64,000 bases of DNA from Halosimplex salinum (GTDB lineage Archaea; Halobacteriota; Halobacteria; Halobacteriales; Haloarculaceae), in contig NZ_QWGG01000009.1 of NCBI RefSeq assembly GCF_003730195.1, positions 62,001 through 126,000 of the forward strand, in the 5' to 3' direction. The notes under the pieces were generated by a model that searched no databases, was not told the origin of the DNA, and worked only from the letters and a program-made list of their open reading frames with translations. Positions 1-64,000 of this stretch are shown one piece after another. The position numbers and the translations under genes were made by a program. Within the stretch, counting starts at the first letter, position 1. Each line of letters opens with the position of its first letter.

Positions 1-840
1 GTCGACGTCCTCCGGGCCGACGCCCGCCTCGTCGTAGGCCTGGTCGGCGGCGTCGCCCGTGGCGGGGATCGACGTGAGCGACGGTCGCTGGAAGAGGCCG
101 ACGCGACTGCTGGCCTGTCCGCTCCCCGTAACTCGGATCGGGTCGTCGGTGAGTTCCTCTGCGGTCTCGCGACTGGCGAGCAGGGCGACGCTCGCGCCGT
201 CCGAGGTGGGACAGCAGTCGAAGAGGTTCAGCGGGTCGGCGACGGTCGCCGCGTCCATCGCGTCGTCCAGCGTGGTCTCGAACTGCAGGTGCGCGTCGGG
301 GTTGTTCGCGCCGTTGGCGTGGTTCTTGACCGCGACCGAGGACAGGTGTTCGCGCGTCGTCCCGTGTTCGGCCATGTGCGCGTCGGCCATGTGGGCGTAG
401 ACGCCGGCGAAGGTGGTGCCGGCCATCCGCTCCCACTCGGTCTCGCCGGAGACGCCGAGCCACTCGCGCGTGCGCTCGCCGCTCGTGTCGGTCATCACCT
501 CGACGCCGCCCGCGAGCGCGAGGTCAGCGGCGCCCGCCCTGACGGCGAGGACGCCCTGTCTGAACGCCGACCCGCTGGCCGCGCAGGCGTTCTCGATGCG
601 GGTACACGAGGTCCCGTCGAGGCCGACGTGCTCGGTGACGGCCGGGCCGCTGAGGCCGAGCTGGCGGCCGCCGACCCCCAGCGAGCCGACGTACGCCTCG
701 TCGATACTGGTCCGGTCCACGTCGCCGTCGACCGAGTCGAGCGCGCGCTCGAACGCCGCGGCGAACAGCGACCGGTAGGATTCGTCGGGGAACGAGCCGA
801 AGGCTGACTGGGCGGCCCCGACCAGGTACACCTCTCGCAT
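1..840 (-). CDS. Thiolase (acetyl-CoA/3-ketoacyl-CoA acyltransferase), C-terminus cut by window edge
   Basis: The leftward frame is open from an ATG at 840 to the first base of the window, giving 280 codons without a stop. It begins MREVYLVGAAQSAFGSF and has the thiolase nucleophile at about Cys86 in ENACAASGSAF, followed by a GGVEVMTD-like stretch typical of archaeal SCP-x-type thiolases. The C-terminal half with the catalytic His and second Cys lies outside the window. Thiolases of this kind cleave or condense 3-ketoacyl-CoA in the cytoplasm. It starts 77 bp beyond the stop of the iron-ADH gene on the same strand, so the two are probably co-transcribed. Together with the CoA-transferase nearby, a 3-oxoadipyl-CoA thiolase role is possible. 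That assignment is inference; the family assignment is secure. Confidence 0.9.
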   Translation of the reverse strand, partial: MREVYLVGAAQSAFGSFPDESYRSLFAAAFERALDSVDGDVDRTSIDEAYVGSLGVGGRQLGLSGPAVTEHVGLDGTSCTRIENACAASGSAFRQGVLAVRAGAADLALAGGVEVMTDTSGERTREWLGVSGETEWERMAGTTFAGVYAHMADAHMAEHGTTREHLSSVAVKNHANGANNPDAHLQFETTLDDAMDAATVADPLNLFDCCPTSDGASVALLASRETAEELTDDPIRVTGSGQASSRVGLFQRPSLTSIPATGDAADQAYDEAGVGPEDVD

Positions 841-917
841 ACGCCCACCGACGGCTTGCTCACACCTAAGCGTTCCCTCGCTCGGACCGAACGCGTCCGC
901 TCACCGCGCTCCCTCGG

Positions 918-2153
918 TCACCACGCGGCTTCGAGCACGCCCACGATGTCCTCGGCCGTCGGGTCGAGACCCTCCGGCGCCGCGCCCATCAGCCCGTCGT
1001 CCCTGATCTCCTCGGCGACGTCGGGGAAGTCCGCCTGCGTGAGCCCGTCGATCTCTCGCAGGTTCGAGGGGAGGCCGAGGTCGTCGCTGACGCCGGCGAC
1101 CGCGTCGATCACGTTCTCGGCGAGTTCCTCGTCGGTGGCGCCGTCGTCGGCGACGCCGAAGGCCTCGGCCAGCAGGTCCCGCCGACCGTCCACCTCGTCG
1201 AAGACGTACCGGAGGACGTGCGGGGCGAGGATGCCGTGAACCGTCCCCTGGTGGGCCTCGTAGTCGTGGGAGAAGCCGTGCCCGAACGCGTGTACGATCG
1301 AGGCGCGATAGGTCCCGGGCGTCGAGATGCCGTACTGCGCGAGGACGATACCCGCGACCGCGTCGTAGAGCTGCTCCTCGTCCATCTCCGCGTCGGGAAG
1401 CGTCTCGAAGCCCGACTGCATGAGAGCCAGCGCCCGCATCGCCGTCCCGTCGGTGATCGGCGTGCTGTACGGCGAGTAGAGGCACTCGACGGCCTTGTCG
1501 AAGCCGTTCATCGCCGACGCGCAGAGGACGCCCTTGGGCGTCGTCTCGAACAGCGCGAGGTCGTACACCAGTGCGGTCGGCATCAGTCGCCGGTCGCTGA
1601 CCGACCCGTTCGGGATCTCGCGCTCGGGCACGCCCTCGGGAGACAGCGAGAGGCTGACGCCCGCGATAACCGAGAGGTCAGCGCCCGCCAGCGTCGTCGG
1701 CACTGCCACGATAGGGGCCGGGTCGCGGTCGGATCCGACGGGAACGCCCCCCTCGTCGATGGAGCGCTCGGCCGCCGCGTCGAGGTCGTCGTGACTCGAG
1801 AGCGCACTGATCACCTTCGCCACGTCGAGACTGCTCCCGCTCCCGACCGCGACGACGGCGTCGATACCCTCCTCGCGGACCCGCCGTGCGCCCGCGAGTC
1901 CGGTCTTCAGGTACTTTTCGGGTGTGGTCTCGTCGAAGACGCCGGCGAGTCGGTCGCCCAGACCCGCCTCGACGGGGTCCATCACGTCGCGGTTCGCGCC
2001 GACGTTCGACCCCGTGACGACGAGCGCGCTGTCGAGGTCGCGGTCGGCGAGCAGTTCCCCGATGTCGGCGGCCGATCCCCGTCCACAGCGGAGTTCGCCG
2101 GGGTCGTAGTCGAACGCGAACTGCCGCTCGGACCGCTCGCTGTCAGTCGACAT
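918..2153 (-). CDS. Iron-containing alcohol dehydrogenase family protein, maleylacetate-reductase-like
   Basis: The 411-residue protein has the NAD-binding GSGSSLDVAKV motif near residue 107, PTTLAGADLS near 170 and the His-rich segment HAFGHGFSHDYEAHQG near 290, the order of the iron-ADH/dehydroquinate synthase-like fold. Family members reduce ketones or aldehydes with NAD(P)H; maleylacetate reductases form one branch. The helix that normally carries metal ligands reads MNGFDKAVECLYS. The usual Asp is Asn, as in maleylacetate reductases, and the usual His is Lys, so metal binding may be altered. It lies directly upstream of the thiolase and near a ring-cleaving dioxygenase and a CoA-transferase, which suggests maleylacetate to 3-oxoadipate reduction. 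A generic alcohol dehydrogenase cannot be excluded. Confidence 0.85.
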   Translation of the reverse strand: MSTDSERSERQFAFDYDPGELRCGRGSAADIGELLADRDLDSALVVTGSNVGANRDVMDPVEAGLGDRLAGVFDETTPEKYLKTGLAGARRVREEGIDAVVAVGSGSSLDVAKVISALSSHDDLDAAAERSIDEGGVPVGSDRDPAPIVAVPTTLAGADLSVIAGVSLSLSPEGVPEREIPNGSVSDRRLMPTALVYDLALFETTPKGVLCASAMNGFDKAVECLYSPYSTPITDGTAMRALALMQSGFETLPDAEMDEEQLYDAVAGIVLAQYGISTPGTYRASIVHAFGHGFSHDYEAHQGTVHGILAPHVLRYVFDEVDGRRDLLAEAFGVADDGATDEELAENVIDAVAGVSDDLGLPSNLREIDGLTQADFPDVAEEIRDDGLMGAAPEGLDPTAEDIVGVLEAAW

Positions 2154-2335
2154 ACCCGTCTATTGTGGTGATCCCCGCATAAGTCCCACGGGCGTCGGTG
2201 GCGGCGTCACCGGGGCTCCGGGCCAGATCCGCCGGTCGAATCCGACGGCCCGACCCGTGACTACGCCGGCAGTGTGCTTATGTGACAGTCAGACGACCGT
2301 TCGGACGAACGATGGGGGACCCGAGACAGGCCGAC

Positions 2336-2407
2336 GACGGTTCGGCGGACGGACAGACAGACGGTTCGGCAGGCGGAAAGACGGACGGTTCGGCGCACGG
2401 ACAGATG
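2336..2407 (+). repeat. Three tandem 24-bp repeats ending at a lipoprotein start codon
   Basis: Three head-to-tail 24-bp units (2336-2359, 2360-2383, 2384-2407) share the core gacggttcggc followed by a variable purine-rich end. The last unit ends exactly with the ATG of the downstream Tat lipoprotein reading frame. In that frame the repeats would encode an 8-residue DGSADGQT-like repeat if translation began further upstream, at 2282 or 2311. The units differ at a few positions each. Confidence 0.8.
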
Positions 2408-2838
2408 CGACGAACCTACCTGCGGCGAGTCGGGATCGCGGGGTCGCTGGGGATGCTCGGCGGGTGTACCGGCGAGACACGATCGGATGGGGCCGGGCCG
2501 ACGGGGTCTTCGAGTCCGGTAGGAACGTCCGGGGTGACGGCCGGATCGACCGAGTCGGGGTTCCCGCCCGCGGATCGCACCGAGTGGGGGGATCCGGTGA
2601 ATTTGGGAAGAGGGACGGCGACGACGACGGCGCGGGCGAGCTCTCGTTCGTCGAACCGATGGTCACCCGCGAGTTCCTGCGCGACCACAGCGGTCGCGAC
2701 AGACGCGAGATCGCACAGCCCGAAACGTACCGGAGCGCCGGGCGCTACCCCACGGCGTATTCAGTCCGCGACGTGCCCGAACGGGACGCCCTCGCCGTCA
2801 CCGTCGAGGCGTTCGAGCGGTTCGACGGGACGGACTGA
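2405..2838 (+). pseudogene. Tat-dependent lipoprotein gene broken by a frameshift
   Basis: From the ATG at 2405 the frame encodes a textbook haloarchaeal Tat lipoprotein signal: MRRTYLRRVGIAG, a short hydrophobic stretch and the lipobox LGGC, then a Ser/Thr/Gly-rich linker. Near 2585 that frame loses coding character and runs on into the next gene, while the frame one base back becomes protein-like. It reads GELSFVEPMVTREF, then RYPTAYSVRDVPERDALAV, and stops at 2838. A run of six G at 2586-2591 is the natural site; one missing base would restore a single protein of about 145 residues. Either the gene is decaying or the base was lost in sequencing. No function can be assigned beyond a lipid-anchored surface protein. 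Confidence 0.6.
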
Positions 2839-2888
2839 CCGGCCGCGGACCGAAGGCATATGTCGCTCCACTCGTACTGTCCGATATC

Positions 2889-3509
2889 GTGACCGACGAC
2901 TCAGCGCCGCGTGTCGACGCCGAACGCACGGAGAGCCCGGTCGGCGTCCAGGGCACCGACCACATCACCATCGAGGGGACGAACGTCGCGGACACCGTCG
3001 AGTTCTACCGCGACATCCTCGGCATGCCGCTGGTGCTCCGCCAGCCCAACCTCGACCGGACGGAGCTCACCCACCTCTACTTCGACACCGGCGACGGGCG
3101 CCTGCTGACCGCGTTCGTCTCCGAGGAGCGCGAGTCGGTCGACGAGACCGACCCTGACCAGGGGGACGTCCACCACGTCGCCTTCCGGATCGACTGGGAG
3201 CGGGTCGCAGAGATCGCGGCCGGCCTCGAAGACGCGGGCTACCCCGTCAGCGAGTACGACCGCGGCGCCTTCCACGCGCTCTACACCGAGGACAACAACG
3301 GCCTCACGATCGAACTCGTCGCGGACAAGTTCGCGATCCCGGACGACCGCCGCGGCGAAGTACTGGCCCGCGCCCACGCCAACCGAGTCGACGACGGCGC
3401 GGAGTTCGTCACCACCAGGCACATGCGAGCGGCCCTCGACGACCTCGGAATCGACGCCGAGGAGCGCGAGATCGGGGCGGCTCCCGCGGGTCGCGAGTAC
3501 GGCGGCTGA
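2889..3509 (+). CDS. VOC (glyoxalase/extradiol dioxygenase) family protein
   Basis: A GTG start gives 206 residues. A VOC module begins GTDHITIEGTNVADTVEFYRD and continues LGMPLVLRQPNL; metal-ligand candidates are His in the first strand, His in DVHHVAFRI and Glu in NGLTIELVADK. VOC proteins use a divalent metal for lyase, isomerase or dioxygenase chemistry in the cytoplasm. The C-terminal 60 residues (RRGEVLARAHANRVDDGAE and on) form a helical extension beyond the fold. It sits between the broken lipoprotein and the convergent alpha/beta hydrolase inside the putative aromatic-degradation region. The substrate is not evident. Confidence 0.85.
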   Translation: MTDDSAPRVDAERTESPVGVQGTDHITIEGTNVADTVEFYRDILGMPLVLRQPNLDRTELTHLYFDTGDGRLLTAFVSEERESVDETDPDQGDVHHVAFRIDWERVAEIAAGLEDAGYPVSEYDRGAFHALYTEDNNGLTIELVADKFAIPDDRRGEVLARAHANRVDDGAEFVTTRHMRAALDDLGIDAEEREIGAAPAGREYGG

Positions 3510-3535
3510 GAGTGGTCGCAAGAGGACCGGTCGCA

Positions 3536-4375
3536 CTACGGACCGGATTCCAGCGACCGGACGAACGCCCGCAGTTCACGGCCGAACCGCTCGGCGTTTT
3601 CCCTGAAGGGCGTGTGTCCGCAGTCCGGGTAAACCGATAGCTCGGCGTCGGGGATCCGGTCGGCGACGGCGCGGGCCGCCTCCGCCGAGACGACGCGGTC
3701 GTGTGCGCCGTGGGTCACCAGCACCGGGACCGACAGCTCTCCGAGCAGGTCCAGGTGGGACACCGTCCGGTCGCGCATCCCGTCCCTGACGTGGGGCGGA
3801 ACGACTGCGTTGAACCCCAGATCGAGATACCGTTCGTCGGGCGGACGCTCCGCGTGGAAACAGACGTCGACGAACGCCGCGAGCGCGGCGGTCGCGGTCT
3901 CCGCGTCCGTCGAGACGAGGTCGGGGAACAGGTCGAGATACTCCGGCTGGAGCCACTCGTTCGTCGTCTTCGTGCCGATGCCGGCGACGACGCCGACGAG
4001 GGCGACGGCGGCGACGCGGTCGGTCCCGTGCGTCGCGAGGTAGTCCAGCGCGACGAGCGACCCGTACGACCACCCCGCCAGGACGAACTCGTCGAGTCCC
4101 AGGGCGTCGGCGACCGCCTGTACGTCGCCGGCCCACGCCTCGCTCTCGCCGTACGCCCCGCGTGGTTTCTCCGACTCGCCGTGCCCCCGGAGGTCCATCG
4201 CGACCAGTCGGAACTCCTCTGCCAGCGTCGAGTCGAACTGGTCGCGCCACGAGAGGTGGCTCTGGGAGTACCCGTGGACGAGGAGGATCGGTCGCGCGTC
4301 CGACGGCCCCGTCTCGACGACGTGCAGGTCCGGCGCGTCGGCACGGTCGACGGTGTGCGAGCGCGTGGCAGTCAT
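3536..4375 (-). CDS. Alpha/beta hydrolase
   Basis: This 279-residue protein has the full alpha/beta-hydrolase signature: an oxyanion HG motif in ILLVHGYSQSHLSWR, MDLRGHGESEKP, a nucleophile elbow GWSYGS with Ser103, an acid in LVTHGAHDRVV and a catalytic His in CGHTPFRE. It resembles the ring-fission-product hydrolase and enol-lactonase group that commonly accompanies aromatic pathways. No signal peptide is present, so it is cytoplasmic. The NTF2-fold gene ends 37 bp upstream on the same strand, so the two are likely one transcript. Hydrolysis of a ring-cleavage product or lactone is a reasonable guess from context. Confidence 0.88.
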   Translation of the reverse strand: MTATRSHTVDRADAPDLHVVETGPSDARPILLVHGYSQSHLSWRDQFDSTLAEEFRLVAMDLRGHGESEKPRGAYGESEAWAGDVQAVADALGLDEFVLAGWSYGSLVALDYLATHGTDRVAAVALVGVVAGIGTKTTNEWLQPEYLDLFPDLVSTDAETATAALAAFVDVCFHAERPPDERYLDLGFNAVVPPHVRDGMRDRTVSHLDLLGELSVPVLVTHGAHDRVVSAEAARAVADRIPDAELSVYPDCGHTPFRENAERFGRELRAFVRSLESGP

Positions 4376-4412
4376 CGGGAGCCAGTCGACCGCGGGGTTC
4401 TCAGTCGCTCGC

Positions 4413-4844
4413 TCAGAGCCACGGGTAGCGCTCGGTGTCGTTCCCGGCGTAGTCGGGGTCGAGGTAGATGAAGAGGCGCGTAATCTTCCCGTCTACGACC
4501 TCGAACACGTCGCACCAGCGGCCGCCGCCGGGCGTCCCGTCCGGGCGCCACTCGGTGCCGTCGTGGGCCTCACCCGTGCTCGTCCCCTCGACGACCACCG
4601 TCGACCCGTCGGTGACGTAGTTGAAGTACTCGTAGTCGTGGGACATCGCGCTGGCCATCTCAGCCACGTCGCCGAACATGTCGCCGATCTCCTCGCGGCC
4701 CTCCGCGATCCCCCACTTCGGGTAGAACACCCGGGCGTCCTCGGCGAACAGTTCGAGGAAGTCCCCGCCCGAGTCGAGGCGCTTGAAGTACTCCAGGACG
4801 ACTGACTTGCGGTGCTGGTCGGTCGCTGTGGCTGTCTCGGCCAT
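4413..4844 (-). CDS. NTF2/SnoaL-like protein
   Basis: The 143-residue protein starts at MAETATATDQHRKS. An in-frame ATG at 4871 would add nine hydrophobic residues from a non-coding-looking stretch, so 4844 is preferred. It has the SnoaL/NTF2 pattern of an N-terminal helix (VVLEYFKRLDSGG), FLELFAEDARVFYPK, and C-terminal strands GRWCDVFEVVDGKITRLFIY. This small alpha+beta barrel serves as isomerase, cyclase, dehydratase or ring-hydroxylase subunit in different pathways. Its place just upstream of the alpha/beta hydrolase suggests an isomerase or hydratase step. The exact reaction is unknown. Confidence 0.8.
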   Translation of the reverse strand: MAETATATDQHRKSVVLEYFKRLDSGGDFLELFAEDARVFYPKWGIAEGREEIGDMFGDVAEMASAMSHDYEYFNYVTDGSTVVVEGTSTGEAHDGTEWRPDGTPGGGRWCDVFEVVDGKITRLFIYLDPDYAGNDTERYPWL

Positions 4845-5002
4845 ACCCGTGAGATGTGGTAACAACAACATAAGCGTTTGGGGCCGGGGAACGGGAGCGG
4901 TCGGAGACGGCCGTTCGGCGGGAGACGTGGGTCGTCACAGGATTAATGCACCGCGGGTCGAAACGGGGTGATAGGTCGGCCCGTTCGGGGCCGCGAATAG
5001 CC

Positions 5003-5920
5003 ATGACACGTCTCACAGACGCGACCACGGCAGTGTCGAGTGCGGTATCGGACGGCGCGAGCCTGTATCTCGGCGGGTTCACGCACCTGATCCCGTTCGC
5101 CCTCGGCCACGAGATAATCCGCCAGGAGTACGAGGACCTGCACCTGATACGCGCGACGCCGGACCTCGTGTACGACCGCATGATCGCCGCCGGCTGTGCC
5201 GGCAAAGTGACCTTCTCGTGGGCCGGCAACCCCGGCGTCGGGAGCCTCCGGGCCTTCCGCCGCGCCGTCGAGGACGAGGTCCCGAAGCCCATCGAGATCG
5301 AGGAGTACTCCCACTACGGGCTGGTCTCGCGGCTCTCCGCGGGCGCCGAAGACCTCCCGTTCGTCCCCCTGCGGAGCTACGTCGGGACGGACTTCCCCGA
5401 ACACACGGACGCCATCCGCACCGTGGAGAACCCCTACGACGAGGGCGTCGACGAGATCGCCGTCGTCCCGTCGCTGAAACCCGACGTGGCGGTCGTCCGC
5501 GCCCAGCGCGGCGACGAGTCGGGCAACGCCCACCTGTGGGGCATCTCCGGCGAGATCGTCGAGGCCGCCTTCGCCGCCGACACCGTGATCGTGAGCGTCG
5601 AGGAGGTCGTCGACGAGGCGACGATCCGAAGCGACCCCAACCGGACGGCGATTCCCGGGAACGTCGTCGACTACGTGGTCGAAGAGCCCTACGGCTCCCA
5701 TCCCTCCTACGCACAGGGCTACTACGACCGCGACAACGACGCGTATCTGGAGTGGGACGAGGTCTCCCAGACGCAGGCGGGCATCGAAGCGTGGCTCGAC
5801 GAGTGGGTCTACGGCGTCGACGACCACCGCGAGTACCTCGAAAAGCTCGACACGGACCGCCTGCTGGACCTCCAGCCCGACACGAACTACGCGACGCCTG
5901 TCGACATGGGGGCGTACTGA
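5003..5920 (+). CDS. CoA-transferase subunit A (GctA/3-oxoadipate CoA-transferase-like)
   Basis: The start MTRLTDATTAVSSAV is chosen because the upstream in-frame extension has no family similarity. The 305-residue protein contains DGASLYLGGFTHLIPFALGHE, GNPGVGSLRAFRRAVE and VVRAQRGDESGNAHLWGISG, the hallmarks of the glutaconate/3-oxoacid CoA-transferase alpha subunit. It would form a heteromer with the product of the next gene, two bases downstream. Known relatives act on glutaconate, 3-oxoadipate or 3-oxoacids; relatives in actinobacteria are CoA-ester ring hydrolases (IpdA). With a maleylacetate-reductase-like enzyme and a thiolase nearby, 3-oxoadipate activation is the best contextual guess. 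Confidence 0.85.
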   Translation: MTRLTDATTAVSSAVSDGASLYLGGFTHLIPFALGHEIIRQEYEDLHLIRATPDLVYDRMIAAGCAGKVTFSWAGNPGVGSLRAFRRAVEDEVPKPIEIEEYSHYGLVSRLSAGAEDLPFVPLRSYVGTDFPEHTDAIRTVENPYDEGVDEIAVVPSLKPDVAVVRAQRGDESGNAHLWGISGEIVEAAFAADTVIVSVEEVVDEATIRSDPNRTAIPGNVVDYVVEEPYGSHPSYAQGYYDRDNDAYLEWDEVSQTQAGIEAWLDEWVYGVDDHREYLEKLDTDRLLDLQPDTNYATPVDMGAY

Positions 5921-5922
5921 CC

Positions 5923-6696
5923 GTGAGCGAGTCCACGGACTACACCGACACCGAGCTGATGATCGCCCGCTCGGCGCAGGAACTCCGGAGCGAGGACACG
6001 GTCCTCGTCGGCGTCGGCGTGCCGAACCTCGCCTGCAACCTGGCCAAGCGGACCCACGCGCCCGACCTGCAGATGGTGTACGAGTCCGGCACCGTCGACT
6101 CGAACCCCTCGAAGCTCCCCCTCTCTATCGGCGACCCGGTCCTCGCGACCGACGCCCGGAGCGTCGTCCCGATGGCCGACGGCTTCGGCCGCTACCTCCA
6201 GGCCGGCCGCATCGACGTCGGCTTCCTCGGCGGCGCCCAGATCGACAGCCGCGGCAACATCAACTCGACCGTCATCGGCGACTACGACGACCCGGACGTC
6301 CGGCTCCCGGGCAGCGGCGGCGCCTGCGAGATCGCCAGCAACACCCATCGCACCATCGTCATCAGCCCGCACAGCCGGCGCCGGTTCCCCGAGGAGGTCG
6401 ACTTCGTCACCAGCCCCGGCTACGTCGGCGGCCGGGAGAACCGAGCGGAACTGGGGCTCCGGGGCGGTCCAGAGGCCGTCGTCACCGACAAGGCCGTCAT
6501 GCGCTTCGACGAGGCTGGCGAGATGTACGTCGAGACCGTCCACCCGGACAGTTCCCGCGAGGCCGTCCAGGACGCCACCGGCTGGGATCTCCAGTTCGCC
6601 GACGACGTGGGCGAGACGCGCCCGCCCTCGACCGACGAGATCGAACTCGTCCGCGAGGAACTCGACCCCGACGGCGTCTACACCGGCGGCGAGTGA
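5923..6696 (+). CDS. CoA-transferase subunit B
   Basis: A GTG start, two bases after the subunit A stop, gives 257 residues beginning MSESTDYTDTELMIARSAQ. The segment MVYESGTVDSNPSKLP carries the Glu expected as the covalent CoA-thioester acceptor of family I CoA-transferase beta subunits. The downstream GFGRYLQAGRIDVGFLGGAQID and LPGSGGACEIA blocks are typical. Immediate adjacency implies translational coupling with subunit A and a 1:1 complex. The retained Glu argues for real CoA transfer rather than the hydrolase role of IpdB-type relatives. The acyl substrate is not determined by sequence alone. Confidence 0.85.
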   Translation: MSESTDYTDTELMIARSAQELRSEDTVLVGVGVPNLACNLAKRTHAPDLQMVYESGTVDSNPSKLPLSIGDPVLATDARSVVPMADGFGRYLQAGRIDVGFLGGAQIDSRGNINSTVIGDYDDPDVRLPGSGGACEIASNTHRTIVISPHSRRRFPEEVDFVTSPGYVGGRENRAELGLRGGPEAVVTDKAVMRFDEAGEMYVETVHPDSSREAVQDATGWDLQFADDVGETRPPSTDEIELVREELDPDGVYTGGE

Positions 6697-6727
6697 GCGG
6701 AGACCCTCACGATAAATCAGAATCTAG

Positions 6728-6745
6728 GGAAAAATATTATCAGTT
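6728..6745 (+). promoter_or_regulatory. TATA-box region of the ring-cleaving dioxygenase gene
   Basis: The AT-rich stretch gaaaaatattatcag lies about 30-45 bp before the ATG at 6773 in otherwise GC-rich DNA, the usual place for a haloarchaeal TATA box serving a short-leader or leaderless transcript. It suggests the dioxygenase gene is transcribed separately from the CoA-transferase pair. Confidence 0.5.
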
Positions 6746-6772
6746 ATCCCTCGAATATGTCTGTGAGACACG

Positions 6773-7726
6773 ATGCCTTCGATCGACGGGATCCACCACG
6801 TAACGGCGTTTGCAGACGAACCGCAGGAGAACTACGACTTCTTCACGAACGTCCTGGGGCTTCGGTTCGTCAAGCGGACCGTCCGCTTCGACGTCCCGGA
6901 GAAGATCTATCACCTCTACTACGGTGACGAACGGGGGACACCCGGGACCATCATCACCTACTTCCCCATGACCAACATGGAGATGGGCGACGGGATGGTC
7001 GGGAAGGGCCAGATGAGTTCCGTCGGCCTCGTCATCCCCGAGGGATCGGTCGACTACTGGACCGGTCGCTTCGAGGCGCACGGCGTCGACTACGACGTCG
7101 AGGAGCGCTTCGACGAGACCGCGGTCGCCTTCACGGACCCGGACGGCACGCCGTACGAACTCGTCACCGGCGAGTCCGACATCGAACCCTGGGAGGGGAG
7201 CGACGTCCCCGCTGAACACGGCATCCGGGGAATGCACAGCACGACCATCCACTCGGCGGACCCGCAGGGCACCTTCGACGTGCTGGAGACGATGGGCTGG
7301 GAGCGGCTCGGTCGTGCCGACCACCCGCAGGCCGGCGACCGCGTCCGCTACGAGGCGCCCGGCGACACCACCCGCGCCGACGTCGTCGACGTGCTCATCC
7401 GTCCGAACGCGCCGGACGGCGTCATGGGCGTCGGTACCTTCCTCCACGTCGCCTTCCGCGTGAACAACAACTGGGAACAGGACGAGTGGAGCGACACCCT
7501 CCGGGAGAACGGCTACATCACTACCTCCCGGAAGGACCGCGACTACTTCCAGTCGCGCTACATCACCGAACCCGGCGGAGCCGTCTTCGAGTACGCGACG
7601 ACCGACGTCGGCTTCGACGTCGACGAGGACATCGACGAACTCGGGGAGAACCTCAAGAAACCCGACTGGCTCGACGTCGACCTCGAGGAGATCGAGCGGA
7701 TGCTCCCCGACCTGGAGACGAACTGA
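6773..7726 (+). CDS. Ring-cleaving dioxygenase (PcpA/LinE/MhqO-type VOC protein)
   Basis: The 317-residue protein has two VOC halves. The first begins MPSIDGIHHVTAFADEPQ and continues NYDFFTNVLGLRFVKRTVRFD and HLYYGDERGTPGTIITYFPM, the characteristic start of para-hydroquinone ring-cleaving dioxygenases (PcpA, LinE, MhqO/MhqA). In the second half, His in GTFLHVAFRVNNN and Glu in GGAVFEYATTD are the other likely Fe(II) ligands. These enzymes open hydroquinone or chlorohydroquinone rings, or detoxify quinone-derived catechols, using O2 in the cytoplasm. The gene has its own TATA box and is convergent with an IclR regulator gene. The substrate (hydroquinone, substituted hydroquinone or catechol) is inferred only from the family. 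Confidence 0.85.
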   Translation: MPSIDGIHHVTAFADEPQENYDFFTNVLGLRFVKRTVRFDVPEKIYHLYYGDERGTPGTIITYFPMTNMEMGDGMVGKGQMSSVGLVIPEGSVDYWTGRFEAHGVDYDVEERFDETAVAFTDPDGTPYELVTGESDIEPWEGSDVPAEHGIRGMHSTTIHSADPQGTFDVLETMGWERLGRADHPQAGDRVRYEAPGDTTRADVVDVLIRPNAPDGVMGVGTFLHVAFRVNNNWEQDEWSDTLRENGYITTSRKDRDYFQSRYITEPGGAVFEYATTDVGFDVDEDIDELGENLKKPDWLDVDLEEIERMLPDLETN

Positions 7727-7765
7727 CCGGCCGACCCGGCCGCCCAGCGTCGAGCCCTCCCCCTA

Positions 7766-8554
7766 CTACGAGTACGCGATGTTGAGTTCGAGTTCGTTGA
7801 CGACGCCGAGCAGCGTCTCCGGCAGTTCCGACTCGAGCTGGTCGCCGCCGATCCGGTAGCGCGGGCCGGCGACGGCACACGCCCCCAAGATCTCGTCGTC
7901 GGGGACCAGCGGCGCCGCCAGCGCCACCAGCCCGTCGGTGCTCTCCTCGCGGTTGAACGCGTACCCGCGCTCCCGGACCCGCGCGAGTTCGTCGAACAGC
8001 GCCTCCCGGTCGGTGATCGTGTTCTCGGTCGCTCCGGGCAGCCCGACCCGGTCGACGATGTCGTCGACCGTCTCCTCGGGCAGTTGCGAGAGGATCGCTT
8101 TCCCGCCCGCAGTCTGGTGGAGGTAAAGCCGCGTCCCGACGCGCGTCCGCGTGAACACGCCCCGATTGCCCGTCTCTCGGAAGAGCGTGACCGCTCGGCC
8201 GTGCTCCTCGATCGTGAAGAGGCACGCCTCGCCGGTCTCCGACGCGAGCGTCTGTATCTTGTCCTTGATGGTCGACGCGCCGGGATACTGGAATCGCAGG
8301 TGGCCGCCCAGGTCCAGGAACCCGAAGCCGAGCCGGTACTCCGTCCCGGTCTTGGTCACGAAGTCGCGCTTTCGGAGCGTGTTGAGGTGCTTGTACGCCC
8401 CGCCCTTCGAGAGGCCCGTCTCGGTGGCCACTTCGGTCACCGTCGCAGCGCCGAGGTCTCGGAGGGCCTCGACGACCTCGTGTGACGTCTCGACCGCGCC
8501 CACGACCGCCTCCTCGCCGACCTCCTCCGGGTCTGTCGCTCGGTCCCCACTCAT
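7766..8554 (-). CDS. IclR-family transcriptional regulator
   Basis: The start at MSGDRATDPEEVGEE gives 262 residues; upstream in-frame codons lack IclR similarity. A winged helix-turn-helix (VVEALRDLGAATVTEVATET, then GLSKGGAYKHLNTLRKRDFV) precedes an IclR effector domain containing GKAILSQLPEETVDDIV and ALAAPLVPDDEILGACAVAG. IclR proteins bind small acids and control adjacent catabolic genes as repressors or activators. The gene is convergent with the ring-cleaving dioxygenase and is the only regulator in the first 9 kb. It is a natural candidate regulator of the aromatic cluster, comparable in logic to PcaR/CatR-type control. Confidence 0.9.
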   Translation of the reverse strand: MSGDRATDPEEVGEEAVVGAVETSHEVVEALRDLGAATVTEVATETGLSKGGAYKHLNTLRKRDFVTKTGTEYRLGFGFLDLGGHLRFQYPGASTIKDKIQTLASETGEACLFTIEEHGRAVTLFRETGNRGVFTRTRVGTRLYLHQTAGGKAILSQLPEETVDDIVDRVGLPGATENTITDREALFDELARVRERGYAFNREESTDGLVALAAPLVPDDEILGACAVAGPRYRIGGDQLESELPETLLGVVNELELNIAYS

Positions 8555-9459
8555 GTCGCCACCCACGGGCGGAGCTCGGTTAACGGTTGCTGTGAGCGGA
8601 CAGTTTCCAAAAACGTATTCCACCAGAACACGACTGTCAGAGATCGTTTTTGACGAGAAACCATTCGCACTCTCGCGGTAGTCAGTGACTTCGTTCTGAC
8701 CCGAAGTCACGTTCCCGGCGTGGCCGTGGAGTCGAGACGGGGGACCCGTTCACCAGCCGTGAACGTGCCGGGCATGTCGTCTCCGCTACCCTCGTTCTCA
8801 CGTGTCTCAGAGGGCAGTCGCAGTGGACGGATACGCGGGATAGATTACGAATATATGGCTGTAATTCCGACCGCCGCCGGTTCGAATTCACGCGTTCACC
8901 AGCAGAAACCGTCTCGCAACCGGCTCCGTCCCGAGGCGGTTCGCAATCGAGTTCCGCCGGACTCGGGATAGCCCGGGGGACCGCTTAGATACGAATACGT
9001 GGATATATATTAATCTTATATGTTTGATTCCGGTCGGAATCAGACAAATTTGAGAAATACGCAACACACCGCCCATCAATTGTATTTTCACCGGCTCCGC
9101 CAAGATACGATAACGAAATTAGAGGTAGTGTCTTGTAGGGACATATACCATATTTTTGGCCTTCTAAGCGCCTAGAGACGCAATCGTATATCATACCGGA
9201 TAAACAGCCACTAAGTAACAACATTTGTATGGTATCGCTCTAACAAATGATTCTTGAAACGTAGACGAGATCGAAACGGTCGCTTCTCGGCGGGAGAGGA
9301 CGGAAACCAGTCGGTAGAGAACCGAGACCAGTCGGTAGAGAACGTGGGAGTCGTGCGGGAGGGTGGCAAGGAGTGGTGCAGGGCCCCGTGCCGTCGGTCG
9401 GAGCGGTCGGGACGGCCGGCGAGGCCCGAGTGACGATGCGGTGGCGCGGGTCGACCCGC
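8555..9459. other. Intergenic region with an AT-rich island; no convincing gene
   Basis: About 900 bp separate the IclR gene from the solute-binding protein gene. From roughly 8990 to 9250 the DNA is strikingly AT-rich compared with the rest of the window, containing ggatatatattaatc and similar stretches. Short open frames exist here on the minus strand but have no recognisable family, no plausible start context and unusual codon use. The island could be a mobile-element remnant or a regulatory region. A 17-bp direct repeat with a 21-bp period lies at its right end. Confidence 0.6.
9306..9343. repeat. Two-copy direct repeat, 21-bp period
   Basis: The 17-bp sequence accagtcggtagagaac occurs at 9306-9322 and again at 9327-9343, separated by four bases. 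It lies about 120 bp beyond the 3' end of the solute-binding protein gene. Its role is unknown. Confidence 0.8.
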
Positions 9460-11652
9460 TTACTCGGGCGCGGGGAAGTCGGTGTCGCGGCTGGCCTCGA
9501 TCAGGCCGCCGAGGATCAGGTTCGTACTGATCCCGAAGCCGCGCTCGTAGTCGAAGCCGCGGTGGCCCGCATCAGGCCACTCGAAGTCGCGGACGTTGCC
9601 CCACGCGCCCCAGGTGTACTGGTGGAAGACGAAGTGGGGGAGATAGTAGTTGTAGTAGCGGGCGCACTTGCGGTAGAGCTCCTGGATCTCCTCCTCGGAC
9701 TTGCCGGGTTCGCGGATCTCGTGGACGATGCTGGCGAGGTTGATCTCCTCGCCGTCGGAGAGGTCGGGGTCGATGCCGGCCTCGTCCGGCGCCTCGATCG
9801 ACCCGACCTCGGTCGGGATCTCGACCTGGAGCGGTTTGCCCTGGGCGTCCTTCGTCGTCCCGGTGTCGCTCCCCTGACCCGGCGGCTGGACTCGGGCGGT
9901 CGGGTTCTCCTCCTGGCCCATGACGAGCGTGCCGGACCACCACCCGGGCGTGGTGTTGTAGAAGCCGAAGACGTTGGGGTAGCCGTGCCAGAAGATCGAG
10001 GAGTCGTAGTTGAGACCGTTCGAGGCGGTGAGGTTGTTCGTCCAGGACGACCAGTTCTGACTGCTGAAGTTGACGCCGAATCCGAAGTTCGCCAGGTTGG
10101 CCTTGATCGTCTGGCCGGCGCCGGCGTAGTCGTTGATCGACGACGGGTAGATGAGGTCGATAGACGCGGGGTTGCCCTGCGGGTCGACCCACTGCTCGCC
10201 CTGCTTGGAGTACCCGCCCCGACGGAGGTACTCGGCCGCCGCCTCGAAGTCCGACTCCTTCGGCCAGGAGTGGAGGCTATCGAGGAACTCACCGGAGAAC
10301 GTCGACTCCGACTGGGCGTCGAGCAGGTACGTGTCGTTCTCGATGGGGACGGAGCGCTCGTCGCCCCAGCCGTTCGCGCCGGCGGCGTGCCAGTCGACGG
10401 CGGCGACGAGCGCGCGACGGACCCAGAGGTTCTGCAGGTGCTCGTCGTGCCAGTTGAACCGCCACTTGTCGCCGCCGGTCGAGCGCAGCCACCGGGTGAG
10501 CTCCTGCATGTGGTCCGGCAGCGTCTCCCGCGAGTAGAGGCCGTTCTCCGAGACGATGTTCCCGTTGAGGTCGAGCGACCCGTTGCCGGCGAGCGTGTTT
10601 CGACGGTCGCCCTCGCCCCAGTAGATCGCGAGTTTTTCGACGTTGGTGTTGGCGGCGTTGGGGTGTGCCGTCTCGGTCTCGCCGTCGCTCGCGGCGGATT
10701 CGTCGCGGAGGCGCAGAACGACCCGTTCCGACCCGAGGTCGTCCATGTCCCGGAGTTCGTAGGGACCGTGGCCCCACCCCTCTTCGGAGAGGCGCTGGAG
10801 CGAGATCCGGTCGCTCGACAGGTCGTCCGTGATCGATCCCGCCTGGTCCGACGACGAGGCGTCCGCGTAGCGGTCCGCGTACGGCTGGACGAAGTCGGGG
10901 TGGAGCGGCATGTCGCCGTCGTTGGGGCCCGCTTCCGCCTCGAGGATGTGGCGAGCCTGCGGGTTGTCCGCGAGTTCCCCGCTCCCGTCCGCGTACCAGG
11001 TGTGGTACTCCCACTGGCTGGTCGCCTCCTGCTGGAACGCCTGGTCCTCGGCGAACTTGTTGCCCTGCTGGTACCAGTGGACGTGGTTGTGCAGTTCGCG
11101 GGCGTCGGCGTCCAGCGGGTCGCCGTTCCAGTACGTCGCCCGCTCGTCGTGCGACTCGTAGAAATCGTACGGCTCGTCGACCTCGTACCCGGTGAACCAG
11201 GTCATGACCGAGACGCTGTCCGTGTTCGGTTTCCACGGCGTCTCGACCTCCAGACCGCTGTACTCCATCTCTCTGGTGTGGACGTTCATCAGCGCGTGGA
11301 GCTCTGTCATGAACGCCATCCCGGTGGAGTTGTCCTGGGGCGCCCAGACGTTGGCGTCGAACACGTCCGGCGAGTTAGACTGGAACACCCGGATCTCGTC
11401 TGTCACCGGGTCGGCCATCGGCGTCGGACTGTCGGTCCCCGAGTCGGCCGGCTCGTCGGTCCCGGCGCCACCGTCGGTCCCGGTGTCCCCGCCAGACCCC
11501 GAGTCGTCCTCGTCTGTCGGGGTCGAGTTGGGGGTATCGCCCTCCCCACTCTCCGACGGACAGCCGGCCAGACCCACTGTCCCGGCACCGGCCAACAGCT
11601 GTGCGTACTGACGACGTGATAGCTTGTCGCGCAGGTTGTTACTGTCCCGCAT
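9460..11652 (-). CDS. ABC-type solute-binding protein (oligopeptide/oligosaccharide family 5), Tat lipoprotein
   Basis: Starting at MRDSNNLRDKLSRRQYAQ, the 730-residue protein carries a Tat motif SRRQYAQ, a short hydrophobic core and the lipobox GLAGC, then a Ser/Asp/Gly/Thr-rich linker. The upstream in-frame extension crosses the TATA box and is rejected. The large body fits SBP family 5, which in haloarchaea and thermophiles binds peptides or oligosaccharides. It would be lipid-anchored outside the membrane. No permease or ATPase lies beside it, so the importer partners must be elsewhere. Being divergent from a pentose dehydrogenase gene and close to arabinofuranosidases, it may bind arabino-oligosaccharides. 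Confidence 0.82.
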   Translation of the reverse strand: MRDSNNLRDKLSRRQYAQLLAGAGTVGLAGCPSESGEGDTPNSTPTDEDDSGSGGDTGTDGGAGTDEPADSGTDSPTPMADPVTDEIRVFQSNSPDVFDANVWAPQDNSTGMAFMTELHALMNVHTREMEYSGLEVETPWKPNTDSVSVMTWFTGYEVDEPYDFYESHDERATYWNGDPLDADARELHNHVHWYQQGNKFAEDQAFQQEATSQWEYHTWYADGSGELADNPQARHILEAEAGPNDGDMPLHPDFVQPYADRYADASSSDQAGSITDDLSSDRISLQRLSEEGWGHGPYELRDMDDLGSERVVLRLRDESAASDGETETAHPNAANTNVEKLAIYWGEGDRRNTLAGNGSLDLNGNIVSENGLYSRETLPDHMQELTRWLRSTGGDKWRFNWHDEHLQNLWVRRALVAAVDWHAAGANGWGDERSVPIENDTYLLDAQSESTFSGEFLDSLHSWPKESDFEAAAEYLRRGGYSKQGEQWVDPQGNPASIDLIYPSSINDYAGAGQTIKANLANFGFGVNFSSQNWSSWTNNLTASNGLNYDSSIFWHGYPNVFGFYNTTPGWWSGTLVMGQEENPTARVQPPGQGSDTGTTKDAQGKPLQVEIPTEVGSIEAPDEAGIDPDLSDGEEINLASIVHEIREPGKSEEEIQELYRKCARYYNYYLPHFVFHQYTWGAWGNVRDFEWPDAGHRGFDYERGFGISTNLILGGLIEASRDTDFPAPE

Positions 11653-11671
11653 ACTATTCCCGGGACGCGGA

Positions 11672-11686
11672 TGGTATTTAAATTTT
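11672..11686 (-). promoter_or_regulatory. TATA box of the solute-binding protein gene
   Basis: Read leftward, the sequence aaatttaaataccat lies 20-35 bp upstream of the ATG at 11652. It is an excellent archaeal TATA element at leaderless or short-leader spacing. Confidence 0.65.
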
Positions 11687-11785
11687 TCTTCGGAACAGAG
11701 AGAATTATGCGGAGACCGCGAACTGGGCCGGCCGACGAGCGAGGCGTCCGGCACGACGCAATCTGGACCCGCTATCGCAGAGAAA

Positions 11786-11817
11786 CCCAGCCGTTTCAGT
11801 ATTTGAAACGAACTGGG
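11786..11817. promoter_or_regulatory. 32-bp inverted repeat, probable operator
   Basis: The arms CCCAG-C-CGTTTCA and TGAAACG-AA-CTGGG flank a 5-bp spacer, giving 12 paired positions. It lies about 135 bp upstream of the solute-binding protein start. Long dyads of this sort suit a dimeric winged-helix regulator such as the IclR proteins encoded nearby. A shorter repeat with the same GTTTC/GAAAC arms is at 11955-11971. Confidence 0.5.
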
Positions 11818-12301
11818 GCACGGATCGCCCGTCCAGCGCCGGTCACTCTCCCCCTTCGCACTCCTGGACGAGTTTCGGACGTGAGATTACAGAGATAGTC
11901 GTGTAATGTATCCCGTGGCGACACCTGTGTCCGCCCGTCCGGCGCGGCGTGCGTGTTTCACTTCGAGAAACGGTTAGGAGAGGCCGGCCGGGCCTGCGTT
12001 CGGTTTCCGTGCTCTACGTGCCTGGAGCAGTGAACGAGACGATCCGACAAAGCCGGATCGGGCAGATCCCGGCGTTCGAGCGGAACGTCGAGCACACAGA
12101 GCAGTCTCCGCACCACGAACCGTCCGTTCCCGGACCGAGGGGGCCGCGATCGATTACAGATATACCGATGTAATCTCGATCGGGGCGATCCCCGTCGACA
12201 TCGGCAGCAGTTTCGTCCGATATAATCGGATAGACAGTTCGGACGGCGCGCTCGCCACGAGAGATACATTTATCCGAGTAGTGCCGGATCGGGCGAACGC
12301 A

Positions 12302-13369
12302 ATGGCGACAACCCTGTTCGACTACGAGCCGAGAGACTGGCGAACCGACGCCGAGGGAACCGTCAGATTCGCACTCGTCGGGGTCGGGTGGTGGACGACA
12401 GACTACGTCCTCCCGGCCATCGAGTCCGTCGGGCACTGCGAGGCGACCGCGGTGGTCAGCAGTTCGACGGAGAAGACGGCGCGAGTCCGCGAGGAGTACG
12501 AGACCGTCGAGTACGGCCTCAGTTACGACGAACTGGCGTCGGGGGAGGCCGCGGACGCGTACGACGCTGTCTACGTCTGCACGCCCAACGCGACGCACCT
12601 CGAACACGTGGAGGCGGCCGCTCGCAACGGCAAGGCGGTCCTCTGTGAGAAGCCGATGGAGGCGACCGTCGAGCGCGCGCGGGCCCTCGTCGACGCGTGT
12701 GAGGAACACGACGTGCCGCTGATGGTCGCCTACCGCATGCACACGGAACCGGCCGTCCGACGAGCGCGCGCGATGGTCCGCGACGGCGTCATCGGCGAAC
12801 CGATGCTCGTCCACGGGGAGAACTCCCAGCCGCTGCTCGAGATGATCGAGGACCCGGACCAGTGGCGGCTCGACCCCGACCTCACGGGGTACGGGACGTC
12901 CGTGATGGACCTCGGCATCTACCCGCTGAACACCGCGCGGTTCGTCCTCGACGCCGACCCCGTCCAGGTCCAGTCGACGATGGCCTCCAACCACGAGGCC
13001 TTCGACGAGGTACCCGACGAGGTGGCGACGTTCTCCGTGGTCTTCGACGACGGCACGCACGCGGCCTGCTCCTCGTCACAGAACGCCCACGACCACACGC
13101 GCCTCGAGATCGTCGGCACGGAGGGCCGCATCGAGTTCGAACCCGCCTTCCACATGGAGACCTCGCTCACCGTCGCGCGGGACGGGACCACCGTCGACGT
13201 CGAGACCGAACAGGTCGACCAGATGGCCGAGGAGTTCGAGTACTTCGCACAGCAGGTGCTCGCCGGCGAACCCCTGCACGCGGACGGCGAGCACGGGCTG
13301 CTCGACATGAAGACGGTCGCGGCGATTCACGACGCAGCGGAGTCCGGCGAGACGGTCGACGTCGAATAA
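12302..13369 (+). CDS. gfo6: Pentose dehydrogenase, Gfo6/XDH1-like (Gfo/Idh/MocA family)
   Basis: The 355-residue protein starts MATTLFDYEPRDWRT and continues with VRFALVGVGWWTTDYVLPAI, CTPNATHLEHVEAAARNGKA, CEKPMEATVERARAL and MVAYRMHTEPAVRRA. These closely match haloarchaeal D-xylose 1-dehydrogenase XDH1/Gfo6. That enzyme oxidises D-xylose, and to some degree L-arabinose, with NADP to the aldonolactone in the oxidative pentose pathway. The EKP lysine is present. A dehydratase gene follows convergently, and arabinofuranosidases lie downstream, so the physiological substrate here may be L-arabinose released from arabinan. The downstream aataaaaagcg may end transcription. Confidence 0.85.
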   Translation: MATTLFDYEPRDWRTDAEGTVRFALVGVGWWTTDYVLPAIESVGHCEATAVVSSSTEKTARVREEYETVEYGLSYDELASGEAADAYDAVYVCTPNATHLEHVEAAARNGKAVLCEKPMEATVERARALVDACEEHDVPLMVAYRMHTEPAVRRARAMVRDGVIGEPMLVHGENSQPLLEMIEDPDQWRLDPDLTGYGTSVMDLGIYPLNTARFVLDADPVQVQSTMASNHEAFDEVPDEVATFSVVFDDGTHAACSSSQNAHDHTRLEIVGTEGRIEFEPAFHMETSLTVARDGTTVDVETEQVDQMAEEFEYFAQQVLAGEPLHADGEHGLLDMKTVAAIHDAAESGETVDVE

Positions 13370-13444
13370 AAAGCGAATCCGCAATTTTCTACGGGGCCGC
13401 GGCGAGACAGGCGATGTATCCGGGTTCGGAGACGGGACGACGAC

Positions 13445-14620
13445 TTAGCGCAGTTCGTCGGCGCGCTTCTCCCAGTCGTCCTCCCAGAGGTCGATGGTGT
13501 GGACCGCGTCCTCGGTGTACTCGTGTTCCTTCACGACGTCCATGTCGAGTTCGATGCCGAAGCCGGGGCCCTCGGGCACCTGGACGTAGCCGTCGTCGAC
13601 CACCAGCGGATCCACGAGCAGTTCGTCGACCCAGTCCTCGTCGTAGGTCTGGAACATCTCCTGGATGCGGAAGTTCGGGATCGAGGTGCAGAAGTGCGAG
13701 TAGATGGCGCCGGCGACCGGCCCCTGCGGGTTGTGCGGCGCGATGTCGACGTGGTCGGCCTCGGCGAGGCCGGCGATCTTCTTGCCCTCGGTGATACCGC
13801 CCGTGTTCATCAAGTCGGGCTGGAAGACGTCGATGTCGGTGCGCGTGACCAGTTCGTAGAAGTCGTACTTGGTCATGTGGCGCTCGCCCGTAACGACCGG
13901 GATGGGCGACTTCCGCGCGACCTCCGCGAGGCTGTTGATCGAGTCCGGGGGGCACGGCTCCTCGTACCACGCCGGGTCGAACTGGTCGAGTTTCTTCGCG
14001 ATGTCGACGGCCTGCGCGGCGGAGAAGCGACCGTGACACTCGATGAGCAGCTCCACGTCCGGGCCGACGGCCTCGCGGACCGCGCCGACGATGTCGACGG
14101 CGTGGTTCTTCTCCTCGGTGGTCATCGACTGCCACGCGGTCCCGAACGGGTCGAACTTCATCGCGTCGTAGCCGTCGTCGACGACGCGCTCGGCGGCGCG
14201 GGCGAAGCCCTCCGGCTCGCCGTCGGCGTCGGTGTACCAGCCGTTGGCGTAGGCGCGCAGCTCGGTGCCGTGGACGGGTCCGCCGAGCAGGTCGTACACC
14301 GGCTGGTCCAGGTGTTTGCCCTTGATGTCCCAGCAGGCCATGTCGATCGCGGAGACGACCGTCGTGTTGATGACGTTCTTCGAGAACCACTCGTCGCGGT
14401 ACATCTCGAGCCAGAGGGACTCCGTGTCGAACGGGTCTCGCCCGACGAAGAAGTCCGACATCTCCTCGATGGCCGCCGCGACCGTCCGCGGCTTGTCGTG
14501 CGTCGTCGCCTCTGCGACGCCAGTGATGCCCGCGTCCGTGTGGAGACGGACGAAGACCCACGGCTTCCACGGGTTGGCTACCAGGTGCGTCTCGACGTCT
14601 GTGATTTCCAGCTCCGACAT
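13445..14620 (-). CDS. Enolase-superfamily sugar-acid dehydratase (L-arabinonate/D-xylonate dehydratase-like)
   Basis: The 391-residue protein starts at MSELEITDVETHLV; an in-frame upstream region is rejected as non-homologous. It has the mandelate racemase/muconate lactonizing fold: a capping domain, KFDPFG, LLIECHGRFS, WYEEPCPPDS, VTGERHMTKYDFYELV, DVFQPDLMNTGGI and HNPQGPVAGA. Metal ligands are spread over these strand ends as in gluconate, galactonate and xylonate dehydratases. Such enzymes turn aldonates into 2-keto-3-deoxy acids. It faces the Gfo6-like dehydrogenase convergently and is divergent from an IclR gene, the arrangement expected for a pentonate dehydratase in haloarchaeal oxidative pentose degradation. 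Confidence 0.85.
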   Translation of the reverse strand: MSELEITDVETHLVANPWKPWVFVRLHTDAGITGVAEATTHDKPRTVAAAIEEMSDFFVGRDPFDTESLWLEMYRDEWFSKNVINTTVVSAIDMACWDIKGKHLDQPVYDLLGGPVHGTELRAYANGWYTDADGEPEGFARAAERVVDDGYDAMKFDPFGTAWQSMTTEEKNHAVDIVGAVREAVGPDVELLIECHGRFSAAQAVDIAKKLDQFDPAWYEEPCPPDSINSLAEVARKSPIPVVTGERHMTKYDFYELVTRTDIDVFQPDLMNTGGITEGKKIAGLAEADHVDIAPHNPQGPVAGAIYSHFCTSIPNFRIQEMFQTYDEDWVDELLVDPLVVDDGYVQVPEGPGFGIELDMDVVKEHEYTEDAVHTIDLWEDDWEKRADELR

Positions 14621-14735
14621 AGTTGGTGTGCTCCAGAGAGACGACTTAACTCTACCGGATCGGGCCGACCCGGTGGGCCCCGCTGCATCCGACGTTGTCG
14701 GACGATTAATGTAGATCCAGCCCAGTGGTAGCGAT

Positions 14736-15497
14736 ATGCACGCAGAACAGGACCCGCCGATCAAATCCACCGCGACGAGCCTCGACATCGTCGAGACCGT
14801 CCACGGCTTGGGTGGGGCGACGCTCCCCGAGGTCGTCGAGCAGTTCGAGAAGCCCCGGAGCACAGTCCACGACCACCTGAAGACGCTCACGGACACGGGG
14901 TACCTCGTCAAGGACGGCCGGACGTTCCGCGTCAGCGTCCGCTTTCTAAATCTCGGCGGGCGCGCACGCGCGGAGTCACAGTTCTTCCAGGTCGCCGAAG
15001 GCGAGATCCGCCAGCTCGCGAGCGACACCGGCGAGCACGCGAACCTCATGATCGAGGAGAACGGCCGCGGGATCTTCCTCTACAAGGTCAAGGGCTCGCG
15101 CTCGGTGAACCTCGACACCTACGAGGGGATGGAGGTCGACCTCCACACGACCGCGATGGGGAAAACGATCCTCTCGGAAGTCAGCGAGCGGCGGCGCGAC
15201 GAGATACTCGACGAACACGGCCTCGAACCGGTGACGGCCAAGACCATCACCGACCGCGACGAACTCGAGACGGAACTCGACGACATCCGGGAGCGCGGGT
15301 ACGCCATCGACAACGAGGAGCGCGTCGAGGGCGTCCGCTGTGTCGCCGCGCCCATCACGACCGATAACACGGTCGTCGGCGCGGTCAGCGTCTCGGCCCC
15401 GAAGAGCCGCATGAACGGGGAACGCTTCGAGGAGACGATCCCGTCCGAGGTCCTCAGCACCGCGAACATCATCGAGGTCAACCTCCAGCACGTCTGA
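14736..15497 (+). CDS. IclR-family regulator of the pentose pathway (XacR-like)
   Basis: The 253-residue protein has an N-terminal winged helix (TATSLDIVETVHGLGGATLP, then KPRSTVHDHLKTLTDTGYLV) and an IclR ligand domain with GKTILSEVSERRRDEIL and CVAAPITTDNTVVGAVSVS. It is divergent from the dehydratase gene, with 115 bp between them, and lies upstream of the FAH-fold dehydratase gene. This mirrors haloarchaeal XacR, an IclR-type regulator embedded among xylose/arabinose genes. Control of the flanking pentose genes is therefore likely. The inducer is probably a pentose or pathway acid, but this is inferred. Confidence 0.88.
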   Translation: MHAEQDPPIKSTATSLDIVETVHGLGGATLPEVVEQFEKPRSTVHDHLKTLTDTGYLVKDGRTFRVSVRFLNLGGRARAESQFFQVAEGEIRQLASDTGEHANLMIEENGRGIFLYKVKGSRSVNLDTYEGMEVDLHTTAMGKTILSEVSERRRDEILDEHGLEPVTAKTITDRDELETELDDIRERGYAIDNEERVEGVRCVAAPITTDNTVVGAVSVSAPKSRMNGERFEETIPSEVLSTANIIEVNLQHV

Positions 15498-15614
15498 TCC
15501 GGTAGTCTCGGATAGCGTGGAGCGGTGCCGGCCGAGCGGTTCTCGGGGCCGACGCCCCCCGTGCATCCCGGACGAACGACAAAGTTTTTGTACTGGAAAT
15601 CGCCATGGAGGACT

Positions 15615-16484
15615 ATGCGTTACTATCGCATCGAGCGAGGGGACTCTACGTCACTCATCGCCGCAGACGAGTCGGCCGCCTACGACCTCACTGCGACGGG
15701 GGCGGCCCCGTCGTCGTTCTTCGAACTCGCCTCGGCCGCGTCGTTGACGGACCGGAGCGTCGACGACGTGGCGCGCGGACTGCTCGACGAGGCGCCGACG
15801 GTCGAACTCTCGTCCGTTCGCGAACACCTGGTCCGACCCGTCGACCCCGACGAGGTGTGGGGCGCGGGCGTCACCTACGCCATCAGTCAGGAGGCCCGGG
15901 AGGAAGAGGGCGGGCTGGCCGAAGCGTACCTGAACGCCTACGAGGCCGACCGCCCGGAGGTGTACTTCAAGGCGACGCCGAGCCGAACCGTCGGGCCGAA
16001 CGACGCGGTCGGCATCCGCGGCGACTCCGACTGGGACGCCGCCGAGCCAGAGCTCTCGATCGTCCTCTACGAGGGCGAGATCGTCGGCTTCACCGTCGGA
16101 AACGACGTGTGTAGCCGCTCGATCGAGCGCGACAACCTCCTCTACCTCCCGCAGAGCAAGACCTACGCGAAGAGCTGTGCGCTCGGCCCCTGCATCGCCA
16201 CCGGCGAGTCGATCGGCGACCCCCTCGACGTGGAGATGCGCATGTCGATCCACCGGGACGGCGACACCGTCTTCGAGGAGTCCACCTCGACGAGCGAGAT
16301 GGTCCGCACCTGCGAGGAACTGGTCGACTACTTCACCCGCTACAACGAGGTACCCGAGGCCAGCGTCCTCCTCACCGGTACGTCGATCATCCCGCCGGAC
16401 GACGTGACCCTCCTGGCCGACGACGAGGTCCACATCGAGATCGAGAACATCGGCACGCTGAAAAACACCGTCGAACAGCTGTAG
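15615..16484 (+). CDS. Fumarylacetoacetate-hydrolase-fold 2-keto-3-deoxypentonate dehydratase
   Basis: The start MRYYRIERGDSTSLIAA is chosen over an in-frame ATG at 15525 because the extension is unrelated. The 289-residue protein contains the FAH-fold metal site in WDAAEPELSIVLYEGEIVGF, TVGNDVCSRSIER and the substrate-channel segment LPQSKTYAKSCALGPC. Haloarchaeal relatives dehydrate 2-keto-3-deoxyxylonate or -arabinonate to 2,5-dioxopentanoate (alpha-ketoglutarate semialdehyde). It follows the IclR gene and precedes the cytoplasmic GH51, completing the dehydratase steps of the oxidative pentose route. The last enzyme, ketoglutarate-semialdehyde dehydrogenase, is not in the window. Confidence 0.83.
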   Translation: MRYYRIERGDSTSLIAADESAAYDLTATGAAPSSFFELASAASLTDRSVDDVARGLLDEAPTVELSSVREHLVRPVDPDEVWGAGVTYAISQEAREEEGGLAEAYLNAYEADRPEVYFKATPSRTVGPNDAVGIRGDSDWDAAEPELSIVLYEGEIVGFTVGNDVCSRSIERDNLLYLPQSKTYAKSCALGPCIATGESIGDPLDVEMRMSIHRDGDTVFEESTSTSEMVRTCEELVDYFTRYNEVPEASVLLTGTSIIPPDDVTLLADDEVHIEIENIGTLKNTVEQL

Positions 16485-16610
16485 CGGCCGCTCTCACGGC
16501 TATTTTCGGTCGAGGATGCCCCGTCGAGCGACGCGCTGGGCCCCGGATCTCCCGGCCTTGCTGTCGGACCGATCCATTTATACCACCGCTATCGAATACC
16601 ATACGACTGT

Positions 16611-18107
16611 ATGACAGACGCTCGCGTCACCGTTCACACAGAGGCAGGTATCGATCGTATCGAGCCCGAACTGCACGGCCACTTCGCCGAGCACCTCGGG
16701 CGCTGTATCTACGACGGGGTCTGGACCGACGACACCGTCGACGAGGAGGGGTTCCGCGAGGACGTCCTCGAACTGCTCGAAGCCCTCGAGATGCCGGTCC
16801 TGCGCTGGCCCGGCGGCTGTTTCGCCGACGACTACCACTGGGAGGACGGCGTCGGACCGCGCGAGGACCGACCCCGTCGCCGCAACCTCTTCTGGGGCCA
16901 GGGCCGCGAGATGATACCCGAGGAGTCCAACGCCTTCGGCACCGACGAGTTCCTCGAACTATGCGAGCGCGTCGGCACCGAACCGTACCTCGCCGCGAAC
17001 GTCGGCTCCGGCGACCCTCAGGAGGCCGCGAACTGGGTCGAGTACTGCAACTACGACGGCGACACGGAACTGGCCGACCGCCGCCGCGCGAACGGTCGCG
17101 AGGAGCCCTACGAGGTGAAGTACTGGGGACTGGGTAACGAGAACTGGGGCTGCGGTGGCCGGATGTCCCCCGAGCAGTACGCCCGTCAGTACCGCCGCTT
17201 CGCGACGTACGTCGGGACCCAGAGCGCCCACATGCTCGACCACGACCTCGAACTCATCGCCTGCGGCTTCGAGAACCACGAGTGGAACCACCGCTTCATG
17301 GAGGAGGTCGGCAACTCCGAATGGGGCGTGGACTTCCCGCTCGACCACCTGACGCTGCACCACTACTACGGCCGGACGATGACCGTCTCCGAGTCCGACG
17401 AGGACGACTACGACCAGTTCCTCGCCGAGGCGCTGGAGCTGGACGACCACATCGAGCGGATCGCCTCCGCGATCAACGCCTTCGCGTCGACGCGTGACAT
17501 CGGTGTCATCATCGACGAGTGGGGCTCGTGGCACCCCGAGGCCCAGGGCGGCACCGGTCTCGAACAGCCCGGGACCGTCCTCGACGCCCTCTCCGCGGCC
17601 GCTGTCCTCGACGTCTTCAACGACCACGCCGACGTGATGACGATGTCCAACATCGCCCAGACGGTCAACGTCCTCCAGTGTCTCGTCGAGACCGAGGGCG
17701 ACGAGGCGTGGGCGCGCCCGACCTACCGCGTCTACGACCTCTACGCCCAGCACAAGGGCAACGAGGCCGTCACCACCTCCGTCGACACGCCGACCCGCGA
17801 ACTCGACGACGAGGAACTGCCGCTGGTCGGCGCCTCCGCCTCCGTCGACGACGACGGCGAGGTGTACGTCACCGCGACGAACCTCGACACCCGCGCGGCC
17901 CACACGGTCGAGTTCACCGTCGAAGACGCGACCGGCGACGACGTGGACGCGCAGGTCCTCTTCGAGGGCCAGGAGCCCGACCTGGAAGTCGACGCGAGCA
18001 ACGCCGACGAGTTCGCCGCCGACGACCTCGACGTCACCGTCGACGGCGACGGTACGATCACCGCCGAACTCGAACCGTCGACCGTCGCCGCCATCTCCGT
18101 GGAGTAA
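16611..18107 (+). CDS. Alpha-L-arabinofuranosidase, GH51, intracellular
   Basis: The 498-residue protein has no signal peptide and reads as a complete GH51 enzyme: LRWPGGCFADDYHWEDGVGP, acid/base Glu177 in GLGNENWGCGG and nucleophile Glu303 in IIDEWGSWHP, followed by a C-terminal beta-sandwich from about 400. GH51 enzymes release terminal alpha-L-arabinofuranose from arabino-oligosaccharides with retention. Being cytoplasmic, it would act on imported oligosaccharides and feed arabinose to the Gfo6-like dehydrogenase. A TATA-like atttatacc lies about 35 bp upstream. The 3' end abuts a truncated, oppositely oriented GH51 relative. Confidence 0.93.
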   Translation: MTDARVTVHTEAGIDRIEPELHGHFAEHLGRCIYDGVWTDDTVDEEGFREDVLELLEALEMPVLRWPGGCFADDYHWEDGVGPREDRPRRRNLFWGQGREMIPEESNAFGTDEFLELCERVGTEPYLAANVGSGDPQEAANWVEYCNYDGDTELADRRRANGREEPYEVKYWGLGNENWGCGGRMSPEQYARQYRRFATYVGTQSAHMLDHDLELIACGFENHEWNHRFMEEVGNSEWGVDFPLDHLTLHHYYGRTMTVSESDEDDYDQFLAEALELDDHIERIASAINAFASTRDIGVIIDEWGSWHPEAQGGTGLEQPGTVLDALSAAAVLDVFNDHADVMTMSNIAQTVNVLQCLVETEGDEAWARPTYRVYDLYAQHKGNEAVTTSVDTPTRELDDEELPLVGASASVDDDGEVYVTATNLDTRAAHTVEFTVEDATGDDVDAQVLFEGQEPDLEVDASNADEFAADDLDVTVDGDGTITAELEPSTVAAISVE

Positions 18108-19509
18108 CGGCACGACGCGAGCGACGACCGCATCTTTTCGCTGTGTGGCTCCGTTTCGACGCTCGGAACCGGACGACGAGCCAGTCGTTCGCCGTGATCG
18201 ATGCTGTCAGCGACGTAGCTGGCATGGCCGTGCCTCGATTGTCCCGTTCGTCGTCGACCGCCGTCAGCGCCTCGCGAAAGCGCCGGAACCGGTCGGCGTT
18301 GCCGCCGGGCGTCGTCCAGGTGACCTGCCACGGGCCGTATATCTCGTTGCCGACCTCCCAGTAGCGCACGTCGTAGGGCTCCGGGTGGCCGTGCTCGGCA
18401 CGGAGCCGGCCCATCTCCGTCTCCTCGGGGTCGCCGTTGCAGTACTCGACCCAGCGGGCGGCCTCCTCTGGCGTGCCGTCCCCGGCGTTCAGGCAGATCA
18501 TCGGCTCGCAGTCGACGGCCTCGCAGAGCGCGAGGAACTCGTCGGTGCCGAACAGGTTAGACTCGACGGCGTCCCACGCGGGGTTCGGCTTCGTCGGCCG
18601 CTCCTCGACCGGGCCGACGCCGTCGCGCCAGTGGTACCCCGAGGCGAAGTTGCCGCCGGGCCACCGCAAGACCGACAGATCCATCTCGCGGAGCAGGTCG
18701 ACGATTTCGGGATCCGCCGTGTGAACGTGGTCGTCCGGTCGGCAGAGGACGCGGTCGACGACGAGGTTCGCGTCGGCCGCGGCCGTCGTCACGCTGAACC
18801 CGAACAGCCGGTCCGACTCGTCCAGCCCCGCGGGCAGGTCGAACTCGAAAGCGGTCGTGCGGTTGTCCCTGTGAGCAGTAATCGTCGTCTCAGCGAGCAC
18901 GTCGCCGAGCACGCCGTCTTCGGCCACCTCGTGGACAGCCAGACGGACCGGCGTCTCCTCAATCGCGCGGAGCGTGACCTGCCCCTCGTAGCCGTTCGTC
19001 CGGTGGATCGGGAGGTGACACCACTGCGCGATGCCGCGGTAGCTGTCCTCCGAATCGGTGGTTCCGTCGGCATCGAGTATCTCGATTCGCTGGGCGCGGT
19101 CCTCGGCCGTCCCCACGTCGGGGCTGGTCCGCACGGCTCCCTCGTCGCCGTACGGGAACCACCACAGCGCGGTCCCGTCGTGGTAGGCCTCTTCGAGGCG
19201 GTCGGCGTCGGGGACGCCCTGCGTCTCCGCGTAGGTCTCGATGCGCTCGGCTATCTCGTCGGGGTCGCGGACGCCGCCGCGGCCGCCGTCGGCGTCGTAC
19301 TGGTAGTCCTGGAACTGCCACGACGCCAGCGTGGGGTTGTACAGCACCTGCGCTTCGAGGACGTTCTGCACGTTCCGCGGCGAGTAGAGGTGTTCACCGA
19401 ACTTGCCGAACAGTTCGTCGGGAACCGGGTCGCCCCGCCGCTCGGGGTCGAGTCGGACCGTCGCGCGGTCCGGAGACTCGCCGCTGGTGTGGCGAAAGAG
19501 CTCTGTCAT
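18058..19509 (-). pseudogene. 3'-truncated GH51-like arabinofuranosidase gene
   Basis: From MTELFRHTSGESPDRATV the frame gives a good GH51-like N-terminal two thirds: LFGKFGEHLYSPRNV, a carbohydrate-binding-like insert, LRWPGGNFASGYHWRDGVGP and acid/base Glu389 in WEVGNEIYGPW. Similarity ends near residue 424 (about 18238), after FRRFREALTAVDDE. The remaining 60 residues are basic, low-complexity and antisense to the end of the neighbouring GH51 gene. The nucleophile Glu region and the C-terminal beta-sandwich are absent, so it cannot be a working retaining glycosidase. A deletion that joined it to the adjacent GH51 gene is the simplest explanation. It is divergent from the GH127 gene. Confidence 0.75.
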
Positions 19510-19614
19510 TGCCGTACACCGACTGTGGCGAGACACGGAGATAAATCCCGGTGGCCGCACGGCCCGGTGACCAGTAGTATTATTCGCCCACTGGCGCAAC
19601 TGTCGGGTGTCAGC

Positions 19615-21555
19615 ATGCCCAGCTCGCAGTATTCTATCGACGTCTCCGACGTCACCGTCGACGACGAGTTCTGGTCGCCGTGGATCGACAGGAACCGGGA
19701 CGTGACCGTCGAGTACCAGTACGAACAGCTCGAAGCGTCGGGAACCCTGGAGAACTTCCGCCGCGCCGCCGACGGGACGGAGGGCGGGTTCCAGGGGATG
19801 TGGTTCCAGGACACGGACGCCTACAAGTGGATCGAGGCGGCGAGCTACGAACTCGCCAAGGCCGACGACCCCGACCTGCGCGAGCGGGTCGAGGAAGTGA
19901 TCGACCTGATCGCCGCCGCCCAGAAGGATTCGGGCTACCTCGACACGTACTTCCAGCTCGTCGAGCCCGGGAACGAGTGGACGAACCTCAACATCATGCA
20001 CGAGCTGTACTGCGCCGGCCACCTGATCGAGGCCGCCGTCGCCCACCACGAGGCCACTGGCGACCGCTCCCTGCTCGACGTGGCCGTCGACTTCGCGGAC
20101 CACGTCGACGACGTGTTCGGCGACGAGATCGACGGCGTCCCCGGCCACGAGGGGATAGAACTCGCGCTCGTGCGTCTCTACCGCGTCACGGACGAGGAGC
20201 GCTACCTCGACCTGGCGGAGTACTTCGTCGACCGCCGGGGCCACGACGACCGACTCCAGTGGGAGCTCGAACACTCCGAGGAGATCGGAGGCAGTTCGTG
20301 GGACGACGGGGCGCTCATCCCCGCCGACGGCGGCGGGAGCCTGTTCCTCGACGAGGACGGCGAGTACGTCGGCACGTACGCCCAGGCCCACGCGCCGGTC
20401 CGCGAGCAGGAGGCCGTCGAGGGCCACGCCGTCCGGGCGATGTACCTCTACGCCGGCGTCACGGACCTCGTGGCCGAGCGCGGCGACGAAGCCCTCCGGG
20501 CGGCGCTCGACCGCCTGTGGGCGAACATGACCGAGAAGCGGCTGTACGTCACCGGCGGCATCGGCCCGGAGTACGACCACGAGGGGTTCACCGAGGACTA
20601 CGACCTGCCGAACGAGACCGCATACGCCGAGACCTGCGCCGCTATCGGGAGCGTCTTCTGGAACCAGCGGCTGTTCGAACTCACGACGGACGCGAAGTAC
20701 GCCGACCTGATCGAACGGACCCTCTACAACGGGTTCCTGGCGGGCGTCGGCCTCGACGGCGAGCGATTCTTCTACGTGAACCCGCTGGCGAGTTCGGGCG
20801 ACCACCACCGGAGCGGCTGGTTCACCTGCGCCTGCTGTCCGCCCAACGCCGCCCGGCTGTTCGCCTCGCTCGGCCAGTACTGCTACTCGACGACCGGCGG
20901 CGAACTGTACGTCACCCAGTACGTGGGCAGCACGCTCGAAACGACGGTCGACGGCACCGAGGTCGAACTCGATCAGTCCAGCGCCCTCCCGTGGGAGGGC
21001 CGAGTCGAGATCGAAGTCGACGCCGCCGGCGCCGTCCCGGTCAACCTCCGGATCCCCGCGTGGAGCGAGGACGCGACCGTCACCGTCGACGGCGAGGAAG
21101 TCTCACACGGCGGGAAGGAGGTCTCGCACGACGGGACCGGGTACGTCCGGATCGAGCGGGACTGGAGCGGCGAGGACATCGAACTGCGACTGGAGATGGA
21201 GTCCGAACTGGTCACGGCCCACCCCGCGGTCGAGGCCGACGCCGGACGGGTGGCCGTCCGGCGCGGTCCACTCGTCTACTGCGCGGAGGCCGTCGACAAC
21301 GATCGACCGCTCCACCAGTACTCGGTCCCCGACGACGCGGCGATCGAGACCGACGGCGCGGACGCGCGCCTCGACGGCGCAACCGCCCTCGAAGCGGACG
21401 CGACGGTGCCGTTCCTCGACGGGTGGGAAGGGTCGCTGTACAGACCGGTCGAGGAGACCGCCGAGGAGGAGACGCGGCTCCGACTCGTGCCGTACTACGC
21501 CTGGGACAACCGCGAGGCGGGCGCGATGCAGGTGTGGCACCGCAGGCGTCCCTGA
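19615..21555 (+). CDS. Beta-L-arabinofuranosidase, GH127 (DUF1680), intracellular
   Basis: The 646-residue protein starts MPSSQYSIDVSDVTVDDEFW; the long open frame upstream is antisense to the truncated GH51 and is rejected. The (alpha/alpha)6 barrel contains LNIMHELYCAGHLIEAA, GYLDTYFQLVEPGNEW and the zinc-thiolate active site: Glu339 and Cys341 in YAETCAAIGS, Cys407 and Cys408 in CACCPPNAAR. These align with the Glu-Cys-Cys-Cys set of bifidobacterial HypBA1, in which a Cys is the nucleophile. Such enzymes remove beta-L-arabinofuranose from plant glycans. No signal is present, so oligosaccharides must be imported first. Confidence 0.92.
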   Translation: MPSSQYSIDVSDVTVDDEFWSPWIDRNRDVTVEYQYEQLEASGTLENFRRAADGTEGGFQGMWFQDTDAYKWIEAASYELAKADDPDLRERVEEVIDLIAAAQKDSGYLDTYFQLVEPGNEWTNLNIMHELYCAGHLIEAAVAHHEATGDRSLLDVAVDFADHVDDVFGDEIDGVPGHEGIELALVRLYRVTDEERYLDLAEYFVDRRGHDDRLQWELEHSEEIGGSSWDDGALIPADGGGSLFLDEDGEYVGTYAQAHAPVREQEAVEGHAVRAMYLYAGVTDLVAERGDEALRAALDRLWANMTEKRLYVTGGIGPEYDHEGFTEDYDLPNETAYAETCAAIGSVFWNQRLFELTTDAKYADLIERTLYNGFLAGVGLDGERFFYVNPLASSGDHHRSGWFTCACCPPNAARLFASLGQYCYSTTGGELYVTQYVGSTLETTVDGTEVELDQSSALPWEGRVEIEVDAAGAVPVNLRIPAWSEDATVTVDGEEVSHGGKEVSHDGTGYVRIERDWSGEDIELRLEMESELVTAHPAVEADAGRVAVRRGPLVYCAEAVDNDRPLHQYSVPDDAAIETDGADARLDGATALEADATVPFLDGWEGSLYRPVEETAEEETRLRLVPYYAWDNREAGAMQVWHRRRP

Positions 21556-21615
21556 GGGTCGAACCGACCGAAGCGAGAGAACTGACCGAAGGAGAGTCCG
21601 CCGGCGTCTCGGGCG

Positions 21616-21780
21616 TCAGTCGTCTCCCGACGCCGATTCGTCCTCGTCGCCGTCGTCCTCCGCTTCGCTCTCGTCTTCGTCTTCTCCGTCCTCGTCGTCT
21701 CCTCCTTCGTCCTCGTTCTCGTCTTCCCGCTCGTCGTCCTCTGCCTCTCCCTCGTCTTCCTCGTCTCCGTCCTCACCGAT
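21616..21780 (-). repeat. Low-complexity acidic codon run in the GH51 tail
   Basis: The DNA is dominated by GAC, GAA and GAG codons (cctcgtcctc-like on the plus strand), encoding a polyacidic tail with DEDE, EDDE and DEGGDDED patches. Such tracts expand and contract easily by slippage. Confidence 0.8.
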
Positions 21781-24195
21781 CGTTCCAACGTGCGGTTCGC
21801 TGTACGGTGCGGCGTCGAGGCCGCGCCAGACGCCGTCGTCGCCGACGGTGTCGGGCTGACCGCGGTCGTTGTCGACGTACAGTCGGACGACCGCGGCCGG
21901 GTCGAGATCCAGCGTCAGCGTCCCGTCCTCGCCGACGGTCGTCGTCGTCTGCTCTGCGGTGTGGTTGGTCGGTTCGTCCCACGACTCGGGGAACAGGTGC
22001 GGGAGCGGCCGCTCCTCGGCGGTCGGGCGCAGGGCGACGACCTCGACCGACCTGCCGGCGTACCGGTCGCCGAGTTCGACCGTGACCTCGCTGTTCGTCC
22101 GGAGGTTCCGGTTGGTGAGGAACACGGCGAGTTCCCGACCGCGGCGGTTCTGCATCCCCGCGGCGTCGACGTAGGGCACGTCCTCCATCGGGCGGATACG
22201 CGGTCCGGTGTCGGGGATCGTTCGACTGTTGCCGTCGAGCTCCACGTCGACGGCGTGCCACTCGGCGTCGTCCTCGAAGAGCGCCGAATAGAGGCCGAAC
22301 ACCGACCCCGCGGGCGCCAGCGGGTTCGGGTCCGGCGGGAAGTCCTCGTTGATCGGCGGGAACATCCGAACGGGCACCCACGTCTGGGAGGCCTCTTTCA
22401 CCGTTTCACTCTGTCGGACGAAGGCGTTGAGCATCCCCGCGATGTACGCGCCGCCGGGCATCGTCTCCGGGCCGGGATAGGGGGCGCCGTCGTCGACGCT
22501 CGGGAACAGCCCGTACTCGCCGACGTTGATACGGAAGTCGTCGATTCCGGCGTCGTCGGCCTTTTCGCTCAGTTCGGCCATCAACTCGCCGAACTGCGTC
22601 GGGAACATCACCAGCACCTCGTTGTAGTCGATCGGGCCGGCGTCGTGCTCGTCGTACCAGGCGTCGCGGGCGTCCTGACTTTCGATCCCCCAGTTGTAGC
22701 GGTGGAGGTCGAACCCGTCGAGGTGGTCGCCCGCTTCCGCGAACACGGTGTCGTTCCAGGTGGCGGGGTCGGGAGTGTTCGCTTCCTCGTAGCCGGGGTC
22801 CATCGCGTCGGCGTACACCAGAATGTCGTCGTCGACGGCCCGCATCGCGTCGGCGTACTCGACGAACCCGATCCGTTCGTCGGAGCCGCTCGCGTACTCC
22901 GAGGGGTCCTGCGTCGAGCCGCGCTGCCACGGGCCCCAGACCTCGTTGCCGACCTCCCAGTGGGTCACGTCGTACGGCGCGGGATGGCCGTTCTCGGCGC
23001 GGAGACGGCCCATCTCCGTGTCCGTCGAGCCGTTGCAGTACTCGACCCAGTCGGCGGCGTCCTCGGGCAGGATCTGCCGTTCGGCGGCCCATCCGGGCGG
23101 GTTGTCCCACCAGCCGACCGTGATGCGCGGCGTGAGGTCGGCCACCTCGCAGAGTTCGAGGTACTCGTCGGTCCCGAAGTAGTTGGGTTCGAGGCCGCCC
23201 CAGGCGTGGTTGAAGCGGACCGGCCGCTCGTCGAGCGGGCCGACCCCGTCGCGCCAGTTGTACTGGCTGGTGAAGTTGCCGCCGGGCCACTTCAGCCACG
23301 TCGAATTCTGTTCGCGCATCAGCGCGACGGTGCTCGGGTTGAACTTGCCGCGGACGGCGTCGTCGGCCGCGAGGTTCACCCAGTCGAGGTCGACGTGGCC
23401 GCTCCCCTCGGCCGTGAACTCGACGGCGTACTTCCCGTAGGGGGTGTCGACGTCCGCGATGGCGCCGGCGATGTACTGCTCGCCCGCGGCCTCGGCGAGT
23501 TCGAGCGTCACTTCGTGGCGCGTCCACTCGCCGGTCACGGGGAGGTCGGTCGCGGCGAGCTCCTCGCCGTCGAGCGTCGTGAGCGCGGCCCGCACCGTCT
23601 CACAGCCCTCGCCGCGGACGGACACGGAGAGGTCGTACCCCAGCGTTCGGAAGTCCGGGAGGACGATCTTCTGGGAGATCCCGCCGCGCGCGCCGTCGAG
23701 CGCGACGCGCTGGTAGTTCGTCGTCTCCACCGCGGCGACGCCGCCCTCGCGCTGTTCGAACGACGCGCCCGTCCCGCCGACCGGTTCCCACGGGAACGGC
23801 ACGCCGTCGACCTGTTCGATCTCCGACGCGGGGTAGAACGTTCTCGGGCCGAAGAAGTCGTCCTCCGAGTACGTCCGCGGGTAGAACGAGGGGTTCTTGA
23901 CGTGTTCGGAGTAGACGCCGGGGTAGATGGTCCCCGAGTCGTAACTCTCGCACAGGCGCCCGAAGAGGCCGTCCGAGACGGCCTCGTCCGTTCGGTCGTC
24001 GACGTCCAGTGAGACGGTGTTACTGACGGCCGAGTCCGTGCCGCTCCCGTCGGACTGTGGCTCACCGACGACAGTCCCGGTCGCCGCGCCCGCCAGTACC
24101 GCCGACTGGAGGCCCAGGAACACACGCCGCGACAGTCCACCCGTCCCGGTGCCGCTACTATCGGCTCTCCCGCGAAGCTCGCGATCACGAGGCAT
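21616..24195 (-). CDS. Secreted GH51-type alpha-L-arabinofuranosidase with acidic C-terminal tail
   Basis: The 859-residue protein has a Tat signal (LSRRVFLGLQSAVLAGAA) without an evident lipobox. It continues with an N-terminal carbohydrate-binding-like region containing FYPRTYSEDDFFGPRTFYP, then WPGGNFTSQYNWRDGVGP, acid/base Glu418 in WEVGNEVWGPW and nucleophile Glu560 in INVGEYGLFP. The last 50 or so residues are almost only Asp, Glu, Gly and Ser. It would work outside the cell, trimming arabinose from pectin or arabinoxylan, complementing the two intracellular arabinofuranosidases. The tail probably aids solubility or low-affinity surface association at high salt. Confidence 0.9.
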   Translation of the reverse strand: MPRDRELRGRADSSGTGTGGLSRRVFLGLQSAVLAGAATGTVVGEPQSDGSGTDSAVSNTVSLDVDDRTDEAVSDGLFGRLCESYDSGTIYPGVYSEHVKNPSFYPRTYSEDDFFGPRTFYPASEIEQVDGVPFPWEPVGGTGASFEQREGGVAAVETTNYQRVALDGARGGISQKIVLPDFRTLGYDLSVSVRGEGCETVRAALTTLDGEELAATDLPVTGEWTRHEVTLELAEAAGEQYIAGAIADVDTPYGKYAVEFTAEGSGHVDLDWVNLAADDAVRGKFNPSTVALMREQNSTWLKWPGGNFTSQYNWRDGVGPLDERPVRFNHAWGGLEPNYFGTDEYLELCEVADLTPRITVGWWDNPPGWAAERQILPEDAADWVEYCNGSTDTEMGRLRAENGHPAPYDVTHWEVGNEVWGPWQRGSTQDPSEYASGSDERIGFVEYADAMRAVDDDILVYADAMDPGYEEANTPDPATWNDTVFAEAGDHLDGFDLHRYNWGIESQDARDAWYDEHDAGPIDYNEVLVMFPTQFGELMAELSEKADDAGIDDFRINVGEYGLFPSVDDGAPYPGPETMPGGAYIAGMLNAFVRQSETVKEASQTWVPVRMFPPINEDFPPDPNPLAPAGSVFGLYSALFEDDAEWHAVDVELDGNSRTIPDTGPRIRPMEDVPYVDAAGMQNRRGRELAVFLTNRNLRTNSEVTVELGDRYAGRSVEVVALRPTAEERPLPHLFPESWDEPTNHTAEQTTTTVGEDGTLTLDLDPAAVVRLYVDNDRGQPDTVGDDGVWRGLDAAPYSEPHVGTIGEDGDEEDEGEAEDDEREDENEDEGGDDEDGEDEDESEAEDDGDEDESASGDD

Positions 24196-24663
24196 ACGAG
24201 AGACACGTCGGAACGATCATGTAAAAACATTTTGAACAGTCGGGGACGGAGCGGACTCGTGCGTCCGGGGCGGCGCTCGTGACTATTCCACTCGCGGCCC
24301 GTCCCGACTGTCTCCTCTGGGAGAACTATTAAGTATCCGAACCGAGTACCGTGAAGCGGCACGCAGGTAGCCACTCGCTGTCAGACAGACATCCCCCCAC
24401 AGTCGGCATTCGACGCCGTGATCCGCTCGGAGACCGAACGGTGGCGGCGTCCGTCGCCTGCCGTGCCAGTGGCTCCCCCTCGCCTTGACCCCGCGAGGCC
24501 GGGAGCCCTGACCCTCGCTGTTTCGATTCGGCCGTTGGTGACAACGTTCGATCATACATTGTTTTCTTATACGTCTGTCCGCTCGGAGCGACCGGAGAGA
24601 CGCCGCTCGGAGCAGCCGCTGGCTGGTCGAACGAGCCGTGACGCGGGTGGAGGAGAGACGGGG
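24196..24663. other. Intergenic region upstream of the secreted GH51 gene; no gene seen
   Basis: This 470-bp stretch holds the probable TATA element of the GH51 gene (read leftward, gtttttacatg about 25 bp before the ATG) and further AT-rich patches near 24330 and 24560. No open frame in it has recognisable protein character. Confidence 0.5.
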
Positions 24664-25458
24664 TTACAGCGCGTCGGACCACTCGGAGTAGGTGGTGTTG
24701 AACTCGACGACGCCGACGACGTTGCGGATCCGGGACGGTATCTCCGAGCGGAACCGCTCGCCGGTCAGTCGGTCGCTCGGGCCGGAGACGCTGATCGCTC
24801 CGAGCAGTTCGCCCGACCGGTCGGAGATGGCCGAGGCGACACACCGGACCCCTTGGTCGCGTTCCTCGTCGTCGAAGGCGACCCCGCGCTCGCGAATCTC
24901 CGCCAGCGTCGCGCGGAGTTCGTCCTCGTCGGTGATCGTGTTGTCCGTCCGCCGGGACAGGGAACTGTCCGCGAGGAACGCGTCCAGTCGGTCCGCCGGG
25001 AGTTCGGCCAGGAACGCCTTGCCGGCGGCCGTGCAGTGCAGGTCCTCGACGGTCCCGGCGTAGGTCGGCGGGTCGTCGACGTCGTCACCGGCGGCCTGGT
25101 ACAGCGTGATCCCCTGGCCGTCGCGCTCGACGACGAGCCGGGCCTGTTCGCCGGTGGTCTCGGCCAGCCGGTCGACGTTCGGCTTGGCGACGTGATAGAT
25201 CCGTTCCTGCGTCCGCGCCGAGGCCCCGAGCGTGAACAGCCCCAGGCCGAGCCGGTACCTGCCGTCCTCGCGGACGAGGTAGTTGTCCGACGCGAGCGTG
25301 CTGAGATAGTGGTGTACGGTGCTCTTGGGGAGGTCGAGCGCGTCGGCGAGCTCCGTGACGCCGACCCGGTCGCGCTCGCGGACCCCCTCGAGTATCCTGA
25401 ACGCCGTCGCGACCGACTCTATCCGTCCGCCCCCCGACCGGGAGTCGCCCTCGCTCAT
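24664..25458 (-). CDS. IclR-family transcriptional regulator
   Basis: The start MSEGDSRSGGGRIESVATAF gives 264 residues. The winged helix reads RVGVTELADALDLPKSTVHHYLSTLASDNYL. The ligand domain contains LHCTAAGKAFLAELPADRLD and CVASAISDRSGELLGAISVS. It lies between the secreted arabinofuranosidase and a sugar-type oxidoreductase, all leftward, with 35 bp between the oxidoreductase stop and this start. It may be co-transcribed with the oxidoreductase and regulate it and the GH51 gene. It is the third IclR protein in the window and is about as distant from the other two as typical paralogs are. Confidence 0.9.
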   Translation of the reverse strand: MSEGDSRSGGGRIESVATAFRILEGVRERDRVGVTELADALDLPKSTVHHYLSTLASDNYLVREDGRYRLGLGLFTLGASARTQERIYHVAKPNVDRLAETTGEQARLVVERDGQGITLYQAAGDDVDDPPTYAGTVEDLHCTAAGKAFLAELPADRLDAFLADSSLSRRTDNTITDEDELRATLAEIRERGVAFDDEERDQGVRCVASAISDRSGELLGAISVSGPSDRLTGERFRSEIPSRIRNVVGVVEFNTTYSEWSDAL

Positions 25459-25493
25459 GTCCGAACCTGTCCCGGTCGGCACTTAAACGTACG

Positions 25494-26585
25494 TCAGGGC
25501 CGGGGCCGACCGGCGGCCTCGTAGATGCTGTCGAGGACTCGCTGGACCGCAAGCGCCTGTTCGGCGGTACAGCGGTCGGGCGACTCGCCGGTCTCGACGG
25601 CCGCCAGGAACGTGGCGAGTTCGTCCCGGAACGGGTCGTTGGCCGGCGGGACCAGTTCGCTGTCGACGTAGTGGTCGACCACGTCGCTCCGCACCTCGTA
25701 CAGCCTGAAATCGCGGTGCTGGCCGCCCGCCGGGTCGACCGACTCCAGGGGCGTCGTGACGTCCAGCGAGACGCCCGCCTCCGTCCCGCGGATGTTGTAC
25801 TCGTGGCGCCGCTCGGCGTTGGCCGCCCAGGCGACCTCGAGGTGGGCCGTCTGTCCCCCGTCGAACTCGCAGAAGGCGGTCACCGAGTCCTCCACGTCGT
25901 ACATCTTTGCCTCGTCGTCCTCGCCGTACATCTCCAGGTAGGCGTAGTCCGAGCGGTCCCCGAAGTCCGACCGCGCCGTGGCGATCACTTCCTCGAGGTC
26001 GGGCCAGTCGTAGAAGTACAGCACGAGGTCGACGAGGAAACAGCCCACGTCGATGAGCGCGCCGCCGCCCGCGATCTCCCGGGAGGTGTACCACGTCCCG
26101 CGGCCGGGGACGCCGCGTCGGCGCATGAACCGCGCGTCGACGTGCGTGACCTCGCCGAGCCGGCCGCTCTCGACGTAGGCTTTCGCCAGCCGACAGCGGT
26201 TGCGAAAGCGGTGGAAGTAGCCGCACATACAGATGCTGCCCGTCTCCGCGGCCGCCTCGACGATCCGCTCGGCGCTCGCCAGATCGTGGGCCAGCGGCTT
26301 CTCTATCAGCACGTCCAGCCCCGCGTCGAACGCCTTCAGCGCGGCGGTCTCGTGGAACTTGTTCGGCGTCGAGATGATCGCCGCGTCCATGTCGGCCGAG
26401 AACAGCTCGTCGAGCCCCTCGTACATCGTCGCGTCGTACCGGCTGCGGAAGCGCTCTTTCGCCCGCGGGTCCAGGTCCACCGCGTGGACGGTGTGGCCCA
26501 GCTCCTGGAGGAACTCCGCGTGGGTCTCCCCGTGCTCGCCCAACCCGACGAGCCCGATGTCCATCCTGGGGGAGTCGTCGTTCAT
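25494..26585 (-). CDS. Gfo/Idh/MocA-family oxidoreductase
   Basis: The 363-residue protein has a Rossmann start (MDIGLVGLGEHGETHAEFLQ), STPNKFHETAALKAF and the EKP motif in VLIEKPLAHDL. The C-terminal domain includes GGGALIDVGCFLVDLVLYF and CEFDGGQTAHLEVAW. Family members oxidise or epimerise sugars or inositols with NAD(P). It is clearly different from the Gfo6-like enzyme of this window and lacks its GWWTT signature. Its position upstream of an IclR gene near arabinofuranosidases suggests a sugar dehydrogenase role, perhaps for another pectic sugar such as galactose or rhamnose derivatives. The substrate is unknown. Confidence 0.85.
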   Translation of the reverse strand: MNDDSPRMDIGLVGLGEHGETHAEFLQELGHTVHAVDLDPRAKERFRSRYDATMYEGLDELFSADMDAAIISTPNKFHETAALKAFDAGLDVLIEKPLAHDLASAERIVEAAAETGSICMCGYFHRFRNRCRLAKAYVESGRLGEVTHVDARFMRRRGVPGRGTWYTSREIAGGGALIDVGCFLVDLVLYFYDWPDLEEVIATARSDFGDRSDYAYLEMYGEDDEAKMYDVEDSVTAFCEFDGGQTAHLEVAWAANAERRHEYNIRGTEAGVSLDVTTPLESVDPAGGQHRDFRLYEVRSDVVDHYVDSELVPPANDPFRDELATFLAAVETGESPDRCTAEQALAVQRVLDSIYEAAGRPRP

Positions 26586-26659
26586 AGCTCACCCTCAAAC
26601 CCGATCGTTGTATGGGTTTTGGTCACGCTACCGACTTCGACCGTCCCGCGTGCTGGTCC

Positions 26660-26676
26660 GAGCGAAATATATATGT
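26660..26676 (-). promoter_or_regulatory. TATA-like region upstream of the oxidoreductase gene
   Basis: The alternating stretch atatatatgtatgag, read leftward as ctcatacatatatat, lies about 80 bp before the oxidoreductase start. It is the strongest AT-rich element in this intergenic gap, with a weaker one at 26700-26720. Confidence 0.35.
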
Positions 26677-26833
26677 ATGAGACATGACTGTTTCGTAGAG
26701 AAATAATATTTATGATGTTTTCACCTCTCGTCCGACCAGGGACGAGCGCGGTCGTCGGCGGGTGTGGCGTCGAATCGGGGAGGGTCGGGCGAGAGGTAAA
26801 CGTTCAAGGTCGTACGAGCGCACGAACTTCACA

Positions 26834-27289
26834 ATGGGCGACGAGTACTTTCGGGGGCAGGTGACACAGCGCGGGATCGTGTTCGGCCCGCGCGGCGACG
26901 TCTTGCTCGTCACGAGCGGGCTCCGACCGTGGACCTTTCCGGGGGGGCGGATCGAGGCGGACGCCGAGCCCGAAGCCGCGCTCCGACGGACGCTGTACGA
27001 ACGCGTCGGCCTCCACACGGAGGTCAAAGAACCGGTCAAGACGATCACGGACATCTGGGGCGACGGCGACGAACCCGTCTACGCGGTGCTGTACCGCGTC
27101 CAGGCCCGCAGTCGCAACGTCGAACTGGACGACAAACACGACGACTTCTGCTGGTACACGCCCGACGGCGCCGTCGAAGAGATGCACTTCGAGTCCCTCG
27201 AGATCGCCGTCGAGCGCGCGACGGCGAACCACCACAGCGACGAGTCCCGCGGGTCCGACGACGGGACGGCTCGAAACACCGACAGCTAG
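26834..27289 (+). CDS. Nudix-fold protein with a degenerate Nudix box
   Basis: The start MGDEYFRGQVTQRGIVFG follows a non-homologous in-frame extension. The 151-residue protein has the Nudix core layout: GDVLLVTSG, RPWTFPGGRIEADAEPEAAL, RRTLYERVGLHTEV. The canonical GX5EX7REUXEEXGU box is changed: the RE pair reads RT and the EE pair reads ER. At least two metal-binding glutamates are therefore lost. The C-terminal part has YAVLYRVQARSRNVEL and FCWYTPDGAVEEM. It may be a non-catalytic ligand-binding Nudix protein or use altered metal coordination. It stands alone between divergent and convergent neighbours. Confidence 0.75.
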   Translation: MGDEYFRGQVTQRGIVFGPRGDVLLVTSGLRPWTFPGGRIEADAEPEAALRRTLYERVGLHTEVKEPVKTITDIWGDGDEPVYAVLYRVQARSRNVELDDKHDDFCWYTPDGAVEEMHFESLEIAVERATANHHSDESRGSDDGTARNTDS

Positions 27290-27349
27290 CGAAGCGACGA
27301 CGGAGCCGCTCGACTGCGATGCGGTCGGAGCGAGTCGGTCCAATCGGCC

Positions 27350-27964
27350 TCACGCGGCGGCGTCGCGGGCGTACTCGGCCGCGATGAGCGCGAGTCCGAA
27401 GACGAGGAGGACGAGTCCCGGCTGAACCGTCGCGACGACCGCCGCCACCAGCTGTGCGACGCCGTCGAACGCTCCGTGCGCGCCGCCGGTGCCGGCGGGT
27501 TCGAGCACGGGGCTCCCCGAGGGCGTCGCCGCGACGAACCGGTCGCTGGCGTACCGGACGACCGCGCTGGCGGCCACCACTCCGACCGTCGCGCCGAGGT
27601 ACTCTTCGAGCGAGCGGCGGGCGCGTTCCGACTCCTCGGCGATGACGACGGCGCCCTGCGCGGGCGCCCAGACGGTCATCTCCTTGCCCTTCTCCGAGTA
27701 GCGAGTGCCGACGGACTCGACGAGCGCCGCCGACTCCAGTTTCGTCAGGTGGTAGGAGACGGTCTGGACGGACTTCTCCGTCGCCGCCGCCAGCGCCGAC
27801 GGGGTCCGCGGCTCCTCGTGGAGCGCGCGGTAGATCCGCCGCGCCGTCTCCGAACTGAGGGCGTCGAACACTCTGTCTTCCTCCTCGCTCCCGAGTTCGA
27901 CGAACCGCGGCGTCGCGTCGCGGTCGTCCGTCGTACCGTGTCTGATTCGTGATATCTTTGTCAT
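27350..27964 (-). CDS. Winged-helix (ArsR-like) regulator with C-terminal membrane segments
   Basis: The 204-residue protein starts MTKISRIRHGTTDDRDATP. It has an ArsR-type winged helix (RVFDALSSETARRIYRALHE, TPSALAAATEKSVQTVSYHL, TKLESAALVESVGTRYS). The C-terminal third holds a segment around AAATVGVVAASAVVRYAS-type hydrophobic residues and a clear helix at 168-195 (VAAVVATVQPGLVLLVFGLA). This combination implies a regulator tethered to the membrane. Its start overlaps the stop of the upstream protease gene by four bases (ATGA), so it is translationally coupled to it. It may sense the protease, the exporter or their substrate. Confidence 0.8.
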   Translation of the reverse strand: MTKISRIRHGTTDDRDATPRFVELGSEEEDRVFDALSSETARRIYRALHEEPRTPSALAAATEKSVQTVSYHLTKLESAALVESVGTRYSEKGKEMTVWAPAQGAVVIAEESERARRSLEEYLGATVGVVAASAVVRYASDRFVAATPSGSPVLEPAGTGGAHGAFDGVAQLVAAVVATVQPGLVLLVFGLALIAAEYARDAAA

Positions 27965-29577
27965 CCGTCTCGCCTCCAGTCAGCGGTTGCTCCGAAACTC
28001 CGTCCCGCCGCCGCTGCGACCGCGACCAGCGGCCCCGCGAGCAGCGCCAGCGACTCGAGAACCGGGATCGAGCGGTCGGTCCGCACGGCCTGTGCCGGGG
28101 CGACGCGACCGACCGCCGCGTCGGCGTCGATCCGGCCGCGACCTGCAACCGGATCGGCGCCGGCCGGTCCGACGTCGACCGCCGACGATTCGAGCGCACG
28201 CTCGACGCCGTCGGGGCCGAGCGACGGGGCCGCGTCCAGCGCGAGCGCCGCCGTCCCGCCGGCGTACGCCGCGGCGACGGACGTGCCCGTCTCGCCCCGC
28301 CCCGGCCACTCGCTCCAGGCACCGACCGGCGCGACGACGTCGACGCCCCGGCGGCCGTCGGTCGTCGGCCCCCGCCCGCTGTGGGCGGTGACGCCGTCCG
28401 AATCCACGTCGTACGCGCCCACCGCGAGGACGCCCCGGGCCGTCGCCGGCGCCGCCACGCTCCCGGCCGGTCTCGCCTGCTCGAAGCCGTGCGTCGGCGA
28501 GTCGAGGTCCAACCGCACGTCGGACGCCGACGCGGCCCCGGCGCCCTCCTCGATCCGGACGATGACGAAGTGCGCTCCGGGTTCGACCGACGCGTCGAGC
28601 CGTTCGACCTCGACGCGTCCGGGCCGCGGCGCGTCAGGTTCGACCCGTTCCGACCGGGCGACCAGTTCCGGCCCCTCGGGGCTCGACCGGTAGAGTTCCA
28701 GCGTCAGGTCGAGGTCGGTCGCGGCCGTGCCGTTCCAGGTCAGCCACGCGCGGGCCGACCCGGCGGTGGACGACTGCGACGACGACAGCGGGCCGAGGTA
28801 GTTCCGGGCGCCGTCGGGGAACTCGTGGCTGCCGTCGCCGCCGGGGTCGAGCGGCCCCGACCAGTGACCGCGCGCCTGATTCCCGGTCGGCGCGACGACG
28901 AGCGTCCCCGCTTCGCGGGCGCTCGTGACAGCCCGCGACAGCGGCGCCGTCCCGTCGTCCGGGGCGCCGAGCCGGTTGAACTGGACGACCACGACGTCGG
29001 CGTCGCGGTCGACGAGCCACTGCAGGCCCCGGACGGCGCCGTCGGGCGAGTCCGCGTTCGCCAGCAGCAGGTCGGCGTCGGGCGCGGTGGCAGCGACCGT
29101 GACCGCCGCGGCCGTCCCGTGAGCGTTGACGCCGCCGTTGGCGACGTGATTTCCCCGCCCGAACGAGCGAGCGGCGACGACCCGGTCCCGGAGGGCCGGA
29201 TTGTCCGCGTCGAACCCGGTCGCGTCGAGGACGCCGACGGTGACGTTCGAGCCGGTGACGCCCCGGTCGTGTAACCGCGACGTCTCGTCGGGCAGCGTGA
29301 GGTCGCCGCGGTCGATAGCAGTCGCCCCGTCGCCCCCAAGAGAGCCGAGAGAGCCGAGTGCGGGGCCCAGAGACGCCGAGACGGCCGCCGCCGCGATCGC
29401 ACCGACGATCACGCCGACGGCGAGCCAGCCCAGGTCCGACGCCAGCCCGCCGTCGGCACCCGCGTCCGTGGTCTCTCCCGCGGCGCCCGCCGCCGGCCGC
29501 TCGCCGTCGGTTTCGTCGACCGGTCGCCGCCGGTTCCGCCGTCGGTCGCCGTCCGCGTCGGACCGGTCACGCCGCAT
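27961..29577 (-). CDS. Membrane-anchored subtilisin-family (S8) serine protease
   Basis: The 538-residue protein has an Arg/Asp-rich N-terminus, a membrane segment at about 49-70 (LGWLAVGVIVGAIAAAAV) and the S8 triad: Asp118 in VGVLDATGFD, His153 in NAHGTAAAVT and Ser433 in GETGTSVAAAYAGG. The oxyanion Asn233 is in APTGNQARG. A beta-rich insert at about 265-365 separates Asn and Ser. A second hydrophobic helix (about 500-520, LESLALLAGPLVAVAAAAG) lies at the C-terminus. There is no Tat or Sec cleavage site and no obvious propeptide, so it looks like a double-anchored outward-facing protease. It overlaps both neighbouring genes and is in one operon with them. Confidence 0.85.
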   Translation of the reverse strand: MRRDRSDADGDRRRNRRRPVDETDGERPAAGAAGETTDAGADGGLASDLGWLAVGVIVGAIAAAAVSASLGPALGSLGSLGGDGATAIDRGDLTLPDETSRLHDRGVTGSNVTVGVLDATGFDADNPALRDRVVAARSFGRGNHVANGGVNAHGTAAAVTVAATAPDADLLLANADSPDGAVRGLQWLVDRDADVVVVQFNRLGAPDDGTAPLSRAVTSAREAGTLVVAPTGNQARGHWSGPLDPGGDGSHEFPDGARNYLGPLSSSQSSTAGSARAWLTWNGTAATDLDLTLELYRSSPEGPELVARSERVEPDAPRPGRVEVERLDASVEPGAHFVIVRIEEGAGAASASDVRLDLDSPTHGFEQARPAGSVAAPATARGVLAVGAYDVDSDGVTAHSGRGPTTDGRRGVDVVAPVGAWSEWPGRGETGTSVAAAYAGGTAALALDAAPSLGPDGVERALESSAVDVGPAGADPVAGRGRIDADAAVGRVAPAQAVRTDRSIPVLESLALLAGPLVAVAAAAGRSFGATADWRRDG

Positions 29578-30796
29578 CCTCGTCCCCCTGAACCCGGTCC
29601 ATCAGCCGCCGGTACTCCCGGACGGTCCCGTCGGGCCCGAACAGGTGCGGCTTCAGGCGGAACTCGCCGCCGTCCGCCCAGTCGAGGACCTCCCGGACCG
29701 TCGCAGCGGCGTGGCCGTCCAGCGGGACCGTCGGAACCGCTCGCTCCATCTCCCAGCGCCGGGCGGCCACCTCGGGCCGGCACAGCCAGTTCGCGTACTG
29801 CAGGCCGGCGAGCGGTCGCTTGCTCGCGGTCGGCACGGCGGAGAACCGGCAGTTCAGGATCGCCCCCTCGGACGGGACGACGTACTCCAGCGGGACGTCC
29901 CGCTCGAAGCGGGCCTCGTACAGCGCCGGGAGCGAGATCGACCCGACGACGGCGTCGCCGGCGGCGAAGACGTCCGCGGCCGGCGCCCGGTCGCGGTCGT
30001 CGTGGCCATCGACGAGTTTCGGCCGCTGGCGCCGCAGGGTCGCCTCCAGTCGCTCGAAGTCCGGATCCCGGGGGTCCTCGCCGGCGTACAGCGCGGCGAT
30101 TTCCGGGTGTCCGTAGACGACGTCGGTGTCTATCAGGACCTCGCCCTCGTCGGCCCCGTCCCAGAGCGCACCCCACGAGTCGGGCGGGCGCTCGAAGTGG
30201 TCGGCGTTGTACACGAGCGGCGTCAACTGCGCCTCGACGGGGAGCGCGAACACGTCGCCGTCTGTCCGGTGGACCGGCAGGGACCGGAACACGTCGAACA
30301 CGCGGTCGAACGAGGGCACGTCCGCGGCCGGCAGGGAGTGGAGGAGGTCGTCTTCGACGGCCCTGCCGACGAAATCCGTCGTCGTGACGACGTTGTCGAA
30401 CGACCCCTCGGGCTCGTCGCGAACGCTCGGTTCCGTGAACAGTCCCTCGACGCGCTCGTACGCCCTGCGGAGCAGTCCCGGCGGTTTCTCGCGGCCGCCG
30501 AGCGACCGCGAGGGCTCCCAGGCGAACGACCGGTAGTGCTGCACCGTGATGCCCGTCCGGTCGGCGAACGCTTCCGCGGCCCACGCCGACCACCGGTCGT
30601 AGTAGTCGGCGGTCACCACCGTCTCGGCGCCGCCGTCGGGCGGCCACGCGTCGAGACGCGGGGGCATCTCGGGGCTGTCCCGACTGAGCAGGTGGCCGCC
30701 GCCGACGGCCGCAGCGCCGGCCGCGACGCCGACGCTCTTCAGGACCCGTCGGCGCGAGAGCGGTCGCGGGCGTCGACCGCCGTCCACCTCGTCCAT
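29567..30796 (-). CDS. Tat-exported extracellular solute-binding-like protein (family 1/PotD type)
   Basis: From MDEVDGGRRPRPLSRRRVLK the 409-residue protein has a Tat signal (LSRRRVLKSVGVAAGAAA) and no lipobox Cys. Mature features include ETVVTADYYDRWSAWAAEAF, NVVTTTDFVGRAVEDDLLHS and FALPVEAQLTPLVYNADHFE, matching extracellular solute-binding proteins of the spermidine/putrescine-like fold. The following gene starts inside its 3' end. Oddly, the only ABC genes beside it encode ABC-2 exporter-type permeases, not importer permeases. It may be a substrate presenter or sensor for that system, or an orphan receptor. An alternative start at 30859 would precede the Tat motif by 22 extra residues and cross the TATA box. 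Confidence 0.75.
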   Translation of the reverse strand: MDEVDGGRRPRPLSRRRVLKSVGVAAGAAAVGGGHLLSRDSPEMPPRLDAWPPDGGAETVVTADYYDRWSAWAAEAFADRTGITVQHYRSFAWEPSRSLGGREKPPGLLRRAYERVEGLFTEPSVRDEPEGSFDNVVTTTDFVGRAVEDDLLHSLPAADVPSFDRVFDVFRSLPVHRTDGDVFALPVEAQLTPLVYNADHFERPPDSWGALWDGADEGEVLIDTDVVYGHPEIAALYAGEDPRDPDFERLEATLRRQRPKLVDGHDDRDRAPAADVFAAGDAVVGSISLPALYEARFERDVPLEYVVPSEGAILNCRFSAVPTASKRPLAGLQYANWLCRPEVAARRWEMERAVPTVPLDGHAAATVREVLDWADGGEFRLKPHLFGPDGTVREYRRLMDRVQGDEDAA

Positions 30797-30817
30797 GGGT
30801 GGGACGAGTCGCCGTCC

Positions 30818-30834
30818 CCACATATAAGTATAGA
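30818..30834 (-). promoter_or_regulatory. TATA box of the SBP-protease-regulator operon
   Basis: Read leftward, ctatacttatatgtggg lies about 25-38 bp before the ATG at 30796. It is a strong archaeal TATA element and supports the choice of that start. Confidence 0.6.
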
Positions 30835-30899
30835 ACGGTTCGAACGCCGTCGAAGCCACCGGGGGGTTTTACTCCAGACCCCGCTGACGTGTCGATACG

Positions 30900-32102
30900 A
30901 TGGCTGCGCCCGGCGACCGGACCGACGCCAGTGAGCGGGACCACCGTCGGAGCGGTCGCTCCAGTCCGCCCGACCACACGCTCGGGGAGGCGGACTCCGC
31001 GCTCTCGGTCGCGCGGCGCGATCTCGCCGCTCTCTGCCGGTCGAAACTGCTGTGGGCGACCGCGCTGGTCCTGGTCGCGCTGGCCGTCGCACCGGTCCAC
31101 GACCTGCTCCGCCGCGACATCCTGGTGGAGACGCACTACGACGTTCTGCGCCGGGCCCCGGGCCTCTACTACGTGAGCGTCGGCGCCGTCGCGGCCGCGG
31201 TCGGGTACGCGGCGAACGGGTCCTCGCCCGCGACCGGGGCGTCGGGGCGACTTCGAAGTCGCGCTGACGCGGTCCGGGAGTGGACGCGACGGAGCGGGAG
31301 CCGGCGGGCGGCTGCGGCGGTCGCGGCCCTGTTCCTGACCGTCCTCGCGTACGTCGCGGTCATGCGGTTCGGGCCGAACCCGGTCGCGCTGGCGACCGTC
31401 GCGCTCGCGCTCACCGCGTACGTCGCCGCCAGCAGCGGGCCGCGTCTCCGGGGCCGGGCGACCGGCCGGCGGGCCGCCAGCGGGCTGCCCGCGACGGGGC
31501 GGACCGCCTTCCTCGGATTCGCGCTGAGTCGGTCGGCGGTCCTGGTCGCTCTCGTCCTCGGGACGTACCTGCTCCAAGGCGCGCTCGCCTTCGCGGAACT
31601 CCGGGCGTTCGAACCGGTCGCCTACCTCGCGACCGCCGGGCTCCTGACCGTGTTCACCGTCATGTGGGCGGCCATCGCGGTCGGGTTCGGGGCACTCGCG
31701 GCGACGCCCGGGCGGGCGTTCGCGGCCACGCTCGGCGTGTACGTCCTCGCGGACCTGACTCACTTCTGGCACAACACCGTCTCGAACGTCCTCGGCGCGC
31801 TCGTCCTCGGCGACGCCTACGTCCCCACCGAACTCACGCGGCTCGAGAACCCCTACTCCGGCGACCCGTGGTGGGTGCTGTACCTCGGCTGGCTCAACCC
31901 CTTCGACGGGTTCCGGGGCGTCAGCAACTGGCTGGCCGTCGAACTCAGTTCGACCCACATCGTGATCGACGGCGAGGTCCGGGAGGTCACCATCGGCGGC
32001 GACCCCGTCCACGTGGCCTACGCCGTGGCCGTCATGCTCGGCTGGACCGCCGCGTTCCTCGCCGCCGGCTACTACGCCTCCGGCCGGTCCGAACGGGCCT
32101 GA
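30900..32102 (+). CDS. ABC-2-type transporter permease (NosY-like)
   Basis: The 400-residue protein has a polar N-terminus, then SVARRDLAALCRSKLLWATA leading into the first of about six membrane helices. Later helices include RTAFLGFALSRSAVLVALVL, VAYLATAGLLTVFTVMWAAI and HVAYAVAVMLGWTAAFLAAG. The pattern and a C-terminal WWVLYLGWLNPFDGF loop match NosY/ABC-2 permeases. The same two motifs occur in the second permease of this operon, showing that the two are paralogs. It starts 104 bp from the divergent SBP gene with a weak TATA-like gttttactcc about 30 bp upstream. It probably forms a heterodimeric pore with the second permease. Confidence 0.85.
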   Translation: MAAPGDRTDASERDHRRSGRSSPPDHTLGEADSALSVARRDLAALCRSKLLWATALVLVALAVAPVHDLLRRDILVETHYDVLRRAPGLYYVSVGAVAAAVGYAANGSSPATGASGRLRSRADAVREWTRRSGSRRAAAAVAALFLTVLAYVAVMRFGPNPVALATVALALTAYVAASSGPRLRGRATGRRAASGLPATGRTAFLGFALSRSAVLVALVLGTYLLQGALAFAELRAFEPVAYLATAGLLTVFTVMWAAIAVGFGALAATPGRAFAATLGVYVLADLTHFWHNTVSNVLGALVLGDAYVPTELTRLENPYSGDPWWVLYLGWLNPFDGFRGVSNWLAVELSSTHIVIDGEVREVTIGGDPVHVAYAVAVMLGWTAAFLAAGYYASGRSERA

Positions 32103-32234
32103 ACCGCGGCTCCGCCGTCGCCAGTGTCGCGCTCACATAAGAAATATTATATTATACAACCGCAGAACGTAGCTTCGAACGTCGTCGAACTTATCTGAAA
32201 TTTTACTGTCCGTCGGGGCCACCGTCCGAACGGA
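32103..32234 (+). promoter_or_regulatory. AT-rich gap upstream of the ABC ATPase gene
   Basis: Between the first permease and the ATPase genes lie aaatattatattatac (about 32143-32158) and, closer to the ATG, tgaaattttactg (about 32197-32209). This suggests an internal promoter for the ATPase-permease-small protein part of the operon, or a terminator followed by a promoter. Confidence 0.45.
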
Positions 32235-33179
32235 ATGGCAGCTATCGAAACAGCCGCCCTGACGAAGGAGTACGGCGACGTCCGCGCCGTCGACGGGCTC
32301 TCGCTCACGGTCGAGGAGGGCGAGATCTTCGGCTTTCTCGGTCCGAACGGCGCGGGCAAGTCGACGACGATCAACGTCCTGCTGGACTACGTCCGGCCGA
32401 CCAGCGGGGACGTCTCGGTACTGGGCATCGATCCGCGGGAGCGACCGGAGGCGGTCCGGGCCCGCCTGGGCGTCCTCCCCGAGGGCTACGCGCTCTACGA
32501 CCGACTCTCCGCGCGCAAGCACGTCCGCTTCGCCGCCGAGATGGAAGGCGTCGACGTCGACCCGGAGGCGGTCCTCGAACGGGTCGGCATCGCGGACGAC
32601 GCCGACCGCGCGGTCGGCGGCTTCTCGAAGGGGATGACCCAGCGCCTCGCCCTCGGGCTGGCGCTCGTCGGCGAGCCCGACCTGCTGATCCTCGACGAGC
32701 CCTCCTCGGGACTGGACCCCAACGGCGCCCGCGAGATGCGGGAGATCGTCCGTGAGGAGCGCGACCGCGGGGCGACCGTCTTCTTCTCCAGTCACGTCAT
32801 GGAGCAGGTCGAGGCGGTCTGCGACCGCGTCGGCATCATGACCGACGGCGACCTCGTGGCCGTCGACACGGTCGAGGGACTCCGCGGCCGCCTCGGCGCG
32901 GGCTCGACGCTCGTCGTCACGGTCGACGCGGTGCCCGACACGAGCGGCGTCGAAGCGATCGACGGCGTAACGGGCGTCACGGTCCGCGACGACGCGCTCC
33001 GCGTCTCGTGTACTGACCCCGGCGTGAAGGCGGCGGTCATCGAGCGGGTGAGCGCCGCGGGGGCGACGGTCCGCGACATCGACGTCGAGGAGGCGTCGCT
33101 CGAAGACCTCTTCACCGAGTACACGGGCGGCGGCACCGATCCCGGTTCCGGCGCGCCGACGGAGGTGAGCGAGGCGTGA
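32235..33179 (+). CDS. ABC transporter ATP-binding protein (NosF/CcmA-like)
   Basis: The 314-residue protein has all nucleotide-binding motifs: Walker A GPNGAGKST, a Q-loop region LPEGYALYDRLSARKH, signature FSKGMTQRLALGL, Walker B LLILDEPSSGLDPNGAR and the switch His in VFFSSHVMEQVE. The C-terminal 80 residues form the extra domain common in NosF/DRR-type exporter ATPases. It overlaps the following permease by four bases (GTGA), so the two are co-translated. It would power the two flanking ABC-2 permeases. The transported substrate is unknown. Confidence 0.92.
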   Translation: MAAIETAALTKEYGDVRAVDGLSLTVEEGEIFGFLGPNGAGKSTTINVLLDYVRPTSGDVSVLGIDPRERPEAVRARLGVLPEGYALYDRLSARKHVRFAAEMEGVDVDPEAVLERVGIADDADRAVGGFSKGMTQRLALGLALVGEPDLLILDEPSSGLDPNGAREMREIVREERDRGATVFFSSHVMEQVEAVCDRVGIMTDGDLVAVDTVEGLRGRLGAGSTLVVTVDAVPDTSGVEAIDGVTGVTVRDDALRVSCTDPGVKAAVIERVSAAGATVRDIDVEEASLEDLFTEYTGGGTDPGSGAPTEVSEA

Positions 33180-34039
33180 GCGCGCGAGCGCTGACGATCG
33201 CGCGGAAGGACCTGACGGACCTCGCGCGGTCGAAACTGCTGTGGGGCGCCGCGCTGGTGATGCTCGCGCTGACCGTCCCGCAGACGTACGACGAGGCCAC
33301 GAGTTCGTGGGACGTGCTGGTGGACGGGACGCAGGACCAGCTCCTGATCCCGTTCGTCCTGTTCGCCGGTCCGGTCGCCATCGTCGCCGCGTACGCCTCG
33401 GTCGCCGGCGAGCGCGAGTCAGGGAGCCTCCGTGTCCTGCTCAGTTTCCCGACCGACCGCGGCGCCGTGCTCCTCGGCAAGGCGCTGAGCCGGACGCTCC
33501 TGCTGTTGGCCGTGTCGCTCGGGACCTACCTCGTCCTCGGCGGCGTGTTGATCCAGGCCTACGGGACGCTCGACGGGGCCGAGTACCTGCTCGACGCGGG
33601 CCTGTTGGCGGCGTTCACGTTCGCGTGGGCGGGGCTCTCCGTCGGCGTCTCCGCGGCCGTCGCGACGAAGGTCCGGGCGGTGGCGGTCCTGTTCGGGCTC
33701 TACCTCGCGCTGGGCCCGCTCGCCCTCTGGAAGGCGACGGTGGTCAGACTCGTCGGCGCGCTCGTCGAGGGCCCGGGCTTCGACCCGTCCGAACTCAGGG
33801 GACTCACGAACGCCGGCAGCGAGACGCCGGAGTGGTACCTGTACGTCGGACGGCTGAACCCGGTCCAGGCGACGCTGGCCGCCAACGACTGGACCAGCCA
33901 CAGCCTCACGCCGTCGGCGTGGTCGACCGGCCACGGCTCGCTGACCCACAACGCCTTCGGCGTGGCCGCGGTCGTCGCCTGGGGCGTCGTCCCGCTGGCG
34001 ATCGGCTACTGGCGCTTCGGGCGCGCCGACCTGGGGTGA
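33176..34039 (+). CDS. ABC-2-type transporter permease, paralog of the first permease
   Basis: A GTG start inside the ATPase stop gives 287 residues: MSARALTIARKDLTDLARSK, LLWGAALVMLALTVPQTYDE, then about six helices including LIPFVLFAGPVAIVAAYASV. GERESGSLRVLLSFPTDRGA is the cytoplasmic loop typical of NosY/ABC-2 permeases. The start (DL..LARSKLLW.AALV) and the WYLYVGRLNPVQAT loop correspond to the first permease, so a gene duplication gave both. Unlike the first copy it retains the GEREsGslrvLLs motif, while the first copy has a diverged arginine-rich stretch there. A heterodimeric exporter is the likely architecture. Confidence 0.88.
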   Translation: MSARALTIARKDLTDLARSKLLWGAALVMLALTVPQTYDEATSSWDVLVDGTQDQLLIPFVLFAGPVAIVAAYASVAGERESGSLRVLLSFPTDRGAVLLGKALSRTLLLLAVSLGTYLVLGGVLIQAYGTLDGAEYLLDAGLLAAFTFAWAGLSVGVSAAVATKVRAVAVLFGLYLALGPLALWKATVVRLVGALVEGPGFDPSELRGLTNAGSETPEWYLYVGRLNPVQATLAANDWTSHSLTPSAWSTGHGSLTHNAFGVAAVVAWGVVPLAIGYWRFGRADLG

Positions 34040-34044
34040 CCACG

Positions 34045-34587
34045 ATGCGCGAGACTCACCGAGATCTGACGCTCGTCGCGCTCGGGGTCGTCCTGCTCGC
34101 CGCCGCCGCGGTCGTCCCCGTCGACGCGGTCCGCTGGCACGACACGTCCGTCGAACAGCCGGACTTCGCCGAGGGCAACGCGACCGAACTGCGGAGCGAT
34201 GGGTACGAGATCGTCGCCTACGAGACCCTCTCCGAGCGGGGCCGGGAGCTGTACGTCGCCACGCTGGAGAACGGCGGCCAGTACCGCGTCTCACCGAACG
34301 AGGGCGCGGACGACTTCGACTACCGCACGAGAGCGGAACTGCTCGGCGACGCGAACGTCTCCGGGCTCGACGCCGGGCGAGCGATGCAGGTCGTCGTCGA
34401 GCGACCGAACGGCACCGCCGAACTCCCGCCGGCCGACGAGGAGTCGCCCGACGCCCGGTACGACGCCGTGCTGACGAAGACGGCGCCGCCGCCGCTCCTA
34501 TCCGTCGGACGGGCCCACCAGCTGGCGCTCGCGCTGGCGGGCCTGGGCTGTTTCGGCTACGGCGGATCGAGGTTCGTGACGCTGTGA
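34045..34587 (+). CDS. Small bitopic membrane protein of the exporter operon
   Basis: Five bases after the second permease, the 180-residue frame starts MRETHRDLTLVALGVVLLAA. It has an N-terminal membrane helix (LTLVALGVVLLAAAAVVPVD), an extracytoplasmic domain of about 110 residues (SDGYEIVAYETLSERGRELY, LENGGQYRVSPNEGADDFDY) and a C-terminal helix (AHQLALALAGLGCFGYGG). I recognise no family. Both ends in the membrane and a soluble outside domain suggest an accessory or assembly factor for the exporter, or a substrate of the co-encoded protease. It ends the operon before mutL. Confidence 0.7.
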   Translation: MRETHRDLTLVALGVVLLAAAAVVPVDAVRWHDTSVEQPDFAEGNATELRSDGYEIVAYETLSERGRELYVATLENGGQYRVSPNEGADDFDYRTRAELLGDANVSGLDAGRAMQVVVERPNGTAELPPADEESPDARYDAVLTKTAPPPLLSVGRAHQLALALAGLGCFGYGGSRFVTL

Positions 34588-34659
34588 GTGCCGATCGGAC
34601 GGTCGACGGTCGGCGGCGGCCGGAGTACTCAAGGGCGTCGGCCGACCAGAGGCGGGTAG

Positions 34660-36906
34660 ATGAGCGACGACGCCCCGACCGGAACGATCCAGCGCCTCGA
34701 CGACGCCACCGTCGAGCGCATCGCGGCGGGCGAGGTCGTCGAGCGCCCCGCCTCCGTCGTGAAGGAACTCGTCGAGAACAGCCTCGACGCCGACGCCGGC
34801 CGCGTGGAAGTGAGCGTCGAGCGCGGCGGGAAGGACGGCATCCGCGTCGCCGACGACGGGATCGGCATGACCGAGGACGAGGTCCGCCGCGCCGTCGAGG
34901 AACACACCACCTCCAAGATCAGCGACATCGACGACCTCGAATCCGGCGTCGCCACGCTGGGCTTCCGCGGCGAGGCGCTCCACGCTATCGGCGCCGTCTC
35001 CCGCCTCACCGTAACGACCCGGCCGCGCGCCGACCGCGACGACGTGGACGGCGGCCGCGGCACGAAACTCCGCGTCGAGGGCGGCGAGGTGACGAGCGTC
35101 GAACCCGCGGGCTGTCCCGAGGGGACCAGCATCGAGGTCGAGGACCTCTTCTACAACGTCCCCGCCCGCCGGAAGTACCTCAAACAGGACGGGACGGAGT
35201 TCGCCCACGTCAACACGGTCGTCACGAGCTACGCGCTCGCGAACGCCGACATCGCCGTCTCGCTGACCCACGACGGCCGCGAGACGTTCGCCACGACCGG
35301 TCAGGGCGACCGCCGCGCGGCGGTCATGTCCGTCTACGGCCGCGAGGTGGCCCAGTCGATGGTCGCTGTCGACGCCGAGGCCGACGACCTGCCCGACGGC
35401 CCGCTCGACGGCGTCTCGGGACTGGTCAGTCATCCCGAGACGACCCGGAGCACCCGCGAGTACCTCTCGACGTACGTCAACGGCCGGTACGTCACCGCCG
35501 GCGCCGTCCGCGACGCCGTCGTCGACGCCTACGGCCACCAGCTCGCTCCCGACCGCTACCCCTTCGCCGTCCTCTTCCTCGACATCGAGGCCGGCGACGT
35601 GGACGTGAACGTCCACCCCCGGAAACTCGAAGTCCGGTTCGCCGACGAGGAGGGCGTCCGCGACCAGATTCGGACCGCCGTCGAGTCAGCCCTGCTCGAC
35701 GAAGGCTTCCTCCGCAGCGGCGCCCCGCGCGGGAAATCGGCCCCCGAACAGGCCGAGATCAGCCCCCAACGGAACGGAACACCCGATCGAGACCCCGACC
35801 GGGACGACCGGTCGAACGAGACCGAGTCGGGCGACGGATCCGCGGTCGGACGGTCTGACGGGCTGGAAGCCGGCGCCTTCGAAGCAGACGGCGCGGCCGA
35901 TGCTGGCACCGCTGCCGACGCCGGCGCCGCGACCGACGACGGCACCACAGCCGACTCCAGTGACGCGCCCGATTCCAGCGACGCGCCCGATTCCACCGTC
36001 GAGAAGACGCGTGGACCGACGTTCTCGTCGGACCCCTCGGCCCCGTCGCCGCGGTCCTCCCCGTCGAAAGGTGTGCCTTCGAGGGACACGGCGTCGGACA
36101 CCGACGACGGACCGACCGACGTGGACGGGCCGGACGGCGAGAGCGGTGAGAGAGACGTCGGCGGGACGGCGACCTCCCCGGCGAGAGACGCCGACCCACG
36201 GGACGGCGCTCGCAAGTTCTCCGGCGGCCACGACCAGGCGCGACTGGGCAGCGGCGACGCCGACGCCGCCGCCGACGAACCGACGGCGTTCGACGCGCTG
36301 CCGTCGATGCGCGTCCTCGGCCAGTTACACGGCACGTACGTCCTCGCCGAGACCGACGACGGACTGGTCATGATCGACCAGCACGCCGCCGACGAGCGGA
36401 TCAACTACGAGCGGCTGCGAGACGCCTTCACCGGCGAGACCACCACGCAGGCGCTCGCACAGCCGGTCGAACTGTCGCTGACCGCCCGCGAGGCCGAACT
36501 GTTCGAGACCTACGGCGAAGCGCTCGCGACGCTCGGCTTCCGCGCCGAGCGGGTCGGCGACCGGACCGTGGAGGTTCGAACCGTCCCGTCGCTCGTCGCC
36601 GACGCGGCCGATCCCGACCTGCTCCGGGACGCGCTGGCGGCGTTCGTCGAGGGCGAGGGGAGCGCCGCCGAGACGGTCGAGGCCGCCGCCGACGAGTTGC
36701 TCGCGGATCTCGCCTGTTACCCCTCGATCACGGGGAACACGTCGCTCACCGAGGGATCGACGCGGGACCTGCTCGCCCGCCTCGACGACTGCGAGAACCC
36801 GTGGGCCTGCCCGCACGGTCGACCCGTCGTCGTCGAGTTCGACGCCGACGAGATCGAGGCTCGCTTCGAACGCGACTACCCCGGTCACGGCGGCCGACGG
36901 GACTGA
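34660..36906 (+). CDS. mutL: DNA mismatch repair protein MutL (endonuclease type)
   Basis: The 748-residue protein has the GHKL ATPase domain: IQRLDDATVERIAAGEVVER, LVENSLDADAGRVEV, DDGIGMTEDEV, TTSKISDIDDL and TLGFRGEAL. A transducer domain follows, with YVNGRYVTAGAVRDAV and NVHPRKLEVRF. About 180 residues of low-complexity acidic linker run from 360 to 545, with SSDAPDSSDAPDS repeats. The C-terminal dimerisation domain has the metal endonuclease motif DQHAADERINYE and CPHGRPVVVEF. It nicks DNA in mismatch repair together with MutS. No mutS is adjacent, although the two often pair in this group; mutS would have to lie outside the window. Confidence 0.95.
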   Translation: MSDDAPTGTIQRLDDATVERIAAGEVVERPASVVKELVENSLDADAGRVEVSVERGGKDGIRVADDGIGMTEDEVRRAVEEHTTSKISDIDDLESGVATLGFRGEALHAIGAVSRLTVTTRPRADRDDVDGGRGTKLRVEGGEVTSVEPAGCPEGTSIEVEDLFYNVPARRKYLKQDGTEFAHVNTVVTSYALANADIAVSLTHDGRETFATTGQGDRRAAVMSVYGREVAQSMVAVDAEADDLPDGPLDGVSGLVSHPETTRSTREYLSTYVNGRYVTAGAVRDAVVDAYGHQLAPDRYPFAVLFLDIEAGDVDVNVHPRKLEVRFADEEGVRDQIRTAVESALLDEGFLRSGAPRGKSAPEQAEISPQRNGTPDRDPDRDDRSNETESGDGSAVGRSDGLEAGAFEADGAADAGTAADAGAATDDGTTADSSDAPDSSDAPDSTVEKTRGPTFSSDPSAPSPRSSPSKGVPSRDTASDTDDGPTDVDGPDGESGERDVGGTATSPARDADPRDGARKFSGGHDQARLGSGDADAAADEPTAFDALPSMRVLGQLHGTYVLAETDDGLVMIDQHAADERINYERLRDAFTGETTTQALAQPVELSLTAREAELFETYGEALATLGFRAERVGDRTVEVRTVPSLVADAADPDLLRDALAAFVEGEGSAAETVEAAADELLADLACYPSITGNTSLTEGSTRDLLARLDDCENPWACPHGRPVVVEFDADEIEARFERDYPGHGGRRD

Positions 36907-37013
36907 GACGACCGGTTCCGGGTCCGGCTTCCCAGCGAGTCGCGCCGGAGGCGTGAGCCGGATTTCACTTCGTGCCCCAATGAACTAAACCGGATGCTAC
37001 CGATGGACGGGGT

Positions 37014-37955
37014 ATGACAGAGCTGGTTACGTTCGGCGAGACCTCCTTGCGGCTGTCGCCGGCCGGCGACGAGCGCCTGGAGTCGGCGACGGACGTGGAG
37101 CTGCGGGTATCGGGCACCGAGAGCAACGTCGCGGTGGCGGCGAGCGCGATGGGCGCGGACGCGACGTGGCTGTCGAAGCTGCCCGACACGCCGCTCGGCC
37201 GACGCGTCGAGCGCTCGCTCCGCGAGCACGGCGTCGAGACGGAAGTGGCGTGGGCCGACGACGGCCGACAGGGGCTCCAGTTCGCCGAACGGGGGCGCAC
37301 ACCGCGGGACGGGCGACTCCTCCAGGACCGCCATCACGCCGCGGCGGCGTCGGTGACGCCCGGCGAGCTCCCGATGGACCGGATCCAGCGGGCCGACGCC
37401 ACGTTCGTCGCCGGGAGCACGCTCTCGCTGTCGGGCGACATCGTCGAGACGGCCGAGGCGGTCCTGCGCGCCGCGGGGAGCGGGCTGGTCGCGATGGACC
37501 TCGACTTCCAGCCCGGCCTCTGGTCGGTCGAGGAAGCGCGCGAGACGCTCGACGGCGTCTTCGACGCGGTGGACGTGCTGATCGCGAACGAGGAGCAGGC
37601 CCGGACCGTCTTCGACCGGACGGGGAAACCGCGCGAACTCGCCCACGCCATCGCGTCGGCCCGGGAGTTCGACACCGTCGTCATCACGCGGAGCGAACAC
37701 GGCGTGCTGGCCTACCAGGACAGCGTCATCCACGAACAGGACGGGATCGAGGGGGAGGTCGTCGACCCCGCGGGCCAACACGAGGCGTTCACCGGTGCCT
37801 TCCTCGAACGGGTGCTGTCGGGCGCCGACGCGGGCGAAGCGCTGGCCTGTGGCGTCGCGAGCGCGACCCTGGCGCGGACGCTCCCCGGCGCGATGACCAC
37901 GGCGACGCGCGAGGAAGTCGATTCGCTGGTCGAGGAGCTCCAGAGCGGACGCTGA
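37014..37955 (+). CDS. PfkB-family sugar kinase with a modified GAGD motif
   Basis: The 313-residue protein begins MTELVTFGETSLRLSPAGDE and contains SGTESNVAVAASAMGADATW, LVAMDLDFQPGLWS and VDVLIANEEQARTVF, matching ribokinase/2-keto-3-deoxygluconate kinases. The catalytic motif normally reading GAGDAF is GQHEAF here (VVDPAGQHEAFTGAFLERVL), so the catalytic base would be Glu instead of Asp. This could be a lineage-specific kinase variant or a loss of kinase activity. Known haloarchaeal relatives phosphorylate 2-keto-3-deoxygluconate or fructose. It is monocistronic between mutL and a surface protein. Confidence 0.82.
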   Translation: MTELVTFGETSLRLSPAGDERLESATDVELRVSGTESNVAVAASAMGADATWLSKLPDTPLGRRVERSLREHGVETEVAWADDGRQGLQFAERGRTPRDGRLLQDRHHAAAASVTPGELPMDRIQRADATFVAGSTLSLSGDIVETAEAVLRAAGSGLVAMDLDFQPGLWSVEEARETLDGVFDAVDVLIANEEQARTVFDRTGKPRELAHAIASAREFDTVVITRSEHGVLAYQDSVIHEQDGIEGEVVDPAGQHEAFTGAFLERVLSGADAGEALACGVASATLARTLPGAMTTATREEVDSLVEELQSGR

Positions 37956-38073
37956 CGGCGACCGATCGGTCGAACCGCGCCAGAGGCTCGCTCGCCCGTC
38001 TTGACAGCGATATGATGGGCTGTGCGCTCAAAAAGTCGACAGAGATATGTGGGAACCGCGAGATAAGACGCCC

Positions 38074-39312
38074 ATGACACGGGCACACACGGGGTTCGTA
38101 ACGGTGCTGTTCTCGCTGTTCGTCGTCACCGCGTCGTTCGTCGGGGGGATCGGTGCGGCGACGGCGGCGACGACAGAGTCAGTCACGTTGACCGTCACCG
38201 TCGTCGACCAGGGGGGCAATCCGCTGAGCGACGCGGCGCTCTCGGCCACGTGGGACGACGGCGGGCCGGTCAACCGGACGACCGCCGGCAACGGGAAGGC
38301 GTTCCTCGACGTCGAGGAGGGGGCGGACGTGACGATCAGGGTCGACCACCCGAACTACGTCCGCAACCAGCCGTACGTCGTCGAGGACGCGAGCGAACAG
38401 GACGTGACGATCCGGGTCGCACGTGAGGGACAGGCGACCGTCTCCGTCGTCGACGAGAGCGGCCCGGTCGACAACGCCATCGTCCGCATGTTCCACGACG
38501 GCCAGCCGGTCGTCAACGCCCGGACGGCGTCCGACGGCACGTTCACCACCGGCGAGGTCGAACGGGGCAACTACACGCTCATCACGTTCAAGGAAGGGTA
38601 TCTCCGCAACCGGACCACGCTCGCCGTCGACGGCGAGGTAAACCAGCAGATGGGCATCGAACGCGACTCCGTGCTGGTGACCTTCTCGGTCACCGACGAC
38701 CACTTCGACCCGCCGCAGTCGGTGACGAACGCGAACGTCACCGTCCCGGACATCGCCGACGTGACGACGCAGGGGAGCGGGAGCGTCACCGTCAGCGTCC
38801 CCGTCAACGACGTGTACGACGTGACGATCACCAAGCCCGGGTACGAATCGGTCACTCGGGAACTGCGCGTCCGCGAATCGGCGACGACGCTCAACGCGAC
38901 GATCCAGCGGACGCCCGCGATCGAGGTCGAAGCAGGGAGCGACCGCGTCGTCGTCGGCGAACCCGTTCGCGTGACCGTCTCCGACGAGTACGGCAACCCG
39001 GTCCCCGGCGCGTCGGTCAGCGCCGACGGGAGTTCGGTCGGCGAGACCGACGATCAGGGCGTTCTCAGCGTCCCCGTCGAGCGAGACGGGAACGTCACTA
39101 TCTCGGCCGAAGCCGACGGTCGCGAGGACAGCGTAACGGTCGAAGGCGTCGGGGCCGGCGGCGACGACACGCCGACCGCGACGGCGACCGCGACCGTCAC
39201 CGCGACGGACAACCAGACCGAGACGAGCGGCGGCGTCGGACCCGGGTTCGGGGCCGCCGGGGCGCTGGTCGCGCTCCTCCTCGGCGCGATCGCGGCCCGC
39301 CGGCGAGCCTGA
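38074..39312 (+). CDS. Secreted surface protein with carboxypeptidase-regulatory-like repeats and PGF-CTERM anchor
   Basis: The 412-residue protein has a Sec signal (MTRAHTGFVTVLFSLFVVTA ending ATAA). Repeated beta-sandwich modules of the carboxypeptidase regulatory/Big type follow (VTVVDQGGNPLSDAALSATW, VSVVDESGPVDNAIVRMFHD, VTVSDEYGNPVPGASVSADG), then a Thr/Ala-rich linker. The C-terminus is GVGPGFGAAGALVALLLGAI plus AARRRA, a PGF-CTERM signal. Such signals are processed by archaeosortase A, which attaches the protein to lipid. It therefore sits on the cell surface, perhaps within or under the S-layer. Its binding partner is unknown. Confidence 0.88.
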   Translation: MTRAHTGFVTVLFSLFVVTASFVGGIGAATAATTESVTLTVTVVDQGGNPLSDAALSATWDDGGPVNRTTAGNGKAFLDVEEGADVTIRVDHPNYVRNQPYVVEDASEQDVTIRVAREGQATVSVVDESGPVDNAIVRMFHDGQPVVNARTASDGTFTTGEVERGNYTLITFKEGYLRNRTTLAVDGEVNQQMGIERDSVLVTFSVTDDHFDPPQSVTNANVTVPDIADVTTQGSGSVTVSVPVNDVYDVTITKPGYESVTRELRVRESATTLNATIQRTPAIEVEAGSDRVVVGEPVRVTVSDEYGNPVPGASVSADGSSVGETDDQGVLSVPVERDGNVTISAEADGREDSVTVEGVGAGGDDTPTATATATVTATDNQTETSGGVGPGFGAAGALVALLLGAIAARRRA

Positions 39313-39442
39313 GGAGTCCCCTCACTCTCTCCGCGGCGAGTTCGAGCCGATCGACTCCCGTCTCGACCAACTCGCGCCCTGTATCGGCCGACTCGCCCAC
39401 GCCGGCGACAGTCCTATGGCCGCGAGCGCGCTAGACTCTGGC

Positions 39443-39850
39443 ATGACTATCGACGGTGAGACACCCGGTGACGACCTGACAGATACGGAGGTCGCGGCGC
39501 TTCACGAGGTCGAACTCGGGGTCGAGTGGCTCCGACGAGCGCACGGTAAACTCGTCGAGTTCCATCACAACACCGGCCACGCGATGGAACACCTGGCGAC
39601 GGCCGAGGCGCTGCTCCGCGAGACCGGGCACGACGACCTCGCCGACGAGATCCGCGACCGGCACCTCCCCCGGGGCGTCGTCGACGAGGACCGCTGGTCC
39701 TACGACGTGCTGGAGTCCTTCGAGCGGGACTTCATGACACAGGTGTCGGCGCTCGAACAGCAGACGCGGCGCGACCTCTCCGGCGGCCACCGACACGTCG
39801 CCGAGCGCCGACAGGAGCGAGAGTGGAAGCGCCAGGCCGACGGGGAGTGA
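39443..39850 (+). CDS. Conserved haloarchaeal-type helical protein of unknown function
   Basis: The start MTIDGETPGDDLTDTEVAAL gives 135 residues; an ATG at 39416 would add nine residues. The protein is predicted largely helical: EVAALHEVELGVEWLRRAHG, KLVEFHHNTGHAMEHLATAE, LLRETGHDDLADEIRDRHLP, then DVLESFERDFMTQVSALEQQ. It has no signal or membrane segment. Several His residues (EFHHNTGHAMEH) could bind a metal, but no motif is certain. I do not recognise the family. It is convergent with the LURP-one gene. Confidence 0.75.
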   Translation: MTIDGETPGDDLTDTEVAALHEVELGVEWLRRAHGKLVEFHHNTGHAMEHLATAEALLRETGHDDLADEIRDRHLPRGVVDEDRWSYDVLESFERDFMTQVSALEQQTRRDLSGGHRHVAERRQEREWKRQADGE

Positions 39851-39884
39851 CGGCCGGCGGCGCGCCGCCAGGCGCCTGTCGCCC

Positions 39885-40460
39885 CTAGTTCCCCTGGATC
39901 GCGTCGATGACCATCGCGGCGGCGACGATCGGCTCTTTCGGGACGGTGCTGGCGTCGTCGATGGTGATCTCGTAGCGGTCCCGCAGCGAGAACTGCCCGT
40001 CGATGCTCCCGACGTGGTTCCCGTCGAGGTCGGTGATCTCGTACTTGTGCGGGATCCACCCGCCGAACGGGATCACGTTCCGTGCCAGCGTGACAAGCGC
40101 GCCACGGGAGTTGATCTCGGCGAGTTTCGACTCGTCGCGCGCGTCGCGGATCTTCCAGGTGTCCTGGAAGATCGAGTAGTCGTTGTCGAGGACGACGAGG
40201 TCCTCGCCGGTCTGTGCGTCCGAGAGGACGTAGTTCCCGGCCACGTCGATGATCCCCCCGGCTTTCACCGTGAACACGTCCTCGCCGTTCCCGTCGACGA
40301 AGGGGAACTCCTCTTTCATCTTCAGCATCTTCTGTTTCCCCCGAAGGACGACGTTGCCCGCCGCGTCCATCGCCTTGTACTTGTTCCGGATCAGCGACTG
40401 TTCGACCGTGTAGCTGTCGTCGCCCAGTTCGATCCCCGCGATGTCGTAGCTCCCAGCCAT
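39885..40460 (-). CDS. LURP-one-related (tubby-like C-terminal fold) protein
   Basis: The 191-residue protein reads YDIAGIELGDDSYTVEQSLI, RNKYKAMDAAGNVVLRGKQK, MLKMKEEFPFVDGNGEDVFT, ending with KYEITDLDGNHVGSIDG and FSLRDRYEITIDD. This is the LOR/LURP1-related beta-barrel pattern, related to the tubby and scramblase fold. Function in archaea is not established; the fold often binds membranes or lipids. Upstream, read leftward, gtttaaatatcggg is a clear TATA box about 25 bp before the ATG. The gene appears monocistronic. Confidence 0.85.
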   Translation of the reverse strand: MAGSYDIAGIELGDDSYTVEQSLIRNKYKAMDAAGNVVLRGKQKMLKMKEEFPFVDGNGEDVFTVKAGGIIDVAGNYVLSDAQTGEDLVVLDNDYSIFQDTWKIRDARDESKLAEINSRGALVTLARNVIPFGGWIPHKYEITDLDGNHVGSIDGQFSLRDRYEITIDDASTVPKEPIVAAAMVIDAIQGN

Positions 40461-40479
40461 CTTGCATGGGTGTCGCCGG

Positions 40480-40498
40480 CCCGATATTTAAACTTCCG
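40480..40498 (-). promoter_or_regulatory. TATA box of the LURP-one gene
   Basis: The sequence gatatttaaacttcc on the plus strand (leftward gtttaaatatc) is centred about 27 bp before the ATG at 40460, at classical archaeal spacing for a leaderless transcript. Confidence 0.65.
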
Positions 40499-40623
40499 TA
40501 CCAGTCGGCCTCGTCGGCGCGACGCTCGGTCTCCTCCTGCGCTCGACGGCCGCCGACGGAGCGGGCGGTTCGGTCGGCGAGGCGTAGTCGGCCGGCGACC
40601 GGCGACACTTCGACGCCGGGCCG

Positions 40624-41457
40624 TCAGAAGAAGAACAGCCGGTCCCGGCGGTCGTCGGTCAGCGGCGCGCCGTACTCCGATATCTCGACGGCCTCGGCGT
40701 GCTCAACCGCCGCGGCTCGGGACTCGCCGTAGCGGTCGGCGAGTTCGCCGCGGAAGCGGTCGGCCACGTTCACCTCGGTGTTCGCGGACAGGTGGTCGAT
40801 CCCTTCGTCCGCCAGCCACGCCCGGCGCTCGGCGTCGCCCTCGGGCACCTCGTCGAGCACACCGAAGGTGTAGGGAAGCCACTCGTACATCTGGGACTCG
40901 TGACAGTCGAGCGCGTCGAGTTTGCGGTCGGCCGCGTCGGACACGTCGAGGGCCACGTCGGGTTCGAACGGTGCGGGCTTGCGGAAGTGGTCGGCCACGT
41001 AGCCGAAGACGGGGTTCTCGTCCATCGGTGGGGTGTCGGGGCAGACGTTCGGGACGATCAGCATGTAGGCGGTGTCGCGGAGCAGTTCTGCGCAGTAGCG
41101 GTGGTCCGGGTGGTAGTCGTCGGGGCGAGGACCCAGCACGAGGTCGGGGTCGACCTCGCGGACGAAGCGGATCAGGCGTCGCCGGTGGGTCAGCGTCGGT
41201 TCGAGTTCCCCGTCGGGGATATCGAACACCGCGTAGTCGACCCCGAGGGTCTCGGCGACGGCCTCGGTCTCGCGCTTCCGGCGCGCGGCGACGGTCTCGC
41301 GGTCCTGTTCGTGGTGGCCCGCGCTCCCGTCGGTCACGGACAGGAAGGTCACGTCGCGGCCGTCCTCGACGTATTTCGCCGCGATGCCGCCGGCCTTGAT
41401 GGAGCAGTCGTCGGGGTGGGCGCCGACGACCAGGAGACTCGGATCGGTCACGCTCAC
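40624..41457 (-). CDS. PIG-L family (LmbE-like) deacetylase
   Basis: The likely start is a GTG at 41457 or 41451; a long upstream in-frame extension is arginine-rich and non-homologous. The 277-residue protein begins SVTDPSLLVVGAHPDDCSIK, with the zinc-binding AHPDD motif. It continues TFLSVTDGSAGHHEQDRETV, ARRKRETEAVAETLG and LGPRPDDYHPDHRYCAELL, with the second zinc His in HPDH. PIG-L enzymes de-N-acetylate GlcNAc-containing substrates or small thiols. It is divergent from a TIM-barrel gene, only about 150 bp away, and the two may share a promoter region and a pathway involving an amino-sugar conjugate. Confidence 0.88.
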   Translation of the reverse strand: MSVTDPSLLVVGAHPDDCSIKAGGIAAKYVEDGRDVTFLSVTDGSAGHHEQDRETVAARRKRETEAVAETLGVDYAVFDIPDGELEPTLTHRRRLIRFVREVDPDLVLGPRPDDYHPDHRYCAELLRDTAYMLIVPNVCPDTPPMDENPVFGYVADHFRKPAPFEPDVALDVSDAADRKLDALDCHESQMYEWLPYTFGVLDEVPEGDAERRAWLADEGIDHLSANTEVNVADRFRGELADRYGESRAAAVEHAEAVEISEYGAPLTDDRRDRLFFF

Positions 41458-41605
41458 CGATCGAACCCGAACCACCGAAACCGTTGTGTCCGCCGCCCGG
41501 GTGCGGCCCGAGTGAGAGAGAACTACCGGGGAGACGGTGCTTTTTGCCGGCTGGATCCGTACGAGGCGTCGCCGGCGGCGTCCGACCGGGCGCGTCGGGA
41601 TATCC

Positions 41606-42619
41606 ATGGAATACGGAACGAGCTACTTCGGCGTACGGAACCGCGACCACGCGGCGCGAGACCTCGACCGCTTCGCCGACGAGGGACTGAACGCGGTCCT
41701 GCACACGTTCAGCGAACGCGACCGCATGTACTACGAGGAGACGATGGCGGATCTCGTCGCCGACAGCGCCGAGCGGGGCTTCCGGACGTACGTGAACCCC
41801 TGGAGCGTCGGCCGCGTCTTCGGCGGCGAGGCGCTCTCCGAGTTCGTCGGTCGGAACCCCGGGGCCTGCCAGGTCACGAACGACGGTGAGCGCATCGCAG
41901 CGGCGTGTTTCAACGCCCCGGAGTTCCGTGAGTACATGCGCGAGTGGACGGAGGCAGCGGCCGGCCTCGGCGCAGACGTGCTCTTCTGGGACGAACCCCA
42001 CTGGTTCATCCCCGAGTGGTTCGACCAGTCGTTCCCGGACGACGCGTGGGGCTGTCGCTGCGAGCACTGCCGAGCGGCGTTCGAGGCCGAGTACGACAGG
42101 GAGATGCCTCGCGAGGAGACCGCCGACGTGCGGGCGTTCAAGGCCGACTCGCTGCTCGAGTTCCTCCGGGAGATGATGGCGCTCGCCGCCGAGACGGGGG
42201 CCGAGAACGCCGTCTGTCTCCTGCCCAGCGAGGACGCCGAGCACGGCCTGACCGACTGGGAGACGCTGGCCGTCTGTGAGGACCTCGACGTGATCGCGAC
42301 CGACCCCTACTGGGACGTCTTCGAAGGGGCCGACTCGCCCGAGTCGTTCGTCGGCTATTTCTCCGAGAAGGTCGTCGACCTCGCCGACCGCCAGGACCTG
42401 CGGAGCCAGATCTGGATCCAGGGGTTCCGCCTCGGGCCGGGCAAAGCGGACGAGGTTCGGACGGCGACGCGGACGGCCGTCGAGCACGGCGTCGACAGCG
42501 TCTTCATGTGGGGGTACGACGGCTGTGCGTCGATCTCCAGCATCGCCTGTGCGGAGCCCGACCGGGTCTGGCGAGCGTACCTCGACGAGGTTCAGGCCGC
42601 CCGGACGCGCGACGACTGA
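41606..42619 (+). CDS. TIM-barrel protein, putative glycoside-hydrolase-like
   Basis: The 337-residue protein starts MEYGTSYFGVRNRDHAARDL. It shows alternating strand and helix blocks (GLNAVLHTFSERDRMYYEET, GFRTYVNPWSVGRVFGGEAL, LGADVLFWDEPHWFIPEWF). A Cys cluster WGCRCEHCRAAFEAEY follows the FWDEPHW acid, reminiscent of metal-binding Cys in GH42-like barrels. DVIATDPYWDVF and SQIWIQGFRLGPGKADEV form later strands. Glu in WDEP and Asp in TDPYW are candidate catalytic acids. No signal peptide is seen. I recognise no named family with certainty; a cytoplasmic glycosidase or sugar-binding barrel is my best guess. Confidence 0.7.
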   Translation: MEYGTSYFGVRNRDHAARDLDRFADEGLNAVLHTFSERDRMYYEETMADLVADSAERGFRTYVNPWSVGRVFGGEALSEFVGRNPGACQVTNDGERIAAACFNAPEFREYMREWTEAAAGLGADVLFWDEPHWFIPEWFDQSFPDDAWGCRCEHCRAAFEAEYDREMPREETADVRAFKADSLLEFLREMMALAAETGAENAVCLLPSEDAEHGLTDWETLAVCEDLDVIATDPYWDVFEGADSPESFVGYFSEKVVDLADRQDLRSQIWIQGFRLGPGKADEVRTATRTAVEHGVDSVFMWGYDGCASISSIACAEPDRVWRAYLDEVQAARTRDD

Positions 42620-42689
42620 CCGACCGACGAACCCGGCGGCGGTTCCGCGACACCGCCACTTTATCTCTCGAACCGTCCAACCGTGGGTG

Positions 42690-43913
42690 ATGACAGACGA
42701 CACCGTCTACGCGGAACTGGGCGTCCCGACGGTCGTCAACGCCGCGGGGACCAAGACGCGGATCGGCGGCAGCCGCATCCGCCCCGAAGCGCGCGAGGCG
42801 ATGGACCGGGCGGCCGAGGAGTTCGTCCGACTCTCGGACCTGCAGGCGGCCGCGAGCGACCGAATCGCCGAGGTGACGGGCGCAGAGGCCGGCTACGTGA
42901 CCAACGGCGCGGCGGGGGCACTCATGCTCGGTGCCGCCGCCTGCATCGCCGGGACGGACCCCGGCGTGGCGGCCCGCCTCCCCGACACCGAGAGCGTCGC
43001 CGACGAGATCGTGATGCCCCGCACGCACCGCACTGGGTACGACCACGCGCTCCGCACTGCCGGCGCGACGATCGTCGACGTGGGCACCAACGACGCGACC
43101 CTCGGCACCGGCGCTCGCAACGTCGAGCCCTGGGAGTACGCCGACGCCATCGGCGAGGACACCGCGGCCGTCGCGCACGTCTACAAGTCCTACGAGGGGC
43201 CGCCGCTGGACGAGGTCTGCGAGATCGCCCACGACCACGGCGTGCCGGTCGTCGTCGACGCCGCCGCGGAACTCCCGCCGGTCGAGAACCTCTCGTGGTT
43301 CACCGAGCAGGGCGCCGACCTCGTCGCCTTCAGCGGCGGCAAGGGGATTCGCGGACCCCAGACCACGGGTATCCTCGCCGGCCGCGCGGACCTGATCGAG
43401 TCCGTCGCCGCCCAGCACCTGGACACCCACGCCACCGAATCGGTCTGGGACCCGCCCGAGCGCCTGCTCGACGCCGACCGGTTCGACGGCGTGCCGCGCC
43501 AGGGGGTCGGCCGCCCCCTCAAGGTCGGCAAGGAGGAACTCGTCGGCCTCCTGGCGGCGCTGGACGCCTTCCTCGAGGAGGACCACGAGACCACGCGCGG
43601 CGAGTGGCGCGACCGCGCCGACGCGGTCGCCGCAGCGCTCGCCGGGGTCGACGGGCTCTCGACGACCATCGAAGACGGCGCCAAGTCCGTCGCGCCGACG
43701 GTGTCGGTCGCCGTCGACGCGGAGCGGGCGGGCGCGTCGGCGGCCGGCCTCGTCCTGACGCTCAGGCGGGAAGATCCCCGGGTGTTCGTCGGGGCCGACG
43801 GCGTCGACGAAGGGACGTTCGCCGTGAGTCCGATGTGTCTCACCGACGAGGAGGCCGAGTACGTCGTCGAGCGGATCCGCGCGAACCTCGGTGTCGGCGA
43901 CGGGGGCGACTGA
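42690..43913 (+). CDS. SelA-like PLP-dependent enzyme (amino-acid/aminosugar-acid lyase family)
   Basis: The 407-residue protein begins MTDDTVYAELGVPTVVNAAG and contains KTRIGGSRIRPEAREAM, TGAEAGYVTNGAAGALMLGA and VVVDAAAELPPVENL, with the PLP lysine in LVAFSGGKGIRGPQTTG. This is the selenocysteine synthase-like fold-type I group, which includes D-glucosaminate-6-phosphate ammonia-lyase and D-selenocystine/amino-acid lyases. No sign of selenoprotein synthesis is present, so a lyase role is more likely than SelA. It follows the TIM-barrel gene by 70 bp, in the same direction. With a PIG-L deacetylase opposite, a small amino-sugar pathway is conceivable. Confidence 0.83.
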   Translation: MTDDTVYAELGVPTVVNAAGTKTRIGGSRIRPEAREAMDRAAEEFVRLSDLQAAASDRIAEVTGAEAGYVTNGAAGALMLGAAACIAGTDPGVAARLPDTESVADEIVMPRTHRTGYDHALRTAGATIVDVGTNDATLGTGARNVEPWEYADAIGEDTAAVAHVYKSYEGPPLDEVCEIAHDHGVPVVVDAAAELPPVENLSWFTEQGADLVAFSGGKGIRGPQTTGILAGRADLIESVAAQHLDTHATESVWDPPERLLDADRFDGVPRQGVGRPLKVGKEELVGLLAALDAFLEEDHETTRGEWRDRADAVAAALAGVDGLSTTIEDGAKSVAPTVSVAVDAERAGASAAGLVLTLRREDPRVFVGADGVDEGTFAVSPMCLTDEEAEYVVERIRANLGVGDGGD

Positions 43914-44099
43914 GACGCGCGCGGTGGCGGTCGAGCGAGACCGCGAGGGACCGCGCTTGATCGACGCGCGCTGAGTCGCCCGCGACACGACCGCCCCATC
44001 GGATCTCCCGGACTGCGGGGCGCCGCCGTCGACCGGGACCTCGCGAGGAAACCGGCGAACCGACAGCGTTTCACACCCCCAGTTCTTGACGTGGGATAG

Positions 44100-47000
44100 A
44101 TGAGTAAAGACGTCATCGAGGTCCGAGGGGCAGAGGAACACAACCTCAAGGACGTCGACGTAACGATCCCGCGCGAGGAGCTGACGGTCGTCACGGGGCT
44201 GTCCGGGTCGGGGAAGTCCTCGCTCGCGTTCGACACCGTCTACGCCGAGGGCCAGCGCCGCTACATCGAGTCGCTGTCGGCGTACGCGCGCAACTTCCTC
44301 GGGCAGATGGACAAGCCGAAAGTCGAGAACGTCGAGGGGCTCTCCCCCGCGATCTCGATCGACCAGAAGAACGCCGCGAACAACCCCCGGTCGACGGTGG
44401 GCACGGTCACCGAACTCCACGACTACCTCCGTCTCCTCTACGCTCGCGTCGGCGTCCCGCACTGTCCCGAGTGCGGCCGCGAAGTCGGCGAGCAGTCCGC
44501 CCAGCACATGGTCGACCGCATCCTCGAACTCCCCGAGGGCACCCGCGCGAAGATCCTCGCGCCGGTCGTCCGCGACCAGAAGGGCGCGTTCGAGGACCTG
44601 TTCGACGAACTCGTCGCCGAAGGGTACGCTCGCGTCGAGGTCGACGGCGAACAGCACGACCTCTCGCTCGACCGACCCGACCTCGACGAGAACTACGACC
44701 ACACCATCGACGTGGTCGTCGACCGCGTAACCACGAGCCCCGACTCGCGCTCCCGGATCACCGACTCCGTCGAGACGGCGCTCGACGAGAGCGACGGGAT
44801 CATCAAGGTCGCCGTCCCCGAACCGCCGGAAGGCGTCGAACTCGGCGGCGCGACCACCCGCTCCGTCGGCGACCTCGGCGACGAGGACGGCGAATCGGAC
44901 GGGGACGGCGACCCCGTCGCGGACGACCGCCTCGTCGTCGAGTTCTCCGAGGACCTCGCCTGCACCCACTGCAACGTCGACATCAGCGAGATCGAGACCC
45001 GCTCGTTCTCCTTCAACAGCCCGTACGGCGCCTGTCCGGCCTGTGAGGGACTGGGCGAGACCAAGGAGGTCAGCGAGGACCTCGTGATCCAGGACACCTC
45101 GAAGCCGCTGAAACACGTCTTCGAGCCCTGGAGCTACGACCGGACCTACTACTCGCGCCAGCTGGACAACGTCGCCGACCACTTCGGCGTCTCGCTGTCC
45201 ACGCCCTTCGAGGACCTCGACGAGTCCATCCAGCGCCAGTTCCTCTACGGGACCGACAGCCGGGTGCACTTCGAGTGGCGCACCAAGAACGGTACGCGGG
45301 AGAAGACCGAGCGCTTCGAGGGCGTGATCCCGAACCTCGAACGGCGCCACGTCGAGACCGACTCCGACCGCGCCCGGGAACACATCGAGGAGTACATGGC
45401 GACGACCACCTGCCCCGACTGTGAGGGCACCCGACTCAAGGCCGAGTCCCGCGCTGTGCTCGTCGACGGCACCGCGATCACCGAGGTCAACCGGCTCTCG
45501 ATCGGCGACGCGCTCGACCACTTCGAGGGGGTCGAGGCGAATCTCGACGCCCGCGACACGAAGATCGCCGAGGAGATCCTCAAGGAGATCCGCGCGCGCC
45601 TCGGGTTCATGTGCGAGGTCGGGCTGGAGTATCTGACCCTCGACCGCGAGGCGGCGACGCTCTCCGGCGGGGAGAGCCAGCGCATTCGCCTCGCGACGCA
45701 GATCGGGAGCGGACTGGTGGGCGTCCTGTACGTCCTCGACGAGCCCTCTATCGGGCTCCACCAGCGCGACAACGACCGGCTGCTGAACACCCTCGCCGAG
45801 CTCCGCGACCTCGGCAACACCCTGCTCGTCGTCGAGCACGACACCGAGACGATGCGTCGCGCGGACACGATCGTCGACATGGGGCCCGGCCCCGGCAAGC
45901 GCGGCGGCGAGATCGTCGTCAACGGCGACTTCGACGAAGTGATCGACACCGACGCGAGCATCACCGGCGACTACCTCTCCGGCGAGCGCGCCATTCCCGT
46001 CCCCGCCGAACGGCGCGACCCGGACGGGACGATCACTATCGAGGGCGCCCGCCAGCACAACCTCAAAGACCTCGACGTCGACATTCCGGTGGGCAACTTC
46101 ACCGCCATCACCGGCGTCTCCGGGTCGGGCAAGTCGACGCTGATGCACGACGTGCTCTACAAGGCGCTCGCCCGCGAGATGCACGGCAACTCCGACGTGA
46201 ACCCGGGCGAACACGACGGGCTCTCCGGCCTCGACGCCATCGAGACGGTGCGCCTGATCGACCAGTCGCCCATCGGCCGGACGCCACGCTCGAACCCCGC
46301 CACGTACACCAACGTCTTCGACCACATCCGCGAGCTGTTCGCCGAGACGAACCTCGCCAAACAGCGCGGCTACGAGAAGGGGCGATTCTCCTTCAACGTC
46401 AAGGGCGGCCGCTGCGAGGAGTGCGGCGGGCAGGGCACAGTGACGATCGAGATGAACTTCCTCTCGGACGTGCAGGTCCCCTGCGAGGAGTGCGGCGGCG
46501 CGCGCTACAACCGCGAGACGCTGGACGTCACCTACAAGGACGCCACCATCGCCGACGTGCTCGACATGAGCATCGACGAGGCCCACGAGTTCTTCGAGGG
46601 CCACAGCCAGATCCGCCGCCGCCTCGAACTCCTGGAGGACGTCGGGCTGGGTTACATGCAGCTCGGCCAGCCCTCCACGACCCTCTCGGGCGGCGAGGCC
46701 CAGCGCGTGAAACTCGCCGAGGAACTCGGGAAGAAAGACTCCGGCGAGACGCTGTACCTGCTGGACGAACCGACCACCGGGCTCCACCCCCACGACGAGC
46801 GCAAGCTCATCGACGTGCTCCACCGGCTCACCGACGACGGCAACACCGTCGTCGTCATCGAGCACGAACTCGACCTCGTGAAGAACGCCGACCACGTCGT
46901 CGACCTCGGTCCCGAGGGCGGGGAAGCCGGCGGCCAGCTCGTCGCCGAAGGTACCCCCGAAGAGGTCGCCCGCACCGAGGGCTCCTACACCGGGAAGTAC

Positions 47001-47111
47001 CTCCGCGACCTGCTCCCCGACGTGGACCTGGAGGGGCCGCGCGGCGACCGCGTCGTCACCGCCGACGCCGACGGCGAGGCCGAGACGGCGCCGAGAGCCG
47101 ACGACGACTGA
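44100..47111 (+). CDS. uvrA: Excinuclease ABC subunit A
   Basis: The 1003-residue protein shows two ABC ATPase halves: Walker A GLSGSGKSSLAFDT and GVSGSGKSTLMHD, signatures LSGGESQRIRLA and LSGGEAQRVKLA, Walker B LYVLDEPSIGLHQRD and LYLLDEPTTGLHPHD. Zinc modules include CPECGREVGEQ, CTHCNVD with CPACEGLG, and CEECGGQGTVTIE with CEECGGARYN. It is full length for UvrA. It recognises bulky DNA lesions with UvrB for nucleotide excision repair. uvrB and uvrC are not adjacent. Upstream spacing to the SelA-like gene (186 bp) suggests its own promoter. Confidence 0.97.
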   Translation: MSKDVIEVRGAEEHNLKDVDVTIPREELTVVTGLSGSGKSSLAFDTVYAEGQRRYIESLSAYARNFLGQMDKPKVENVEGLSPAISIDQKNAANNPRSTVGTVTELHDYLRLLYARVGVPHCPECGREVGEQSAQHMVDRILELPEGTRAKILAPVVRDQKGAFEDLFDELVAEGYARVEVDGEQHDLSLDRPDLDENYDHTIDVVVDRVTTSPDSRSRITDSVETALDESDGIIKVAVPEPPEGVELGGATTRSVGDLGDEDGESDGDGDPVADDRLVVEFSEDLACTHCNVDISEIETRSFSFNSPYGACPACEGLGETKEVSEDLVIQDTSKPLKHVFEPWSYDRTYYSRQLDNVADHFGVSLSTPFEDLDESIQRQFLYGTDSRVHFEWRTKNGTREKTERFEGVIPNLERRHVETDSDRAREHIEEYMATTTCPDCEGTRLKAESRAVLVDGTAITEVNRLSIGDALDHFEGVEANLDARDTKIAEEILKEIRARLGFMCEVGLEYLTLDREAATLSGGESQRIRLATQIGSGLVGVLYVLDEPSIGLHQRDNDRLLNTLAELRDLGNTLLVVEHDTETMRRADTIVDMGPGPGKRGGEIVVNGDFDEVIDTDASITGDYLSGERAIPVPAERRDPDGTITIEGARQHNLKDLDVDIPVGNFTAITGVSGSGKSTLMHDVLYKALAREMHGNSDVNPGEHDGLSGLDAIETVRLIDQSPIGRTPRSNPATYTNVFDHIRELFAETNLAKQRGYEKGRFSFNVKGGRCEECGGQGTVTIEMNFLSDVQVPCEECGGARYNRETLDVTYKDATIADVLDMSIDEAHEFFEGHSQIRRRLELLEDVGLGYMQLGQPSTTLSGGEAQRVKLAEELGKKDSGETLYLLDEPTTGLHPHDERKLIDVLHRLTDDGNTVVVIEHELDLVKNADHVVDLGPEGGEAGGQLVAEGTPEEVARTEGSYTGKYLRDLLPDVDLEGPRGDRVVTADADGEAETAPRADDD

Positions 47112-47190
47112 GTCCGTCACGGACAGCCGCCGATTCTCGCGACGTGGTCGCCGAACTCGTCGCCGCCGAAGACGGATAGCTCGTCGGGAG

Positions 47191-50124
47191 TCAGGCCGAC
47201 GGGTCGCGGAAGGCGAACTGCTGGTTGTCGCTGTTGCTCACGCTCCAGATCCCGATGGTGGCACCGTCCTCGGTGCTCACACCGAAGACGTCCGCCGCGA
47301 GGTCGTCGGGTGCGTCCATCGGCCGGAGGCTGCAGTGCCCGTCGGCCACGGGCACGAGCTTCCACTTCTGGTAGTCTGCGCCCTCCCAGGAGGCCTGCAC
47401 GACGTTCCCGCCCTCCGAGGCGCCGCCGTCGGCTTCCATTACGAGCCCGCTGTTGACGTTCTCGACCCGGTACACTCCGTCTTCGAGTTCCGTCACCTCC
47501 CAGCGCTGGTAGTCCGCGCCCTCCCAGACGCCCTGCTGGACGTTCGCCCCGTCCGCCGTGGAGCCGTCGGCCACCTCGACGACCTTGTCGTCGGCGGTGT
47601 GCCTCGCGGTCAGACGGTAGGTGCCCGCCGTGACGTCGACCGTGATCGTCACGGAGTGTGACGTCGTGCAACCGCTTTCGGCGGTGGCGTTCAGCGTGAC
47701 GGTGTACTCGCCGGGTTCGTCGTAGCTATGCGTCGCCGACCAGCCCGTCGCAGTCGTGCCGTCGCCGAACTCCCACGTCAGGGAGTCGACCGAATCCTCC
47801 TCACCGGAGACGTCCTCCGCCTCGAAGTCGATGGACTCGCCCGTGTCGACGCGGGTCGCACTCGGCACGGCCTGCGCTATCGGCTCCGGCTCGCCGATCG
47901 TGACCGTCTCGAAGTCGGTCGTCGTCTCCCCGTTCTTGGCCGTCGCGGTCAGCTCGACGGGGTACGTCCCCAGTTCGTCGTAGGTGTGACTGGTCGACCA
48001 GCCCGTCGCAGTCGCGCCGTCGCCGAACTCCCACGAGAGCGAGCGGACCTTGCGACCGTTACCCGTCAGGTCGACCGCGTCGAATTCGACGTGGTCGCAG
48101 ATCGTCGCATCGGTCTCACTGGCGGATATTTCGGCGATCCGGTCGTGTCCTGCGGGCTCGAACGAGGTCTCGATGTCGGGTTCCGGTGGGTCGTCCATCC
48201 CGTGGCCGAGGAAGAAACTGGGCCACGGCGGCTGGTTGTAGCCGGCGTTCTGGCGCGCGATGCCGGTCCGGTACTGCGGGTCGTGCAACAGCGTGTACAG
48301 CCGGTGTTCGGTCTCGTGCGGCGTCGCGTAGAGGCGCAGGTGACTGCTGTCCTCGGCCCGCCAGACGACTTCCTCGCGCCAGTCGCCGAGGATGTCCCCC
48401 GACAGACACGGGTTCCCCTTCGTCCAGTTGTTCGAGCGAGTGCCCTCGAACGATTTCAGGAGATCGAGTTCCTGGGCCTCGGGGTTCCACTTCTCGATCT
48501 TGCCGATGCCGACCCCATCGCCCTGCCAGTCGTGGTCGAGCAGTTCGCGGTGGAGGTCGCCCGTCCACCAGACCCCGGAGTTGAGCGACCCGACCGGCTC
48601 GTCCATGAGCTGCTGGCCGTTCGCGCTCCAGGTACCGACGCCGCCGGACGCCCAGGCCTCCGCTCCCCGGTAGTTCGGGTCGATGTCGGCGACCATCGCG
48701 CGGCCGGCGTCGTCGCCGTCGACCGACCAGATGTACTCGCCGGTCTCGGCGTCGCGCATCGACGCGGACGGTTCCCCCTCGGGCGGATACTCGGCGGGGA
48801 CGAAGATCTCCAGCCCCTCCCGGTCGGGGAGGAAATCGCCGCAGTGCTGGGCGTCGGGGTTCGACATCGTCGTCGTGTGCAGGCCGGTGCCGTCGTGGTC
48901 GATGACCGCGCCGCCGAAGACGATCTCGTCCTTGCCGTCGCCGTCGACGTCCGCGGTGGCCAGGCTGTGTGCGCCCTTACCCTCGTACTCCTCGTTCCCG
49001 TCCCTGCTGTCGAAGATCCAGCGTACCTCGAGTTCGCCCTGCCGGAAGTCCCACGCGGCGAGCATCGTCTTCTCGTAGTAGCCCCGGGTGAACACGATGC
49101 TCGGTCGCTCGCCGTCGAGGTAGGCGGTCCCCGCGAGGAACCGGTCGACGCGGTTCCCGTAGCAGTCGCCCCAGTCGCAGGCGTCCCCGCGTGCGGGCTG
49201 GAAGTCCTCCGTCGCGAGCTCTTCACCCGTCTCTCCGTCGAAGACGGTGAGATACTCCGGTCCCTCGAGGACGTATCCCGATTCGTTCGTCCAGTCGGCG
49301 TCCGGATCGCCGACGACGTTGCCGGCCGCGTCTTCGGTGCCGTCGGCCGTTCGCACCACGAGCTCCGACTTGCCGTCGCCGTCGAAGTCGTACACCAGGA
49401 ACGGCGTGTAGTGCGCGCCGGCCCGGACGTTCTGGCCGAGGTTGATCCGCCAGAGGTGCTCCCCGTCCATCGTGTACCCGTCGATCAGGACGTCACTCGT
49501 CTGCCCCGACTGTGAGTTGTCCTTCGCGTTCGACGGGGACCACTTCTGGACGATGTCCAGCGTGCCGTCGCCCGTGAGGTCGCCCAGACTCGCGTCGTTC
49601 GCGTGGTACGTGATCGTCTCGCCGTTCTCGCCCTCGACCGGGTCGGGCCTGTTCAGCGGGATCTCCTTGTACTGGTCGTCCCACACCTCGACCGGCTCGG
49701 ACATACCGGGCTTTCGACCGTCGGCTTTGCGCTCACCGCCGGACCGCCCGTTGCCGACCGCTCGAACGGCGTAGGTCGAGTCGGTCGTCCCGTCGGGGTC
49801 GAGGTAGTTCGTGCTGTCGGTGATCGGTTCGTCGTTCAGCCGTTCGCCGTCGCGAAACACGTGGAAGCCGAGATCGGCGGGTTCGGTCCCGAACAGCCGC
49901 CATCGGAGCAGTACCCCCTCTTCCGTCGGAACGGCCACGAGCCCCCGATCGAGCGACTCCATCTGACGCGTACCGTCCGTGTCGGTTCCGCTCCTCGTCC
50001 CCCTCCCAGCGGTTGCAATACCGATACCGCCGGCCCCCAGCGCCGCCGTCCCGGCAGTGATTCCCCCGAGGAACTGGCGTCGAGACTGTCGATACCGTCC
50101 TTCGCTTTTGTCCGAATCTGACAT
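47191..50124 (-). CDS. Secreted rhamnogalacturonan lyase (PL11) with PKD domains and ricin-type lectin module
   Basis: The 977-residue protein has a Tat signal (SRRQFLGGITAGTAALGAGG). A PL11 eight-bladed propeller follows, with RGLVAVPTEEGVLLRWRLFG, NDASLGDLTGDGTLDIVQKW, LVYDFDGDGKSELVVRTADG and LLHDPQYRTGIARQNAGYNQ. Two PKD-like domains (SLSWEFGDGATATGWSTSHT and SLTWEFGDGTTATGWSATHS) and a C-terminal ricin-B trefoil (YQRWEVTELEDGVYRVEN, GADYQKWKLVPVADG, DNQQFAF) complete it. PL11 enzymes cleave the rhamnosyl-galacturonate bond in pectin RG-I by beta-elimination. It would act outside the cell, exposing arabinan side chains for the arabinofuranosidases at 9-25 kb. An alternative start at 50160 exists. 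Confidence 0.93.
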   Translation of the reverse strand: MSDSDKSEGRYRQSRRQFLGGITAGTAALGAGGIGIATAGRGTRSGTDTDGTRQMESLDRGLVAVPTEEGVLLRWRLFGTEPADLGFHVFRDGERLNDEPITDSTNYLDPDGTTDSTYAVRAVGNGRSGGERKADGRKPGMSEPVEVWDDQYKEIPLNRPDPVEGENGETITYHANDASLGDLTGDGTLDIVQKWSPSNAKDNSQSGQTSDVLIDGYTMDGEHLWRINLGQNVRAGAHYTPFLVYDFDGDGKSELVVRTADGTEDAAGNVVGDPDADWTNESGYVLEGPEYLTVFDGETGEELATEDFQPARGDACDWGDCYGNRVDRFLAGTAYLDGERPSIVFTRGYYEKTMLAAWDFRQGELEVRWIFDSRDGNEEYEGKGAHSLATADVDGDGKDEIVFGGAVIDHDGTGLHTTTMSNPDAQHCGDFLPDREGLEIFVPAEYPPEGEPSASMRDAETGEYIWSVDGDDAGRAMVADIDPNYRGAEAWASGGVGTWSANGQQLMDEPVGSLNSGVWWTGDLHRELLDHDWQGDGVGIGKIEKWNPEAQELDLLKSFEGTRSNNWTKGNPCLSGDILGDWREEVVWRAEDSSHLRLYATPHETEHRLYTLLHDPQYRTGIARQNAGYNQPPWPSFFLGHGMDDPPEPDIETSFEPAGHDRIAEISASETDATICDHVEFDAVDLTGNGRKVRSLSWEFGDGATATGWSTSHTYDELGTYPVELTATAKNGETTTDFETVTIGEPEPIAQAVPSATRVDTGESIDFEAEDVSGEEDSVDSLTWEFGDGTTATGWSATHSYDEPGEYTVTLNATAESGCTTSHSVTITVDVTAGTYRLTARHTADDKVVEVADGSTADGANVQQGVWEGADYQRWEVTELEDGVYRVENVNSGLVMEADGGASEGGNVVQASWEGADYQKWKLVPVADGHCSLRPMDAPDDLAADVFGVSTEDGATIGIWSVSNSDNQQFAFRDPSA

Positions 50125-50678
50125 TGTCTTTCTCGCCACGATGTTCCCATTTGTGGTCATTTTGTATGAACGTTTGGGAATGTTAACCATACGCAAGTTA
50201 TTATTCGATAATGTATCAAATGATCTTAACTTGTCGGAGCCGTCCGCTTCGGGCACGTCTCTGTCGGAGAGTAGATAGCCGACACGGGCGAATCACGCGC
50301 CGTCGCATCGAGTTAGTTCGACCGCCGTCGGACTCGCATCTCCTAAACCGCGCTCCCGGACCGACGAGGCCGATAGAATCCGCGGGCCAGACGACGACTG
50401 ATCTGACGACCGGATTTCGACCATTCTACTATTACATCTACATTCGAGAACGTGAACCGCTCACAAACCCACCCAACGACTATGTCGACGGACGGTGGAA
50501 CGCCAGACGCACCGATGACGACGACACACGCGATGGACCGCGGGACCGCGAAAGCGGCTCGCGGCCGTGTTCCGGCAGTATCGAACCGATAGCGGCTGGT
50601 TTTCGACAGTATCGAAGCGCAGAGACCACCAGCGACAGCGCCACAGACAGCGTCGGCGTCACGACCGGAGGCGTCTCG
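50125..50678. other. Intergenic region between PL11 and the prolyl-tRNA synthetase-like gene
   Basis: This 550-bp divergent gap contains AT-rich promoter-like patches at about 50160-50230 (leftward, serving the lyase) and 50425-50450 (ctactattacatctac, rightward). The open frame that extends upstream of the synthetase-like gene has no protein-like character. Confidence 0.5.
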
Positions 50679-51980
50679 ATGCGGCGTAGCGAGGTGTTCC
50701 TCGCCACGAGCCGCGAAGCGCCCGACGCCGGCACCGACGTAGTCGCGCTCATGCGGCGCGCCGGACTGGTACGCGAGTTCGGGAGCGGGCTCTGGGGCTT
50801 CCTGCCCACCGGCGAACGCGTCCGACGGACGGTCCAGAGCCGGGTCACCGCGGCGATGGAGAACTGCGGCGGCCAGCGGATCAGTCTGCCCGCGCTCCAG
50901 TACAGCGGCATCTGGGAGGAGAGCGGCCGCTGGCGGGCGTTCGAGGACGAGATGTTCACCCTCGAGAACCGCGACGGACAGGCGATGTGCCTGGCGCCCT
51001 CTCACGAGGAGGGAGTCGTCCACCTCGTCGACGGGCGCGTCCGCTCGCACGACGACCTGCCCCTCCTCGTCTACCAGGTGACCGAGAAGTACCGCGACGA
51101 CCACGCGCGTAACGGCCTCGTCCGGTGCAAGGCGTTCACGATGAAAGACGCCTACAGCCTGCACGCGAGCGAGGAAAGCCTCCGCGAGACCTACGAGACG
51201 GTCCGGGCGGCGTACCTGCGGGTCTTCGAGGACATCGGCCTCGACGTGGCGGTCGTCGACGCGGAGAACAGCGTCATGGGCGGCCCCGACTCCGAGGAGT
51301 TCGTCGCGCCCGTCGAGCGCGGGAGCGACGCGCTGGTCCACTGCTCGGTCGCGAACTGCCGATTCGGCGTGACGGACGAAGGCGAGCGGTTCGGCGAGTT
51401 CGCCGGGGGCGACACCTGCCCCGACTGCGGTGGTCGACTCGTCGCGGACGAGGGCATCGAAGTCGGTCACGTGTTCGAACTCGGGACGCGTTACGCCGAG
51501 GCGATGGACCTGACCGTCGACGGACCCGTCGGTGAGACGCCCGTCGTGATGGGCAGTTACGGGCTGGGCGTGACCAGAGTCGTCCAGACGCTCGTCCAGC
51601 AGGCGGGCGGCACCGTCGAGGACGGGTGTCGCTGGCCCGTCACCGACTGGGGGACGGTCGCGCCCTACCGCGCTGCCGTCGTCCCCCTGGACTACGAGAG
51701 CGGACACGGCGCCGTCGCCGACGACCTCCACGAGGCGCTCGGTCCCGACGGCGCGCTCCTGTTCGACGACCCCGGCCAGTCCATCGGCGAGCGCTTCGCC
51801 GAGGCGGGACTGCTGGGCGTCCCCGCGACGGTCGTCGTCGGGAACCACTACGACGAGACCGGCGAGGTCGAGGTGGAGGACGCCGACGGGCGGACGGAGT
51901 CGGTCGCGCCCGGAGACGTCCCCGCGCTCGTCGACGCGTCCGTCGGGAGCCGCTCGGTCCGGGACGGGAGCGGGACGTGA
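50679..51980 (+). CDS. Bacterial-type prolyl-tRNA synthetase-like protein lacking the editing insert
   Basis: The start MRRSEVFLATSREAPDAGTD gives 433 residues. Class II motifs resemble bacterial ProRS: motif 1 FGSGLWGFLPTGERVRRTV, LAPSHEEGVVHLV, motif 2 region YQVTEKYRDD...KAFTMKDAYSLHA, motif 3 VMGSYGLGVTRVVQTLVQQ. The C-terminal domain fits the anticodon-binding fold (DDPGQSIGERFAEAGLLGVP). The roughly 180-residue INS editing domain is replaced by a short segment containing C-x5-C and CPDCGG. Motif 2 deviates: the usual FRxE and REF are YRDD and KAF. Archaea normally use a eukaryote-like ProRS, so this is probably an acquired paralog. It may activate proline or an analogue without normal tRNA charging. 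Confidence 0.78.
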   Translation: MRRSEVFLATSREAPDAGTDVVALMRRAGLVREFGSGLWGFLPTGERVRRTVQSRVTAAMENCGGQRISLPALQYSGIWEESGRWRAFEDEMFTLENRDGQAMCLAPSHEEGVVHLVDGRVRSHDDLPLLVYQVTEKYRDDHARNGLVRCKAFTMKDAYSLHASEESLRETYETVRAAYLRVFEDIGLDVAVVDAENSVMGGPDSEEFVAPVERGSDALVHCSVANCRFGVTDEGERFGEFAGGDTCPDCGGRLVADEGIEVGHVFELGTRYAEAMDLTVDGPVGETPVVMGSYGLGVTRVVQTLVQQAGGTVEDGCRWPVTDWGTVAPYRAAVVPLDYESGHGAVADDLHEALGPDGALLFDDPGQSIGERFAEAGLLGVPATVVVGNHYDETGEVEVEDADGRTESVAPGDVPALVDASVGSRSVRDGSGT

Positions 51981-52018
51981 TCCGAACCCACTTATCGACC
52001 TCCGGCTAGGCGTAGTCA

Positions 52019-52192
52019 ATGGTCTCACGACACGCGAGCGAAACCGCGCTGCTCGTCGCCGTCGGCGTCGTCGGATTCGTCACCGCTCAGTCGCTCCAGT
52101 TGCCCGAAGTACTCGCTGGTCTCGTCCTGGTCGCGTTCGCCGTGGTCGGGCCGACGGTCCGTCGCGAGCAGCGTCGTCGCGGCGAGGCCTGA
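52019..52192 (+). CDS. 57-aa two-helix membrane protein (copy 1)
   Basis: The short frame encodes MVSRHASETALLVAVGVVGF, a break near TAQSLQLPEV, a second hydrophobic helix (LAGLVLVAFAVVGPTV) and a basic end RREQRRRGEA. It has 58 codons including the stop. The same size and layout, with identical MVSR, ETALLV, VVGFV and GPTVR blocks, appear in the frame at 54288-54461, which makes coding very likely. Both copies end in an Arg-rich tail, so the C-terminus is probably inside. It lies just after the synthetase-like gene and is convergent with the glutathionyl-hydroquinone-reductase-like gene. Confidence 0.8.
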   Translation: MVSRHASETALLVAVGVVGFVTAQSLQLPEVLAGLVLVAFAVVGPTVRREQRRRGEA

Positions 52193-52200
52193 CCGACACC

Positions 52201-53175
52201 TCATCGACCCGCGACGAGGTCCGGCGGGCTTCCGGGCAGTTCGTTCCGGTCGTGGGGCGCCTCGAAGTCGATTTCGGGACCCACCGGGACGAACCCGGTC
52301 GGGTTGATATGGTCGTGGCTGCGGTAGTAGTGTTCCTCGATGTGGTCCAGATTCACCGTCTCGGCGACGGAACCGGTCTGGTAGACGTCCCGCGTGAACC
52401 CCCAGAGATTGTCGTAGTCGGTCAGGCGGCGGACGTTGCACTTGAAGTGCGTGTGGTAGACGGCGTCGAACCGGACCAGCGTCGGGAACAGCCGCAGGTC
52501 CGCCAGCGTCAGGCGGTCGCCGAGCAGGTACCGCCGGTCGGAGAGGTGGGCCTCCCAGCGGTCGAGCGCGTCGAAGACCGTCTCGACGGCGTCCTCGTAC
52601 TCGCGCTGGGACTCCGCGAACCCGGCGTGGTAGACGCCGCGGTTGAGCGGACGGTAGAGTTCGCCGATGTAGTGGTCGATCTCGTCGCGGTGGGCCTCGG
52701 GGTAGAGGTCCACGCCACGGTAGTCGGCGAAGGCGTCGGCGAGCGTCCGCATGATCTCGTCGGACTCCTCGTTGACGATGGTCCCCGCCTGCTCGTCCCA
52801 GAGGACCGGCACGGACACCCGCCCAGTGTAGTCGGGGTCGGCCTCGGTGTACACCTCGCGGAGGTAGTCGCTGCCGTGGAGGCGGTCGGGCGTACAGCCG
52901 TCTTTCCCGGGCGTGAACTCCCAGCCGTCGTCGCGCCGGTGCGGGTCGACGACGCTGACGCCGATGGCGTCGTCGAGTCCGAGGAGCGCTCGGGTCAGGA
53001 GCGTCCCGTGGGCCCACGGACAGGCCCAGGAGACGTAGAGGTGATACCGCTCCGGGTCGGCGGGGTGTCGGTCGGTTCCGATCTCGCCCCGGAACGCGGT
53101 CTCCTCGTAGTCGAAGTCCGCGCGGTCGTCGTTCGTCACGTCGCTCAGCCAGTCGCCGTCGATGAGTCGTCCCAT
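52201..53175 (-). CDS. Glutathionyl-hydroquinone-reductase-like protein (Xi-class GST, YqjG/ECM4 family)
   Basis: The 324-residue protein has the Xi-class signature: the catalytic Cys in YVSWACPWAHGTLLTRALLG, SVPVLWDEQAGTIVNEESDE with the family's NEES, and the C-terminal GST helix with YYRSHDHINPTGFVPVGPE. In bacteria these enzymes remove glutathione from glutathionyl-hydroquinones using the active Cys. Haloarchaea mostly use gamma-glutamylcysteine, so the thiol partner is probably that. It lies in the same direction as, and 43 bp downstream of, the DoxX gene, likely in one transcript. A role in quinone detoxification fits the neighbours. Confidence 0.9.
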   Translation of the reverse strand: MGRLIDGDWLSDVTNDDRADFDYEETAFRGEIGTDRHPADPERYHLYVSWACPWAHGTLLTRALLGLDDAIGVSVVDPHRRDDGWEFTPGKDGCTPDRLHGSDYLREVYTEADPDYTGRVSVPVLWDEQAGTIVNEESDEIMRTLADAFADYRGVDLYPEAHRDEIDHYIGELYRPLNRGVYHAGFAESQREYEDAVETVFDALDRWEAHLSDRRYLLGDRLTLADLRLFPTLVRFDAVYHTHFKCNVRRLTDYDNLWGFTRDVYQTGSVAETVNLDHIEEHYYRSHDHINPTGFVPVGPEIDFEAPHDRNELPGSPPDLVAGR

Positions 53176-53218
53176 TGGTGTGGTCTGTGTGGTAGCTGTA
53201 GTTCGTACTGTGAGCGAT

Positions 53219-53638
53219 TCAGGCGACCGAGGCGCCGACCGCGTACGGCCACGGCGTCGTCGAGAGCGCGAGGAAGACCAGCGCCGCGCCGGCCAGTCCC
53301 GCGTTCTTCAGGAAGTGTATCTGCTCGTTCTGCCGGTCCGTCCCCTTCTCGGTCCAGAAGTCGTGCATCACCGGCGTGACGCCGACGAGGAAGCCGACCA
53401 CGAGAAGTGCCCCCACGAGCGGGAACGCGCCCAGCAGGATCGACGCTGCGCCGGCGACCAGCGCGACGCTCGACAGCGGCACGAGAATCCGCGGCGCCGG
53501 CGCGCCCTTCTGTTCGGCGTAGGCGACGGTGTTCTCCAGATCGAGCAGGTTACCGAGCGCCAGGAAGCCCAGCACGGCCGCGAACAGCCCGCGACCGGCC
53601 AACAGCGCGACCCCGGCGGCCGTCGACTCGAACACCAT
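53219..53638 (-). CDS. DoxX-family membrane protein
   Basis: The 139-residue protein has four hydrophobic helices: GVALLAGRGLFAAVLGFLAL, ILVPLSSVALVAGAASILLG, FPLVGALLVVGFLVGVTPVM and NAGLAGAALVFLALS, with the short loop HDFWTEKGTDRQNEQIHFLK typical of DoxX/CatD proteins. In Bacillus the DoxX-like CatD/MhqP proteins are induced by quinones and catechol. Its ATG overlaps the stop of a 43-codon frame upstream (TGATG), so the two are translationally coupled. It sits between that small frame and the hydroquinone-reductase-like gene under a divergent HxlR regulator. Confidence 0.88.
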   Translation of the reverse strand: MVFESTAAGVALLAGRGLFAAVLGFLALGNLLDLENTVAYAEQKGAPAPRILVPLSSVALVAGAASILLGAFPLVGALLVVGFLVGVTPVMHDFWTEKGTDRQNEQIHFLKNAGLAGAALVFLALSTTPWPYAVGASVA

Positions 53639-53769
53639 CAGGCCGACACCTCACCGGATTCGCCGCTCACCGCGATGTCCATCGCGTCCGATTCCGCCAG
53701 TTCCGCGTCGATGCGTCCGAATGCGTGCGTTTCGTTCATCGCAATACGGACTTTCGCCGACACCGACAT
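53638..53769 (-). CDS. 43-aa acidic protein translationally coupled to DoxX
   Basis: From an ATG at 53769 the frame reads MSVSAKVRIAMNETHAFGRI, then an acidic Ala/Glu/Asp-rich end containing ELAESDAMDIAVSGESGE. It stops at TGA, whose last base begins the DoxX ATG (TGATG). The frame starts right after a TATA-rich region at leaderless spacing, which supports translation. An internal ATG would give 33 residues. No family is recognised. It may be a leader peptide that sets DoxX expression or a small regulator. Confidence 0.6.
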   Translation of the reverse strand: MSVSAKVRIAMNETHAFGRIDAELAESDAMDIAVSGESGEVSA

Positions 53770-53779
53770 AAGTATCAGG

Positions 53780-53793
53780 TATATTATAGTATA
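53780..53793. promoter_or_regulatory. Near-palindromic AT-rich operator/promoter of the DoxX operon
   Basis: The 14-bp tatattatagtata is symmetric at 12 of 14 positions. It lies 11 bp upstream of the first leftward start and about 95 bp upstream of the HxlR gene. It could be a TATA box overlapped by a regulator site, as expected if the HxlR protein represses the operon. Confidence 0.45.
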
Positions 53794-53885
53794 TCGGGTT
53801 GGGTGGAGTAAACCGGGTATACCGCGGTGTACCGGGACGTGTCGGAGCGGAGGACTTTTCGCGGGACCGGTCGAACCGTGAGACG

Positions 53886-54245
53886 ATGCAGACGAACGAC
53901 CCGGACGACCCGTTCGCGGACGTGGACCCGCAGGCGTGTCCGACGGCGGAGTCGCTGGAAGTGATCGGGACGCAGTGGCGGCTCAACGTCCTCCACGACC
54001 TGCAGGACGGGGAGTTGCGGTTCAACGAACTCAAGGAGGCGACGGGGGCCAGCTCGCGGACGCTCTCGCAGTCGCTGGACGCGCTGACCGATGCGGGCCT
54101 CGTCGACAAGCGCATGGAGGAGGCCGCGCCCGTCGCGACGTACTACTCGCTGACGGAGAAGGGCGAAGCGCTCGGCCCCGTCTTCGACGAACTCGACGCG
54201 TGGGCCCGCGAGTACGTCGACCCGACCGACTACACCGAGGAGTAG
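53886..54245 (+). CDS. HxlR-family winged-helix regulator, probably redox-sensing
   Basis: The 119-residue protein starts MQTNDPDDPFADVDPQACPT. It has Cys18 just before the first helix (SLEVIGTQWRLNVLHDLQDG), then LRFNELKEATGASSRTLSQS, LDALTDAGLVDKRMEE and VATYYSLTEKGEALGPVF. The CP at the N-terminus is the conserved sensor cysteine of HxlR/YodB/CatR-type repressors that respond to quinones and diamide. It is divergent from the small acidic protein-DoxX-hydroquinone reductase operon. By analogy it represses that operon until the Cys is modified. The second 57-aa membrane protein gene follows 42 bp downstream. Confidence 0.88.
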   Translation: MQTNDPDDPFADVDPQACPTAESLEVIGTQWRLNVLHDLQDGELRFNELKEATGASSRTLSQSLDALTDAGLVDKRMEEAAPVATYYSLTEKGEALGPVFDELDAWAREYVDPTDYTEE

Positions 54246-54287
54246 CCGGCCAGTCGATTTTTCACGCCGCCGGTTCCAGCCTGCGCC

Positions 54288-54461
54288 ATGGTCTCCCGCG
54301 ATACGAGAGAGACGGCACTGCTCGTGGTCCTGGCGGTCGTCGGATTCGTCGTCGCCTCCGCTCTCGGGGCCCCTGAACCCGTCGCCTGGGGGTTCCTCAT
54401 CGCAGTCGGCGGGGTCGGCCCCACCGTCCGCGACGAGTGGCGCCGTCGTCAGGAAGCGTGA
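54288..54461 (+). CDS. 57-aa two-helix membrane protein (copy 2)
   Basis: The frame encodes MVSRDTRETALLVVLAVVGF, VVASALGAPEPVAWGF, LIAVGGVGPTVRDEW and an Arg-rich end. It has the same length as the frame at 52019-52192. Identical blocks are MVSR, ETALLV, VVGFV, GPTVR and RRR-EA, while codons differ, so protein sequence has been conserved over nucleotide sequence. It follows the HxlR gene in the same direction and may be co-transcribed with it. The two copies flank the quinone-type operon. Confidence 0.82.
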   Translation: MVSRDTRETALLVVLAVVGFVVASALGAPEPVAWGFLIAVGGVGPTVRDEWRRRQEA

Positions 54462-54537
54462 CCGTCCCCCGAGCGCGTTCTCCTCCTGAAATCGATTTCA
54501 GCGATCGGTTAAGCGTCTCGCGCCCCACCGATCGGGT

Positions 54538-55545
54538 ATGACCACTACCGCGTACGCCGCGCTCGACGACCGCCTGCTGGTCGTCCACGACGGCGCGGAC
54601 GAGTGGACCGCCAGCGAACGCCTCGTCGGCCGCGATTTCGAGTCGGTCGCCGCCAGCGCGGAGCGCCCAGAGCGGGCCTTCGCCGGAACGGTCGAGTCGG
54701 GAATCCAGCGCACCACCGACGGCGGCGACACCTGGGAGCGCGTCGCGCCCGATATCGACGACCGGGTCACCGCGCTGCTCGTGAGTCCACACGACCCCGA
54801 CACGGTGTGGGCTGGAACCGAACCCTCCGCTGTCTACCGCTCGACGGACGGCGGCGACTCGTGGGCGTCGCTCCCGCCGCTCTCGGACCTCCCCTCGGAG
54901 TCCCAGTGGGCGTTCCCGCCGCGGCCCCACACACACCACGTCCGCTGGCTCGAATCGGACCCGACCGACTCACAGCGCCTCTACGTCGCCATCGAGGCCG
55001 GGGCGCTGGTCCGCACGGACGACGGCGGCGAGACGTGGCAGGACAGGCCAGACGGCGCTCGCAGGGACAATCACACGCTCGCTACCCACCCCGACGCGGA
55101 GGGGCGCGTCTACACCGCCGCCGGCGACGGCTACGCCCAGTCCGAAGACGGCGGCGACACGTGGGACTACCCGCAGGACGGCCTCGGCCACCGCTACGTC
55201 TGGGGGCTGGCCGTCCCTCGCTCCGACCCCGACACCGTCGTCGTGAGCGCCGCGAACGGCCCGCGGAGCGCCCACAGCGTCTCGACCGCCGAAGCCTACG
55301 TCTACCGGACCACGAACGTCGGCCGCGACGAGGCCACGGAGTGGGACCTCGCCATGGACGGCCTCCCCGAAGCGCGGGGCACCGTCCGTTCCGTTCTGGC
55401 GGCCGCGGGCGGGCCGACGCTGTTCGCCCTCAACAACCGCGGCCTCTACCGCTCGACCGACGCCGGCGCGTCGTGGGGACGGATCGATATCGAGTGGTCC
55501 GACGACTACGAGTCACAGACCCCGCGTTCGCTCGCGGTGGTCTGA
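54538..55545 (+). CDS. Asp-box (BNR/sialidase-type) beta-propeller protein
   Basis: The 335-residue protein contains at least five Asp-boxes of the form S/T-x-D-x-G-x-T/S-W: TTDGGDTWERV, STDGGDSWASL, TDDGGETWQDR, SEDGGDTWDYP and STDAGASWGRI, evenly spaced over about 60 residues as propeller blades. No signal peptide is present, so it is cytoplasmic. Related haloarchaeal proteins are annotated as glycosidase-like or exo-alpha-sialidase-like, but no catalytic set is evident. A TATA-like ggttaagcg lies about 30 bp upstream. Its role is unknown; binding or scaffolding is plausible. Confidence 0.82.
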   Translation: MTTTAYAALDDRLLVVHDGADEWTASERLVGRDFESVAASAERPERAFAGTVESGIQRTTDGGDTWERVAPDIDDRVTALLVSPHDPDTVWAGTEPSAVYRSTDGGDSWASLPPLSDLPSESQWAFPPRPHTHHVRWLESDPTDSQRLYVAIEAGALVRTDDGGETWQDRPDGARRDNHTLATHPDAEGRVYTAAGDGYAQSEDGGDTWDYPQDGLGHRYVWGLAVPRSDPDTVVVSAANGPRSAHSVSTAEAYVYRTTNVGRDEATEWDLAMDGLPEARGTVRSVLAAAGGPTLFALNNRGLYRSTDAGASWGRIDIEWSDDYESQTPRSLAVV

Positions 55546-55571
55546 GCGGTAATCTCGGTTGGTTGACGCGC

Positions 55572-55958
55572 TCAGAGCGCCGCGCCCACGCCGTACACGA
55601 CCATCGTCGTCACGATAGACGCCGCCATCGCCACCGCGAACACCTGGAACGCCCGGATCCGGTCCTGTTTGACCGCATCCGCGTCGTCGATGCTCCCCGC
55701 GTCGCCGCCCGACCCGGACAGATCGTAGCGCGCCAGCGCACCGAAGGCCACGCAGAAGCCCATCCGGTCCTGCACGACGCCGACGAACCCGCCGAACAGG
55801 AACGGGAACGCGCCCAGCAGGAGCCCCGCAGGTCGCCCCGTCGCGAGGACGAAGCCGACGTAGGCCGCCGCGGCGAGGAAGGAGAGCGCCCCCGCTGTAC
55901 GGCGCTTGCGCCGCTCGTCGCGTCCGATGTTGCAGACGCCCGGCCGATACTCGCTCAT
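55572..55958 (-). CDS. Small membrane protein of unknown function
   Basis: The start MSEYRPGVCNIGRDERRKRR gives 128 residues. A cytoplasmic Cys/Arg-rich head precedes helices AGALSFLAAAAYVGFVLATG, LLLGAFPFLFGGFVGVVQDR, the MGFCVAFGALARYDLSG loop and a last helix FQVFAVAMAASIVTTMVVYG. I do not recognise a named family, though the NIGRDERRKRR head is typical of haloarchaeal membrane proteins. It is divergent from a geranylgeranyl-reductase-like gene, 138 bp away. The overlapping upstream frame is arginine-rich and rejected. Confidence 0.75.
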   Translation of the reverse strand: MSEYRPGVCNIGRDERRKRRTAGALSFLAAAAYVGFVLATGRPAGLLLGAFPFLFGGFVGVVQDRMGFCVAFGALARYDLSGSGGDAGSIDDADAVKQDRIRAFQVFAVAMAASIVTTMVVYGVGAAL

Positions 55959-56060
55959 ACCCGGACGTCGAACCGTATCGGCATAAGCGCACCAACAATC
56001 AGCGTCGGTGTCCGCAGCGTTCCGGCGGGGACGGAGCCGAGGCGGTGGCACCTCGGACTG

Positions 56061-56072
56061 AAAGATATTTGA
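56061..56072 (+). promoter_or_regulatory. TATA box of the geranylgeranyl-reductase-like gene
   Basis: The sequence aaagatatttga is centred about 30 bp before the ATG at 56096, placing the transcription start within the adjacent palindrome. Confidence 0.55.
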
Positions 56073-56077
56073 TGACG

Positions 56078-56095
56078 ACACGCCACGTGGCGTGT
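56078..56095. promoter_or_regulatory. Perfect 18-bp palindrome abutting a start codon
   Basis: acacgccacgtggcgtgt equals its own reverse complement over all 18 bases. It lies between the TATA box and the ATG, covering the expected transcription start. This is the position of a repressor operator in archaea, where a bound dimer would block initiation. Confidence 0.65.
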
Positions 56096-57325
56096 ATGCA
56101 CGATTTCGTCGTCGTCGGCTGTGGCCCGGCGGGGTCGCGGTTCGCTCGCCGCGCCGCCGAGGCGGGCCGCGACGTGCTCGCCTTCGAGCAGGGCGAGGTG
56201 GGCGAGCCGCTCGCCTGCTCGGGCCACGTCTCCACCGACGTCTGGGAGTACACCCCCGAGGGCGTCCCCGAGAGCGGAGCGAACGGGGGCTCGTCGGGAA
56301 GCGACCGCCGGGAGCGGACCGACGGTGCACGCGACCGCCTCCTCCAGAACGTCGTCTACGGGGCTCGCTTCCACCTCGGCGGCCCCCGCGGCGACCCGCA
56401 GGGCGACCCGCGGACGAACGGGCACGCCCCTGCCTCCGCCGACGGCGCAGCGACCGACAGCCGAGGCGACGCCACCGACAGCCACCCCTTCTACAAGGAC
56501 GAGCAGATATCGAACGTCGTCGATCGCGTCGGCCTCGACAGGGAACTCGCCGACGCGGCGCGCGAGGCCGGCGCCGACCTCCGGGAGCACCACACGGTCG
56601 TCGGCGTCTCCGAGTTCCGCGACCGGGTCGAGGTCGAGGTGAAAGGACCGGACGGCGTCGAGACCCACGAAGCGAGGATGGTCGTCGGCTGCGACGGGCC
56701 GAAGTCCCGCGTCCGCCGGGAACTCGACATGCCCGAACCCGACGAACTGCTCCACGGCGTGCTGGGCTTCAGCGACGAGGACGACGACACGGACTTCGTC
56801 GACGTCCACCTCACGGTCCCGGACTTCTTCGCCTGGCGGATCCCCCGCGGCGACGCGGGCGTCGAGTACGGGCTCGCGACGCCGCCCAGCGCCGACGTGC
56901 GCGAGCGCTTCGACCGGTTCACCGCCGACTACGGCGTCGAGACCGACCACCGGTGTTCGGGCCTCATCCCCGTCGGCCCGCCGGAGTCGGTGACCAGCGA
57001 CCGGGCGCTCCTGATCGGCGACGCGGCCGCGCAGGTCAAGCCGTTCACCGGCGGCGGCATCCTCTACGGGATGACCGCGGCCGACCACGCCGCCCGCACG
57101 GTCGACCCGCGCCGCCCGGGAACGCTGAACGACTACGAACGCGCCTGGCGCGACGACCTCGAACGCGAGATCGAACTCGGTCACTGGCTCCGCCGGGCGT
57201 ACTCGCTCCCCGAACCCGTCCAGCGGCTGGGACTCCGGGCGTTCTCCGGCGAGATCGGTGTCCACATGGACCGGCCGACCACGCTGTTCTCCGTCGACCA
57301 GCTGAAGTCGCTCCTGCGCGGGTGA
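56096..57325 (+). CDS. Geranylgeranyl-reductase-family FAD oxidoreductase
   Basis: The 409-residue protein starts MHDFVVVGCGPAGSRFARRA, a GxGxxG FAD-binding motif at the very N-terminus; an in-frame ATG at 56072 would add eight residues and overlap the operator. It continues FEQGEVGEPLACSGHVS, VVGCDGPKSRVRREL and ALLIGDAAAQVKPFTGGGIL, the digeranylgeranylglycerophospholipid reductase/GGR pattern. A Gly/Ser/Asp-rich insert lies around residues 60-120. Such enzymes reduce isoprenoid double bonds of archaeal lipids or menaquinone side chains. A second role as a halogenase-like monooxygenase is possible but less likely. Confidence 0.87.
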   Translation: MHDFVVVGCGPAGSRFARRAAEAGRDVLAFEQGEVGEPLACSGHVSTDVWEYTPEGVPESGANGGSSGSDRRERTDGARDRLLQNVVYGARFHLGGPRGDPQGDPRTNGHAPASADGAATDSRGDATDSHPFYKDEQISNVVDRVGLDRELADAAREAGADLREHHTVVGVSEFRDRVEVEVKGPDGVETHEARMVVGCDGPKSRVRRELDMPEPDELLHGVLGFSDEDDDTDFVDVHLTVPDFFAWRIPRGDAGVEYGLATPPSADVRERFDRFTADYGVETDHRCSGLIPVGPPESVTSDRALLIGDAAAQVKPFTGGGILYGMTAADHAARTVDPRRPGTLNDYERAWRDDLEREIELGHWLRRAYSLPEPVQRLGLRAFSGEIGVHMDRPTTLFSVDQLKSLLRG

Positions 57326-57360
57326 CGGTCCGAGCAGCGGGCCGTCGACCGGGCTCGCCT

Positions 57361-57392
57361 ACCTGTCAGCGCCTGATGTTCAGGTGTCAGGT
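57361..57392. promoter_or_regulatory. Nested inverted repeats upstream of the Bat-like gene
   Basis: An inner dyad cctga-tgt-tcagg (57372-57384) sits inside outer arms acctg and caggt. It may be a hairpin after the flavoprotein gene or an operator of the following regulator. AT-rich aaataaacactta follows at about 57418-57430. Confidence 0.4.
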
Positions 57393-57466
57393 CGAACGCG
57401 AGACAGTTCATTCACCGAAATAAACACTTACGATGGTAGGACGTGGCATGATCGGTGTGGGTGGCA

Positions 57467-58132
57467 GTGACAGAGAGCTTCATCGCCGAGGTGGTCATCG
57501 ACCACCCGGATCTCGCGTTAACGCCGACTCTCAGACGCGTATCTGACATCTCCGTCCGCGTCGAATCCCAGCCGATAACGGGGCTGGAGTCGCCGACCGT
57601 GTTCTACGTCGTCTCGAGCGCCGACTTCGAGGAGTTCGAGGACGCGCTCGACGCGGATCCGACGGTCGACGAGTGGGGCGGGACGATGGAGTACACCGAC
57701 AGTCGTCTCTATCAGGTCACGCCCAGTTCGTCGGCGAAGTTCACGACGCCGACGATCGCAGACCTCGGCGTTCACGTCGAGTCGATCGAGAACGCCGGCC
57801 GCCGCTGGCGGTTCCGGTTGCTGGCACCCGACAGGGACGCTCTGGGAGCGTACTGGCAGTACTGTCGCGACGAAGGCGTCCAGTTTCGCCTCGAGAAACT
57901 CTACCGATCCGGACCGCAGACAGCTATCGCGACGGGACGCGGGGTCGAATCGGCGCTCACGGACCGCCAGCTGGAGGTCGCCCGGACCGTGGCGCGGATG
58001 GGATACTACGACAGCGACGGCGCGAGCGCCGCGGAGGTCGCCGCCGAACTCGACATCTCCCAGTCGACCCTCTCGACTCACCTCCGCAGGATCATCGGAA
58101 AGTTGTTCGACGCGCTGTTCGGCCCGGAGTGA
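57467..58132 (+). CDS. Bat-type HTH_10 transcriptional regulator
   Basis: A GTG start gives 221 residues beginning VTESFIAEVVIDHPDLALTP, the usual opening of haloarchaeal bacterio-opsin-activator-like proteins. The N-terminal domain contains TLRRVSDISVRVESQPITG and FYVVSSADFEEFEDALDADP. The C-terminal HTH_10 reads LTDRQLEVARTVARMGYYDS, AAEVAAELDISQSTLSTHLR. These proteins are DNA-binding regulators; the sensor domain here lacks PAS or GAF modules. It is followed by a HalOD1 protein in the same direction, with which it may function. Confidence 0.88.
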   Translation: MTESFIAEVVIDHPDLALTPTLRRVSDISVRVESQPITGLESPTVFYVVSSADFEEFEDALDADPTVDEWGGTMEYTDSRLYQVTPSSSAKFTTPTIADLGVHVESIENAGRRWRFRLLAPDRDALGAYWQYCRDEGVQFRLEKLYRSGPQTAIATGRGVESALTDRQLEVARTVARMGYYDSDGASAAEVAAELDISQSTLSTHLRRIIGKLFDALFGPE

Positions 58133-58201
58133 GCGACCCCACTTAAACGACCGCAACATACGACGCCAGACTGGTGGGGCCGAACGCGGTACAGTCGTTC
58201 G

Positions 58202-58474
58202 ATGAACGCTTCGAGTACGTCATTCCGTCGCGGGTCGTTCGACGAGAGTCCGAGTCGGGTCGTCGTCGACCTCGTCGCGGACTGCGAAGATACCAGCCCC
58301 ACAGAACTGTCGCCGCCGCTCTATTCCGCGATCGACCCGGACGCACTGGACGAACTGTTCCGGTCACGGTCGACAGAGACGTCTGACTCACCGGGTCACG
58401 TCCGGTTCAGCTACCTCGGGTACGAGGTCCGCGTTCGGAGCGACGGGGACGTGGAGATCTCTCCCCGTCGCTGA
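58202..58474 (+). CDS. HalOD1 output-domain protein
   Basis: The 90-residue protein is a single HalOD1 domain: SPSRVVVDLVADCEDTSPTE, LSPPLYSAIDPDALDELF and GHVRFSYLGYEVRVRSDGDV. HalOD1 is a haloarchaeal domain often attached to response regulators and thought to carry signalling output. Here it stands alone, 69 bp after the Bat-like gene. The two may form a small regulatory unit. Confidence 0.88.
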   Translation: MNASSTSFRRGSFDESPSRVVVDLVADCEDTSPTELSPPLYSAIDPDALDELFRSRSTETSDSPGHVRFSYLGYEVRVRSDGDVEISPRR

Positions 58475-58524
58475 CCGGCGGTCCCGTCACAACCCTCATA
58501 GGAGATCACTCCGAAACGGCCGCT

Positions 58525-58722
58525 ATGGAACTCGACCTGACGAAGACGGCCGCCGCGTTCGTCGTGCTCATCGCGGCCGGCGTCGGCGGACTGATCGCGA
58601 TGGATGTCATGCCACAGGACACCGTGTTGATGATGGTCGCGCCGTCGATGGTCGCGTTCGGGCTGATCTGCCTGGCGATCGGCGTCGCTCACGGCCAGTA
58701 CAGGGCGGGCGCGACGCGGTAA
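58525..58722 (+). CDS. Small two-helix membrane protein
   Basis: The 65-residue protein MELDLTKTAAAFVVLIAAGV has two membrane helices (AAFVVLIAAGVGGLIAMDVM and VLMMVAPSMVAFGLICLAIG) and a short polar end AHGQYRAGATR. This looks like a common short haloarchaeal family of unknown function. It starts 50 bp after the HalOD1 gene, so it may be in the same transcript. Confidence 0.78.
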   Translation: MELDLTKTAAAFVVLIAAGVGGLIAMDVMPQDTVLMMVAPSMVAFGLICLAIGVAHGQYRAGATR

Positions 58723-58815
58723 CTTCGCCGCTCCCGGTCAGTACCGGGCCGGGGTGACGCGGTAGCCTCGCCGCTCCCGGAAGACGTAACCCGTCACCGG
58801 CCCCACTCCGGGGTA

Positions 58816-59952
58816 ATGACGGTCATCGAGTCGGTCCACGCGGACCACGGCGCGACGTTCGAAGAACGGGGCGACCGCCGAGTCGTCGCCCACTACGGAC
58901 GACCCGACCGCACCCACGTCGCCGTCCGCAACGTCGTCGGCGTCACAGAACGCGGCTACGGCGTCCTCACCGTCGAAGGCGAGGACCGGGTCGACTTCGT
59001 CGACAACGCCGTCTCGAACCGCGTCCCCGCGGACGACGGAGAGGGCTGTTACGCCCTCCTCCTCGACCCGCAGGGGAGCGTCGAGACGGACATGTACATC
59101 TACAACGCGGCCGAGGGCGACCGGTTGCTCCTCTTTCTCCCCCCGGGCGAACACGAGCGCGTCGCCGAGGACTGGCGCGGCAAGACGTTCATCCAGGACG
59201 TGACGATCACCGACGCCACCGACGACTTCGGCGTCTTCGGCGTCTACGGCCCACAAGCGACCGAGAAGATCGCCAGCGTCCTCAACAAGTCCGGCACGCC
59301 CGACCGGCCGCTCTCGTTCGTCCGCGGGACGATGGGCGACGCCGGCGTCACCGTGATCCGCGACGACGGCCTCGCCGGCGAGGAGGGGTTCGAAGTGGTG
59401 TGTGCCGCGAGCGAGGCCGCCGACGTGTTCGACACCCTCGAAAATCGCGGGAACGCGGCCGCCCCCTTCGGCTACCGCACCTGGGAGACGCTGACGCTGG
59501 AGGCGGGGACGCCCCTGTTCGAGTCGGAACTGTCCGGTCGGCGCCCCAACGACTGCGGCGTCCGCAACGCGCTCGACTTCGAGAAGGGGTGTTACGTCGG
59601 TCAGGAGGTCGTCTCCCGGATCGAGAACCGCGGTCGCCCGAGCAACCGCATCGTCGGCCTCGCCGTCGAGGCCGTCCCCGAGCCCGGCGCCGCGGTGTTC
59701 GCCGACGACGCCGCAGTCGGCGAGGTGACGCGCGCCGCCGAGAGTCCCAGCCGCGACGAACCGCTGGCCCTCGCCTTCGTCGACGACGACGTGGCGACCG
59801 GAGAGAGCACCGAATCGGACGCCGACGCGGACGAGGGGACGGAACTGACCGTCCGCGTCGACGGCGAGGAACGATCGGCGACACGCCACCCGCTCCCGTT
59901 CGTCGAGGGGAGCGACGACTCGGCGCGCCGCCCGCGATACGCCGACGAATGA
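58816..59952 (+). CDS. GcvT/YgfZ-family folate-binding protein
   Basis: The 378-residue protein begins MTVIESVHADHGATFEERGD and contains VLTVEGEDRVDFVDNAVSNR, ALLLDPQGSVETDMYIYNAA, TLTLEAGTPLFESEL and the YgfZ signature DFEKGCYVGQEVVSRI (Lys-Gly-Cys-Tyr). YgfZ-type proteins bind tetrahydrofolate and support iron-sulfur cluster enzymes; GcvT proteins are glycine-cleavage aminomethyltransferases. The KGCYVGQE motif favours the YgfZ side, or the haloarchaeal aminomethyltransferase-like group. An acidic insert near 335 is lineage-specific. Confidence 0.85.
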   Translation: MTVIESVHADHGATFEERGDRRVVAHYGRPDRTHVAVRNVVGVTERGYGVLTVEGEDRVDFVDNAVSNRVPADDGEGCYALLLDPQGSVETDMYIYNAAEGDRLLLFLPPGEHERVAEDWRGKTFIQDVTITDATDDFGVFGVYGPQATEKIASVLNKSGTPDRPLSFVRGTMGDAGVTVIRDDGLAGEEGFEVVCAASEAADVFDTLENRGNAAAPFGYRTWETLTLEAGTPLFESELSGRRPNDCGVRNALDFEKGCYVGQEVVSRIENRGRPSNRIVGLAVEAVPEPGAAVFADDAAVGEVTRAAESPSRDEPLALAFVDDDVATGESTESDADADEGTELTVRVDGEERSATRHPLPFVEGSDDSARRPRYADE

Positions 59953-60063
59953 GCGCGAGCCTCCTTCGGACGGGGATCCCGCGAGCGGACGACCGTTCTC
60001 GCCAGTGATACTCGCACGAAACGCTCAATATTTGTGGTATGCAAGGTGGTCGTAGTCTCGCCC

Positions 60064-60933
60064 ATGTCGGAATCAGTCATCGCGGACTTCGTCGCCACCT
60101 TCAACTCCGAGGCGTCGGCTCGCGCCGAGCCGGTGAAAGGGCGAATCCTCCTGAGCGAGAAACGGCTCGTCCTCGCCGGCGACGAGGGGAAGGTGACGAT
60201 CCCGCTGACCGCGATCTTCGACATCGCCGTCGGGCACGTCCCCGACGGGCTGGGCGAGTTCTTCAACTCGACGGTCACCGTCGCCTTCGAGAAGACCGGC
60301 AACCGGATGGTCGCCGCCATCGAGGCCGACGACGACAAGATCGAGAAGTTCACGACCGTCCTCTTCAAGGCCGTCCTCAACGGCACCGACGTGACCGTCA
60401 AACACCCCGCGCGCGTCGGCGGTCGCGTCACCGGCGAGTCGTTCGTCCCCGCGAAGCTCTACCTCAAGCCCGGCACCGTCAGGTTCCGCCGGGCCGACGA
60501 CACCATCGACGTCGACCTCTCGACGGTCAGCGACTTCAGCCGCCTCTCCCGCGAGATAAGCGGCGCCGAACAGTCCGTGCTGGCGGTCCAGCACCTCGAC
60601 GGCGGACAGGCCATCCTCTCGCTGGCGGCCATGGACTCCCCGCGCAAGATGTCGATCCTCGGGCGCTACCTCCGCCTGGAGTACAGCGACCTCATGTCCG
60701 AACTGGAGGACGTGAGTCTCTCGGAGGAACAGGTCGAACTCCTCGTCGCCGTCTACTCGACCGGTCCCTCGGTCTCGCTCGCCAGCGTCCTCGACATGGA
60801 CGGCAGCCAGCTCACGATGGTTCTCAACGACCTCAGAACGGACGAACTCGTCGTCGACACCGACGACGGCCCCAAACTCACTCCCAAGGGCCGCGTCGTC
60901 GTCAGCAAACACCTCGAAGACGTCAACGAGTGA
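60064..60933 (+). CDS. cheF: Archaeal taxis protein CheF
   Basis: The 289-residue protein begins MSESVIADFVATFNSEASAR, the classic CheF N-terminus. It continues with KGRILLSEKRLVLAGDEGKV, DIAVGHVPDGLGEFFNSTVT, FVPAKLYLKPGTVRFRRADD and a C-terminal winged-helix-like part (LSEEQVELLVAVYSTGPSVS). CheF links phosphorylated CheY to the archaellum motor switch in haloarchaea. No other che or arl genes are near, so this is an isolated copy, possibly a second CheF. It is convergent with nth. Confidence 0.88.
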   Translation: MSESVIADFVATFNSEASARAEPVKGRILLSEKRLVLAGDEGKVTIPLTAIFDIAVGHVPDGLGEFFNSTVTVAFEKTGNRMVAAIEADDDKIEKFTTVLFKAVLNGTDVTVKHPARVGGRVTGESFVPAKLYLKPGTVRFRRADDTIDVDLSTVSDFSRLSREISGAEQSVLAVQHLDGGQAILSLAAMDSPRKMSILGRYLRLEYSDLMSELEDVSLSEEQVELLVAVYSTGPSVSLASVLDMDGSQLTMVLNDLRTDELVVDTDDGPKLTPKGRVVVSKHLEDVNE

Positions 60934-60955
60934 CCGGCCTCGCGGGAGAGTACCG

Positions 60956-61645
60956 TCAGGCGTCCCAGGGCTCGCCGCTCGCCAGGTCCACGTCCGAGTC
61001 GCCCTTCGCCGACGGGCAGACGTCCGCGAGCACGCACGCCTCGCAGTCGGGGTTGCGCGCCGTACACACCGCGCGGCCGTGGCTGATCAGCAGGTGCGTG
61101 TACCACTTCCACTCGTCCTCGGGGACGATGTCGAGCAGGTCCTGTTCGATGGCCTCCGGGCGCTCCTCCTCGGTGATCCCGAGTCGCCGTGAGAGCCGCT
61201 GGACGTGCGTGTCCACGACGATTCCCTCGACCAGGTCGTACCCGTGCTGGAGGATGACGTTCGCCGTCTTCCGCCCCACGCCTTTCAGTTCCGTCAACTC
61301 GTCCATCGTGTCCGGCACCTCGCCGTCGTGCTCCTCGATGATGGTCTGCGCCGAGGACTTCAGATAGTCCGCCTTGCTGTTGTGGTAGGTGATGGAGTTG
61401 ATGTCCTCCGACAGTTCGTCCACGTCCGCGTTCGCGTAGTCCTCCGGCGTCCGGTACTTCTCGAACAGCTCCGCGGTCTCCGTGTTCACGCGCTCGTCCG
61501 TGCACTGCGCCGAGAGGACGACGGCGACGAGCAGTTCGAGCCGGTTCTCGAAGTTCAGGGAGATGGTGGCGTCGGGATACTCCTCCCAGAGCCGTTCGAT
61601 GACTTCCTCGGCCTGCTCCTCGCGCGACGGCAGTGGGGCGCCCAT
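60956..61645 (-). CDS. nth: Endonuclease III
   Basis: From MGAPLPSREEQAEEVIERLW, the 229-residue protein has the HhH motif LKGVGRKTANVIL with the catalytic Lys, the catalytic Asp in VVDTHVQRLSRRLG, and a 4Fe-4S loop C-x6-C-x2-C-x5-C (CTARNPDCEACVLADVC). It is a bifunctional glycosylase/AP lyase removing oxidised pyrimidines. The long open frame upstream is antisense to the next gene and rejected. Length and motifs are standard. Confidence 0.96.
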   Translation of the reverse strand: MGAPLPSREEQAEEVIERLWEEYPDATISLNFENRLELLVAVVLSAQCTDERVNTETAELFEKYRTPEDYANADVDELSEDINSITYHNSKADYLKSSAQTIIEEHDGEVPDTMDELTELKGVGRKTANVILQHGYDLVEGIVVDTHVQRLSRRLGITEEERPEAIEQDLLDIVPEDEWKWYTHLLISHGRAVCTARNPDCEACVLADVCPSAKGDSDVDLASGEPWDA

Positions 61646-61801
61646 TGTGAGGGGACCATGGGACGAATCTCGCTTCAGTGGTTCGGTTGTCGCCGCCGGC
61701 CGGTCCGTCGTCGGTGGTCGCCCCGCGCGCGTACCGATCCGGCTATCGGCCGTGGAATTCGGCGCCCAGACTTTATCATCGTCGCCACCGTCCCGGACCA
61801 C

Positions 61802-62212
61802 ATGACCGACACCCCCGCGGAGGAACTCGAGGACATCGACGACGACCTCGAGGACGTGAGCGAGGAGGTCGAGGCGATCGTCGACCACATCCAGGAGGGG
61901 GACGAGGGACGCCTCCGGATGGCGATCAAGTACGGCGCCGACGACCACGAGACGGTGTACGTCCGCGACGACGTCGCCGACCAGTTCAGCGAGGCCGAAC
62001 TCGAAGAGCGCGTCGAGACGCTCGTCATGAAGGGCCTCGGCGACCCCGCTCACGAGGGCGCGCTGTTCGACTTCGGGAACCTCGACGCGACCGTCCGCTG
62101 GTACGACGCCGTCGTCGTCGCCCACTTCCCCGTCGGCGAGTGGTCCGGCCTCGTCTTCACCTTCGACCGCGAGACCGAGTCGCTGGACGCGCTCGTGGAC
62201 CAGTTTTTCTAA
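61802..62212 (+). CDS. Small acidic cytoplasmic protein, unknown function
   Basis: The 136-residue protein starts MTDTPAEELEDIDDDLEDVS. A coiled-coil-like acidic head precedes EAIVDHIQEGDEGRLRMAIK, VYVRDDVADQFSEAELEERV and a C-terminal beta region (LDATVRWYDAVVVAHFPVGE). It has no signal or membrane part. Similar proteins of this size occur in haloarchaea without an assigned role. It is divergent from nth with 156 bp between. Its stop is followed directly by a structured palindromic element. Confidence 0.78.
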   Translation: MTDTPAEELEDIDDDLEDVSEEVEAIVDHIQEGDEGRLRMAIKYGADDHETVYVRDDVADQFSEAELEERVETLVMKGLGDPAHEGALFDFGNLDATVRWYDAVVVAHFPVGEWSGLVFTFDRETESLDALVDQFF

Positions 62213-62213
62213 A

Positions 62214-62342
62214 CCATGTTTTTCCCGCTCGGGTGTCCTCGCTCGCTTCGCTCACGGCGCTCCGCGCCGTTCGCATCGAGGTGCTCCCTGCGGTCGCACC
62301 TCGCGCCGCTCGCTGCGGGCACCTCTCGCGGCAAAAACATGG
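62214..62342. repeat. Structured intergenic element 1 (outer stem plus two hairpins)
   Basis: Outer arms at 62214-62228 (ccatgtttttcccgc) and 62328-62342 match in 14 of 15 positions. Inside are a hairpin acggcgc-tcc-gcgccgt (62254-62270) and a second, gaggtgc-11 nt-gcacctc (62278-62302). The element begins two bases after a stop codon. A related element at 63750-63851 has the same order of parts with compensatory stem changes. Confidence 0.7.
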
Positions 62343-62352
62343 GTGAAAAAGG

Positions 62353-62379
62353 CCGAATCCTCGCTCCGCTCGGATTCGG
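62353..62379. repeat. Hairpin with TCGCTCCGCTC loop
   Basis: Perfect 8-bp stem ccgaatcc/ggattcgg around the 11-nt loop tcgctccgctc. Confidence 0.8.
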
Positions 62380-62383
62380 TGAA

Positions 62384-62406
62384 CCGCGCTCGCTTCGCTC
62401 GCGCGG
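62384..62406. repeat. Hairpin with TCGCTTCGCTC loop
   Basis: Perfect 6-bp stem ccgcgc/gcgcgg around the 11-nt loop tcgcttcgctc, five bases after the preceding hairpin. Confidence 0.8.
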
Positions 62407-62623
62407 ATGCTCAATACAGCCCGCAGAGTGAACAATTGCGGTGGCGCGCGCTGACGAGCGTGCAGAGCGATAGCGAGGCCGCGACTCGAAGTCGTGCGAG
62501 GGATGACCGAGGGAGCGGAGCGACTGAGGGAATCGGCTGGGGTGGTGTGAGGCGCGGTGCTGTACAGTTGCTGTCCCTGGTGGACTGAAAGGGCGAGGCG
62601 GGCTCGCGCCGTAGGGGAGTCGT

Positions 62624-62666
62624 CTGAGCCGGCCCTATCCGAGCGGAGCGAGGATATCCGGCTCAG
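62624..62666. repeat. Long hairpin with the reverse-complement loop motif
   Basis: Outer stem ctgagccgg/ccggctcag (9 bp), a small bulge, inner stem tatcc/ggata and loop gagcggagcga, which is the reverse complement of the loop motif at 62361. Confidence 0.8.
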
Positions 62667-62791
62667 CGACCGCGAGCGGGCCGAGGGATTTCGGGGTTTG
62701 CTGTCGACTGCGGTCCCATTCACTCGATTTCTTTCCACACCAACTCAAACAGAACCAACTACTCAGCAAGCACGAAACGATCCACACACTC

Positions 62792-63559
62792 TCAAAAAGT
62801 CGTCCACGAGCGCGGGCCGAAGTCGTCGCCGCGCACACGGAACTCCGACCCCTCCTCGCCGGGTCGGACCTCGACTCTCGCGTCGAACAGCTGTTCGAGC
62901 ACGTCGTAGGTCCCGCGGTCGGCGCTCACGTCGAGGGTGAACGCGCCGACGCCGTCGACGCCCGCGATCCGCGTCGTGACGACGTGGAGGAACTGGTAGA
63001 CTCGCTTCAGATCCGTGTACATCAGGAGCGTCGACAGCGAGTGGAGGCCGACGCGCGGGTCGGCGACCGAATCGCGGTGCCAGTTCCGGAGGATGCCGCT
63101 CAACTCGATGCCGACGCCCGTCAGGTCGCCGGGGCTCGACACGACCCGCAGGTCCTCGATATCGCGCGTCCGGGACCGGCGCTCCCGCCCACTGGACCCC
63201 GTGCAGTCGACGAACGAGAGGCGCCACGCCTCCGGGTCGGGACGGGTGGCCGCGAACCACGTGGCCATCTTCCGGGCCGGCTTCTTCGTCGTGACGAACG
63301 CGCCCGTCTGCGATGCCGACCCGCCCACGAGGTCGAAGAGCAACCGTCGCTTGCCCGTCATCGGCGGCCCGACGACGAGGACGCTCGTCCCCGAGTCGAC
63401 CGCCTCCGCCCGGAGCGGGTCGACGTCGACCGCGTCCGGGTCCAGGTCCGTCTCAGCCGGATCGACGTCCGGGTCCGCCGGGTCGATGGCGTCCGCGGCG
63501 TCCGAATCGTCGGGACCGTCGGCGGTTTCCTCCCGGTCCGGGAACAGCCAGTTGCTCAC
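62792..63559 (-). CDS. RecA-superfamily ATPase-like regulatory protein
   Basis: A GTG start gives 255 residues beginning with SNWLFPDREETADGPDDSD, an Asp/Pro-rich segment (PADPDVDPAETDLDPDAVDV), then SVLVVGPPMTGKRRLLFDLV with a Walker A-like GPPMTGK. Later parts include GAFVTTKKPARKMATWF, LRVVSSPGDLTGVGIELSG, LLMYTDLKRVYQFLHVVTTR and a C-terminal VEVRPGEEGSEFRVRGDDFG. This matches the haloarchaeal KaiC/RecA-like family without clear enzymatic residues beyond the P-loop; members are thought to be signalling ATPases. The upstream frame to 63847 is arginine-rich and rejected. Confidence 0.78.
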   Translation of the reverse strand: MSNWLFPDREETADGPDDSDAADAIDPADPDVDPAETDLDPDAVDVDPLRAEAVDSGTSVLVVGPPMTGKRRLLFDLVGGSASQTGAFVTTKKPARKMATWFAATRPDPEAWRLSFVDCTGSSGRERRSRTRDIEDLRVVSSPGDLTGVGIELSGILRNWHRDSVADPRVGLHSLSTLLMYTDLKRVYQFLHVVTTRIAGVDGVGAFTLDVSADRGTYDVLEQLFDARVEVRPGEEGSEFRVRGDDFGPRSWTTF

Positions 63560-63668
63560 ACCACTTCTCTTGCGGCCTATACACCATGAACGTAGGGGAG
63601 TCGAAGTGGTATCTCGGCGAAAACAGATCCGAGCGACGACCGCTCTCAGCCCCCTACTCGACGCGCTC

Positions 63669-63740
63669 GCTCCCGGTCGACCTACTGCATGTACATGTAC
63701 TTGCGCTCGCCCATTCGGCCCTAGCCGTCGAACACAAACT
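63669..63740 (-). pseudogene. Duplicated, degenerate 3' end of the right-edge gene
   Basis: These 72 bp match 63887-63958 at 68 positions, an offset of 218 bp. On the minus strand they encode FVFDG-stop-GRMGERKYMYMQ-stop, equivalent to the intact copy except that Trp TGG has become TAG. The rest of the gene is absent, so it is a remnant of a partial tandem duplication. Confidence 0.8.
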
Positions 63741-63749
63741 GCAGCCACC

Positions 63750-63851
63750 TTTTTTCGCCTCGGGTCGCTCACGGCTCGCGGCTTCGCCGCTCGCCGTCGA
63801 GACGCTCCCGTCCGGTCGCGTCTCGCAGTTCGCGACCGCTCGGCCAAAAAA
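63750..63851. repeat. Structured intergenic element 2
   Basis: Outer T6/A6-based arms at 63750-63759 and 63842-63851 match in 9 of 10 positions. Inside are a hairpin acggc-tc-gcggc-ttc-gccgc-tc-gccgt (63771-63797) and a second, gagacgc-12 nt-gcgtctc (63799-63824) with a loop starting tccc and ending cggtc, as in element 1. It lies just beyond the stop of the leftward gene at the right edge. Confidence 0.7.
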
Positions 63852-63899
63852 TCTGGACCAAAAAAGCGACCTTGAGCGCCTGCGGCGCTCCCGGTCGAC

Positions 63900-64000
63900 C
63901 TACTGCATGTACATGTACTTGCGCTCGCCCATCCGGCCCCAGCCGTCGAAGACGAACTCGGCCTTCGGGGTGGTGAACTGGTCGATGTCGGCGGCGCCGG
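63900..64000 (-). CDS. Unidentified protein, C-terminal fragment cut by window edge
   Basis: Only the last 32 codons are present: residues ADIDQFTTPKAEFVFDG then WGRMGERKYMYMQ and a TAG stop. The fragment is conserved enough to have left a degenerate duplicate at 63669-63740. I do not recognise the protein. Read leftward, T-runs beyond the stop could terminate transcription. Confidence 0.6.
   Translation of the reverse strand, partial: GAADIDQFTTPKAEFVFDGWGRMGERKYMYMQ

Follow-up and report, generated by a model that had tools for sequence, protein, structure and literature searches.

Within the 64,000-nucleotide stretch of Halosimplex salinum DNA analysed here (the window), two intergenic elements share a folded, two-hairpin structure, which raises the question of what these elements are and how they came to lie at the ends of genes. 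A sequence-only reading had proposed that both directly follow a stop codon, that compensatory changes in their stems indicate selection on the folded form, and that they are either bidirectional terminators or REP-like mobile elements. Element 1 (62214-62342) and element 2 (about 63745-63856) were both present where it had placed them. MAFFT alignment and repeat searches recovered the blocks they have in common (the T-run/A-run outer arms, ctcgggt and tcgctcacgg), and the paired stems are as it had listed them. When compared with 200 shuffled sequences, each element folds better than all of them on each strand (z from -3.0 to -7.7), with the minus strand giving the better fold in both.

Element 1 has a palindromic core (CCATGTTTTT...AAAAACATGG) with no assigned strand and a long interior, and is of the type designated type 1 below. 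It starts one base past the TAA (62210-62212) of a plus-strand gene (61802-62212) for a 136-residue protein, which has orthologues in Halosimplex and Halorientalis and no Pfam match. A second U-tract (TTTTTCACCCATGTTTTTG, 62346-62350, minus strand) lies beside the element and is conserved among the type 1 copies compared. Upstream of it are two accessory hairpins (62351-62410, minus strand; GCATCC-hairpin-GGTTCACC-hairpin-GGCC) that are common to most type 1 copies. The convergent neighbour, a gene of the DUF7504 family, occupies 62795-63559 on the minus strand. The minus-strand fold is also the better one in most of 25 parsed type 1 cores, a preference to be read as a trend, with a few of these rows being the same palindrome on the other strand.

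Element 2 (63745-63856, minus strand) consists of a type 2 core (CCAGATTTTTTGGCCGAG...GAGGCGAAAAAAGGTGG) together with an inner module. The claim that a stop codon directly precedes each element thus holds for element 1 on the plus strand, whereas element 2 has no plus-strand gene before it. Element 2 instead lies downstream of the stop codon (63900-63902) of minus-strand mvaS, which extends beyond the window and encodes HMG-CoA synthase (Pfam PF01154 and PF08540), and a broken copy of the mvaS tail lies on its opposite side. The functional mvaS 3′ end (T, 63886-63958, minus strand) and the broken copy (T′, 63668-63740, minus strand; 73 bp) are 94.5% identical. Between the mvaS stop codon and the element there is a hairpin (63874-63890, minus strand) and then the U-tract that mvaS transcripts meet first (TTTTTT, 63860-63865, minus strand), an arrangement also seen in other type 2 copies. 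A sigma-70-type promoter and terminator scan, which is not apt for archaea, returned few sites overall and among them a stem and T run near mvaS (63864-63881, minus strand). The 73-bp duplication that brackets element 2, absent from the sequence-only reading, is the most informative feature of the locus.

Elements 1 and 2 are members of one haloarchaeal palindromic family found at the ends of transcription units, with the form CCANNTTTTT-stem-AAAAAGRTGG. The best copies have ACCATCTTTTTC-stem-CAAAAACATGGGTGAAAAAGGCC in common and very different stems. Searching the genome that contains the window at the DNA level returned about 70 pieces, and a covariance model (R1) placed the family at approximately 55 distinct sites there, with E-values down to 1.5e-23; this count is approximate, as 150 candidates were scored and both strands of one palindrome are listed. 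Matches were found in 91 of 96 genomes of the family Haloarculaceae and in 156 of 194 sampled genomes of the class Halobacteria, and no Rfam family matched the elements above its gathering score. In an alignment of 17 core copies, 38 cells had changes on both sides with pairing kept, compared with 12.4 in shuffled alignments (0 of 500 shuffles reached this value), which is also far above slid controls. The inner double-hairpin module, aligned from 14 copies, had 14 such cells compared with 4.4 (0 of 500). The compensatory changes noticed in the two window copies are therefore real family-wide, and the covariation supports selection on the folded form; further copies exist and their pairing is preserved.

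In element 1 the inner module lies at 62231-62322 (minus strand), and about a dozen other places carry the same module, which is also found inside several other elements of the genome. Much of the two-hairpin similarity between elements 1 and 2 is thus that of a portable module, and resemblance of the interior has to be kept apart from belonging to the outer family. The module (GCGAGGTGCGACCGNAGGGAGCACCTCG..GAACGG..CCGTGAG) is nested in the terminator elements and in a separate repeat of about 300 nt described below; its sites include 62231-62322 and 63760-63835 in the window and loci L002, L006, L008, L022, L036 and L053. The hairpin tips are C-GNA-G triloops with GA/GA flanks on one strand. 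L019, L025 and L178 have an additional hairpin module (GTGGTCTCG...CCGGTGG) that separates the palindrome from the outer U-tract and repeats GTGG at its ends, an arrangement that looks like hairpins nested step by step.

The family divides into two types by its right end. Type 1, which ends in CATGG or GATGG and includes element 1, is found where two genes converge or after a gene or tRNA, usually without flanking repeats; in most copies the U-tract adjoins a stop codon and in L114 and L116 it adjoins tRNA genes. Type 2, which ends in GGTGG and includes element 2, is typically flanked on its two sides by copies of its host gene's 3′ end (T-element-T′, hereafter T-E-T). When the left and right flanks of all collected copies were compared, seven type 2 copies in the window's own genome proved to be bracketed by direct repeats of 63-111 bp (94.5-98.4% identical), and these repeats are unique host DNA, namely the 3′ end of the neighbouring gene. 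Flanking repeats accompany 87 of 119 copies ending in GGTGG, 5 of 47 ending in GATGG and 1 of 215 random positions.

The association was followed across the genus, family and class using a type 2 covariance model (R2) built from six copies of the same genome, from which the gene-end duplication was excluded save for a few flanking bases, such that loci were picked by similarity of the element and not of its flanks. T-E-T repeats were present in 74 of the 104 copies parsed with this model, and the arrangement also occurs in other families of Halobacteria. The duplication is 26-227 bp long (median 69), the orientation of the element relative to the duplicated gene end is constant, and the host stop codon, where the frame could be reliably assigned, lies within T or no more than about 20 bases beyond its end. 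Different genera have the element at the same host genes. Within most genomes T and T′ are 0.94-1.00 identical, compared with 0.59-0.95 for the same gene end between genomes (in the groups shown), and tandem T(ET)n arrays are present in many genomes; either each pair of copies is therefore of recent origin, or recombination keeps the two alike. In several arrays (L184, L191) T outnumbers the element by one, and in some the last unit is an element and not T′. One locus in the same genome (L006, G000:C11:1027602) has a host gene with a new, shorter C-terminus (DEE-stop) before the element, and the ancestral acidic tail is found only in the downstream relic copy.

The junctions follow a rule. T′ starts at a nearly fixed distance past GGTGG, which is followed by the three bases that precede T in the gene (XYZ), then by extra bases and then by T′. 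XYZ is present in 58 of the 81 sites with room for it (72%), compared with 20% when the sites are shuffled. The net number of extra bases is +1 in 33 cases, +2 in 20, -2 in 3 and 0 in 2, and is never +3, so that T′ and T are hardly ever in the same frame; the first extra base is usually C (e.g. L155, L170, L178, L189 and L267). At the other side, 25 of 92 sites have a T that extends to the U-tract, the presumed transcript end. As a source of the +1/+2 signature, Cas9-like cutting three bases from a PAM was rejected because the orientation is wrong.

Comparison of relatives revealed that element and duplication vary together. At mvaS, both are present in this genome (G000), in G013 (85 bp, 100% identical) and in G089 (L156), while G056, G032, G079 and G068 have a single T and no element. 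At pheT, examined in 30 Haloarculaceae genomes, the element is present in eight; T′ is found in seven of these eight (the exception, L313, has the element and no T′) and in none of the 22 without the element. The pheT duplications begin at different points according to genome (TTCG|AG or GTCG|A), giving at least two insertion points. We take the pheT and mvaS pattern to reflect gains and losses that happened independently and more than once; clean losses could come about when T and T′ recombine. A short version of element 1 is present in H. carlsbadense (L092) and in G032; Halorientalis lacks the element, and there the two convergent genes directly adjoin each other. Recent spreading within a genome is not shown by these data: element identity within one genome is no greater than that between genomes at the same gene. 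The host genes that recur across genera could hold old insertions kept alike by recombination.

On balance, we lean towards the explanation that the elements are haloarchaeal U-tract terminators at the ends of transcription units and that members of the GGTGG subclass spread by inserting at new sites, with duplication of the end of the host unit in the process. In Haloferax volcanii, intergenic RNA 3′ ends are found at a T stretch ending at C, and a terminator of this kind gave 95% termination in vivo in a reporter (PMC7237163). The anatomy of the elements, taken together with H. volcanii, suggests that they probably end transcription at gene ends: the T runs, which are part of the search pattern, face both directions and adjoin stop codons or tRNAs. 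Read in gene orientation, the U-tract often comes before the main stem, which is thus not a terminator hairpin of the bacterial type. A transcript from either side would encounter a run of U (five or six) at most a few bases from a stop codon or small hairpin, the U-tract would end transcription as in archaeal U-tract termination, and the strong stem may block read-through or protect the RNA 3′ end.

For type 2, insertion would take place at the end of a transcription unit and duplicate its last 30-190 bases, giving the layout gene, T, hairpin and U-tract, element, T′. The upstream T would leave the gene complete and the downstream T′ would be a relic. Recombination between T and T′ would then produce T(ET)n arrays or clean loss, and homogenise the copies. 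Terminator and mobile element, between which the sequence-only reading had left the choice, are accordingly not alternatives, since U-tract terminator anatomy is accompanied by presence and absence between relatives; the strict REP sense of the second term does not stand, for the reasons given below. The repeats, together with presence and absence, are most simply explained by insertion accompanied by a long duplication, and it is insertion, as opposed to local tandem duplication, that we infer.

Local tandem duplication is the main rival. Here the elements would be old resident terminators without mobility, slippage at the palindrome would duplicate the gene end, and the last element of the resulting array would then be lost. 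Palindromes do promote slippage, T-E-T-E arrays exist, the host genes are recurrent, T ends exactly at the U-tract in the 25 sites mentioned above, and the arrays that end in an element are as this process predicts. The pheT element and T′, however, are nearly always present or absent together (7 of 8 against 0 of 22), the empty mvaS sites lack both alike, type 1 copies are equally palindromic yet rarely have T′ (5 of 47), and the arrays of L184 and L191 have one T more than elements. We regard this explanation as possible and rather unlikely.

Target-primed reverse transcription, by which a structured RNA is retroposed with an exact 3′ end and target duplications of varying length, would suit the precise right end, the variable length of T (26-227) and insertion at transcript ends; it is very improbable, as a reverse transcriptase (RVT_1) was found in none of 57 family genomes and was detected in three control genomes. 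Only a polymerase of another fold than RVT_1 would save this route. Slightly less credible still than retroposition is mobilisation in the manner of a REP/RAYT element, by a Y1 (TnpA-REP) transposase. Short intergenic palindromes in dozens per genome, with imperfect conserved stems, would be expected of such an element, but Y1_Tnp is present in only 0-2 copies per Halosimplex genome, none of nine Y1 loci has the element (by the pattern used), and the element 2 subclass has long flanking duplications. Moreover, Y1 was not found in G089 or G068 (the latter 71% complete), both of which carry the element, and these carriers largely refute the REP/RAYT reading. With no RVT_1 found in the 57 genomes and Y1 not found in all carriers, neither the standard SINE-like route nor that of REP/RAYT elements fits. 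That the elements are unrelated hairpins, alike by chance or through GC-rich composition, is effectively eliminated by the E-values (to 1.5e-23), shared unpaired bases, covariation above shuffles and fixed junctions, even though short GC hairpins are abundant in haloarchaeal intergenic DNA. The integron attC site, which is also stop-adjacent and folds on one strand, was considered and tentatively set aside: no cassette arrays were seen and gene ends would not be duplicated.

The elements resemble several known systems in part. They share with the archaeal U-tract terminators of H. volcanii a T run ending at C, an intergenic location and a position close behind stop codons or tRNA genes (PMC7237163). 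Those terminators are described as short motifs, whereas here the U-tract is within a long conserved family palindrome whose T and A runs pair, and type 2 has duplicated gene ends. MITEs are likewise short and non-coding, with inverted ends and target duplication. Their target duplications, however, are of a few bases and fixed length, while those of type 2 vary from 30 to 190 bases and are always a gene 3′ end. REP, BIME and REPIN sequences with RAYT are also multi-copy extragenic palindromes with proposed roles in termination or RNA stability, but the elements here have no tie to Y1, have long flanking duplications and have larger covarying stems; REPs are not known to have long flanking duplications. 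They are described as palindromes of 20-40 bp with a GTAG or CGTC tag at one end (PMC3733652), whereas the conserved ends found here are CCANN/NNTGG with T/A runs.

In size and in the absence of a transposase the closest match is to SMR-A and SMR-B of Haloquadratum (about 80-110 bp, terminal inverted repeats), which insert into PATEs, IS605 or other mobile elements and do so without duplicating the target (PMC3119063). By contrast, type 2 has duplications of 30-190 bp, and type 1, mostly without them, is at gene or tRNA ends. PATEs are haloarchaeal, palindrome-bearing and non-coding too, but have near-terminal IS605-type palindromes and no target duplication (PMC3119063). We could not match the duplication signature to any known mobile element, no description of T-E-T or of long target or gene-end duplication in haloarchaea was found in the open-licence literature searched, and neither an autonomous relative of the elements nor an enzyme for them was found.

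More tentatively, these may be a new mobile DNA element of Halobacteria that carries terminators, inserts at transcript ends and preserves the gene by duplicating the final 30-190 bases of the host unit, leaving a precise signature (GGTGG, XYZ, one or two extra bases, T′); an enzyme or repair pathway not described before, and coupled to the termination of transcription, would then have to be involved. If right, the 3′ ends of housekeeping genes such as mvaS and pheT have been repeatedly rebuilt across an archaeal class by a terminator-bearing repeat, which would provide a natural system for the evolution of archaeal transcription ends and point to an insertion or duplication process not known before. 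It would also account for partial gene copies behind intact genes and offer a concrete junction rule.

A separate structured repeat of about 300 nt is found at 62430-62720 (to about 62760) of the window and at loci L061-L090; this genome contains about 40 copies, which are 70-83% identical. It has invariant unpaired blocks (TCGGCTGGGGAGG, GGACTGAAAGGGCGAG and GGGCTTTC), 13 base pairs with changes on both sides and no Rfam match, and is on these features a strong candidate for a new non-coding RNA or RNA-like repeat. Just past it (in L079, L080, L071, L074, L086 and others) are tandem units of 57 nt. A coding role for these is unlikely, as the conserved block, inspected by eye, has no synonymous variation. 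Each unit consists of a constant AGCGAGCGGGTCGAGGGCTTTC and about 35 variable bases, with at least six copies at G000:C24:211917-212243, and the arrangement is iteron- or array-like.
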